From contig JACQPE010000085.1 in assembly GCA_016207685.1 (NCBI GenBank), positions 1-44,732 of the forward strand: DNA of 44,732 bases, given 5' to 3'. Under the pieces are notes generated by a model. It saw only the letters and a program-made list of their open reading frames with translations, was not told where the DNA came from and searched no databases. How positions within the stretch are numbered: the stretch's first letter is position 1; each line of letters starts with the position of its first letter. The translations under genes and the position numbers were made by a program. Source of the DNA: Elusimicrobiota bacterium. Its GTDB lineage: Bacteria; Elusimicrobiota; Elusimicrobia; JACQPE01. This document shows positions 1 through 44,732 of the stretch, one piece after another.

Positions 1-92
1 ACGGTCTAGGCGGAGATTAAAACCTAACGGAATAGTCCTCTGCGAAAATCCAGGCTAAGATAATTTTCAGTCTACCCTGCCGGTTGGGACTT

Positions 93-190
93 GGCGCCCG
101 GCATGACGTTGCGAAGCCGCGCGCTTGGGGACAATCCCAGGGATTGTCCCCATGATGGGTAAAACTTAAAGTTATCTTAGCGGCGATGAG
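93..190. repeat. Dispersed repeat, copy A (inverted relative to copy B at 35208-35275), with an internal palindrome at 127-151
   Basis: GGCGCCCGGCATGACGTTGCGAAGCCGCG..GGGTAAAA.TTA.AGTTATCTTAGCGGCGATGAG is shared with the reverse complement of 35208-35275. Confidence 0.8.
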
Positions 191-340
191 TTTTAGACTT
201 TAGTAACAGAAACACCTAGGCCTAAGTCCTACTGTTTTTGGCCCCCATGGGACCCTGGCGCGATTTGATAGTCCCTGGTATCTTCGGCAAACAACGATTA
301 CCATGCTAGAAGTTCCAAAAAGAATAGGAAAAGGGCAAAA

Positions 341-1894
341 ATGAAAAAAATCATTGTTCCTGTATTGGGCATTTCGATTGCCTTAGCTACGCCAATGGCG
401 CCGGCCTGGGCTTTGAGTCGAGGCGATCGGGCGGCGCATGCCAAATTTGAACGGGAACAGCTTGATCGGATTAAAAACGGCAATCAAAAAATTATTATTT
501 TTGAAACCGGCCTTACCGCTCAAAAAAAAGACGCCATTATACGTGAGGCGGGCGGAGAACCAGGGCGGCGGCTTGAGGGAATTAATGCTGTTGTGGGTTA
601 TTTTCCTAAAGGCATCCAGGGTGACCTTAGATCCGACTCTCATGTTCGCAAAGTCGAAACGGATGGCTTAGCTCAAGCGATTGGATTTACGGCGCCGGTC
701 GTTATTTTAGGCGCATGCCGGAGCCCGAAAGACTCCTCCTCTAATGCCGAAGCAGACGTTGATACCGCTATCGATGATGATACCGATACGGATAGCGGAG
801 ACACAAGCGATACAGGCGCCACCGGCGACCCCAATCTTTATCCCAACACAGAATATCCTTGGGGCGTCGCGCGCATAGATGCTCCGACGGCTTGGCGCAC
901 TGGCAGCTTTGACCTTGTTGATATTTGCGTCATTGACTCGGGCATTGATGTGGACCATCCTGATTTTAGCGCGTTTACGCTAAACGGCGGACTTAACTTC
1001 GCCTCCTCCACGGGAACCCCGGATACGAATATTGATGATGAATACATGCACGGCACGCACGTTAACGGCATTATTGCGGCGGCTTTCAATGGTTTTGGCG
1101 TTGTGGGCGTAGCGCCCAATGCGAGGCTCTATCAAGCCAAAATTTTCGGAACCTATGGATCATCAACGTGGTCCACTCTCATTGCTGGAATCGAGGCCTG
1201 TATCGCGGCAAACGCCGACGTCATTAATATGAGTCTTGGCGGCTATCCGTCCTCTGTGGATGATGAAGCGCTGCATCTGGCCATTCAAGCTGCTGATAGC
1301 GCGGGAATTACCATCGTTGCCGCGGCAGGCAATAACTACGGATCGTCTGTCATTTACCCGGCTGCTTATGATGAAGTGATCGCGGTTTCCGCCATCAACG
1401 ATGCCTATGGATTTGCCTATTTCTCCAGCAAGGGCGCAGAGGTGGATATAATCGCTCCGGGCCAAGAGATTCCCTCGACCCTCCCATTAGATTATGATAG
1501 CGATGGCTACGGATATCTTTCCGGCACCTCAATGGCCAGCCCGCATGTAGCTGCCGTGGCTGCTTTGATCCGCGGCGCTAATTCCAGCCTGTCTAATGAT
1601 CAAGTGAAAGAAATTCTTGAGAATACAGCAGAAGATATGGGCCTCGCCGCCGAAGAGCAAGGCCAAGGATTGGTGGATGCCGAAGCAGCGGTTGCCGCTG
1701 CTCTTGACATGAACGCAGGAGCATATAATTACAATAGCGGACACTCGAGTTATTTTTGGGGATCCCAAATACCTGACACCGTTGGAAAAACAGCAGCCTG
1801 GGCCAATCTTTTACCAAAAGAACGCCGAAGCCAAAATTGGTCAGCAGGGATTACGCCTAATTCATCAGCCCTTAGATCACTTTTTGACCATTAA
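341..1894 (+). CDS. Secreted subtilisin-like serine protease (S8) with I9-like propeptide
   Basis: Signal peptide-like N-terminus; triad motifs DSGID, HGTHV, GTSMASPH. Confidence 0.93.
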   Translation: MKKIIVPVLGISIALATPMAPAWALSRGDRAAHAKFEREQLDRIKNGNQKIIIFETGLTAQKKDAIIREAGGEPGRRLEGINAVVGYFPKGIQGDLRSDSHVRKVETDGLAQAIGFTAPVVILGACRSPKDSSSNAEADVDTAIDDDTDTDSGDTSDTGATGDPNLYPNTEYPWGVARIDAPTAWRTGSFDLVDICVIDSGIDVDHPDFSAFTLNGGLNFASSTGTPDTNIDDEYMHGTHVNGIIAAAFNGFGVVGVAPNARLYQAKIFGTYGSSTWSTLIAGIEACIAANADVINMSLGGYPSSVDDEALHLAIQAADSAGITIVAAAGNNYGSSVIYPAAYDEVIAVSAINDAYGFAYFSSKGAEVDIIAPGQEIPSTLPLDYDSDGYGYLSGTSMASPHVAAVAALIRGANSSLSNDQVKEILENTAEDMGLAAEEQGQGLVDAEAAVAAALDMNAGAYNYNSGHSSYFWGSQIPDTVGKTAAWANLLPKERRSQNWSAGITPNSSALRSLFDH

Positions 1895-2001
1895 TAACGA
1901 TAACGAAATAACGGGACGTTCCTGCCTTTTATTAACTTTTTCTTCTAAGCCGAAACTGTTCGTTTTACTTAGAAGGACAGCGGGGATGCTTCATTGGACA
2001 T

Positions 2002-2955
2002 ATGACACACAATGAATTCATGAATAACCAACGGAGCGATGCTTGGCAAAAAGTGGGGCTTTTTGCCGGAATCAGCGCGGCCACGGAAACGGGTTTAGGA
2101 AGCATCCTCCATGGGCTCAACATCCCCATGCGGGGTCACTTTTTGGCCAATCTCCAAGGACTTGTCTTGGCCTCATTCGCCAAGAACCAGGCGCCTCTCA
2201 AGCGCCATATTTTTTTGATCTCTTTGATCAGCGCTGCGCTGAAAAGTCTTTCTCCGGCCGGCAAACGCCTGCGTCCCATGTTCGCTATCGCGACGCAAGG
2301 GCTTCTATTCCATTGCTCGGTAAACATTCTGGGGACGGGAATTCTGGGACTCATCACGGGACAAATGATGATCGGCGCGTGGGTCACCATTCAGCCTTAC
2401 GCGTTTCAATATATTTTTTTCGGAAAAGACCTTCTCAAAAGCTATGAAACGCTTTTTCATCTAATCTCGCGGGCGCTGCCTTTTGAGTTGACTTCTCCCC
2501 TGACGATTCTTGGCGCCTGGGTCGCGATCAACATGGCGGCCAGCGCCTTGATCGGCCTGATTTTTTATCAAAGCGGGACGTTCCAGGAATGGGCCCTGCG
2601 CCCAAGGAACACGTCCCTTAAAAAAACTCCTTTAAACCTTCCCAAAAGTTTCACTCATGAAATTCCCCCCTGGAACACCAGCATGCGCGAATCTCTCAAA
2701 GAACTGGCGCATCCGTATTTTCTGACCCCATTTATTTTTGTCCTATTTTTTTCCTGGCTGGCCCATAAAAATTTAGAGCATTTGGGAGTCATCGCCATGC
2801 GAGCCATCGCGATCGCTTTTGTTTGTTTTTTATTAGTGCGACGGTTCAATTTTGTCTTCGTCGCTTATTGGCTCTCTCAAAAAGGCTTCAAGGGTCCGGC
2901 CCTGGCTCTTGAAAATGCCCTCATTGAAACGGCAAAAAGATTATCCGGGCAATGA
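2002..2955 (+). CDS. Multi-pass membrane protein of unknown function, next to the purine-catabolism genes
   Basis: Several hydrophobic segments; overlaps the start of the next gene by 4 nt. Confidence 0.6.
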   Translation: MTHNEFMNNQRSDAWQKVGLFAGISAATETGLGSILHGLNIPMRGHFLANLQGLVLASFAKNQAPLKRHIFLISLISAALKSLSPAGKRLRPMFAIATQGLLFHCSVNILGTGILGLITGQMMIGAWVTIQPYAFQYIFFGKDLLKSYETLFHLISRALPFELTSPLTILGAWVAINMAASALIGLIFYQSGTFQEWALRPRNTSLKKTPLNLPKSFTHEIPPWNTSMRESLKELAHPYFLTPFIFVLFFSWLAHKNLEHLGVIAMRAIAIAFVCFLLVRRFNFVFVAYWLSQKGFKGPALALENALIETAKRLSGQ

Positions 2956-3536
2956 CCGAGCAGGTTTACTTACTGGCCGCAGGTCAAGGAACACGCATGG
3001 GTGGCCCCAAGGCCTGGCTGAATCACAGAGGAAAAACTTTGCTCCGTCTCCAGACCCAATTTCTTTTGAAGCATTTTGCACCTCAAGGAATATTCATCAC
3101 TATTCAAGGAGAATGGCTGAAGCGTTGTCAAGCCATCCATGGAGGCATCCGGTGGATTGCCGTCAACCCTGCCGCATTCCCTCTTGGCGCTCTCATGGAC
3201 CTGGTCCGATCAAACGACCGGAAACACTGGGCCTTTCTCTATCACGTTGATATGCCGGTCTGGAAATATGAATTATTTAAATCTCTTAAAGATCAGATCG
3301 GTCCGAATGAGGAGGCCATTGCCCCGGCGTACCAAGGCCGCCAGGGCCATCCCATCCTATTATCCCCTCAAATCCAACAAAAAATTTTGACCTTAAATCC
3401 CGATCGCGACCGTCTTGATTGGTGGCTTAAAAACCGCCGGATAAAAATTGTTGAAACGCCTGATTCTTGCATGTTAAATAATTGGAACGCGCCCAATGAC
3501 CATAAAATACAACGAATGGATACTCAAAAGCGATAA
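2952..3536 (+). CDS. MocA/MobA-like nucleotidyltransferase (molybdenum cofactor cytidylyltransferase family)
   Basis: N-terminal LAAGQGTRMGGPKAWL motif; located with a molybdenum hydroxylase. Confidence 0.75.
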   Translation: MTEQVYLLAAGQGTRMGGPKAWLNHRGKTLLRLQTQFLLKHFAPQGIFITIQGEWLKRCQAIHGGIRWIAVNPAAFPLGALMDLVRSNDRKHWAFLYHVDMPVWKYELFKSLKDQIGPNEEAIAPAYQGRQGHPILLSPQIQQKILTLNPDRDRLDWWLKNRRIKIVETPDSCMLNNWNAPNDHKIQRMDTQKR

Positions 3537-4863
3537 CGTTGTCACCGACCAAGGCGTGACTAGCGCCGCCATCTGGATCCAAGACGGTAAAATTCAAAAA
3601 ATAACGCCGCCTGGCCAGGCTCCGAAAAATGCGACCATCCTGGATGCGGGCGCCTTGGCCATTTTGCCCGGCCTTGTGGACACGCATGTTCATATCAATG
3701 AGCCGGGCCGCGCCGATTGGGAAGGTTTTGAAAGCGCCACCAGAGCCGCTCTTGCCGGCGGCGTGACGACCTTGGTGGATATGCCCTTAAATAGCTCGCC
3801 CGTGACAACCACGCTGGAATCTCTTGATGCCAAACACGCTTCGGCAACGGGAAAGCTTTGGGCTGACTGCGGTTTTTGGGGAGGGGTGGTGCCGGGAAAT
3901 CAAAACGAACTTGAACCTATGATTAAGGCAGGAGCCCTGGGGTTTAAGGCTTTTTTGATTGATTCCGGCATTGATGACTTTCCTAAAGTTGACGAATCGA
4001 GCCTAAACAAAGCCATGCTTATTTTAGCCAGGCATGGAGCGCCTCTCTTGGCGCATGCGGAACTTGAGGGACCCCTTTCCATGCGCGAGGGTAAGGTCCC
4101 CAATGATAAACACCGCTATGCCGGCTATCTTTTTTCACGCCCTGAATCTTGGGAAATCGAAGCTATCGAAATTCTTATTCGTCTCTGCCAAAAAACCGGA
4201 TGCCGCACCCACATCGTGCATCTTTCGTCATCAGAGGCATTGGAAAGCATTGCGCGCGCAAAAGCACAGGGGTCGCCCATTACCGCAGAAACCTGCCCCC
4301 ATTACCTTATTTTTTCCTCGGAGAAAATTCCTGATGGAGCGACCCAGTTCAAATGTTCCCCCCCAATTCGCGATAGCGAAAATCAAAACCAACTTTGGCA
4401 AGCGCTTAAAGAAGGCATCGTGGATTTCGTCGTGTCGGATCATTCGCCGTGCCCGGCTGAAATGAAGCTCTTGGATACCGGAGACTTCATGCGCGCATGG
4501 GGCGGCATTTCATCGCTGCAATTTGGGCTATCCTCCATTTGGACCCAATCGAAAAATCACGAATTTGATCTTTGCGATATTGTCCGCTGGATGAGCGAGC
4601 GGCCGGCTCGGTTTGCCGGGCTTGGAACCCGCAAGGGCCGCATCGCGCCCGGATTTGACGCCGATCTGATGATTTTTGATCCCAAGGCTGCGATCACCAT
4701 TGAGCCCAAAATGATCCACCACCATCATAAGCTGACACCCTATCAAGGAATGCGGCTCAAGGGTCAAGTGCGCACTGTGTTCCTAAGAGGAAGTAAAATT
4801 TATGATCAAGGGATATTTAATGAACCTGCCGGACAAATTATCACCTCTCAAAAATTTTCTTGA
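3496..4863 (+). CDS. allB: Allantoinase
   Basis: LPGLVDTHVHINEPGRADWEGFESATRAALAGGVTTLVDMPLNSSP; amidohydrolase family; neighbours are purine-catabolic. Confidence 0.93.
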   Translation: MTIKYNEWILKSDNVVTDQGVTSAAIWIQDGKIQKITPPGQAPKNATILDAGALAILPGLVDTHVHINEPGRADWEGFESATRAALAGGVTTLVDMPLNSSPVTTTLESLDAKHASATGKLWADCGFWGGVVPGNQNELEPMIKAGALGFKAFLIDSGIDDFPKVDESSLNKAMLILARHGAPLLAHAELEGPLSMREGKVPNDKHRYAGYLFSRPESWEIEAIEILIRLCQKTGCRTHIVHLSSSEALESIARAKAQGSPITAETCPHYLIFSSEKIPDGATQFKCSPPIRDSENQNQLWQALKEGIVDFVVSDHSPCPAEMKLLDTGDFMRAWGGISSLQFGLSSIWTQSKNHEFDLCDIVRWMSERPARFAGLGTRKGRIAPGFDADLMIFDPKAAITIEPKMIHHHHKLTPYQGMRLKGQVRTVFLRGSKIYDQGIFNEPAGQIITSQKFS

Positions 4864-5827
4864 ATTGCCTGATTTGGCATCAACGCGCCTTGGCGGCAGG
4901 GCGCTTTACGCCAATGATGAATTTTTCGCGCCTAAAGAAAATCTTTTAAGACAAGAAAAACCTATTTTTATCGAGGGCAAATACACTCATCGCGGCAAAT
5001 GGATGGACGGCTGGGAGACGCGCCGCCGCCGGACACCGGGACATGATTGGTGCCTTATTTCTCTGGGTCTTCGCGGCATGATCCGCGGTTTTAATGTTGA
5101 CACGAGTTATTTCGTTGGGAATTATCCTGAGCGTTGCTCCATTGAGGCCATTGATTTGCCGGAAAACCCTGCTCGTAAAAAACTTCTCAATCGTAATCTT
5201 CAATGGAGAGAACTTTTGCCTCAATCAACCCTCAAAGGCGGCGGCGATAATTTTTTTAACATATCATCGGCGCCGCCATGCACTCATTTGCGTTTCCATA
5301 TCTATCCCGATGGCGGGGTTGCACGCTTGCGCGCCCATGGGGAGGTCGTGCCCGATTGGAAACGCCTGCCAAAGTCAGGCCGGCCGCTCAATCTGGCGGC
5401 GATTGAAAACGGCGCCGTGGCCGTGGCCGCCAGCGACATGTTTTTTGGCTCAAGAAATAACCTTTTGATGCCCGGACGGGCCAAAAATATGGGCGACGGC
5501 TGGGAAACCAAGAGGCGCCGGAGCCCTGGTTATGACTGGGTGGCCATCCGCCTGGGAGCCCCGGGGCTCATCCAAAAAATCGAAGTTGACACCAATCACT
5601 TTAAAGGCAACTACCCGGACCGTTGCTCCATTGAAGGCGCAAATAAAGTCGAGAATGGCGATTCATGGCAGGAAATTCTGTCTCAAACAAAACTCAAGGC
5701 TCATACGCGGCATTTTTTTGCCAAGGAATTGAAAGCCCGAGGACCTTTTAGCCATGTCCGGCTTAATATTTTTCCCGATGGCGGCGTGAGCCGTTTGAGA
5801 ATTTATGGAAAGCCTAAATTTTTTTAA
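4820..5827 (+). CDS. alc: Allantoicase (ORF track starts at 4802; ATG at 4820 preferred)
   Basis: Two internally repeated allantoicase domains (DGWETRRRRTPGHDWCLISLG / DGWETKRRRSPGYDWVAIRLG; NYPERCSIE / NYPDRCSIE). Confidence 0.93.
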   Translation: MNLPDKLSPLKNFLELPDLASTRLGGRALYANDEFFAPKENLLRQEKPIFIEGKYTHRGKWMDGWETRRRRTPGHDWCLISLGLRGMIRGFNVDTSYFVGNYPERCSIEAIDLPENPARKKLLNRNLQWRELLPQSTLKGGGDNFFNISSAPPCTHLRFHIYPDGGVARLRAHGEVVPDWKRLPKSGRPLNLAAIENGAVAVAASDMFFGSRNNLLMPGRAKNMGDGWETKRRRSPGYDWVAIRLGAPGLIQKIEVDTNHFKGNYPDRCSIEGANKVENGDSWQEILSQTKLKAHTRHFFAKELKARGPFSHVRLNIFPDGGVSRLRIYGKPKFF

Positions 5828-6314
5828 TCAACTCACTCCAGAAAAGGCCATTGAAGAATTGCTTCGCTGCTGCGGCTCTATAAAATGGGCCCGGCAAATG
5901 TCGGCACGACGCCCCTATCCTAAAGCCGGTGATGTTTATAGAACAGCCGATCAAATCTGGGGCTCGCTTAAAAAAAATGACTGGCTGGAGGCTTTCCGCG
6001 CGCATCCTAAAATCGGCGGAACCAAGGCGCTCAAAGCCAAATTTAATTCAACGCGCGCCTGGTCAAATGAAGAACAGGCCGGCGTCAATGCCGCGACTCC
6101 GGAGACCTTGACCGCGCTCGCCGGACATAACCGCTCCTATGAGCGGCGATTCGGCCACATCTTCATCGTCTGCGCCACCGGCAAAACCGCCGACGAAATG
6201 CTTGAATTGATCAAAGCTCGCTTGGCCAATAAACCCCAAATGGAAATTAAAATCGCCGCCCAAGAGCAGGCTAAAATAACTAGAATTCGTCTGGAGAAGC
6301 TTTTAAATTCATGA
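5805..6314 (+). CDS. uraD: OHCU decarboxylase
   Basis: HPKIGG, WSNEEQAGV, YERRFGHIFIVCATGK motifs. Confidence 0.93.
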   Translation: MESLNFFNQLTPEKAIEELLRCCGSIKWARQMSARRPYPKAGDVYRTADQIWGSLKKNDWLEAFRAHPKIGGTKALKAKFNSTRAWSNEEQAGVNAATPETLTALAGHNRSYERRFGHIFIVCATGKTADEMLELIKARLANKPQMEIKIAAQEQAKITRIRLEKLLNS

Positions 6315-6652
6315 GCCCAATAACCACCCATGTGTTGGACACGGCACGGGGCAAACCTGCCAAGGGTGTTCCTATCGTTTTGGAATTCCAATCAAACGGC
6401 GCATGGAAAAAATTGGCCCAAAAGACCACCAATGCCAACGGCAGAATCTCCGATCTAATCCCCAAATCAACCGTTCTAAAAGCCGGACTCTATCGAATGA
6501 CGTTTGACACCGCATCATATTTTCGCCAAAAAAATAGGGAACGGTTTTATCCCTCCGTTATGGTTATCTTTGAAATAAAAAACCCCGGCGAACATTTCCA
6601 CATCCCCCTTCTTTTAAGCCCCTTTGGTTACTCCACCTATCGTGGCAGTTAA
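6311..6652 (+). CDS. uraH: 5-hydroxyisourate hydrolase (transthyretin-like)
   Basis: N-terminal ITTHVLDTARGKPAKGVPI and C-terminal YRGS signatures. Confidence 0.95.
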   Translation: MSPITTHVLDTARGKPAKGVPIVLEFQSNGAWKKLAQKTTNANGRISDLIPKSTVLKAGLYRMTFDTASYFRQKNRERFYPSVMVIFEIKNPGEHFHIPLLLSPFGYSTYRGS

Positions 6653-6690
6653 GGCTAATCGCAATGCGGTTCATTTAAAGCCCCCCTGTC

Positions 6691-6950
6691 TGTCATTGCG
6701 AGCCCTTGGGGGCTGCTGGGGACCCGCCTCCGGCGGGTCAGCACCCTCCGCAGAGCTTCGAGTGCCGGCCTGGGCCCCGGAGGTGCCCACGGTGCCAGAC
6801 GTCCCCCGAAGCTCTGCGCAGGGGGACTGCTGGGGACCCGCCTCTGGCGGGTCAGACGTCCCCCGAAGCTCTGCGCAGGGGGAAGCAATCTCATCAGAAG
6901 AATGGCCTTTTATGAGATTGCCGCGGCTCCCGCGGAGCCTCGCAATGACA
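6691..6950. repeat. 260-bp repeat element with perfect 12-bp terminal inverted repeats and internal tandem modules
   Basis: TGTCATTGCGAG (6691-6702) / CTCGCAATGACA (6939-6950); CAGACGTCCCCCGAAGCTCTGCGCAGGGGGA twice (6796-6826, 6853-6883). Confidence 0.85.
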
Positions 6951-7127
6951 AAAAGATCTCGCCCTAAAGTGACCATTAATCCCATATTCCGCGGTTGCGG
7001 AATCTTCCTCGAAAGCCCCGCAGATGGAGCTGCGGGACCATCAAGCGCCGCAGGCGCGATGGGAGCGAAACAATCCCCCGCCGGCGGAGCCGGAAATTCC
7101 GCATTTTTCTGTGCGCGTGTTTTCCCT

Positions 7128-7835
7128 ATGCAAAGGTTGTTCAAATGCGGAACTTGGGTTAATCACGCCTGTCGGCTTTTTGTTTTAATTAATTGTGTCC
7201 CATTGTCCTTGTTGGCGTTCGATAGAAATCCGGGGCAGAAATTTTTTGATGCCGCGGGCTGCCGGAGTTGTCATCGCATCGGTAATCTTGGCGGCAACGC
7301 AGGGCCCGATTTAACTTTGGTGGGCATCAGGCGCAGCAAAGAATGGCTCCATGTCTGGCTCAAGAATCCCAAGGCTTGGAAAAAAAACACGCTGATGCCC
7401 AACTTCCGCCTCGCTCCCAAGACTCAAGAGGCCATTGTGAACTATCTTTCAACTCTGCAAGGCCAGGACTACCCGCCGGGAACAGCTCCTTGGCATCAAG
7501 GCAACATCGCTTCAATTGAGCGCGGTCAAATTCTCTACAACAAGGCCGGCTGCGTGGCCTGTCATGGCCCGCAAGGAAAAGGCGGCCATCCCAACAACAA
7601 CGTCCCGGGAAACGCCATCCCCGCATTAACAAAACTCATTACCACCTATACTCCCGATGAACTTAAGTTAAAAATCATGCGGGGCGCCCCTCCCCCCGGC
7701 AAACAAAATCCCGATGAAATCAGCCCATTGGTTTTTATGCCTTCATGGGGGAATGCTTTGACCAATCAGGACCTCGATGACTTGACAAATTACTTGTTCG
7801 CCAAGGTCGCTGAAACCACAAATGAGTCATGGTAA
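7128..7835 (+). CDS. Secreted di-heme cytochrome c, probable electron acceptor for urate oxidase
   Basis: Two CxxCH motifs (CRSCH, CVACH) and signal-like N-terminus; in-frame ATG at 7128; the upstream part of ORF 6624 is repeat sequence. Confidence 0.88.
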   Translation: MQRLFKCGTWVNHACRLFVLINCVPLSLLAFDRNPGQKFFDAAGCRSCHRIGNLGGNAGPDLTLVGIRRSKEWLHVWLKNPKAWKKNTLMPNFRLAPKTQEAIVNYLSTLQGQDYPPGTAPWHQGNIASIERGQILYNKAGCVACHGPQGKGGHPNNNVPGNAIPALTKLITTYTPDELKLKIMRGAPPPGKQNPDEISPLVFMPSWGNALTNQDLDDLTNYLFAKVAETTNESW

Positions 7836-8650
7836 CGGCTGATTTAATTCTTGACTGCGCCAATCTGGCGTTGCGCTGGGCGCATGTGATTTTCGGCATC
7901 ACTTGGATCGGCCAGACCTATCTTTTTAACCGGATGGAGCGGGTTTTAGAGCCGCCCCGAAGCGCAGGCAATGAAAATATATCAGGCGAGCTTTGGATGG
8001 TTCACGGCGGCGGCTTTTATCTCGTTGAAAAACAAAAATGGCCCGAAATCATGCCGCGGACGCTCCACTGGTTTAAATGGGAATCGGCTCTCACCTGGAT
8101 GAGCGGAACGGCGCTTTTGGCGGTGGCTTATTGGGCCGGGGCTCCGCTTTTAGAATATGGTTCGACAGTTAGCCGGGGGTTCGCCATCGCCATTTCCCTG
8201 GGGACTCTTGTTTTTGGTTGGATTGTCTACAGCCTAATTTGGAATTCACCGGTCGCGAGGAATGAACTAATCGGGGCGGGCGTCAGCTGGATGCTGATCA
8301 TACTGCTGGCCCGGGGCCTGGGCTCATTTTTAAGCGACCGGGCCGTTTATTTGCACATCGGCGCCGTTATGGGAACCATCATGGCGGCTAATGTCTGGAT
8401 GCGCATTCTCCCCTCCCAGAAAAAAATGATGAAAATCACCCAAGAGGGCGGCGTTCCCGATCAAAACCTCGCCCGACGCGCCCGAAGAGCGTCGCGGCAC
8501 AACACGTTCATGTCCGTCCCGCTGATTTTTTTAATGCTTTCAAGCCACTACCCCGCCCTAACCTACGGCCACCCTTGGCGCCTGCAAATTTTAGGCGCTC
8601 TCATTATCCTCGGCTGGCTAGCCGCCCAAGCCATCCGCCGCTGGCTTTGA
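7829..8650 (+). CDS. puuD: PuuD-type membrane urate hydroxylase/oxidase, without fused cytochrome domain
   Basis: RWAHVIFGITWIGQTYLFNRME, LWMVHGGGFYLVEKQKW, TLHWFKWESALTWMSG; polytopic. Confidence 0.88.
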   Translation: MVTADLILDCANLALRWAHVIFGITWIGQTYLFNRMERVLEPPRSAGNENISGELWMVHGGGFYLVEKQKWPEIMPRTLHWFKWESALTWMSGTALLAVAYWAGAPLLEYGSTVSRGFAIAISLGTLVFGWIVYSLIWNSPVARNELIGAGVSWMLIILLARGLGSFLSDRAVYLHIGAVMGTIMAANVWMRILPSQKKMMKITQEGGVPDQNLARRARRASRHNTFMSVPLIFLMLSSHYPALTYGHPWRLQILGALIILGWLAAQAIRRWL

Positions 8651-8670
8651 GGCAACCATCCCGATACCCC

Positions 8671-10059
8671 TCAAGCAATTGATCTTTTGCGGTTTTCGAG
8701 AATTTTTAGGAAGGAACGTAAGTTAAATTCCTCCTGGGTTAAGCCGGATCGCTCGGCCTCCTCTTGAGTGATCGCGCCGCAGTTCAAGGCTCTTAGAAAA
8801 TAATTCAGCAGCCCCTGTCCCGTGGCCGCGTCATCAAAAATATCGCCGAGCAATGTTGCCTGGGCCGCTTTATCTATAAAATTTTTCAAACGAACCGAGG
8901 CGGCTTCATAATTCTGAAGAAAAAAGTGATACACGGCCGCATAGCGAGTAGGCAGTTGGGCGGGATGCAAATCCCATCCTTGATAAAAGCCGGATATTAA
9001 CGAATGTTGAACATTTTCGTAATGAAGCTTCCAGGCGCGAAACACGGCATTTTGGTTTTCTTGGAGTTCCTCCGGCGTCAAACCGGGGCCTCCGGGAGCG
9101 CTGCGGTGCACGGGAACAGGCATGACATTGGTGGCGCCATCGCTTAAACGGATGTTGGACTGGGCAAGAGCCACCTGCATCATCTCTTTGGCAAAATCGC
9201 ACGCGGGATGCGTCATGGACTGATAGGCCGCCGTGATTTGACGCAAGGCTGTGTAATCATAAGTTCCAAAATGAGCGGCGACGACTCGCCCCGCGCCGGC
9301 CTCAACAATGGCGCGCAGAGCCGGACCGGTCCCCCTGCTCAAAATCGCCTGGGGTGTTTCAATCATGAGTTCGATTTTAAGGGAACCTTTAGGATATTTC
9401 GCTTTGCCCTCGATTAGGCTCAAAATCTTGGACAAAGTTTCAACCTGTTTTGGAAAAACAACCTTGGGTAGGGTAACGACAAAATAAGGGGGCAGCCCCC
9501 CCTGCGCGCGCCGCGCCAAAGTGGTTAAAAAAATATCCAAGGTCCGGATGCTGCGCTCATGAAGCTCCGGAGAAAATGGCTTGATGCGAATCCCTGTAAA
9601 TGGCGGCAGGGTTCCGGCGTCCATCCCTCGATAAAGCTCTTCAGCTGCGGTGCGGGCATGGCCGTCTTCCTCATCATCGGGCCTGTTGCCGTAACCGTCT
9701 TCAAAATCAATGCGAAAATCCTCCACAGGCTCGCGTTTGAGCTTATCCACGACTCGTGAATAGATCGTTCCAGCCAAATTTTGATCGCGCCAGCCGAGGG
9801 CTTGGGCAAAAATAGCGGGACCAGGCGCGTAAGTTTCAAGGGACCTCAACGCTAAATTTCCCAATTTTGCCGTCGTGTCGAACTTAAAAAGATGAGCGCC
9901 CCCGTAAACCGTATGCACGGCCTGGCGCGCGCCGTCTTCCCCGGGATAATTTTTGGCGTAGTCGCTATTGGCCTTTTTTAGAGAAACTAAAACGCTATTC
10001 AAACTTTTAGGATCAAGGCAACGTCTGCTTGGCTCAAGAGCCTTCTCAAGGGTTTTCAT
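8671..10059 (-). CDS. CitE/HpcH-HpaI-like lyase/aldolase (resembles the DUF6986 family)
   Basis: DFEDGYG, IELMIETPQAI and FGTYDYTA metal/substrate motifs of the PEP-utilising TIM-barrel lyases; ATG at 10059 preferred over the ORF-track start. Confidence 0.75.
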   Translation of the reverse strand: MKTLEKALEPSRRCLDPKSLNSVLVSLKKANSDYAKNYPGEDGARQAVHTVYGGAHLFKFDTTAKLGNLALRSLETYAPGPAIFAQALGWRDQNLAGTIYSRVVDKLKREPVEDFRIDFEDGYGNRPDDEEDGHARTAAEELYRGMDAGTLPPFTGIRIKPFSPELHERSIRTLDIFLTTLARRAQGGLPPYFVVTLPKVVFPKQVETLSKILSLIEGKAKYPKGSLKIELMIETPQAILSRGTGPALRAIVEAGAGRVVAAHFGTYDYTALRQITAAYQSMTHPACDFAKEMMQVALAQSNIRLSDGATNVMPVPVHRSAPGGPGLTPEELQENQNAVFRAWKLHYENVQHSLISGFYQGWDLHPAQLPTRYAAVYHFFLQNYEAASVRLKNFIDKAAQATLLGDIFDDAATGQGLLNYFLRALNCGAITQEEAERSGLTQEEFNLRSFLKILENRKRSIA

Positions 10060-10921
10060 AATAATTTGCCTCCGATAGGAACGATCGTAAGATATTTTGC
10101 GAAATTTGAAGGCGGTATTCACGAGTTGAACGGACATCATCGATGGGGTCAACGTCATCTTTAAGAAGACGGCAGGCTTCCTCCACCGCATCGCGATGCA
10201 ATTTTTTTCCCTTAATGAATTTCTCCGCCTTAACCAACCTCCTGACGGTTGAGGCCATGCTGCCCAAGGCAAATCGCAGCTCCTCAACGGTTCCATCTTG
10301 TCCGACCCAAAGTAGTCCGGCGGCAACGGTTTTTGATATCGCTTGAGCCGCGCGCGTGCCGACCTTCCGAAATAACCGGCGCGCTCCTTTCCTGGAGTAA
10401 GGAATTTCCACGGATTCGATCAGTTCGGCAGGCAACAGCCGGGTCTTTTTGACGCCCTCAAAAAAATCCATGAAGGCTAAGGCGCGCCGGCCTTGGCGCG
10501 AAATCAGGCGGACAATGGCCTCATAAACAGCCAAAACTGGAAATGTGTCCCCTGCCGGTGAAGCATTGGCGATATTGCCACCCAAGGTTCCCTTATTTTG
10601 TATTTGGAGACCACCCACGACGCTGCAAGCGGTTTGGATAAGCGGGAAATGCCGTCTAACCGCGGCGTTTCTTTGAATATCTGCGTGCGCCGTTAAAGCG
10701 CCGATGAGGACGCCTTTTTTTAAGGCGCGCACACCCCTAATCTCCCGGATTAAAGAAATATCCAAAACTTTTTTATTATTTAACAACCCGGCATTCCAAG
10801 CAACCATCAGGTCCGTGCCTCCGGCCAAGACCAGGGAATCGGGATTTTCGCCGTAGGCTTGAAGCGCTTTTTCCAGCGATGACGGCTGCAAAAAATAAAT
10901 GGAATCCGGTGCGCCGCGCAT
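10046..10921 (-). CDS. Xanthine dehydrogenase FAD-binding subunit
   Basis: LVLAGGTDLMVAWNAG, GALTAHADI, TLGGNIANASPAGDT. Confidence 0.93.
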   Translation of the reverse strand: MRGAPDSIYFLQPSSLEKALQAYGENPDSLVLAGGTDLMVAWNAGLLNNKKVLDISLIREIRGVRALKKGVLIGALTAHADIQRNAAVRRHFPLIQTACSVVGGLQIQNKGTLGGNIANASPAGDTFPVLAVYEAIVRLISRQGRRALAFMDFFEGVKKTRLLPAELIESVEIPYSRKGARRLFRKVGTRAAQAISKTVAAGLLWVGQDGTVEELRFALGSMASTVRRLVKAEKFIKGKKLHRDAVEEACRLLKDDVDPIDDVRSTREYRLQISQNILRSFLSEANYYENP

Positions 10922-11017
10922 GAAATCAGGATATAGGAGATAGGATAGAGGAGATCGTGGAATGATGATTAAAAAATCTGATGCGGCAAATGATTGACTT
11001 CAAAATCCATTTTTTGA

Positions 11018-11497
11018 TCATTTGGTCCTGCTCTCCCGTTTTCGCTCTTTGATTATTTTAATGACCGAATTGACGATATGCTGGTAACCGGTGCAGCGGC
11101 AGAGATTTCCTGCCAAGGCTCGGCGAATTTCAGAAGGACGCGCGGAGCCGCCCCGGGATATCCATGCCCAAGCGGACATGAGCATTCCGGGGGTACAAAT
11201 GCCGCACTGGGCGCCGCCTTCCCTTAAAAATGATTCCTGCAGACGATGCAGCGACTTGGGTGTTCCCAGGGACTCCACTGTTTCAATCCGGCGTCCGTTC
11301 ATTTGAGCCACCGGTATCAAACAGCTATTGACAGGGTCGCCGTCCACAAGAACCGTGCAAGCGCCGCATTCGCCTTCACCACAGCCCTCTTTTGTGCCCG
11401 TTAATTCATAATTTTCCCGCAAAACATCAATCAAACGTTTAAATGGCGCGCCTTCATAAACGCGCTTCTTTTTGTTGATGGTCAACTTAATTCGCAT
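11018..11497 (-). CDS. Xanthine dehydrogenase 2Fe-2S subunit
   Basis: GCGEGECGACTVLVDG, AQCGICTPGM, NLCRCTGYQ. Confidence 0.96.
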   Translation of the reverse strand: MRIKLTINKKKRVYEGAPFKRLIDVLRENYELTGTKEGCGEGECGACTVLVDGDPVNSCLIPVAQMNGRRIETVESLGTPKSLHRLQESFLREGGAQCGICTPGMLMSAWAWISRGGSARPSEIRRALAGNLCRCTGYQHIVNSVIKIIKERKRESRTK

Positions 11498-13706
11498 TTA
11501 TTTTCCGGCAAATTTTTTCAGGAAGAATGGGGAGTTCCGTCATCCAAAGTCCTGTGGCATGACCAATGGCCGCGGCTACCGCAGGCCCCGGAATATCCAT
11601 GGGCAGTTCCCCGACGCCCTTGGCCCCCCAAGGTCCATGGGAATACGGCTTCTCCACGATTTCTACATCCATCGGCGGAGTGTCCATCGCCGTCGGAATT
11701 ATGTAATTGGTTAACTGCGAATTTTGCATAAAGCCATTTTGATAAACCGGGTTTTCCCAAAGCGCATAGCCCAAGGCTTGCGTGATGCCGCCGATCATTT
11801 GGCCTTCGGCTAATTTTGAATTAATGGCGCGGCCAATGTCCTGAACCGTTGTCAAACGGCGAAGCCGCACTTCATAAGTCGCGCGGTCCACTTCTAAATC
11901 TACCGCCACGCAGCCATAGCTAAATACCCCATAAGCGTCACCCGAATAGGCATGATCGTTCCACTCGATTTCATCGGGTTTTTTATATTGGACGATAAAA
12001 GCCCTGAACGGCGCTCCGTTTAAAATTTTAGCGGCAGCCCGCGCGAGTCCCTTTTTGGTCCTTGGAAATTCTCCGGCCGCTCGAACTACGGCTTCTTTCA
12101 TTTCCAATGCGGCGCGCTCAATCAACCCGCCGACAACCATGCAGGTCCGGCTCGCCACCGTCGGTCCGCTGTCCGGAACTAGGCTCGTATCAGGCATTTC
12201 AATCTCAACCATGGTCTGCGGGAGATCAAGCGCATGGGAAACAATTTGAGCGAATATCGTGTTGGTTCCCTGGCCGATTTCCGTTGAGGCGGTAAGGACC
12301 TTGACCGTTCCCTCCTGGGTCAAGGACACGCCGGCGCGGCTGGCCAAATAAACTTCTCCGGAACCCGTAAATCCCGCCCCATGATGAACCAAGGCAATCC
12401 CCATGCCGCGCCAGGTGGAGTGGCGTTTATTTTTATTCCACCTAGAGTATTCTTTCCTTTTTTGAGCATAGCGGCTGCGCTTAAGCGTGCGTTCCAAAAC
12501 TTCTCTCGCGCCCACGCTTTCGCGCAAAATTTGCCCAGTGGCCGTCACGGCGCCTAACTTAAAAACATTTTTCCGCCGCAACTCCACGGAATCCATGCCA
12601 ATGACGCTCGCAATTTTTTCCATGTGCAATTCAGCCGCGAAAAGAGTCTGCGGCGCGCCAAAACCGCGAAAGGCGCCGTTGGGCGGCGTGTTGGTGATCA
12701 TGCACACGGAACGCACACGCACGTTGGGGCATTCATAAGGACCTGTCGCATGCAAAGCCCCTCGTGATAATACGACCGGCGACAAGGTGGCATACGCGCC
12801 CCCATCCATGATGACCTCAATATCTTGCGCCAGAAGCCGGCCGTCTTTGGCAACGCCTGTTTTATGGCGCACAATAGCGGGATGGCGCTTCGTTGTCGCG
12901 GCCATATCCTCATGACGGTCGTAGATTATTTTAACGGGTCGGCCTGATTTAAGCGCCAATAGCCCGGCATGCCCGGCGATCATGCTAGGGTAATCTTCTT
13001 TGCCCCCAAAGCCGCCCCCCGTTGTTGTTTGAATCACGCGGATTCGATGGTCGGAAAGTTTAAATACCGCTTTTAACGCCTTATGCACATAATAAGGACA
13101 TTGCATAGACCCCATCACCACAAGAGAGCCGTCTTTTTCAAAATAAGCGGCGATTCCGTTGTTTTCAATATAAGCCTGTTCCTGATGGGGTACGCGGTAT
13201 TCCCCTTCAACCACAAAATCGGCTTGCGCCATGGCCGATTCAACGCTGCCGCGCTCGATCAATAATTTCTTGAACGCATTGTCCATGGAATAAAGCGTTT
13301 CTTTAAGCGCCAGAGATTCTTCAATAGTTAAAACCGGCGGCTGTTCCATAAACTCCGCCCGTATATGAGAAAGCGCTTCATAAGCTTTGTGCCGCTGTGA
13401 ATGCGCCACCAAAACGATCGGCTCCAAGGGATGCGTGATTTTAACGTCAGCCAGGAGCGGCTGGTCATTCTCAATTAAGACAACGCGATTGACACCCGGA
13501 ATATCCTTGGCCGTGACCACCGTGAATTCATCCCAAGAAAATTTTGGGTCAAAAACGATTTTTTTAATTAAACCGCGCGCAATCGAAGAGCGGTAAGTGA
13601 CGCCGAAAAGGCATCCCGGAAAAGTGTAATCGTCAATATAACGAGCCGTGCCGCAAAGTTTCTCGGGCCCTTCCCGGCGCCAGATGTTCGTCCCAGCGGC
13701 AGGCAT
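11487..13706 (-). CDS. Xanthine dehydrogenase molybdopterin subunit (start at internal ATG 13706 preferred)
   Basis: TTGGGFGGKEDYPS, GAFRGFGAPQ, EIGQGTNTI, GAKGVGELP. Confidence 0.93.
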   Translation of the reverse strand: MPAAGTNIWRREGPEKLCGTARYIDDYTFPGCLFGVTYRSSIARGLIKKIVFDPKFSWDEFTVVTAKDIPGVNRVVLIENDQPLLADVKITHPLEPIVLVAHSQRHKAYEALSHIRAEFMEQPPVLTIEESLALKETLYSMDNAFKKLLIERGSVESAMAQADFVVEGEYRVPHQEQAYIENNGIAAYFEKDGSLVVMGSMQCPYYVHKALKAVFKLSDHRIRVIQTTTGGGFGGKEDYPSMIAGHAGLLALKSGRPVKIIYDRHEDMAATTKRHPAIVRHKTGVAKDGRLLAQDIEVIMDGGAYATLSPVVLSRGALHATGPYECPNVRVRSVCMITNTPPNGAFRGFGAPQTLFAAELHMEKIASVIGMDSVELRRKNVFKLGAVTATGQILRESVGAREVLERTLKRSRYAQKRKEYSRWNKNKRHSTWRGMGIALVHHGAGFTGSGEVYLASRAGVSLTQEGTVKVLTASTEIGQGTNTIFAQIVSHALDLPQTMVEIEMPDTSLVPDSGPTVASRTCMVVGGLIERAALEMKEAVVRAAGEFPRTKKGLARAAAKILNGAPFRAFIVQYKKPDEIEWNDHAYSGDAYGVFSYGCVAVDLEVDRATYEVRLRRLTTVQDIGRAINSKLAEGQMIGGITQALGYALWENPVYQNGFMQNSQLTNYIIPTAMDTPPMDVEIVEKPYSHGPWGAKGVGELPMDIPGPAVAAAIGHATGLWMTELPILPEKICRKINAN

Positions 13707-13729
13707 CGCCAAAAAAGCCTGTTTTCGCC

Positions 13730-13855
13730 TTACCGGTGATGGTGATGATGCCGGTGCCACCAGGGACGGCGGCGGCCGTCAACAACAACGCATGAAGAAA
13801 ATACAAAAGATACGATGATTAACAGGGCCCCCAACATGCCGATGGTTTTCCTCAT
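13730..13855 (-). CDS. His-rich micro-lipoprotein, 41 aa (MRKTIGMLGALLIIVSFVFSSCVVVDGRRRPWWHRHHHHHR), not in the ORF track
   Basis: ATG to TAA on minus strand; lipobox-like FSSC after a hydrophobic segment; fits exactly between the ANTAR stop and the preferred xdh start. Confidence 0.6.
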   Translation of the reverse strand: MRKTIGMLGALLIIVSFVFSSCVVVDGRRRPWWHRHHHHHR

Positions 13856-13856
13856 T

Positions 13857-14672
13857 TTATTTCCCCCTTAACGATTTAGCGGCGACATCTTTGGCAATCA
13901 AAATTGCCTGCGCCACCTCTTTCATGGTTTTACGCAAAGACATGCTTTGAGATTGAATCCTCTTGAACGCCTCTTCTTCAGTCAGCCCCTCGAGAGCCAT
14001 CAGCACGCCCTTGGCCCGATCAACGACTTTCCTGGTCTGCAAATCTTCTTCCAACGTCTGAATGCGTTCTCCCATTATACGCGATTCCTCATAAAGCCGG
14101 GCCTTCTCAATGGCGCCGCCGATCAAACGGCCGATGGTGGATAAAATGCCGATTTCATGCGGCCTGTGCCGCCGCCCCTTTTTATGCTGGACATTAATGA
14201 CGCCAACCACCTCGTCTTTCGTGAGAACCGGGATGGACAAAAACGCCTCGTACCGGTCTTCGGGAAGATTCCGAAAAACACGAAACCGCGCGTCCTCCGA
14301 AGCATTTTTAAAAATGACCACGGGTTTTTTATGTGACGCGACCCAGCCCGTAATTCCTTCTCCGAGCTTAAGCCGAATTTGCCCCAGCTCCATAGGATGG
14401 GGATTTTTAGACGCGCGCAAAATCAGCTCGGATGTCCCGGGTTCATAAACATAAAGAAAACAGCCGTCCGCTTTAGTCACACCTGTGACCAGGTCCACGA
14501 CTTGGGAAAGAATTTCATCAAGCTGCCAAACGGAACTGATAATTTCAGCCACGCGCTGCAATAAGGCGATATCCCGGTCCTTTTGGCGTAGAAGCGGCCC
14601 CAATTGTTTCGGCGATGCGGCCGAATTAGACGACATGAATCCGATTATAGGCTTACCGGCAGGCCTTGACAA
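13857..14672 (-). CDS. GAF-ANTAR RNA-binding antiterminator
   Basis: GAF domain (LGEGITGWVASHKKPVVI) and C-terminal ANTAR (RKVVDRAKGVLMALEGLTEEEAFKRIQSQSMSLRKTMKEVAQAIL). Confidence 0.9.
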   Translation of the reverse strand: MSRPAGKPIIGFMSSNSAASPKQLGPLLRQKDRDIALLQRVAEIISSVWQLDEILSQVVDLVTGVTKADGCFLYVYEPGTSELILRASKNPHPMELGQIRLKLGEGITGWVASHKKPVVIFKNASEDARFRVFRNLPEDRYEAFLSIPVLTKDEVVGVINVQHKKGRRHRPHEIGILSTIGRLIGGAIEKARLYEESRIMGERIQTLEEDLQTRKVVDRAKGVLMALEGLTEEEAFKRIQSQSMSLRKTMKEVAQAILIAKDVAAKSLRGK

Positions 14673-14757
14673 GATTCACTTCATCTAGCAAAATAACAAT
14701 AACGCACAAAGCAGTGCGGCTCACTTTAGGCGTTTAAGCAGAATATCGCTAAAAGCT

Positions 14758-14809
14758 GGGACAATGGAGTCCCTCAAACGCAAGGAAGCGTTTGGGGGTT
14801 TTTCTTTTT
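14758..14809 (+). promoter_or_regulatory. Predicted ANTAR dual-hexaloop antiterminator overlapping an intrinsic terminator in the glnA leader
   Basis: P1 GGGAC-AATGGA-GTCCC (14758-14773); P2/terminator CCCTCAAACGC-AAGGAA-GCGTTTGGGGG (14771-14798) then TTTTTCTTTTT; both loops have A1 and G4. Confidence 0.85.
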
Positions 14810-14839
14810 ATGGCGATTCTGCAAAAAGGAGAAATAGAC

Positions 14840-16372
14840 ATGTCCACTTTAACAGAAACAGTTGCTCGAAGCGCCAATGGCGCGCCCGTAAACAAAACGG
14901 TCACAACAACGGCAAAACCGGCACTTTTCGGCCTGGGATTCACAGCTGAAGCCGGAGCCAAGCGAAGCCCCAAAGAAGTCGTGGACTTCGCTAGAAAGAA
15001 CAAAATCGAGATGGTTGATCTTAAGTTCGTTGATTTCCTGGGAACCTGGCAGCATTTTGGAATCCCTTTAAGCGAACTTAAAGAAAGCTTGTTTAAAGAA
15101 GGCTCCGGCATTGACGGCTCCTCCATCAGAGGCTGGCAAGCGATCAATAACAGCGACATGCTGGTGGTTCCGGATGCTGACACCGCCTTTGTTGATCCCT
15201 TCGCCAAAATTCCGACCCTGTCGCTTGTTTGCGACGTGCTCGATCCGGTAACAGGCAGCCGCTACAGCCGCGACCCTCGCTGGATTGCTCAAAAGGCGGA
15301 AAGCTATCTCAAAAAAACAGGAATTGCCGATACTTCTTATTTCGGCCCGGAAGCGGAATTTTTCATCTTCGACAGCGTCCGCTTTGATCAAACCGCCCAT
15401 AGTGGCTATTACTACGTCGAATCTGACGAGGGCATTTGGAATTCCGGCCGGGAAGGCGTCAATCACGGGTACCGGCCACGCCACAAAGAGGGCTACTATC
15501 CCGTTGCTCCCACGGACTCCCAAGAAGATGTCCGAGCGGAAATGGTCCGCGAAATGGAAAAAGCCGGTATTTTGGTTGAAAAACAGCACCACGAAGTGGC
15601 CACTGCGGGACAGGCGGAAATTGACATGCGTTTTGATACCTTAACGCGCATGGCGGATAAAATTCTTCTCTACAAATATATCTGCAAAAACGTGGCCTTG
15701 CGCTATGGCAAAACCGTGACCTTTATGCCCAAGCCGCTATTCGGAGACAATGGCTCCGGCATGCACACGCATCAGAGCCTCTGGAAAAAAGGTTCCCCTC
15801 TTTTTTCAGGCAAAGATTATGCGGGCATTTCCGAGCTCTGCCGTTGGTACATCGGTGGTGTTTTGAAACACGCCTGGGCTCTGGCCGCGCTGACGAACCC
15901 GACGACCAACTCCTACAAGCGCCTAACTCCGGGCTTCGAAGCTCCGGTTAATTTGGCTTACTCCTCCCGCAATCGCAGCGCCGGCATCCGCATTCCGATG
16001 TATTCGGAAAAGCCGCAAGCCAAACGCATTGAGGTCCGGTTCCCGGATCCCACGGCCAACCCGTATTTAGCGTTTTCCGCCATGTTAATGGCGGGTCTAG
16101 ACGGCATCGAGAACAAAATTGACCCAGGCAAAGCCATGGAGATGGATCTCTATGAACTTTCTCCGGGGGAGGCCGCCAAAGTCCGCCAAATGCCCGGGTC
16201 CCTAAGCGAAGCGGTCGGCGCGCTGGAAAAAGATCATCAGTTTCTGCTTAAAGGCGACGTCTTCACCAAAGACGTCCTGGAAACCTGGATTGAGCACAAG
16301 AAAAAGAAAGAGGTGGACTATATCCGGCTGCGCCCGCATCCGGCGGAATTCTTCCTCTACTTCGACGCTTAG
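14840..16372 (+). CDS. glnA: Glutamine synthetase type I
   Basis: [35 protein letters not shown]-like [22 protein letters not shown] 14840 preceded by AAAAAGGAG. Confidence 0.95.
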
Positions 16373-16386
16373 CCTATGTAGCCTAT

Positions 16387-16488
16387 GGGGTCACATCTCT
16401 ACATTTTACATTTTTAAAAAAAGTGACAAAAAATGGGCAATTTTTTAACTTTATCTCACCAAAATGTAAAATGTAGAGATGTGACCCC
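16387..16488. repeat. MITE/REP-like element with perfect 28-bp inverted repeats
   Basis: GGGGTCACATCTCTACATTTTACATTTT (16387-16414) and its exact reverse complement (16461-16488), 46-nt spacer. Confidence 0.9.
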
Positions 16489-16492
16489 TTTT

Positions 16493-17167
16493 GTGTTATG
16501 CTGGGCCGCGGTGGCGGGTCTCATTTCCGGTGGGTGCGTTTCAACCTCCGTTTACCAATCAGGAAAAACCCTGAAGGCCGGACATTGGCAAAGCGGCCTG
16601 GGCTTTGGCGTGGCCCATTTCACGGCCAAATCAAAAATCGTTGATTTTGACACGGAACTAGGATTTCCAGCGGTTGATTTTTGGCTTCGTTACGGAATCA
16701 CGGATTTTGTTGATATCGGCTCTAAAATATCTCTTCCCGGTTCCGCATCGGCTGACCTTAAATTAGGCCTCTTGAGCGAAGACCGGGGGCACCCCATATC
16801 CCTGGCCGTTGGAGGCGGCTACGCTCAAGCTTCGAATTCCTCAACGACCGGCAGCAGGGAAGACAAAACAACAATCAGCGATTCAATGGCGCCTGTTTAT
16901 CTATCGAAGGATTTCGGCGAAGTTTTAACTCTCTATGCCGTGCCGCGACTCATCGCACGGACAACCAAAAACACGCGCATTCAATCAGGCGTTCAAACCA
17001 AGGAAAGTTTTAACGATCAAATGCTGGGTTTAGGCGGCGGCGTGATGTTTAATCTCGGCATCGGCCGCGACAAACACATGGCCTTTGAGTACCATAAACT
17101 CACGGATACCGATGAAAGCGAACATTCTTCGACTCAAGCCGGTTTTGCTATCTTTTTTGAATTTTAA
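16493..17167 (+). CDS. Putative outer-membrane lipoprotein (GTG start at 16493 likely; ORF-track start lies inside the repeat)
   Basis: VLCWAAVAGLISGGC lipobox; beta-rich C-terminus ending FEF. Confidence 0.55.
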   Translation: MLCWAAVAGLISGGCVSTSVYQSGKTLKAGHWQSGLGFGVAHFTAKSKIVDFDTELGFPAVDFWLRYGITDFVDIGSKISLPGSASADLKLGLLSEDRGHPISLAVGGGYAQASNSSTTGSREDKTTISDSMAPVYLSKDFGEVLTLYAVPRLIARTTKNTRIQSGVQTKESFNDQMLGLGGGVMFNLGIGRDKHMAFEYHKLTDTDESEHSSTQAGFAIFFEF

Positions 17168-17808
17168 AAAAGAGAATCTGTTTCTCTCGTGTATCGGACT
17201 GTTTTGGAAAATTGATCCGGCTTATCTTGCGCCGCGGCAACGCCAAGGCTGTCTCCAACAAGCGCTCCGCCCACTCCAAAAGTGAACGCTGGGGCTAACG
17301 CCAATAATCCAAAGCCGATGGCCAATCCGAGCGCCCCTCCCAGCAATGCCCCAACGCCGAATCCGGCCAAACTTGACCGCCAGCCCCGGGCATTGACGAA
17401 TTCCTTCCTATTATAAATTTCATAGTTCTTGGTCACCTCATGGAGATCGACACGTTTTGGCCCAACCAACTCCACGGACCCTCTAAAATCGTGATCGGTT
17501 CCAATGCCGGACCGGCCGCGGTCGCGAGGCTCATGGTGCGGCGGCATCCAGCGCGTCTCAATGATCCTGTCTTCCGAAGTAATGCACACGCCTGGTCCGC
17601 ATCGAATAGTGACAACGGCTTTCGAGCCGGCATCAAAAACCTTATCCGCTGATTCTTTCAGGGCTGCTTCATTTCCGGCAAACGCCGGCAGCGCGGCCAT
17701 AAATAAAAAAATAAACCGTAAGGTAAAATTCTGACGCATTCTATTTCTCCTGCGCCCTCTCAATCGGTACGTGTTTTTGATAATAACGCGCACGGTCAGG
17801 CAACTCAA
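17164..17808 (-). CDS. Secreted/membrane protein with Gly-rich hydrophobic hairpin, unknown function
   Basis: Signal-like N-terminus; GVGALLGGALGLAIGFGLL segment. Confidence 0.5.
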   Translation of the reverse strand: MSCLTVRVIIKNTYRLRGRRRNRMRQNFTLRFIFLFMAALPAFAGNEAALKESADKVFDAGSKAVVTIRCGPGVCITSEDRIIETRWMPPHHEPRDRGRSGIGTDHDFRGSVELVGPKRVDLHEVTKNYEIYNRKEFVNARGWRSSLAGFGVGALLGGALGLAIGFGLLALAPAFTFGVGGALVGDSLGVAAAQDKPDQFSKTVRYTRETDSLF

Positions 17809-18364
17809 CGGGCCTGTTCTTGCTGATTGAAAGACCTAGATATCGGCCCAATAGCCCCAGGCCAAGCGCCGCAGTCAATCCTACTGCCGTCGCAAAAATT
17901 GCATTGACCCCCAAAGAACCCAGAAGACCGGCCGCGACAACGCCCCATGCAAGACCCCCAAGCAATCCCCAAGTAAATCCAACGCCGGCCCAATGTTGAA
18001 CAAAGACAGTCCGGTCAACAATTTCTCTCGTTTGGACAACGCGATGGCGTTCTATCCATTCGGGCTTGGGAACCCAGACATATTCCTCATGCTCGAGGCC
18101 GATGGACCACCGGTCAACCGCATCGCTGACAACGCGTTTTTCAAAATCGCCATCGGAGCGGTATCTCGAAACAAGCGAATCTTCTTCGGTGATGGCGACG
18201 CCGTGTTTGAACCGGACTCGTTCAGGAATCCAAATTTTTCCGGAAGAACCGTCGTAAACACGGGATTCGCCAGAGGCCAATTGTTCAGGTCCGGCGGCCG
18301 GCAAACCCAACGGGCTGCTCCAAGATATCGCCGCAAAAACAAGAGCTCCACAAAAACGCTTCAT
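17741..18364 (-). CDS. Secreted/membrane protein, probable tandem paralogue of 17164-17808
   Basis: Same layout: signal, Glu/Arg-rich ectodomain, Gly-rich hydrophobic hairpin, short basic tail. Confidence 0.5.
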   Translation of the reverse strand: MKRFCGALVFAAISWSSPLGLPAAGPEQLASGESRVYDGSSGKIWIPERVRFKHGVAITEEDSLVSRYRSDGDFEKRVVSDAVDRWSIGLEHEEYVWVPKPEWIERHRVVQTREIVDRTVFVQHWAGVGFTWGLLGGLAWGVVAAGLLGSLGVNAIFATAVGLTAALGLGLLGRYLGLSISKNRPVELPDRARYYQKHVPIERAQEK

Positions 18365-18470
18365 TAGTTTAATTATGGAATATGGCAGTTTAAATGTTAA
18401 GGGCCTTTAGGCTCATTTTAATCTGGGACTTTCGGGTAACTCGCACTTGTGTCAAAGCGCCTATCATGAA

Positions 18471-21400
18471 TTAAAAAATGCCATTTAGCGAAAACTGGGT
18501 GGCAACGCCGCCGGCATCCGGATCAAGAATGGGCCAAGCCCAATCCAATCCGACAAATAGCCAACTGATCGGAACCCTAAATCCAAGTCCGGCGGCCGCT
18601 TTAAGCTCGCCCGTGGTAATATCCCATTGTTCCAATTCGTTCTCAAGTTCCGGGGCGGCATGAGTATAGCCGACATCGCCAAAAACATTGCCATAGGGCT
18701 CAACGGCAAATAACGGAGGAATAATGACCGGAAACAAGGGGACCCGCACTTCGGCATTGCCCAAAGCGACCATATTGCCACCCATCTCGCCATAAGAATA
18801 TCCCCGCACGGTGCTTGGCCCGCCGATAAATATGGCTTGGGGATCCCTTCCAAAAATATCGGCAAAAGCCGCCCGCAAAGCCACCGTGGCCGCGGTCTTA
18901 ATCGCAATATACTGGCGCACGTCCACGACGGTTCTGGTAAATTCTTTAGAGCCAACGGCTTGACCGGCTTCAACAGCCGCCCTCGTTCCTTGCCAAGGTC
19001 CGAACGACGACCAAAGAGTGTTGTCTCGGACATAGCTCGCATTGGCGACATAGTAAGGATCTTCGCTAAAGAATCCGCCCTCATCGGCAATCGGCGCCAC
19101 CGCTTGAGCGGAAAGGCCGACCCTGTGGAACCGGCTTAAGGGATAGCTCGCAAACGCTTCAATCCCACGGTACAAGGGGCTCGTAATCCCTACCCAAGGA
19201 AAAAAGAGCGGATTTTCAAAACTGTAAAGATACGGCTGGGCCAATTGAAACGCGGAGCCGCCCCAGTGAACACGATGCTTTTGATTCGCGTAAGAGGCAA
19301 TGAGTCCACCCCGAAGCGCCTCTTCGACAGGGGTCACGGAGCCGAGGTAAATCAATGACACTTTATGATTGCCTGCCAGGTCGGAAAAATTCGCTATTCC
19401 CCCCAGCGACACGCCAACGGAACCGTTATCAGGCATGATGCCGGCGCCAAAGGCAAAAAATTCCGGCTTGACTTTGGCTTTATAGGGTGAAACTTTTTCA
19501 AAAGTTCCTTTCACCAGGGAAAAATCCTCCGGAAGTGCGGCTGGAGCGGCCTTCGGCGGTGGTGACTGGCGGCCCTTCATCAAGAGACTGACCCTGGGGA
19601 GGCCGGATGCTTGATCTCGGGAAACGAGCATGTTCCCGCCTAGGGGGTCTTCCAAAAGAAAAATATTTTGATTCATCCGCTCATCAAGAACGCTGAAAGC
19701 AAGGCGCCCTGAATCCCGCGACCATGCAAGGGCCGGGGATTCGCCGTTTCTGGAAGCACCAAGAATGCCTCCGATTAAATCCGTCACCTGAAGGGCGCCG
19801 CCCCCGGAAACTTCCTGGATGAAAAGATTAAGAACCCCGGTTCGGTCAGAGACAAAAGCGAGCCTGGCTCCATCCGGCGACCATTGGGGAAATAAATTTT
19901 TTCCGATTTGGCCTGTTAAAAAACGGATACTCCCCGAATCCACATCGTATAAAACGATTTTGGGATCAGTTAGAGCCAACGATGCGGCCGCAGCTTCAGG
20001 GTCTTGATCCGTGACAAAAGCGATAGTGCGCCCATCCGGAGACCAGGCCGGCTGCAGGTTGCCGTAGGGATCATTGGTGAGTCTCGTTAACCCGGCGCCA
20101 TCGCGCCCAACCAGATAAAGATCGCTGAATCCGCCCTTATTGGCGCTAAACACAAGCAAGCCGCCATCAGGCGACCAAGAAGGGTGGCGGACCGCATCAA
20201 GATCATTCAGGCGGATCGTTTGCGTAATTTTGCGGCTGGCCACGTTCATGATGTAGAGGACAGGATGCCCCAGAGAAAACCCCGCGTAAGCAATCTCATC
20301 GCCTCGAGGAGACCACGACATGCTCTCATCCAGAAACCTCAATGCCTCCAAAGTCTCAGAGCGTTCCGGCTGCGCCAAGAGTTTGACCGGCTTTTCTTTT
20401 CTGGCTTTCTTCTTGTCGCCGCCGATCTGAATCATGGCGTCCACATCGCCGGCATAAAGTCCCAGAGTCAAATCTCGTCCCGCCGATAGAAAAACAACGG
20501 TTTTGCCATCGGGCGAAAGTGCCGGAGCCCCGTTAAAAAGCGTTCCGTCCTCCGGTGAAAAAGTCAGGGCCTGCGCGATTTCCCAAGGAGCTTGCTTATC
20601 AACCGCACCGAATGACGCTCGTTTCAGCGTCAAGGCCCACTCACGGGAAAGCCGGTGGATATCTTTGCCTAAAACTTCCTTGATCGCTTCATTCATGGAA
20701 AGGTATTTTGACGATTTTCCACCGTCAAAAAGGGAAAAACTCTTCTTTGGTTTTGCTGAATCATCCGAACTTTCCTCGCGCCCCTGGACCTTGCCCCAAA
20801 TTTCGGCAATTTTTTCTTCACCATAATTATCCGCAATAAACTGCCAAAGGGCATGGCCTAAAATATACGCCCGGATGTCAGCCACATCATTTAATTCCTC
20901 GATGCTCGGCAAAAAACCCTCGCGCGCAGCCAGACCCGCCAGCATCACGGTTGTTGGGCTAAGACCATCCTGGGAAGCATACTCCGCCAGACCCTCCGTG
21001 GCCCATAAAGGAAGACTGTTCATTGCGCCCACGGTTTCAAACTGCGCCTGATGCGTCAATTCATGCGCGAACACCTGGCGGTCATTGCGCAGCGATCCCG
21101 TAAAAGGAACCGCGACGCGCGATTTTTCATCGGTAAATCCGCCGACGCCTTCGGGAATGGATCCGGACATCAAATTCGTTTGGGAAAAATGCTCCCAGGA
21201 GGGATACAAAAACATGGGGAGCGGCTTTTCGTATTTCTGGCCTAGAATCCGCTCGATGCGGGCGTAATCCTCTTCGGCCCAAGCGGCTGCATAGGCGGCC
21301 GCTTCTTCTTCATCGGGGGAAAAATGAATGGCAAAATGCGGCGTCTGGCCGACCATCCAGTCCATAGGATTGTAGATGACTTTGCCTGCGGAGGAAAACA

Positions 21401-21593
21401 TGCTTTCTGAAACCCCGGTATTAAGGCCAGGGGCAATGACAGGGACTTGCGGGAGCGCCTGCCCTGCGCCCGCTGCCGCGCTATTTGAAAAAACAGCGTC
21501 CAAAGAAGTTTTGTCGCTTAACTCCCCTTCATCGGCCCAACCCGGACCCAACGGTAAAAAAAGACTCCACAGAACAAAAATTATATTGGGCAT
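18471..21593 (-). CDS. Metalloprotease (peptidase MA-like)/TolB-type beta-propeller/Omp85-like outer-membrane barrel fusion
   Basis: HELTHQ..WATEGLAEYAS gluzincin motif; repeated WSPDGxxIAFVS blades; C-terminal barrel with GGPSTVRGYSYGEMGG and terminal F. Confidence 0.8.
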   Translation of the reverse strand: MPNIIFVLWSLFLPLGPGWADEGELSDKTSLDAVFSNSAAAGAGQALPQVPVIAPGLNTGVSESMFSSAGKVIYNPMDWMVGQTPHFAIHFSPDEEEAAAYAAAWAEEDYARIERILGQKYEKPLPMFLYPSWEHFSQTNLMSGSIPEGVGGFTDEKSRVAVPFTGSLRNDRQVFAHELTHQAQFETVGAMNSLPLWATEGLAEYASQDGLSPTTVMLAGLAAREGFLPSIEELNDVADIRAYILGHALWQFIADNYGEEKIAEIWGKVQGREESSDDSAKPKKSFSLFDGGKSSKYLSMNEAIKEVLGKDIHRLSREWALTLKRASFGAVDKQAPWEIAQALTFSPEDGTLFNGAPALSPDGKTVVFLSAGRDLTLGLYAGDVDAMIQIGGDKKKARKEKPVKLLAQPERSETLEALRFLDESMSWSPRGDEIAYAGFSLGHPVLYIMNVASRKITQTIRLNDLDAVRHPSWSPDGGLLVFSANKGGFSDLYLVGRDGAGLTRLTNDPYGNLQPAWSPDGRTIAFVTDQDPEAAAASLALTDPKIVLYDVDSGSIRFLTGQIGKNLFPQWSPDGARLAFVSDRTGVLNLFIQEVSGGGALQVTDLIGGILGASRNGESPALAWSRDSGRLAFSVLDERMNQNIFLLEDPLGGNMLVSRDQASGLPRVSLLMKGRQSPPPKAAPAALPEDFSLVKGTFEKVSPYKAKVKPEFFAFGAGIMPDNGSVGVSLGGIANFSDLAGNHKVSLIYLGSVTPVEEALRGGLIASYANQKHRVHWGGSAFQLAQPYLYSFENPLFFPWVGITSPLYRGIEAFASYPLSRFHRVGLSAQAVAPIADEGGFFSEDPYYVANASYVRDNTLWSSFGPWQGTRAAVEAGQAVGSKEFTRTVVDVRQYIAIKTAATVALRAAFADIFGRDPQAIFIGGPSTVRGYSYGEMGGNMVALGNAEVRVPLFPVIIPPLFAVEPYGNVFGDVGYTHAAPELENELEQWDITTGELKAAAGLGFRVPISWLFVGLDWAWPILDPDAGGVATQFSLNGIF

Positions 21594-21602
21594 GGCAACT
21601 CC

Positions 21603-22340
21603 TTAATCAATAAAACGAGGAGCGCTGGCATTAGATTCCTCCACCTTACGCCGGCGTTCGAGTTTTTCTTCGAGACCATCTACCGCGAAATAATTCAGGA
21701 ATGCGCGCAGGCGTTCAAAATCGCCTGATTCCAAAAGATTAGCCACGCTGCGATCGTTGCCATTGCGGCTGCCGAGACTTTTCGTAAGACTCTTCTCATC
21801 GGCATCGGGAATTTGAGCCGCTCGATAAAGCCCCCAAAAAACGATGTTGATTCGCTGTAACTCTAGAGTCAGCGAAGGCAAATCAACAGCCATGGCAAAT
21901 CCCCACCAGCCAGAGTCTATTGTCTCCGGCAAATAACCTCCTTGCTCGTGGCGCTGCTCTAACGCGGCAATGGCTGATTTGCTTGATGAATGCCATTCTT
22001 CAAACACGGCTTTGACCTGCTCCCAACGTTCGCGCAGCGCCGCCGCATCCTGGAAAACATAACCGCAATTAATCGGATACATAGGCTGGTTTTCGCCGGC
22101 CCGTTTCTTAATTTCCTCTTCACACGCCGCATCTGCTTTCAAAAGACCTCCGGGTCCAACAAGGGCCGTCAGCGTCATCAACTCCTGCATTTTATTCCCA
22201 GCGGAGCGCGCGAAAGTGGCAACGTTTGAAAGAATCAAAGTTTCATCACCGGGATAAGGCTCTGCGGCATTCACCTGGCTGGATAAAAAACCCGCCAGGA
22301 TCACGGGAATTAAAACGATTTGTTCAAAAATTTTTTTCAA
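21603..22340 (-). CDS. Secreted protein of unknown function (TTG start at 22340 suggested)
   Basis: Signal peptide LKKIFEQIVLIPVILAGFLSSQVNAAEPYP; start overlaps the upstream stop. Confidence 0.5.
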   Translation of the reverse strand: MKKIFEQIVLIPVILAGFLSSQVNAAEPYPGDETLILSNVATFARSAGNKMQELMTLTALVGPGGLLKADAACEEEIKKRAGENQPMYPINCGYVFQDAAALRERWEQVKAVFEEWHSSSKSAIAALEQRHEQGGYLPETIDSGWWGFAMAVDLPSLTLELQRINIVFWGLYRAAQIPDADEKSLTKSLGSRNGNDRSVANLLESGDFERLRAFLNYFAVDGLEEKLERRRKVEESNASAPRFID

Positions 22341-23677
22341 GGCTGCCAGGTGTCCGCCACCAAAACGTAAAATCGCCCCAGTTCCGCATAGTATCGCTGT
22401 TCCACTCCGTCCATATAAAGCGCCTGCGCCTTGATTGAATCGAGAATTCCGGCATACTCGCTCCACTGCCGTTCCCAATCCCTGACATTCGCCATGAATG
22501 TTCGCGCGGCAACGTTGACTTCGATCTCCTGCGTGCGAGGATACCGGTTTTGATCCTCAAGCATGTCGTTGAGTATTGCCAATTCATTAACGATCCGGGG
22601 CAATTCATATTGGCCAATCAGCCGGTAATCCAACATCGTGCCGCTATAAGCCGCGGCCTTGGCCCGTTGAATAATATCGCCGTCAATGAGAGAATGGGTT
22701 TCGTATTCCCTCCTTAAAAGCCAGTACTTTTGACCTTGAAGAAATTCTTCAGGATGAGAGTTTTCGCGGTAGGCGTTCAGGCGGGCGGCAAAGGCTGAAA
22801 GTTTCGAATACTCCCCAAGAGGATGGGAAGCTCCCCGTGATTCCAGATCGTAATTCACCCATTGCTCGGTTTCATCCAAAGCCGCCGGATCGCAGAGTCC
22901 GTCACGGCAGAGGTTGCCCCAGTCCTTCAGCGCCAAAGGGCGGACCGGCTTGTCATGGTATTGCTTGGCTGTCATCAAAACTTGGGCGATAACCATGCTG
23001 ACATATTGGCGGAATCCTTCTTCAGCCTCGGTTTGGTCCTTGACGGCTTTGGGCGCTAGGTCCAAAAGAAGAATAAAGGCTTCCGAAAAATTAGCCTTTA
23101 TTCCCTGAGCGCCATCAAAATTATTTGCCGGGTAGATGTAGGTGTGATCCAAGGCCGGCCCCCAGGCCGCATCATTGCGCGGACTGTCGCCGTGCTCGAC
23201 GCGAAAGACGATCTGATCCGCCACTGCTTGAAGCTCAACGGGCAATTGAGGATAGGCCTCTTCAATCGCCCGGTGAAGCAGCCGCAATTCCTCGCTTACC
23301 GGCAGGCGCCGGGCATCATTGCCATGCGAACCATTAAATTGGCAATCCACCTTGAAGCGCGTGGGCAGATGCTTCTGCATCGCAACGCCTGCCTGCTCTT
23401 TTGCGGCGGCTTCCATGGTCAGCGCTTTTTCATAGCCCGGCTGATGAGCGCCCAACTCATTGTGGAGCCTCTGTAAAGGCGTTTGCCGGCCGCTCGCGGC
23501 TGCGGCTTGCCGGCGCGGCGGCTTTTCTCCGGAGGAAAAAATTTCTCCCAACTTGTCCGCCTGAATATCCAAGGCCCTGCCTGCCCAAAGGCCAGTGCTG
23601 GGCCCCAAGAAAACCACCAACGAAATCACGAATGCTGCGACGCCGATCATATGAGTCATTTTTAAATTATCCTCCAC
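22337..23677 (-). CDS. Secreted protein of unknown function
   Basis: Signal-like MIGVAAFVISLVVFLGPSTGLWAGRA; long charged ectodomain. Confidence 0.55.
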   Translation of the reverse strand: MEDNLKMTHMIGVAAFVISLVVFLGPSTGLWAGRALDIQADKLGEIFSSGEKPPRRQAAAASGRQTPLQRLHNELGAHQPGYEKALTMEAAAKEQAGVAMQKHLPTRFKVDCQFNGSHGNDARRLPVSEELRLLHRAIEEAYPQLPVELQAVADQIVFRVEHGDSPRNDAAWGPALDHTYIYPANNFDGAQGIKANFSEAFILLLDLAPKAVKDQTEAEEGFRQYVSMVIAQVLMTAKQYHDKPVRPLALKDWGNLCRDGLCDPAALDETEQWVNYDLESRGASHPLGEYSKLSAFAARLNAYRENSHPEEFLQGQKYWLLRREYETHSLIDGDIIQRAKAAAYSGTMLDYRLIGQYELPRIVNELAILNDMLEDQNRYPRTQEIEVNVAARTFMANVRDWERQWSEYAGILDSIKAQALYMDGVEQRYYAELGRFYVLVADTWQP

Positions 23678-23841
23678 TTATAACCTTAACGTCTAATAAT
23701 AAATTTACCCACCAGAACAAAAATCGTCCAGGAGCGAAAGACCTATAAAAAATCAATACAAGGACCCAGTCGGCCCTGGGACTAACGGGCACTCCGATAC
23801 TCAAAGTGAGCGCTTTCTGTCATTACCTTCCAAGGTTTAAT

Positions 23842-23869
23842 TTGAGCAGTTTCCCGAAGTTGGTATACT
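23842..23869 (+). promoter_or_regulatory. Candidate sigma70-type promoter for guaB (TTGAGC-16-TATACT)
   Basis: -10 TATACT ends 9 nt before the guaB ATG. Confidence 0.5.
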
Positions 23870-23878
23870 GATTCGCCG

Positions 23879-25330
23879 ATGAGAATACATGAGCAAGAAG
23901 GCCTGACATTCGATGATGTTCTGCTGGTTCCCCAACGCACATCGCTGACCTCACGCAAAGAAGCCATCGTCAGCACGCAGCTCACTAAAAAAATTTCCCT
24001 TCAAATTCCCATTGTTTCATCGAATATGGACACGGTAACCGAATCGGCCATGGCCATCGCCATGGCCCGCTTAGGCGGCATGGGCATTATCCACCGCTAT
24101 CTAACAATCGAAGATGAGGTGGCCGAGGTCTTGAAAGTCAAGCGCTCGGAATCCATCGTCATTGACCGGCCCTATACCATCGGCGCGGATGAAACCGTGG
24201 AATCCGCGCTCGTGGCGATGAAAAGCTGGGGCGTTTCCGGATTGCCTGTGGCGGATGAAAAAGGCGCGCTGCTGGGCCTTTTAACGACGCGCGACACCCT
24301 TTTTGTGAATTTTCCGGCCAAGGTTAAGGTTTCGGAGGTGATGACGCCCAAAAACAATTTAATCACCGGAAAACCCGGCATCGGCTCCGAAGAAGCCAAA
24401 AAACTGCTCGAAGCCAACCGGCTGGAAAAACTCCCCCTTGTTGATGACCAGGGAAGGCTCGAGGGGCTCATCACCGTTAAGGACATTATCGAAAAAAAAA
24501 TTCAATACCCAAACTCGGTCAAAGACGCCAAGGGCCGCCTTTTGGTGGGCGCCGCCATCGGTGTTAAAGGCGATTACATGGAACGCTCGCAAGCCTTGCT
24601 TGATGCCGGAGCCGACGCTCTTGTTTTAGATATCGCCCACGGCCATGCAACCTATGCCATGGATGTCATTAGAAAACTAAAAACCAAATTCGGGGACGCC
24701 GCGCAAATTATCGCCGGGAACGTGGCTACCCACGAAGGCGCATTCGATCTGGCCGGCGCCGGCGCCGACGCGATTAAGGTGGGGGTGGGGCCGGGCGCCA
24801 CATGCACCACGCGCATTGTCACGGGATCCGGCGTTCCGCAGCTGACCGCAATTATGGAGGCCTCAAAAATCACTCAAGAAGAAGGTGTTCCTATTATTGC
24901 CGACGGCGGCATTCGAAACTCGGGCGATCTCGTCAAGGCCCTCGCTGCCGGAGCCTCAATGGTGATGATCGGCTCCATGCTCGCCGGAACCGAGGAAAGC
25001 CCCGGTTTCATGATTACGCGCGATGGCATGCGCTATAAAATCTGCCGCGGCATGGCCTCATTGGGCGCCGCCTTTGGCCGCGCCAAGCGCACGGGCGAAG
25101 ATATTAACGATGATGATATCGGCAATGTCACGCCCGAGGGTGTTGAGGCGTTGGTTCCCTATCGCGGCCAGTGCGACGAAGTCATCAATCTCCTAACCGG
25201 CGGCCTTCGATCGGGTTTAAGCTATTGCGGCTCAAGGACAATTCCCGAAATGTGGGAAAAAGCGATGTTCATGAAAATGTCTCAAGCCGCGTTTTTAGAA
25301 AGCCGTCCGCATGACTTGGAAAAGCCTTAA
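23879..25330 (+). CDS. guaB: IMP dehydrogenase with CBS domains
   Basis: [46 protein letters not shown]. Confidence 0.96.
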
Positions 25331-26375
25331 AAAAAGCACTCCCGCCGCTTTGGTGATCTTAAATATCGGCGCTCCCCTCATGGCCGTCCATTTCGGCATG
25401 ACCGGCGCCGTTAAAAAGAAAGTTCAAGAGCTGCAAGCGCAAATAGGCGCCAGCGCCGCCACGCAATCCTCCGGAACAAGCTGGGGCATCACCGGAACCT
25501 ATTTCATGGCCTTTCACACGTGCCGCGACGGCTCAACTTCATGCGGTCCTCAACTTCACGATACTTATGTCGCCCAATCCACGGATAGCGCCAACTGGTC
25601 TTCCATTTCCGGGTTCGCCGCATTCCAAGGGAGCGTTCCCGATGTGATCAGAAAGGGCAATAAACTCTACATGTACAACACTCAAGGAGTCGCCCGCTAT
25701 GACATGGACACGAGCAGCTTTATGGCTACGGTTTCCATCAGCATCTCAAGCGCCAACGGCGCTCTCGACTACTATGCTGATCCAAGCCCCATCTTGGACG
25801 GCAATGGAAAAATTACCCTCTTTTACCTGGCCCATGACTCTATCCCAAATTACGATCCTGCGGGCTGCCCCGCATCAGTTCCCTGCACCCAATACTTCCG
25901 AAGCGCCGCAGAAATTGATGACAGCGATGGAACCCAATTTCTAGCGGATCCGGGCAATCGCGCTGAAATTTACATGTGCTCAACATGCGCCTATTCCAGC
26001 GCGTCGGACCCTGATATTTTTATGAGTTCTACGGCGGGAACCTATTTTCTTTTTATTTCCCACGGCTCCAACGTTCAATTGATGCTATCAAGTTCACTCA
26101 AGGGTTCCTATGCCGACAATCCTTCCCTCGCAGATGGACGTCTAACCGGAGCCGGCGGAGTTCCCGCGGGGTTCTACAACTCATCATCAGGAAATTATTG
26201 GGTTTTCGTGCATAGTGGAAGCCCGGCGGGAATCAAGCGGGCCGCAGCCTCCAGTCTCAATTCGTCTCTCTCGGACTCGCAATTTTCAGTGGTCATCTCA
26301 AGCTCAAGCGGCATTTATGGACTCGGCGCCCCCGCCGCCATCGAAAGCCCAGGTTTCGCCGTTAATTCACCGTAG
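25311..26375 (+). CDS. Secreted protein, possibly beta-propeller (glycosidase family 43-like layout), function unknown
   Basis: Overlaps the guaB 3' end by 20 nt; Ser/Gly/aromatic-rich repeated beta motifs. Confidence 0.45.
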   Translation: MTWKSLKKSTPAALVILNIGAPLMAVHFGMTGAVKKKVQELQAQIGASAATQSSGTSWGITGTYFMAFHTCRDGSTSCGPQLHDTYVAQSTDSANWSSISGFAAFQGSVPDVIRKGNKLYMYNTQGVARYDMDTSSFMATVSISISSANGALDYYADPSPILDGNGKITLFYLAHDSIPNYDPAGCPASVPCTQYFRSAAEIDDSDGTQFLADPGNRAEIYMCSTCAYSSASDPDIFMSSTAGTYFLFISHGSNVQLMLSSSLKGSYADNPSLADGRLTGAGGVPAGFYNSSSGNYWVFVHSGSPAGIKRAAASSLNSSLSDSQFSVVISSSSGIYGLGAPAAIESPGFAVNSP

Positions 26376-26408
26376 TGTTACGACCAAGTCTTTGCTATAA
26401 GATAGGCG

Positions 26409-27578
26409 ATGAATTTTGAATTAACCTCTTCTCAAACAGAGGTCTTAGAAACTTTTCGAGAATTTGCGCGGAAAAAAATAGCGCCCCGCGCGGCGCATAT
26501 TGATGAATCCGAAGAATACCCCCGTGATCTTTTTAATGAGATGGGGCGCATGGGATTTTTGGGGTTGCCGATCCCTGAAGAATACGGCGGTTCAGGAGCG
26601 GATTTTGTCACGGCATCGCTCATCTCCGAAGAATTCGGAAAAATTTCGGGAGGATTCGCTCTTTCCTTCGGAGCTCATGCGTACCTGTGCGCCTATAACA
26701 TGTACAGCCTGGCCAATGAAGCCCAGCGCCAAAAATATCTTCCTCGGCTTTGCTCCGGTGAATGCCTCGGCGCTTTTGCGCTCACCGAACCCGGGTCGGG
26801 CTCCGATTCCACCAATCTGGCCACAACCGCCGTGCGAAAGGGCGGCGACTACATCTTAAACGGCGGTAAAATTTTCATTACCAACGGCTCAATCGCCGAT
26901 ATTTTTTTAGTTTACGCGCGCACGCCGAGGGGCGCCCATAGCTGGGGCGTTTCGGCATTCATTGTTGAAAAAAAATTTCCGGGGTTCTCCGTTGGGCGGG
27001 ACATCCCCAAAATAGGCACCAAAGGCTCGCCTCTTTCGGAGCTCATTTTCAACAACTGCCGCGTGCCGGTGGAAAATCTGCTGGGCCGGGAGGGTCACGG
27101 CGTTGCCTACATGCTCAAAGGCCTCGACATTGAGCGCGCCCTCCTGTCAGGTCTTGCGGTCGGCGCCGCTCAAGCGGCGTTTAAATTTGCCCTAAATTAC
27201 GCCAAAGAACGCCGCCAATTCGGCCGGCCCATCGCCAGTTTTCAATTGGTTCAGGAAATGCTCGCTCAAATGGCCACGGAAATTGAAGCGGCCCGCCTTT
27301 TGGTCCGGCAAGCCTGCTGGATGCTTGATCAAAAAATGGATATCACCAAGCAAGCTTCTTGCGCGAAACTTTTCTGCGCGCAAATGGCGGTTCGCGTGAC
27401 GCAAACTGCCATGCAAGTTTTGGGCGGCTACGGCTATTGCAAAGAATTCCCCGTGGAGCGCTTCTGGCGCGACGCGGCCCTGATCGGCATCGGCGGCGGC
27501 ACCTCCGAAATTCAGAAACTCATCATCGCCCGCGAACTCATCAAAGAACGCCCCAGAAAAGTCATGATTGCCGCATGA
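26409..27578 (+). CDS. Acyl-CoA dehydrogenase
   Basis: AFALTEPGSGSDS, QVLGGYGYCKEFPVERFWRDA, ERRQFGRPI. Confidence 0.95.
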   Translation: MNFELTSSQTEVLETFREFARKKIAPRAAHIDESEEYPRDLFNEMGRMGFLGLPIPEEYGGSGADFVTASLISEEFGKISGGFALSFGAHAYLCAYNMYSLANEAQRQKYLPRLCSGECLGAFALTEPGSGSDSTNLATTAVRKGGDYILNGGKIFITNGSIADIFLVYARTPRGAHSWGVSAFIVEKKFPGFSVGRDIPKIGTKGSPLSELIFNNCRVPVENLLGREGHGVAYMLKGLDIERALLSGLAVGAAQAAFKFALNYAKERRQFGRPIASFQLVQEMLAQMATEIEAARLLVRQACWMLDQKMDITKQASCAKLFCAQMAVRVTQTAMQVLGGYGYCKEFPVERFWRDAALIGIGGGTSEIQKLIIARELIKERPRKVMIAA

Positions 27579-28045
27579 ACTCGATTGAAGCTCCCGAAAC
27601 CTTGCTGTGGCGCGAAAGCCGCATTAAGATTCCCTACGCTTGGGCCGCCGGCGAAACAGCCAGCCGGTTTTTTATTGAAATTCGGGACCGTAAAAAAATC
27701 TTCGGAACAAAATGCCCTTCCTGCGACAAGGTCTACTGCCCCCCCAAAAAAACCTGCGGGGACTGCTTTAGCAACTGCGGCGAATGGCTTGAGGTCGGCC
27801 CTGACGGCGAAATCACAGGGTTCACGCAGGCTCTCTACGAAGGCGGCGCGCATCCCGTCAAAAATCCCGTTGGGGGACTGATTCTTCTGCGCGGCGCCTC
27901 GACGGCTATGCTCCATCTCATCGGCCAATGCCCCTTGGAGGAATTAAAAATCGGCATGAAAGTAACGCCGGTGTTTAAAGAAAACCGCCAAGGCAACATT
28001 TTAGACATCCTTCATTTCATTCCCGCAAAACAAAATCATGGATAA
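27575..28045 (+). CDS. DUF35 Zn-ribbon/OB-fold acyl-CoA-associated protein
   Basis: CPSCDKVYCPPKKTCGDC; ATG at 27575 overlaps the upstream stop. Confidence 0.88.
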   Translation: MNSIEAPETLLWRESRIKIPYAWAAGETASRFFIEIRDRKKIFGTKCPSCDKVYCPPKKTCGDCFSNCGEWLEVGPDGEITGFTQALYEGGAHPVKNPVGGLILLRGASTAMLHLIGQCPLEELKIGMKVTPVFKENRQGNILDILHFIPAKQNHG

Positions 28046-29186
28046 GATAGCGGTTATTGGGGTGGCTCAAACTCCATTTTCACCCAATAAATCCGGCGAG
28101 ACCTACGCCGATCTGGCTTATGAAGCGACAACCAAAGCCCTTGAGGACGCCGGGCTGGCCATTGCCGACATCGGCAATATAATCACTACCTCCAACGACT
28201 TTTGGGACGGCCGCACCATTTCTTCAATGGCCGTGGGCGACTCCGCGGGCGCGGCCTACGGCGAAGGCAAAAACATCTCCACGGTGGAGGGCGACGGGAC
28301 GCTCGGAGCTTTTTACGGCATGACCCGTATCCTGTCGGGCTCCTATGAATCCACTTTGGTTCTGGCCCACTCAAAACTTTCCGAAGGCAACAACCACCTC
28401 ATCACCAATGCTTTTTTTGACCCTACCTACGAACGCGCCATCGGCATGGACTCTCTGACGGCCTCGGCCCTGCAAGCGCAAAGTTATTACAATCGCTATA
28501 AAATTCCTCCCAGGCAAAGCGCTTTGGCGGTTGTCAAAAATAGAGCCAATGCAATTCGCAATCCCAATGCCCATTTGCAAGAAGAACTGACTATTGAAGA
28601 CGTGCTTCGATCTCCGCAACCCGCGCCCCCGATTCATGAAATGGAAATAGCTCCAGAGTCTGATGGAGCCGCGGCGCTCATCTTGACAACGGAGAGTTTT
28701 GCTAAAAAACATGGCGCCAAACCCGTCTGGATAGAAGGCGTTTCTTTCTGTGCCGAGGGCCATAGGCTGGGGGAGCGCCGTCTTTGGGAAAGTCCGGCGT
28801 TGCGGCAAGCCGCTCAAAAGGCTTACAAAATGGCCGGCATTGACAACCCAAGAAAAGATATTGATGTGGCTGAAATTTATGAAGCCTGTTCGTACCAAGA
28901 GCTTCTCTGGAGTGAAGAATTAGGTTTTTGCGCTCAAGGACAAGGCGGCGCCTTTATTGAAAGCCGCGCCACGCAGCTTAAAGGGGAGTTGCCCATCAAC
29001 CCTTCGGGGGGCTGCCTATCCGCCCACGCCATTATCGTGGCCGGATTGGTCCGGATCATTGAAGCGGTCTTGCAGCTGCGCGGGGAAGCGGTCAACCAAG
29101 TGGAAGACGCCAAGCGCGCCTTGGCCCACGGGCAATACGGCCTCGCCGGCCAATCGCATTGCGTGTGGATATTGGGGAAAAATTAA
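28038..29186 (+). CDS. Thiolase-fold (SCP2/Ltp-like) protein 1
   Basis: Thiolase-like N-terminus; NPSGGCLSAHAIIVAG; canonical Cys motif absent. Confidence 0.8.
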   Translation: MDKIAVIGVAQTPFSPNKSGETYADLAYEATTKALEDAGLAIADIGNIITTSNDFWDGRTISSMAVGDSAGAAYGEGKNISTVEGDGTLGAFYGMTRILSGSYESTLVLAHSKLSEGNNHLITNAFFDPTYERAIGMDSLTASALQAQSYYNRYKIPPRQSALAVVKNRANAIRNPNAHLQEELTIEDVLRSPQPAPPIHEMEIAPESDGAAALILTTESFAKKHGAKPVWIEGVSFCAEGHRLGERRLWESPALRQAAQKAYKMAGIDNPRKDIDVAEIYEACSYQELLWSEELGFCAQGQGGAFIESRATQLKGELPINPSGGCLSAHAIIVAGLVRIIEAVLQLRGEAVNQVEDAKRALAHGQYGLAGQSHCVWILGKN

Positions 29187-29192
29187 AAGATT

Positions 29193-30344
29193 ATGAAACG
29201 CGTCGCGATTGTTGGATCAGGACAAACTCATCACACGGGCAGCCGTTTGGATGTCAACGGGCCGGAGCTCATCAACGAAGCTGTCATTCGGGCATTGGAG
29301 GATACGGGGCTCAAGCGCAAGGACATTGATGGTGTTTTAATCGGCAACATGGACCATTTTGAAGGCGTCAACGGCGTTGAGCTTTGGTCAATTGACGGAA
29401 ACGGCGGGTTGATGAAGCCGACGATTAAAATGACCACGGGCGGCACCACCGGCAGCACCTTGGCCATTGGCGGCTATCATCTGGTGGCCTCCGGCCATTT
29501 TGACCGCCTTCTCGTCATCGGCTGGGAAAAAAACTCCGAATCGGACACCACGGGCGCCATCACAACCGCGTTTGACCCTATTTGGGATCGCATGGTTTTC
29601 GCCGGAGCCATTTCCGGCTTGGCCATTGACGCGATGAACTACTGCCATAAATTCGGCGTGACACCCAAAGACGCCGCGCGGGTTGTGGTTCGAGACCGAA
29701 TGAATGCCCTGAAAAACCCCTTTGCTCATGTTCGCAAGGAAATTACGATCGAGGAAGTCTTGCGTTCCCCTCTCATTGCCGACCCCCTGCGCCTGTGGGA
29801 TATGTGCCCGCGCACGGATGGCGCCTGCGCCGTCATTTATGCTTCCGAGGACGTAGCTGAAAAAATAGCCCCAAAACCCACCTGGATTTTGGCCGCGGCC
29901 AATCGCCATCCTTACTCTTACGTTGGTGATGTTGAATGCTATCCGATCACTTCTCTTTATCACGCCTCGCGCGAGGCTTACGCAAAAGCCGGCATCAAAG
30001 AACCTCTTAAAGAAATTGATGTCATGGAACTCTATACCCCTTACTCCTACGCCAATCTTTCCTGGATTGAGGCGTTGGGCTTAGCCAAACCCGGCGAAGG
30101 GCCAAAATTGGTCTGGGATGGCGCCACGGAGATGGATGGTGAATTGCCGATCAATCCATCGGGAGGCGTTATTTGCACCAATCCCATCGGCGCCACGGGC
30201 TTAATCCGCGCCGCCGAATGCGCCGGCCAAATTTCCGGCAAAGCCGGCGACCATCAAGTCCCGGGTGTTAAAACCGCCCTGTCAACCGGCTTTGGCGGCT
30301 GTTTCTGGTCGGATATTTTAATCTATGGTGAAAAAAAACCTTAA
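29193..30344 (+). CDS. Thiolase-fold (SCP2/Ltp-like) protein 2
   Basis: NPSGGVICTNPIGATG; GGTTG where CxSG is expected. Confidence 0.8.
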   Translation: MKRVAIVGSGQTHHTGSRLDVNGPELINEAVIRALEDTGLKRKDIDGVLIGNMDHFEGVNGVELWSIDGNGGLMKPTIKMTTGGTTGSTLAIGGYHLVASGHFDRLLVIGWEKNSESDTTGAITTAFDPIWDRMVFAGAISGLAIDAMNYCHKFGVTPKDAARVVVRDRMNALKNPFAHVRKEITIEEVLRSPLIADPLRLWDMCPRTDGACAVIYASEDVAEKIAPKPTWILAAANRHPYSYVGDVECYPITSLYHASREAYAKAGIKEPLKEIDVMELYTPYSYANLSWIEALGLAKPGEGPKLVWDGATEMDGELPINPSGGVICTNPIGATGLIRAAECAGQISGKAGDHQVPGVKTALSTGFGGCFWSDILIYGEKKP

Positions 30345-30798
30345 TCTTTTAACGCTCACCAATGGCGAGTCGTTTCAGCCTTTCCGCTATGCCCTCGGCT
30401 CCGCGGGCGCGCGCTTTTTTCAAGAATTAAAAGACAATAATCGCTTCATGGGGCTTCGCTGCGCTAAATGTGAAAAGGTTTACATTCCTCCCCGCAATGT
30501 TTGCGGCCCATGCTTTGAGCCTTTAAAAGACTGGGTTCAGGTCGGCCCCGAAGGCAGCATTTACAGCTTTACGGTTTTGCGATTCGCGTTCATTGATCCT
30601 GAAACAGGAGAAAAAAAACCTGTTCCCTACGGTTACGGTTTTATCCGCTTGGACGGCGCCAGCACGAATTTACAGCACTTTCTGGAACTCCCCAAAAATG
30701 GCGATCTAAAAATCGGCATGCGCGTGCGCCCGGTTTTCGCCAAAAACGCCCAAGGCAATATGCGCGATATTGTGCATTTTAGCGTTGATGGGGCTTGA
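30325..30798 (+). CDS. DUF35 Zn-ribbon/OB-fold protein
   Basis: CAKCEKVYIPPRNVCGPC. Confidence 0.88.
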   Translation: MVKKNLNLLTLTNGESFQPFRYALGSAGARFFQELKDNNRFMGLRCAKCEKVYIPPRNVCGPCFEPLKDWVQVGPEGSIYSFTVLRFAFIDPETGEKKPVPYGYGFIRLDGASTNLQHFLELPKNGDLKIGMRVRPVFAKNAQGNMRDIVHFSVDGA

Positions 30799-32269
30799 GT
30801 TAATAAAACGGGTCCTGCTCCGGTGGCGAGAGTCATTGGAAGCGGCGGAAACCACGCGTTTGCGCCGTTGGCTCGGCGCGGTGACGCTGATCTTTATCGC
30901 CACCCTCCTGACCCATAAAAAACTTACCGGACAAGGCGATGAACCCCATTACATGGCGATCGCGCAGTCCCTCGCTTTTGACCATGACCTGGACCTCGCT
31001 AATAACTACGGCGACAGGGCCAACATCATCCTCGGCGGTTTCCTCGAGCATGGCCGCCATGCCCGGCAAGGACGCGGCGGCGTCCTGCGGCCCGTTCATG
31101 ACATTGGAATGCCGTTTCTCTGGACGCCTTACTATGCGCTCGCTCAAACATTGAGCCGGGCGGCTGCCCGCGCGTTATCCAGCGGCCTAGTCAAAAAAAC
31201 AAAAACGAACTCCTGGGGATTGCTCAAATGGTTCATGAGCATGAGCGTTGCGCTTGCGGCCGCGTTTCTGGCGATTGCGCTTTTTGATTTGTGCTTATTC
31301 TTTTCAGGGCATAAAGCCCTTTCGTTTACCTGGGCGTTGCTGACCATACTATCGCCGCCGGTGCTGACGCTTTCTTTTATTTTTATGACGGAAGTGCCGA
31401 GCGCACTCATGGCCACGCTGGCCTATCGCGAGATTAAGCTGCGCCCGGAGCGCGGCCCGTTGCGGACGTTGCTCCTGGGGACAGCTGTCGGCGGGCTCTT
31501 CTTGATTCATGCGCGCAACGCCGGCTTAGCGGCCGGCCTAACCTTAACGACAGCGTACGCGATGCGCCGCAGCGGGCGTTCCCTCGTTGCGTTTGCCGCG
31601 GGCTTGGCTCTGGCCGTGGCCGCGCGAACGCTGCTCAACTGGCATCTCTGGGGCGCCTGGGTCACCACGCCGCATGCGGCCTTGAACATGGCCTGGACGA
31701 TGAGCGCGCTGTTAAAAGAAGCCGGCGCGCGCCTAGGCGGCCTCATCTTCGATCAACAAAACGGCCTTTTACTCAATGGGCCGGCCTATCTGCTCGTTCT
31801 TCCCGGCATTGCGCTTCTGTTGCGTTCTTCGCGTGCGGTGTTCATCGAAATCAGCTTGCCGGTTTTGGGGTATCTGGCGCTGGTGCTTGCGCCCTTCGCC
31901 AACATCCACGGCTGGGGCGGCGGGCCGGGATTCACGCAATTGGGGAGATTTCTCGTCCCGATCGCCCCGTTCTTATCCTTGGCCGCATTTAAGGCCGTTT
32001 GCAGTGGCCCACGCGCCCGGCGATGGCTTTGGATTTTTGGAGGCCTGCAAGCCGTAATCACCTTGACCATCTGGCAGCGTCCTTCGCTGGCCACTAATTT
32101 TTCAGGCGAAACGAGCGCTCTCTGGACTTTCCTAGGCGGCCGGACTCCGGCTATAACCACCTTCTTGCCGTCCTGGACTTTTCCCTTCACCACCGATCTG
32201 GCGCTATCAGGAATTTTACTGGCGGCCTGGATCGCCATCACCTGGGATATTGTGAGATCGCCGGCATAA
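30788..32269 (+). CDS. Polytopic membrane protein, possibly GT39-like glycosyltransferase
   Basis: GDEPHYMAIAQSLAFDHDLDL N-terminal loop motif; many TM segments. Confidence 0.55.
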   Translation: MGLELIKRVLLRWRESLEAAETTRLRRWLGAVTLIFIATLLTHKKLTGQGDEPHYMAIAQSLAFDHDLDLANNYGDRANIILGGFLEHGRHARQGRGGVLRPVHDIGMPFLWTPYYALAQTLSRAAARALSSGLVKKTKTNSWGLLKWFMSMSVALAAAFLAIALFDLCLFFSGHKALSFTWALLTILSPPVLTLSFIFMTEVPSALMATLAYREIKLRPERGPLRTLLLGTAVGGLFLIHARNAGLAAGLTLTTAYAMRRSGRSLVAFAAGLALAVAARTLLNWHLWGAWVTTPHAALNMAWTMSALLKEAGARLGGLIFDQQNGLLLNGPAYLLVLPGIALLLRSSRAVFIEISLPVLGYLALVLAPFANIHGWGGGPGFTQLGRFLVPIAPFLSLAAFKAVCSGPRARRWLWIFGGLQAVITLTIWQRPSLATNFSGETSALWTFLGGRTPAITTFLPSWTFPFTTDLALSGILLAAWIAITWDIVRSPA

Positions 32270-32277
32270 ATCCGAAT

Positions 32278-32553
32278 TCACAGACGTTTCAAAAAACGTT
32301 TAACGTCCTCGTGGGTCCCGCAGAGAATAAATTCGATCGCATCTTTTTCTTTGTGAAAAATAATCCGATCGGAAATCCCGGACCGAATTTCCCAGAAACC
32401 ATGATGGAGCTGTTTTAAGCCCAGCCCCGCCGCGACCCGGCTTTCTTCCAGCGCTAAGGCAAAACGCTCCAAGGCCTCCTCAACTCTTTTTCTGCGTTCA
32501 ATCGGTAAGTTCTGAAAGGATTTTTTAAAACCGGTAAAATAAAAATATCGCAC
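32278..32553 (-). CDS. RelE/ParE-like toxin
   Basis: 91 aa; FKKSFQNLPIERRKRVEEALERF and WEIRSGISDRIIFHKEKD. Confidence 0.75.
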   Translation of the reverse strand: MRYFYFTGFKKSFQNLPIERRKRVEEALERFALALEESRVAAGLGLKQLHHGFWEIRSGISDRIIFHKEKDAIEFILCGTHEDVKRFLKRL

Positions 32554-32562
32554 GAAAAACGG

Positions 32563-32841
32563 TTAGGATTTTAAATCCTTAATCAGAGCCTCCATGCTTT
32601 TAAACGTCTTTTTGTCTTTTCTTTGTCCGCAAAATTTTTTGAGCTTTCTATATTCGGCCTCTGTAAATTCCTCATCCACGGGAACTGCCTCCACCCGGGT
32701 AAGCTTCACAACATGGGCATCGGAATCAATTAAAAAACCGACCAGGTCCCCGGGCTGGCCCACCCCCAGAGCCTCCCTCACGGATTTGGGAAGGGTAATC
32801 TGAGCCTTCGAAGTGACTGTGGCCGTAGTTAAGCGCTCCAT
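32563..32841 (-). CDS. AbrB/SpoVT-like antitoxin
   Basis: TVTSKAQITLPKSVREALGVGQPGDLVGF; RBS AGGAGG before ATG at 32841. Confidence 0.8.
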   Translation of the reverse strand: MERLTTATVTSKAQITLPKSVREALGVGQPGDLVGFLIDSDAHVVKLTRVEAVPVDEEFTEAEYRKLKKFCGQRKDKKTFKSMEALIKDLKS

Positions 32842-32932
32842 GGCAACCTCCTGATATATAAATTCCTTACTATAAGGATACCATACATTTCCCTTATTCT
32901 CTAGAGGAGAGGATATGACTGTAAGGGGTAAT

Positions 32933-33496
32933 TTAAAAAAATCGGAAATTATTGAGCGTAAAAACGAGAAGGAGAATCGCGGCGCAGCCGATCCAGGCGT
33001 TGTATTCTTTGTTGCGGGCCCATTGCCGCCAGGAAAATCCGGCGCCTGGAATAAATTGAAATCCAAGCTTGGGAATAAACGCCGGTGTTTGCGCGGCGTA
33101 GCCCGGCCATTGCCCACTGAAAGTTTGTGATAAAAATTGCTCCTCCTGCCGGATTTTGACGCCGTAGGCAACGCTGAAATAAAATAAAAATAGCGCCCAT
33201 AGGATAGCCGCCTCAATAGGATGGCTGGGGCAGGTAAAAATAAGGCACAGGCCGCCGGCCATGAGAAAACTGCCCAGATAAAGCGGATTGCGCACAATGA
33301 AATAAGGTCCTTCCATGGACAAGACCTTGTCCTTTTTAATATGCCCGGCGGCCCAGCTTCGCAGGAATAGGCCCAACGTCATCATCAGCGCGCCGATGGC
33401 AATCATGGCCCAATGACAAGGCCGCGCCAAGAACAGCCCAATAGGCGCCAGCAAAATCCCGCTAAGCACGCGGTAACGGACAATGAATCCCAACAT
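32933..33496 (-). CDS. Isoprenylcysteine carboxyl methyltransferase-like membrane methyltransferase
   Basis: GPYFIVRNPLYLGSFLMAGGL motif; polytopic. Confidence 0.75.
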   Translation of the reverse strand: MLGFIVRYRVLSGILLAPIGLFLARPCHWAMIAIGALMMTLGLFLRSWAAGHIKKDKVLSMEGPYFIVRNPLYLGSFLMAGGLCLIFTCPSHPIEAAILWALFLFYFSVAYGVKIRQEEQFLSQTFSGQWPGYAAQTPAFIPKLGFQFIPGAGFSWRQWARNKEYNAWIGCAAILLLVFTLNNFRFF

Positions 33497-33548
33497 AAAT
33501 GTACATTTTATATATTAGGTTGTAGCGATAGGATGCAATGGAGGCATT

Positions 33549-35099
33549 ATGACAAGCACAATCAATGAATTGATCGCTCGGCAAGCCAAACAATACGGAT
33601 CCAAAACGTTTTTGTATTACAAGGACCAGGAAATAACTTACGCGGAATTCGATAAAATTTCCAACGCTTTTGCCCATGAGATGCTGGCCAATGACATCAA
33701 AAAAGGCGACCGCGTGGCGATCGCTTTGCCCAATTGCCCGGAGTTTCTCTACGCCTTTTTCGGCATTATGAAGGCGGGCGCCGTTGCGGTGCCCATTAAC
33801 ATCGCTTTCAAACCTCCGGAGATGGAGCATATTCTGACAAACTCAGGAGCATCGGGTCTTATCATTGGCTCCATGTTCGGCGACCTAGGAAAACAGTTTT
33901 ACGCCAAGGGCGGCGCGCTGCGCTGGTTCAAAACTCTCCAGGAGGGAAAACCCAAAGAGGCGGCGCTGGCGGCATTAAACGGCTTTCCCTTGACTCCCGC
34001 TTCCGCCCAGTCCGTCCCGGAGGATCCGGCAAGCCTGATCTACACTTCCGGCACCACGGGATTTCCCAAAGGCGCCGTGCTGACTCACAAGAATTATCTC
34101 TCCAACGTGGCCCAATTCACTCCGGGTCTGGTCACCGAAGGGGACCGCTTTCTTTGCATTCTTCCCCTCTTTCACGTCAATGCCCAGGTAGTGACGACCT
34201 TGGCGCCTCTTTATGTGGGCGGCAGCATGATTCTCCTGGAGCGTTTCACGCCGAAGGAGTTCTTTCCGGCTCTAGCCAACTTCAAAGCCACAGCCTTTAG
34301 CGCCGTGCCTTCTTTATATGCCGTTCTTTTGAACCTGCCGGATTCCGAGAAATATGACTTAAGCTCTTTGCGCTTCTGCATCTGTGGCGCCGCGCCCATG
34401 CCGGTTCCGGTTTTCGAGGCGTTTGAGAAAAAATTCAAAGCTAAAATTCTGGAAGGCTACGGCCTTTCCGAGGGAACCTGCGTTTCCTCGGTAAATCCCT
34501 GGGACGGCACGCGCAAAATCGGCTCCATTGGCCTACCCATTAAAGGCCAGCCCATGAAAATTATCGCCAATGACGGCCAGGAGCTGCCCGATGGCCAAAC
34601 CGGTGAAATCGTAATGCAAGGCGATAATGTGATGAAGGGATATTTCAACAATCCCCAAGCCACCGCCGAGACCCTGATCAACGGCTGGCTGCACACCGGG
34701 GACTTGGGCTACAAAGACAAGGACGGATATTTTTTCATCGCCGGCAGGAAAAAAGAAATGATCATTCGGGCCGGTGAAAACATTTACCCCAAGGAAATAG
34801 AGGAAATCCTTTACAAGCATCCCGCCATTGCCGAAGCCGCGGTCATTGGACTACCCGATGAACGCTGGGGTGAAGAAGTGGCGGCCTTTATTGTGCTTAA
34901 AGAAGGACAGCAATCAACCCAAAAGGACATCGTGTCCTATTGCCGGCAGTCTTTAGCTGACTACAAGTGCCCGCGAAAAATTGAATTTGTCCCGACATTG
35001 CCCAAAACAGCCACGGGAAAAATTCAAAAAGTAAAAATCAAAGAAGACTACATCAAGGCCAATAATCTCAAAACCCAACACCCTGCTCGGGTCTCATAA
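33549..35099 (+). CDS. Long-chain acyl-CoA ligase (AMP-forming)
   Basis: YTSGTTGFPKGAVLTH, GYGLSEGT, GWLHTGDLG, PKTATGKIQK. Confidence 0.93.
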   Translation: MTSTINELIARQAKQYGSKTFLYYKDQEITYAEFDKISNAFAHEMLANDIKKGDRVAIALPNCPEFLYAFFGIMKAGAVAVPINIAFKPPEMEHILTNSGASGLIIGSMFGDLGKQFYAKGGALRWFKTLQEGKPKEAALAALNGFPLTPASAQSVPEDPASLIYTSGTTGFPKGAVLTHKNYLSNVAQFTPGLVTEGDRFLCILPLFHVNAQVVTTLAPLYVGGSMILLERFTPKEFFPALANFKATAFSAVPSLYAVLLNLPDSEKYDLSSLRFCICGAAPMPVPVFEAFEKKFKAKILEGYGLSEGTCVSSVNPWDGTRKIGSIGLPIKGQPMKIIANDGQELPDGQTGEIVMQGDNVMKGYFNNPQATAETLINGWLHTGDLGYKDKDGYFFIAGRKKEMIIRAGENIYPKEIEEILYKHPAIAEAAVIGLPDERWGEEVAAFIVLKEGQQSTQKDIVSYCRQSLADYKCPRKIEFVPTLPKTATGKIQKVKIKEDYIKANNLKTQHPARVS

Positions 35100-35207
35100 A
35101 TAAAACTGAAGACAAATTTTGAATATGGTCAAATGCTCTTGTGCATTTATCAGCAATACCGCATTTCAAAAAAGGCTTGAAGAACGCGGCCTGGATGAAA
35201 ATTTAGC

Positions 35208-35275
35208 CTCATCGCCGCTAAGATAACTCTAAATTTTACCCAAGCTCGCGGCTTCGCAACGTCATGCCGGGCGCC
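35208..35275. repeat. Dispersed repeat, copy B
   Basis: Reverse complement matches 93-190 except for an internal palindrome insertion in copy A. Confidence 0.8.
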
Positions 35276-35429
35276 GGGGACTTGGCTCCCAGTTAGCATG
35301 GAAAAGCCGGTCAAGGTGCCTGCGCCTAAAATGTTCATGATGTATCCCCTTCTGCCTCAAGCCCTAATCTCAGGAACAAGGCGGTTTTCAACGGTGAATC
35401 AATCCAGATTCCGCAACTGCGGAATCTGG

Positions 35430-35546
35430 GATAAATCCCGCCAGCTCTCGGGCCACGGCTACCACCGCCTTCTGCGTAGATTTGCCACGGCTTATCAGCC
35501 TGGAATAACGCTTGCTCAGGCGCGTGTCTGCCTTTCGGGCAATCTG
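35430..35546 (-). pseudogene. Decayed C-terminal remnant of an IS110-like transposase
   Basis: QIARKADTRLSKRYSRLISRGKSTQKAVVAVARELAGFI resembles IS110-family C-termini; no full transposase present. Confidence 0.5.
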
Positions 35547-35568
35547 AAAAACGGCCAAAGGACAATTC

Positions 35569-38085
35569 TTAAAGCCAGTCAATATCTTCGGATATGGGTG
35601 TTTCCAGTGCGCCTTGGCAGAAATCGGGGCGGCCACCGCAGCCGCCGCCGTGTTTCTTGGTTAGCTCTTGGGCCAGAGCCAAGGCGCTGAATCCGTGGGC
35701 GATCAAGGCGGGATGAATACCCAAGACAAAAGATGATTTTCCGTTTTGGCGGGAGACGGCCAGGATAATCCCCTTAAATTCCCTGCGCTCTCGATCCACG
35801 ACTCCTCTTAAAATATCAATCGTCGCTCCAACGCAGGTTTTAAGACGGTAGGGAATTTTCCGGGAAGTGACCCCCTCCTTCACCTGCCAGGCAACCTCCC
35901 CGGCCGTCATTTGAGGGGCAACGCGCTTGCCGGCGGCGACGGCGCCTTGGCTCGATTGCCCCTCCTGCCATTTCAGGTAGGCTACGCCAGCCACGGCTTC
36001 CACGCGGCGCACTCCGGCGGCAACGCTGGATTCCTTGATAATTTTGAATCCATTGATTTCTGCGGTATTCTCCACATGAGTCCCACCGCAAGCCTCATAC
36101 GCTTCGCCAAAACGAACGACGTAAACCTTTTCGCCGTATTTTTCATTAAAAAGAGTCATGGCGCCCTGGGAACGCGCTTCGGCTAAAGACAAAACCCGGC
36201 GCTCGCGCGATATATTAGAAGCGATGGCCTCTTGAACCAAGCCTTCGACATCATTGAGAATTTTTCCTTTGATGGAACTGGGGTAAGTAAAATCAAGACG
36301 AAGCTTATCCGACGTTACCTGGCTTCCGGCTTGCGCGACTTGAGTCCCTAAAATTTTTCGAAGCGCCCAATGCGTCAAATGCGTGGCGCTGTGATGCCGG
36401 GAGGTTTGCCGGCGGCGTTGTTGATCAACCCTGGCGCCGACATCCTCATCCTGACCAATCGTCCCGAAGAGAATTTTACTTTTATGCACGATCAGACCTT
36501 CTTGCGGGGAGATGGTGTCAATAACCGCCGCTTCGCCCGACGGCCAAATCAATCGGCCCGAGTCTCCCTGCTGTCCGCCGCCCTGGGCATAGAACGGCGT
36601 TTGATCGAGAATAATATCAACATCTTCCCCCGTTTTAGCCGAAACCACGGGAATACCCTCCCGGTCAACGATGGCGACGACCTTGGCCCGGGACTCCAGA
36701 TTTTCATACCCGGTGAAGACACTCGGTGAAATCTTCAGGCGCCTACTGATGTCGGAATAATTGACGGTCTTTTGGTCACCGGAACCACGCCAGCTTTGTC
36801 TTGATATTTCCCTGGCCTTTTCCCGCTCCGCATCGAAAGCGCCGGTGTCCAAGGAAAATTTTTCCTGCCGTAGAACCTCATCGATCATTTCAACTGGAAA
36901 TCCGTAAGTATCGTAAAGGCGGAAGGCGCTCCTGCCGGAAAAAATTCGTCTCCCTGAAGTTTTAATTTGGGATATTTCCTCTTTAAGAAAATCAAGCCCT
37001 GTTTCCAATGTTTGCTCAAAACGGGCCTCTTCGTCTGCAAGGATAGACCTAACCGCGGCAAAACGTTCACAAATATTGGGATAATCATTTTTGAAAACCT
37101 CTCTAACCGCATCCCCCAATAATGACAAAAACGGTCCCCGCGATCCCAACATGCGGGCCTCTTTGGCGGCGCGGCGGATCAACCGGCGCAAAACATAGCC
37201 GCGGCCGACGTTGCTAGGGAAAATGCCATGAGCCAGCAAAAACCAGCTTGACCGGGCATGATCCGCCAAAATCCTAACAGCCCGAACATGATCTTGACGC
37301 CGAATTTTTAACAAGTCTTCAGTGGCGCTGCCCAAAGGCTCAAAAAGAGACGTTGACAAGGTGTCTCTATTCTCAACAATAGAGACAATACGCTCAAGAC
37401 CCATTCCCGTGTCAATATTTTTTCGAGCCAATGGCTTAAGTTTCCCATCGGTCTGCCGGTCAAACTGCGTAAAAACCAAATTCCAAATCTCAAGATAGCG
37501 TTCGCAATTATCGCATCCGGGAAGACAAGGCGATGGGCAGCCCTGATCAGCGCCGAAATCCCAGTAAATTTCAGCACACGGCCCGCAGGGCCCCGTTGGG
37601 CCCATGGTCCAAAAATTGGAATCATCTCCCAATGGAATAATTTTTGACTCCGGCAAATATCGCCGCCAAATCTCTTTGGCCTCATGATCATCCTTGTAGA
37701 CGGAAGCCCAAAGATTTTTTTCGGAGATGCCGGCCTCTTGCGTCAAAAATTCCCAGGCCCATTCAATTGCCTCGTTCTTAAAATAGTCTCCGAAAGAAAA
37801 ATTTCCAAGCATTTCAAAAAAAGTCAAATGCCTTTTGGTGGAGCCGACCCGCTCGATATCCGTGGTGCGCAGACAAAGCTGGCAACTGGCGGCGCGCGAA
37901 AGTCCCGTTGCCGTCCCTAAAAAATAATCCTTAAAAGGGACCATGCCCGCGGAATTAAATAACAGCGTGGGATCCTCCGGCACCAAAGGCGCGGAGGGCT
38001 CTATAGTGTGATTTTTAGAGGCAAAATAATCCAAAAATTTTCGGCGCAGATCAACCATGATTTTCTCTAGGCTTGGGTCAGTCAA
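35569..38085 (-). CDS. alaS: Alanyl-tRNA synthetase
   Basis: FNSAGMVPFKDYFLG, CLRTTDIERVG, RHHSATHLTHWALR, YEACGGTHV. Confidence 0.96.
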   Translation of the reverse strand: MTDPSLEKIMVDLRRKFLDYFASKNHTIEPSAPLVPEDPTLLFNSAGMVPFKDYFLGTATGLSRAASCQLCLRTTDIERVGSTKRHLTFFEMLGNFSFGDYFKNEAIEWAWEFLTQEAGISEKNLWASVYKDDHEAKEIWRRYLPESKIIPLGDDSNFWTMGPTGPCGPCAEIYWDFGADQGCPSPCLPGCDNCERYLEIWNLVFTQFDRQTDGKLKPLARKNIDTGMGLERIVSIVENRDTLSTSLFEPLGSATEDLLKIRRQDHVRAVRILADHARSSWFLLAHGIFPSNVGRGYVLRRLIRRAAKEARMLGSRGPFLSLLGDAVREVFKNDYPNICERFAAVRSILADEEARFEQTLETGLDFLKEEISQIKTSGRRIFSGRSAFRLYDTYGFPVEMIDEVLRQEKFSLDTGAFDAEREKAREISRQSWRGSGDQKTVNYSDISRRLKISPSVFTGYENLESRAKVVAIVDREGIPVVSAKTGEDVDIILDQTPFYAQGGGQQGDSGRLIWPSGEAAVIDTISPQEGLIVHKSKILFGTIGQDEDVGARVDQQRRRQTSRHHSATHLTHWALRKILGTQVAQAGSQVTSDKLRLDFTYPSSIKGKILNDVEGLVQEAIASNISRERRVLSLAEARSQGAMTLFNEKYGEKVYVVRFGEAYEACGGTHVENTAEINGFKIIKESSVAAGVRRVEAVAGVAYLKWQEGQSSQGAVAAGKRVAPQMTAGEVAWQVKEGVTSRKIPYRLKTCVGATIDILRGVVDRERREFKGIILAVSRQNGKSSFVLGIHPALIAHGFSALALAQELTKKHGGGCGGRPDFCQGALETPISEDIDWL

Positions 38086-38139
38086 TTATATCGAACCCTG
38101 CTTGAAAAAACCCGGAAAATTCGTAAAGCTATAGGGATT

Positions 38140-39120
38140 ATGCCCGGACCATCCGATGCCGACCGTGCCGCTTTAGACAACAGGCTGCGCGGCATACTGA
38201 CCAAAACGTCAACGTTCGTCAGCATTGATGTCGTTGACTCGACCGGAATGAAGCTTAACGAATCCGAAGAGGACGTAATTTTCAGCTTTTTAGGCTATCA
38301 GCACTTGGCGCAAGGCGCCATCAAGCGCCACGGCGGCAGCATCGTCAGCATCACGGGCGATGGAGTCATGTCTCGTTTTAGCAACTCTCGCGAGGGGATC
38401 ACCTCGGCCCTTTATCTATTGGAGAATCTGCCCGAATTTAACCGCAGCGGAAACCTTCTCAAAAACTCCTTTAGAATCCGCATCGGCATTAATACCGGAA
38501 AAGTCTATGTGGACTCCCACGAAGAGGCCGCGACGCTTCAAATCTTGCCCTCATCGGCCATTGATGTGGCCGGCTACCTTCAAAAACACGCCCCGATCAA
38601 CGGCGCCTGGATTTCCCAATTCTCCATAGAACAGCTCGATGAACCCTTTCCAGGCCTGCGCAAAAACCATTTCGATGAAAAACTGGGACTGACCATTTAT
38701 CTCTATGAACCAAGCCACCAAGTTCCTGAAGGGTCGGGCAAGGGCCAACGTGGGCCGGCCAAAATTCTTATTATTGAAGATGAGCCCGACCAAGCCTTGG
38801 AAATCGCCCATCTCTGCCAAACCAACGGTTATCAAACGGGCATCGCTTTTGACGGCTCCGACGCCCTCATTTATCTGCGCGCTTTTGAGCCTGATTTGGT
38901 TCTTCTCGATATCGGCCTACCCCGCATGGACGGCTGGCACACGCTTCATGAGCTAAAAGCCAATAAAATGGCCCCGCGTGTTCCTGTTTTGATGCTGGCG
39001 CGCCGTTATAAAATGGAAGACATCGAACGCAGTTTCTCCATCGGCGCCAGTGGGTGCATCAAAAAACCTTTTGACAGCAAACGGCTATTGCGAAAAATAG
39101 AAATTCTTTTAGCGCGATAG
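38140..39120 (+). CDS. Class III cyclase-like domain fused to C-terminal receiver domain
   Basis: FVSIDVVDSTGM, SITGDGVMSRF, RIGINTGKV; receiver ILIIEDEPDQ, DLVLLDIGLPRMDG. Confidence 0.8.
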   Translation: MPGPSDADRAALDNRLRGILTKTSTFVSIDVVDSTGMKLNESEEDVIFSFLGYQHLAQGAIKRHGGSIVSITGDGVMSRFSNSREGITSALYLLENLPEFNRSGNLLKNSFRIRIGINTGKVYVDSHEEAATLQILPSSAIDVAGYLQKHAPINGAWISQFSIEQLDEPFPGLRKNHFDEKLGLTIYLYEPSHQVPEGSGKGQRGPAKILIIEDEPDQALEIAHLCQTNGYQTGIAFDGSDALIYLRAFEPDLVLLDIGLPRMDGWHTLHELKANKMAPRVPVLMLARRYKMEDIERSFSIGASGCIKKPFDSKRLLRKIEILLAR

Positions 39121-39945
39121 CAAATGCGCCAGCACGATTCCGAAAAAAACCAGAAAAAGAGCCGTGCCGGCGTAGACCATGGGCCAATAATTAAAATGCG
39201 AGGCACCCAAGACACGAATAGCCTCAATGGCGGTTTTCTGAACCAATGGATCAGTATCTCGTCTTAGATCACGGATCGCATCCGCAGCGTTCTTGCCCTC
39301 AAGGCTGGCCAAAGACAATACGGCCTGAATGCGAACCTCCGGACTTGAATCTTTAAGCATTTTAAAAAGATACGGCACCGACCGGCGGTCATTCATCCCG
39401 CCCAATACATAGACGATATAGCGCCGGATAAACGAATCCCTGTCCTTCAATGTTTCTAAAAAAGGAGGCAATACCCGCAAATCGCCGATTCGGTAAAGCG
39501 CCCACGCCGCGGAAAGCTTAAGTGTTTTGTCCGAGCTCGCCAGGGCTTTGGCCAAATGCTGAATCGAAGATCGCGGACCAATGCGGCCCAGCGCCTTAAC
39601 GATATGTTCCCGCCCCATGGAATCAGCCGCATTTAAAGCGTCAATAAGGTGCTGACTGTAATCTTTACTTTGGCTCAAGATGATCTCCATCGCGTTCTCG
39701 CGAATTTGAGGCGACCCGGTGGTTAAATCATGAATCAGCCGCTCAATATCCTTTGTTTCATCCGCCGGCATCGCGGCCTGATCTTTCGATATGGGTTTCC
39801 AATGTATAAGATAGCGGGGGCCCCGGCGCTCGGGATCGTCCTGTTCCTGTGGCGGCGAATGAGGATTTTTTTTACAGTAAGGGCAACTCTCAACATCATC
39901 GCTGACATTGCGATGACAATGAAAACAAGCGATGGTATTGGCCAC
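39109..39945 (-). CDS. Zinc-ribbon/HEAT-repeat protein with C-terminal TM segment
   Basis: CFHCHRN..CPYCKK; repeated HEAT-like helices; hydrophobic C-terminus. Confidence 0.75.
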   Translation of the reverse strand: MANTIACFHCHRNVSDDVESCPYCKKNPHSPPQEQDDPERRGPRYLIHWKPISKDQAAMPADETKDIERLIHDLTTGSPQIRENAMEIILSQSKDYSQHLIDALNAADSMGREHIVKALGRIGPRSSIQHLAKALASSDKTLKLSAAWALYRIGDLRVLPPFLETLKDRDSFIRRYIVYVLGGMNDRRSVPYLFKMLKDSSPEVRIQAVLSLASLEGKNAADAIRDLRRDTDPLVQKTAIEAIRVLGASHFNYWPMVYAGTALFLVFFGIVLAHLLSR

Positions 39946-40035
39946 GACAATACAGTCTAGTCGGGCTTTGGGATTAAGTCAATAAGACAAAAGCAAACAT
40001 TCCATCCGGTCCCACCCATGGGCAGATATGGAAAA

Positions 40036-41250
40036 CTACGGCAAAGCGACTTCCAGGGTGTTGCCTTCCATTCTAACAACGGTGACCTTTAATGAATCCG
40101 TTAAACGGGAAGCCAGATCGGAAACGCCTACTTTGCCCAAAGCTTCCAGGTAAACATCAATATTGGCGTTGTTGCTGTCAAAGGAACGCAAGAAAAGGTC
40201 TCTAACTCCCGACGTGGAAGATAAAGTTTTTTTGAGCTCCTCTAATGCCGTAAATCCGGAGATATTGGTCGCCGTCAAAGAAATGCTGGCCTCTTTGAGC
40301 AGGCGATTGTGCATATCTCGGCCCAAATCATCCCCGGCTTTCTTGCCGACGGTTTCCAGGGCCTTCTGGAGCGCAGCGTCTTCAACGGCATCCAAACCGG
40401 AGGCTTGCCCGGAAACATTTTGAATCACTTCACCGGTCTGCACGCGCGCCGCTTTGGCGGATAACGTGGCGCGATAGGATTTCATGCCGCCGAGCATGGA
40501 TGGATCCATTTGCACGGGAGACGCCTTGGCATCGCCAAAGATGATAATTTCAGCGTTAAGTTTAGTCCCCAGCTTGTTCATGGCCGAAGGGTTATTCTCG
40601 GCTTCATCAATAGACTCATAAGCTTTGGCTGCCATCACGGCCTCCGGATCAACCACTTTATAGCCGGCCTTAATTAAGGATTCGCCCATCGAGTTGGCGG
40701 CATAAGTATGGAGTTCGGTGTCATCACCGGATGTTTTACCCCCCTTACCCACCAAATCAGAAACAATGACAGCCACTCGCGGCAGCCCAACGGATGGCTC
40801 GCGCAATACATTGAGCGACTTCAGATCGTCGCTGATTTTTTGAAACATAATCAGGGCCCGGACGGTTGTATTGTAATAATCCCCATCGCGTCCTTCCTTG
40901 ACCACGTCATATTTCGAAATATAACCTTGGGTGTTGGCTAAAATATTTTGCTCAATAGTCACGGCCTTTTCCACGCGCGTTTTGGCCGAAACATAAACGC
41001 CGACCACTTTTTCCACAGCCTTCTTTTGCGCATCTCTCAATGAACACTCCTTGGCGCCGCGGACATCGCCGCTCACGACGGGACAAGACCCCTCCGCCTC
41101 AATCACTTCACCTCCGGGCACAGCTCCGACTTTCAATCGTTCCGAGGAGGCGCAGCCGATAAATCCTATGGCGCCGGCCAATAATAAAAAAATTGGGCGA
41201 TAGCTTACCCGTGACAATCCACTTTTTTTCAATAACATAACGCTTGACAC
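40036..41250 (-). CDS. Lipoprotein, possibly FlgT/LPP20-like domain
   Basis: Lipobox FIGC; AEGSCPVVSGDVRGAKECSLRDAQKKAVEKVVGVYVSA. Confidence 0.55.
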   Translation of the reverse strand: MSSVMLLKKSGLSRVSYRPIFLLLAGAIGFIGCASSERLKVGAVPGGEVIEAEGSCPVVSGDVRGAKECSLRDAQKKAVEKVVGVYVSAKTRVEKAVTIEQNILANTQGYISKYDVVKEGRDGDYYNTTVRALIMFQKISDDLKSLNVLREPSVGLPRVAVIVSDLVGKGGKTSGDDTELHTYAANSMGESLIKAGYKVVDPEAVMAAKAYESIDEAENNPSAMNKLGTKLNAEIIIFGDAKASPVQMDPSMLGGMKSYRATLSAKAARVQTGEVIQNVSGQASGLDAVEDAALQKALETVGKKAGDDLGRDMHNRLLKEASISLTATNISGFTALEELKKTLSSTSGVRDLFLRSFDSNNANIDVYLEALGKVGVSDLASRLTDSLKVTVVRMEGNTLEVALP

Positions 41251-41273
41251 CTCCCCAAAAGACCGCTGAATTC

Positions 41274-41304
41274 GGCGCGTCCGCTATTAGCTAGCGGACG
41301 CGCC
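41274..41304. repeat. Perfect 13-bp-stem hairpin in the lipoprotein operon
   Basis: GGCGCGTCCGCTA-TTAGC-TAGCGGACGCGCC, no T-tract. Confidence 0.9.
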
Positions 41305-41316
41305 GTCAAGACTAAT

Positions 41317-41763
41317 TTACTTAAACTTAACGCCCATCATCGTTTCCAAGCGCTTTTTTGGAAGACGCAGGGTAACGACGCAGCCGTCATCGTTGGTCCA
41401 CTCGCTTTTAATGATTTCAGCGCCGCTCAAGCTTTCTTTGAGCTTCGCCTCCAAATGGGAATCCGTGGCCATGGCGGCCTCAACGGTGGTGCCGCCCTCA
41501 ACCTCAACTTTTTTGACCATGGAGAGCATTTCGAACTGCGCTTTCGCAATGGCCGCGTCGCGGGACAGCGAACGCCGCTGTGTTTGGCTGGGCAGAGCCG
41601 GATCGGCGGCGCCGATACCGATGGACTCGATATAAGATCCCGACACAGATTCCTGCTCCATCGTGTTCGTTAACTCGCCTTTTTTAACACGGGATTGCGC
41701 GCCGCCGCAACCGGCAAATATCACGGCGGTTGCCGCAATGCCCCATATCATTCTAATGTTCAT
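41317..41763 (-). CDS. LPP20-like lipoprotein
   Basis: Lipobox FAGC; SLSRDAAIAKAQFEMLSMV. Confidence 0.65.
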   Translation of the reverse strand: MNIRMIWGIAATAVIFAGCGGAQSRVKKGELTNTMEQESVSGSYIESIGIGAADPALPSQTQRRSLSRDAAIAKAQFEMLSMVKKVEVEGGTTVEAAMATDSHLEAKLKESLSGAEIIKSEWTNDDGCVVTLRLPKKRLETMMGVKFK

Positions 41764-41793
41764 GTATCCTCCTTAAGTTATTGACTTCTAAAC

Positions 41794-42726
41794 CTAATTC
41801 GCCATCCGGGCCAAATCTCCCGCGGAGGGCATCCCCTTGGCCCTTGACGCCATTGTGCCCTTGGACCCATTATCACCAAAAAACTCATCGATCACAAGAT
41901 CACCCAGCAATTCTTCGGTGCGGCCGATCACAAGTCCCGTCGTGGGGCTTTTAATTTCCCGGCCCAGCTTAAACACCTTAAGTTTTTGCCCGACCTCAAG
42001 GCCCGATTCCATGCCGGCATCAAGATAGACCGTGCTCCCCTCCGATTCGGCAACCCGGCAGGACCATTGTTTCTTGTTGATTTGTGATGCAATGTTGTCA
42101 ACCAGTTGGGAAATAGCGGCGCGCAGCGCTTCACCCTCCAATCCTTCATTGTAACCGCCGCGCGTTCCCATGCCCAAAAACTGCCCGGATGCGGATTTTG
42201 CTTCCCCCTTGCCTGAATCGGCATGGAGAATCTGACCGGTCTCCGCATCGACAACGCGCACATCAACCGTGGCCATGGCCGACTGTCGTTTAGTTTGCGT
42301 CACCAAATAATCGGAGCCGGTCGTATTGACGCCAAAATTGGATATGGCTCCCGTCACAATGGCATTTAATCCCAATACCTTGCCCATTTGAGCCGCAGTA
42401 TTAGAATCAATGGCGCCCGACATTGCGAGCTTTTGCTCATCCATTATTTTATTGAGCTTATCGCGCTCCACAACGATAAATTTTCCCGTCTTCGTTAATT
42501 CGGTGATGAGAATATCCGCGGCGGCGCCGCCGATACGGCCCTGTCCATAGGCGGTCTTATTTTCAAAATCCACGACGCCCACCCTGCGCTTAGGTCCCGT
42601 GTATTTTGATTCCACCTTTTCAGTGACATTAGCCGAAACACTTTGCCTCATCTTTGTAGACTGCGTCGCCGCGCAGCTTGAAAGTAAGCCCGCGACCGCA
42701 ACGAAACGAACAGCGTTTGACAACAT
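41794..42726 (-). CDS. CsgG-family lipoprotein
   Basis: Lipobox LSSC; VGVVDFENKT, DILITELTKTGKFIVVERDKLNKIMDEQKL. Confidence 0.88.
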   Translation of the reverse strand: MLSNAVRFVAVAGLLSSCAATQSTKMRQSVSANVTEKVESKYTGPKRRVGVVDFENKTAYGQGRIGGAAADILITELTKTGKFIVVERDKLNKIMDEQKLAMSGAIDSNTAAQMGKVLGLNAIVTGAISNFGVNTTGSDYLVTQTKRQSAMATVDVRVVDAETGQILHADSGKGEAKSASGQFLGMGTRGGYNEGLEGEALRAAISQLVDNIASQINKKQWSCRVAESEGSTVYLDAGMESGLEVGQKLKVFKLGREIKSPTTGLVIGRTEELLGDLVIDEFFGDNGSKGTMASRAKGMPSAGDLARMAN

Positions 42727-42744
42727 TCTATTCCCCCTTATACC

Positions 42745-43461
42745 TTACCAATCCTTGCGGACCCTACCCAATTCCTTGGTGATCATAAAGACCACATGAT
42801 CAGCCTCTTCCTTGAGAGGACTCTTCAGGACATTTTCAATAACTTTGCTGGCCATGCCCTCGATAAAAATATCTTTCATTTCCTTGGAAGATGTGGCGAT
42901 CTTTTTATTTGATTTTTTTTGAGAGCCTTCCCAAAGCTTCTCTCCGGTGTTAGCGTCAACCAGCCAAAAACGAGCCTCCACGACACGGTTGGCGTATATG
43001 CCGATATTGACTCTTTTGAACTCAATAAGCTCGCCGTACATGAGCGCCTCAATGCCCAAAAGTTCGCCTAATTTTTGCGGGGTCGTTGAATTAAGTTGTC
43101 CTCCATCGGTGATGCCGATAGTCCGAAGCTTGCCGTCAACCATATCAACATCAGACAAATCGAAGCCGACGCCGATGAGCGCATCTTGCATTAATCGCCG
43201 GAGCAAAAGGGGCCCCTGAAGATCAACCGATAGGTTGCTCATGGGCAGCAAGGCCACCGTCGCCGGAAAGGGGGTGCCATGGTGAACAACGGGCGCTTTG
43301 GGGCCGCAAGCGGTCACTATCAAAAGCGAAATCGCCGCCAAATATTTTCTTTTTGACATCAAGTTGAGCATGCCGAATTTTTTAATCATGATCAAGACTA
43401 ACACAATGTCCCCGCGGGATTCAAGGGGGGAGGGGGCTAGATCACATATCATGAGAAACAA
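42745..43461 (-). CDS. GNA1162/DUF799-like lipoprotein (likely internal start at MSKRKYL)
   Basis: Lipobox VTAC; VALLPMSNLSVDLQGP, GIEALMYGELIEFKR. Confidence 0.65.
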   Translation of the reverse strand: MFLMICDLAPSPLESRGDIVLVLIMIKKFGMLNLMSKRKYLAAISLLIVTACGPKAPVVHHGTPFPATVALLPMSNLSVDLQGPLLLRRLMQDALIGVGFDLSDVDMVDGKLRTIGITDGGQLNSTTPQKLGELLGIEALMYGELIEFKRVNIGIYANRVVEARFWLVDANTGEKLWEGSQKKSNKKIATSSKEMKDIFIEGMASKVIENVLKSPLKEEADHVVFMITKELGRVRKDW

Positions 43462-44732
43462 TATCGGCCAAGGATTCCCGCCGGACCATTAATCGCGCGC
43501 GGCCATTGCTGACCGATGCCACGGCCGGACGCGGATAACGGTTGTAATTTGAGGCCATGGAATAATGATAAGCGCCCGTGCACGAGACGGCCAATATATC
43601 ACTCGGCCGAATTTCGGGCAAGCGCGCGTCTTTAAACAAGACGTCCGCTTCGCAGTGCTTACCGGCAACCGTAATCCTGCGCGAAGGCCCGCGGCGCACG
43701 TCATTGGCCAATGACAAATGATACCGCGCCGAATAAAGGGCGGGTCTGGGATTGTCCGATAAGCCGCCGTCAACAATGGCCATAACGCTGCCGTTGGAAA
43801 TTTTTTTGACATAGTGGACAGCATACAGCGTCGTGCCGGCTTCGCCCACGATCGAACGGCCCGGCTCAACGATCAAGCGCGGCAGCGGATATTTAAGCCG
43901 GGAGCTTTCTCCCTGGACGGCATCACAGAGAACGCGCGCATATTTTCTAATGCTTGGCGGATGGTCCGCGGGCACATAGCGAATTCCCAGCCCCCCGCCC
44001 ATATTAATTTCCTCCGCCACATACCCTGTTAGACGGCGCAGCTTATCCAGCCATGAAAAAATCACGACAGTCATTTCCTGGTAAGACCGCAGATCAAAAA
44101 CCTGACTGCCGAGATGGGCATGAAAACCCAATAAGCGAATATGCGGCAGCGTTAAAGCGCGTTTGACCGCTTGAAGAGCCAGGCCCCCTTTAAGATGAAG
44201 CCCGAATTTCGTGTCCTTGTGGCCCGTCTTAATATAATCATGGGTAGGGGCCTCAATGCCGGGAGCCAAACGCAAAAGAACCGGTGTTTTAGCCGGCAAG
44301 CGCCTGCTCATGTCATTAATTAAGCCGAGCTCCCGTTCATTATCCACCACAATGCGATGCGCGCGATTTTGCAATGCCATCTCAATTTCTTCAGGCGTTT
44401 TGCAGTTTCCATGCACATGGATGCGGGAAGCGGGAAACCTCGCCCAAAGCGCGGTGTAGAGCTCCCCGGCGGAGGCCACATCCAAACTCAAGCCTTCCTC
44501 GTTGATGATCCGGCACATGTCCAATGTCAAAAACGCTTTGGCCGCGTAAGATATGGTTGCGGATTGAGGATAATAACGGCAAAAGGCTTCCTTGTAATCA
44601 CGGCAGCGCCGGCGGATCACATATACATTGATCACATAAAGCGGCGTGCCGTATAGCAGATACAAATAAACGCTCGAGAATCCGCATATTCTTAATTTTC
44701 GAGGAATAGAGATTTTTTGATAATACTGAAAT
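43442..44732 (-). CDS. lysA: Diaminopimelate decarboxylase, 5' end beyond the window edge
   Basis: YGTPLYV, SYAAKAF, GLSLDVASAGEL, NMGGGLGIRY, EPGRSIVGEAG; the frame stays open from 44665 to 44732. Confidence 0.93.
   Translation of the reverse strand, partial: FQYYQKISIPRKLRICGFSSVYLYLLYGTPLYVINVYVIRRRCRDYKEAFCRYYPQSATISYAAKAFLTLDMCRIINEEGLSLDVASAGELYTALWARFPASRIHVHGNCKTPEEIEMALQNRAHRIVVDNERELGLINDMSRRLPAKTPVLLRLAPGIEAPTHDYIKTGHKDTKFGLHLKGGLALQAVKRALTLPHIRLLGFHAHLGSQVFDLRSYQEMTVVIFSWLDKLRRLTGYVAEEINMGGGLGIRYVPADHPPSIRKYARVLCDAVQGESSRLKYPLPRLIVEPGRSIVGEAGTTLYAVHYVKKISNGSVMAIVDGGLSDNPRPALYSARYHLSLANDVRRGPSRRITVAGKHCEADVLFKDARLPEIRPSDILAVSCTGAYHYSMASNYNRYPRPAVASVSNGRARLMVRRESLADIVSHDM

Follow-up and report, generated by a model that had tools for sequence, protein, structure and literature searches.

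A predicted ANTAR-type antitermination leader of glnA beside a GAF-ANTAR gene in an Elusimicrobiota genome

The leader of eutP in Enterococcus faecalis, the target of EutV, carries two hairpins, P1 and P2, with hexaloops that have A at position 1 and G at position 4 (A1/G4), and P2 overlaps an intrinsic terminator (PMC3369931, PMC8934654). AC/GU pairs close these loops (A27, C28, G35 and U36 are needed in eutP). EutV is a REC-ANTAR protein that acts with a histidine kinase. In Klebsiella oxytoca, NasR is a one-component ANTAR antiterminator with a NIT nitrate-sensing domain, acting on the nitrogen gene leader of nasF (PMC7496416). Ramesh et al. 2012 (PMC3369931) predicted further regulons in Desulfotomaculum, Pelobacter and others, with dual hexaloops over terminators before genes for ammonium transporters, P-II, and glutamate and glutamine synthases. 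Because dual hexaloops before nitrogen genes, glutamine synthase included, were reported there, this kind of control is already known. The main text of that paper does not name Elusimicrobiota, and we found no literature report of ANTAR antitermination of nitrogen genes in this phylum.

We analysed a 44,732-nt contig (JACQPE010000085.1, assembly GCA_016207685.1), hereafter the window, from an Elusimicrobiota bacterium. The 5' leader of its glnA gene (~14701-14839) is very probably a canonical ANTAR antitermination element, and the more general reading, an ANTAR-controlled attenuator of glnA, is well supported. A first-pass annotation had proposed such a leader beside a GAF-ANTAR gene, a proposal supported by a covariance model and by folding. 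What appears to be new, from sequence comparison and a literature partly covered after 2012, is the phylum, the side-by-side GAF-ANTAR/target pair, a 39-nt linker and loops that begin with either purine. The features are as follows.

13857..14636, minus strand: GAF-ANTAR gene, 259 aa, ATG start (PF03861, E 9.2e-21)
14666..14671, plus strand: -35 element TTGACA of the glnA promoter, with the same TTGACA in relatives
14689..14694, plus strand: -10 element CAAAAT, after a 17-nt spacer
14703-14718, plus strand: P1 hairpin CGCAC-AAAGCA-GTGCG (pair probability 0.96-1.0, covariance model, covariation)
14719..14757, plus strand: P1-P2 linker, 39 nt (folding against shuffles)
14758-14773, plus strand: P2 hairpin GGGAC-AATGGA-GTCCC (GGGACAATGGAGTCCC), the antiterminator arm (letters, folding, covariance model)
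14771-14798, plus strand: intrinsic terminator stem CCCTCAAACGC-AAGGAA-GCGTTTGGGGG, as a whole CCCTCAAACGCAAGGAAGCGTTTGGGGG (folding)
14799-14809, plus strand: U tract of the terminator, TTTTTCTTTTT (sequence)
14828..14831, plus strand: Shine-Dalgarno core GGAG (sequence)
14840..16372, plus strand: glnA, ATG at 14840, 30 nt past the T tract

The glnA product is a type I glutamate-ammonia ligase, or glutamine synthetase (TIGR00653, E 1.5e-198). P1 and P2 each consist of 5 bp and an A1/G4 hexaloop (AAAGCA and AATGGA, respectively), and P1 has the AC/GU closing pairs (AC/GT in DNA) known from eutP. None of 20,000 dinucleotide shuffles of 14695-14812 gave either a dual hairpin of the kind first annotated or two AC/GT-closed A1/G4 hexaloop hairpins. 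The letters earlier quoted for 14758-14773, 14771-14798, 14799-14809 and the ATG at 14840 match the contig letter for letter. Both hairpins of the annotated pair are real, but their assignment was wrong, as the hairpin taken for P1 is P2, the one taken for P2 is the terminator, and the true P1 went unnoticed. The coordinates given for P2 and the terminator were right, whereas the element begins near 14702 and not at 14758, and the zero-length linker described as a novelty is an artefact.

The promoter, TTGACA-N17-CAAAAT, ends 8 nt upstream of P1. Transcription is thus expected to start at P1, with the probable first nucleotide near 14701, just before the hairpin. The relative G003 has identical promoter letters. 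The arrangement of TTGACA, a 17-18-nt spacer and P1 6-9 nt past the -10 element recurs in 8 of the 12 Elusimicrobia elements with the window counted (7 of 11 without it). The promoters of the two genes are divergent (14640-14671), and that of the GAF-ANTAR gene, TTGTCA-N18-TATAAT on the minus strand, has a -35 element overlapping that of glnA and ends ~10 nt before its ATG; the leader of the GAF-ANTAR mRNA may therefore be very short.

Folding predictions for RNAs of increasing length showed a switch between two forms. In RNA ending at 14773, P1 had a pair probability of 0.96-1.0 and P2 of 0.93-0.99, and in RNA ending at 14798, P2 fell to at most 0.04, the terminator reached 0.92-1.0, and P1 was kept. 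The CCC at 14771-14773 is common to the 3' arm of P2 and the terminator, and the earlier claim that this makes the two forms mutually exclusive agrees with the predicted passage from P2 to terminator. Of 25 homologous elements folded, 24-25 have the 3' arm of P2 within the terminator; L064 had been cut at a false T run and is best left out of this count. In the proposed mechanism, P1 and P2 would fold as the RNA emerges, and without the regulator the later terminator would displace P2 and stop RNA polymerase before glnA. The divergently made GAF-ANTAR protein, when active, would bind the hexaloops of P1 and P2, hold P2 and block the terminator, on the model of EutV and NasR, allowing glnA to be transcribed. 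The direction of control, with glnA on when ANTAR is on, is likewise assigned by analogy, and the GAF domain presumably senses nitrogen status or a metabolite.

A Rfam search, as the annotation had recommended, gave no match at the gathering score in the window, and even up to E 10 no relevant one. A covariance search did succeed with a model of our own, built from 18 elements, none of them from the window or its two relatives in the family. It matched 14702-14774 with a score of 27.5 bits and, within the window, an E value of 3.5e-5, compared with 1.1 for the next match. Conservation of hexaloops and stems in related leaders, a further check, was found as compensatory changes in both stems. 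Across 16 Elusimicrobiota elements, 90.6% of cells were paired compared with 73.6% in shuffles, with 30 compensatory cells vs 9.5 and a covariation score of 0.576 vs 0.241 (0/500 shuffles in each case), four pairs per stem being fixed by construction in the pattern-derived members. Eight of the ten pairs changed on both sides, and sliding the partner abolished the signal. G4 is invariant in the loops of these elements, while position 1 is A or G (G in 5/16 P1 loops and 6/16 P2 loops), and A1, which had been called defining, is present here but is not so across the phylum. Position 1 tends to agree between P1 and P2 (9 A/A, 4 G/G and 3 mixed; one-sided Fisher p 0.036).

The putative regulator is the sole ANTAR gene of a 2.37-Mb, 90%-complete genome, and its identification as GAF-ANTAR, already made from the sequence, was confirmed with an ANTAR domain of 73.8 bits against a curated cut-off of 27.3. 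The domain mostly shares its residues with EutV. Of the 11 RNA-contact residues of EutV (structure 6wsh; residue list from PMC8934654), R142, K143, K149, E160, M172 and R175 are identical in the window protein and two are replaced conservatively (K147 by R, Y164 by F), whereas R168, N173 and R177 are replaced by Q, S and T, three differences that count against the main reading. In place of the REC domain of EutV and the NIT domain of NasR there is a GAF domain resembling those of PtsP and NifA. As of 2012, no GAF-ANTAR protein had been characterised, according to PMC3369931. Unlike the regulons of Ramesh et al. 2012, the sole ANTAR gene lies here divergently beside its single detected target, which makes this a compact case of one regulator and one target. 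With a GAF-ANTAR protein paired with its predicted RNA target, the signal becomes directly testable.

The linker is a real departure, and its length counts against the main reading. The 2012 definition (PMC3369931) allows a variable P1-P2 linker of no set length, and gives 5-12 nt in eut, with linkers of 3 or 14 nt impairing induction in the eutP leader; a published search for ANTAR targets kept linkers of 2-25 nt (PMC8164766). The 39 nt found here, before glnA and not a eut gene, fall within the definition and outside these ranges. Long linkers, of about 24-39 nt, recur among relatives, and published limits on linker length would miss real elements. The linker folds into a stable hairpin in the relatives G002 (z -4.1) and G003 (z -3.4). 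A structured hairpin in the window was considered and rejected, its linker being weakly structured and no better than shuffles (z 0.12).

The anatomy first annotated, which takes 14758-14773 as P1 and the hairpin of the terminator as P2 of a zero-linker dual hexaloop bound by the protein, is the least probable of the alternatives. It draws on the fact that both loops (AATGGA and AAGGAA) have 6 nt with A1 and G4, as does the terminator loop of the close relative G002 (AAAGCG). However, the covariance model places P1 at 14703, the terminator hairpin has no AC/GU closing pairs, and its stabilisation would not antiterminate. Terminator loops measure 3-8 nt in most of the 25 homologues, and in minimum-energy folds an A1/G4 hexaloop occurs in two of them, those of the window and of the relative closest to it. 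The G027 terminator can be drawn as a further such case, with an AAGGTG loop, but folds as a triloop. On the same count we rejected the idea that the terminator loop is one more conserved ANTAR site, and its A1/G4 is probably incidental.

Two other explanations keep the ANTAR anatomy or the attenuator but change the role of the protein. That the attenuator is constitutive, its terminator lowering or gating glnA while the ANTAR protein plays no part, is improbable. The terminator is indeed strong by prediction and binding of the ANTAR protein is predicted too, but the hexaloops are conserved, the stems covary, the sole ANTAR gene adjoins glnA, and the glnA of G011, a genome with no ANTAR gene detected, is also without the element. 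Slightly less probable again is an ANTAR target of opposite sign or acting at translation, where binding would repress glnA or alter ribosome access. In actinobacteria, ANTAR targets frequently extend over the ribosome site and act as translational repressors (PMC8164766), and an element elsewhere in the phylum (G260) lies beside a ribosome site with no terminator visible. In the window, by contrast, the element overlaps a terminator and the ribosome site lies ~55 nt downstream of P2. ANTAR-dependent antitermination of glnA remains the preferred reading.

Similar elements occur in other genomes. A strict pattern of both hairpins and the T run, searched over 84,980 genomes, retrieved 22 stretches, 17 of which precede glnA (L063, L071), NADP glutamate dehydrogenase (gdhA; L062, L064), ammonium transporter (L069, and L060 in an Uhrbacteria) or glutamate-synthase-like genes (11 loci, mostly Desulfobacterota, called by Pfam for L058 and L059 and by matching N-termini for the others). 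Among the rest, the L077 leader is the same as that of L075 and its contig ends there, the L066 and L076 elements look like chance, and L061 and L067 were counted neither as nitrogen-gene nor as chance stretches. The L067 element (2991-3062, RA.bin118) is a strong ANTAR-type element whose next ORF, 202 nt away, is PMT_2 mannosyltransferase-like, with no nitrogen gene.

In the class, ANTAR genes above the cut-off are present in 23 of 235 genomes and this type of glnA in eight, six of which have both ANTAR gene and element. Of the other two, G011 has a glnA without the element and in G019 the glnA leader is cut off, and an ANTAR gene was found in neither. Elsewhere in the phylum, ANTAR gene and element are both present in G237 and G260, an ANTAR gene and a by-eye element in G259 and G284, and a by-eye element with no ANTAR gene found in G307; neither covariance model matched the glnA leaders of the last three, despite their likeness by eye. 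A class-wide covariance search scored few candidates and missed the known members G017 and G027, and its negatives were set aside. One genome (G027) has the ANTAR gene, a glutamate-synthase-like gene, glnA, amt and P-II together. In G237, P-II, amt and glnA are neighbours on a stretch that also carries a GAF-GAF-ANTAR gene, and in G002 amt lies downstream of the ANTAR gene with an element just before it. Elements of the same design also precede porin genes in other Elusimicrobiota. Since the same element precedes amt, gdhA and porin genes there, its role would be control of ammonium assimilation.

These observations extend ANTAR antitermination of nitrogen genes, as predicted here, to a largely uncultured phylum. 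Tentatively, and with the balance leaning against it, GAF-ANTAR proteins and dual-hexaloop leaders could be the main nitrogen control of glnA, amt, gdhA and glutamate synthase in ANTAR-bearing Elusimicrobiota, acting at elongation where NtrC or GlnR serve elsewhere at initiation, their target loops accepting either purine at position 1 and their linkers reaching ~40 nt. The G260 element (L150:4205-4240), a dual hexaloop, is followed after P2 by CTCCA, a possible pairing partner for TGGAGG, the ribosome site of the following ORF, and suggests translational control there. Upstream of glnA and near the ANTAR gene, two distant genomes (G027, L036; G260, L150) encode a small Cys-rich ORF (MENKGLCSTC... 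and MEEKGICMSC...).

In its own genome, glnA is the only element-bearing gene found. A covariance model built with the window included gave a single match (E 4.7e-6), and the next (E 0.13) has no ORF of at least 100 aa starting just downstream on its strand. A simple P2 pattern retrieved 9 matches vs 12 in the reversed control, which is chance level, and no second element was found within the window with the covariance model. An amt gene as a further target was discarded, no Amt being found in this genome, as was the purine operon, where no element was found. The purine cluster (3496-5827 and 10046-13760) encodes allantoinase, allantoicase and xanthine-dehydrogenase-like subunits, which do not reach the NCBIfam equivalog cut-offs, and then a DUF6986 protein. 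The suggested link to purine catabolism was not supported: the xdh and DUF6986 genes adjoin the ANTAR gene here, yet in neither of the two nearest relatives (G002, G003) do they lie next to the ANTAR-glnA pair, and one of these relatives has an ammonium transporter at that place. By this comparison the purine link appears local to this genome. As no ammonium transporter was detected in it, purine-derived nitrogen could, speculatively, matter to this bacterium. Directly 3' of glnA (16387-16488) lies a MITE-like inverted repeat with GGGGTCACATCTCTACATTTTAC arms, of which 59 matching pieces occur in the genome.
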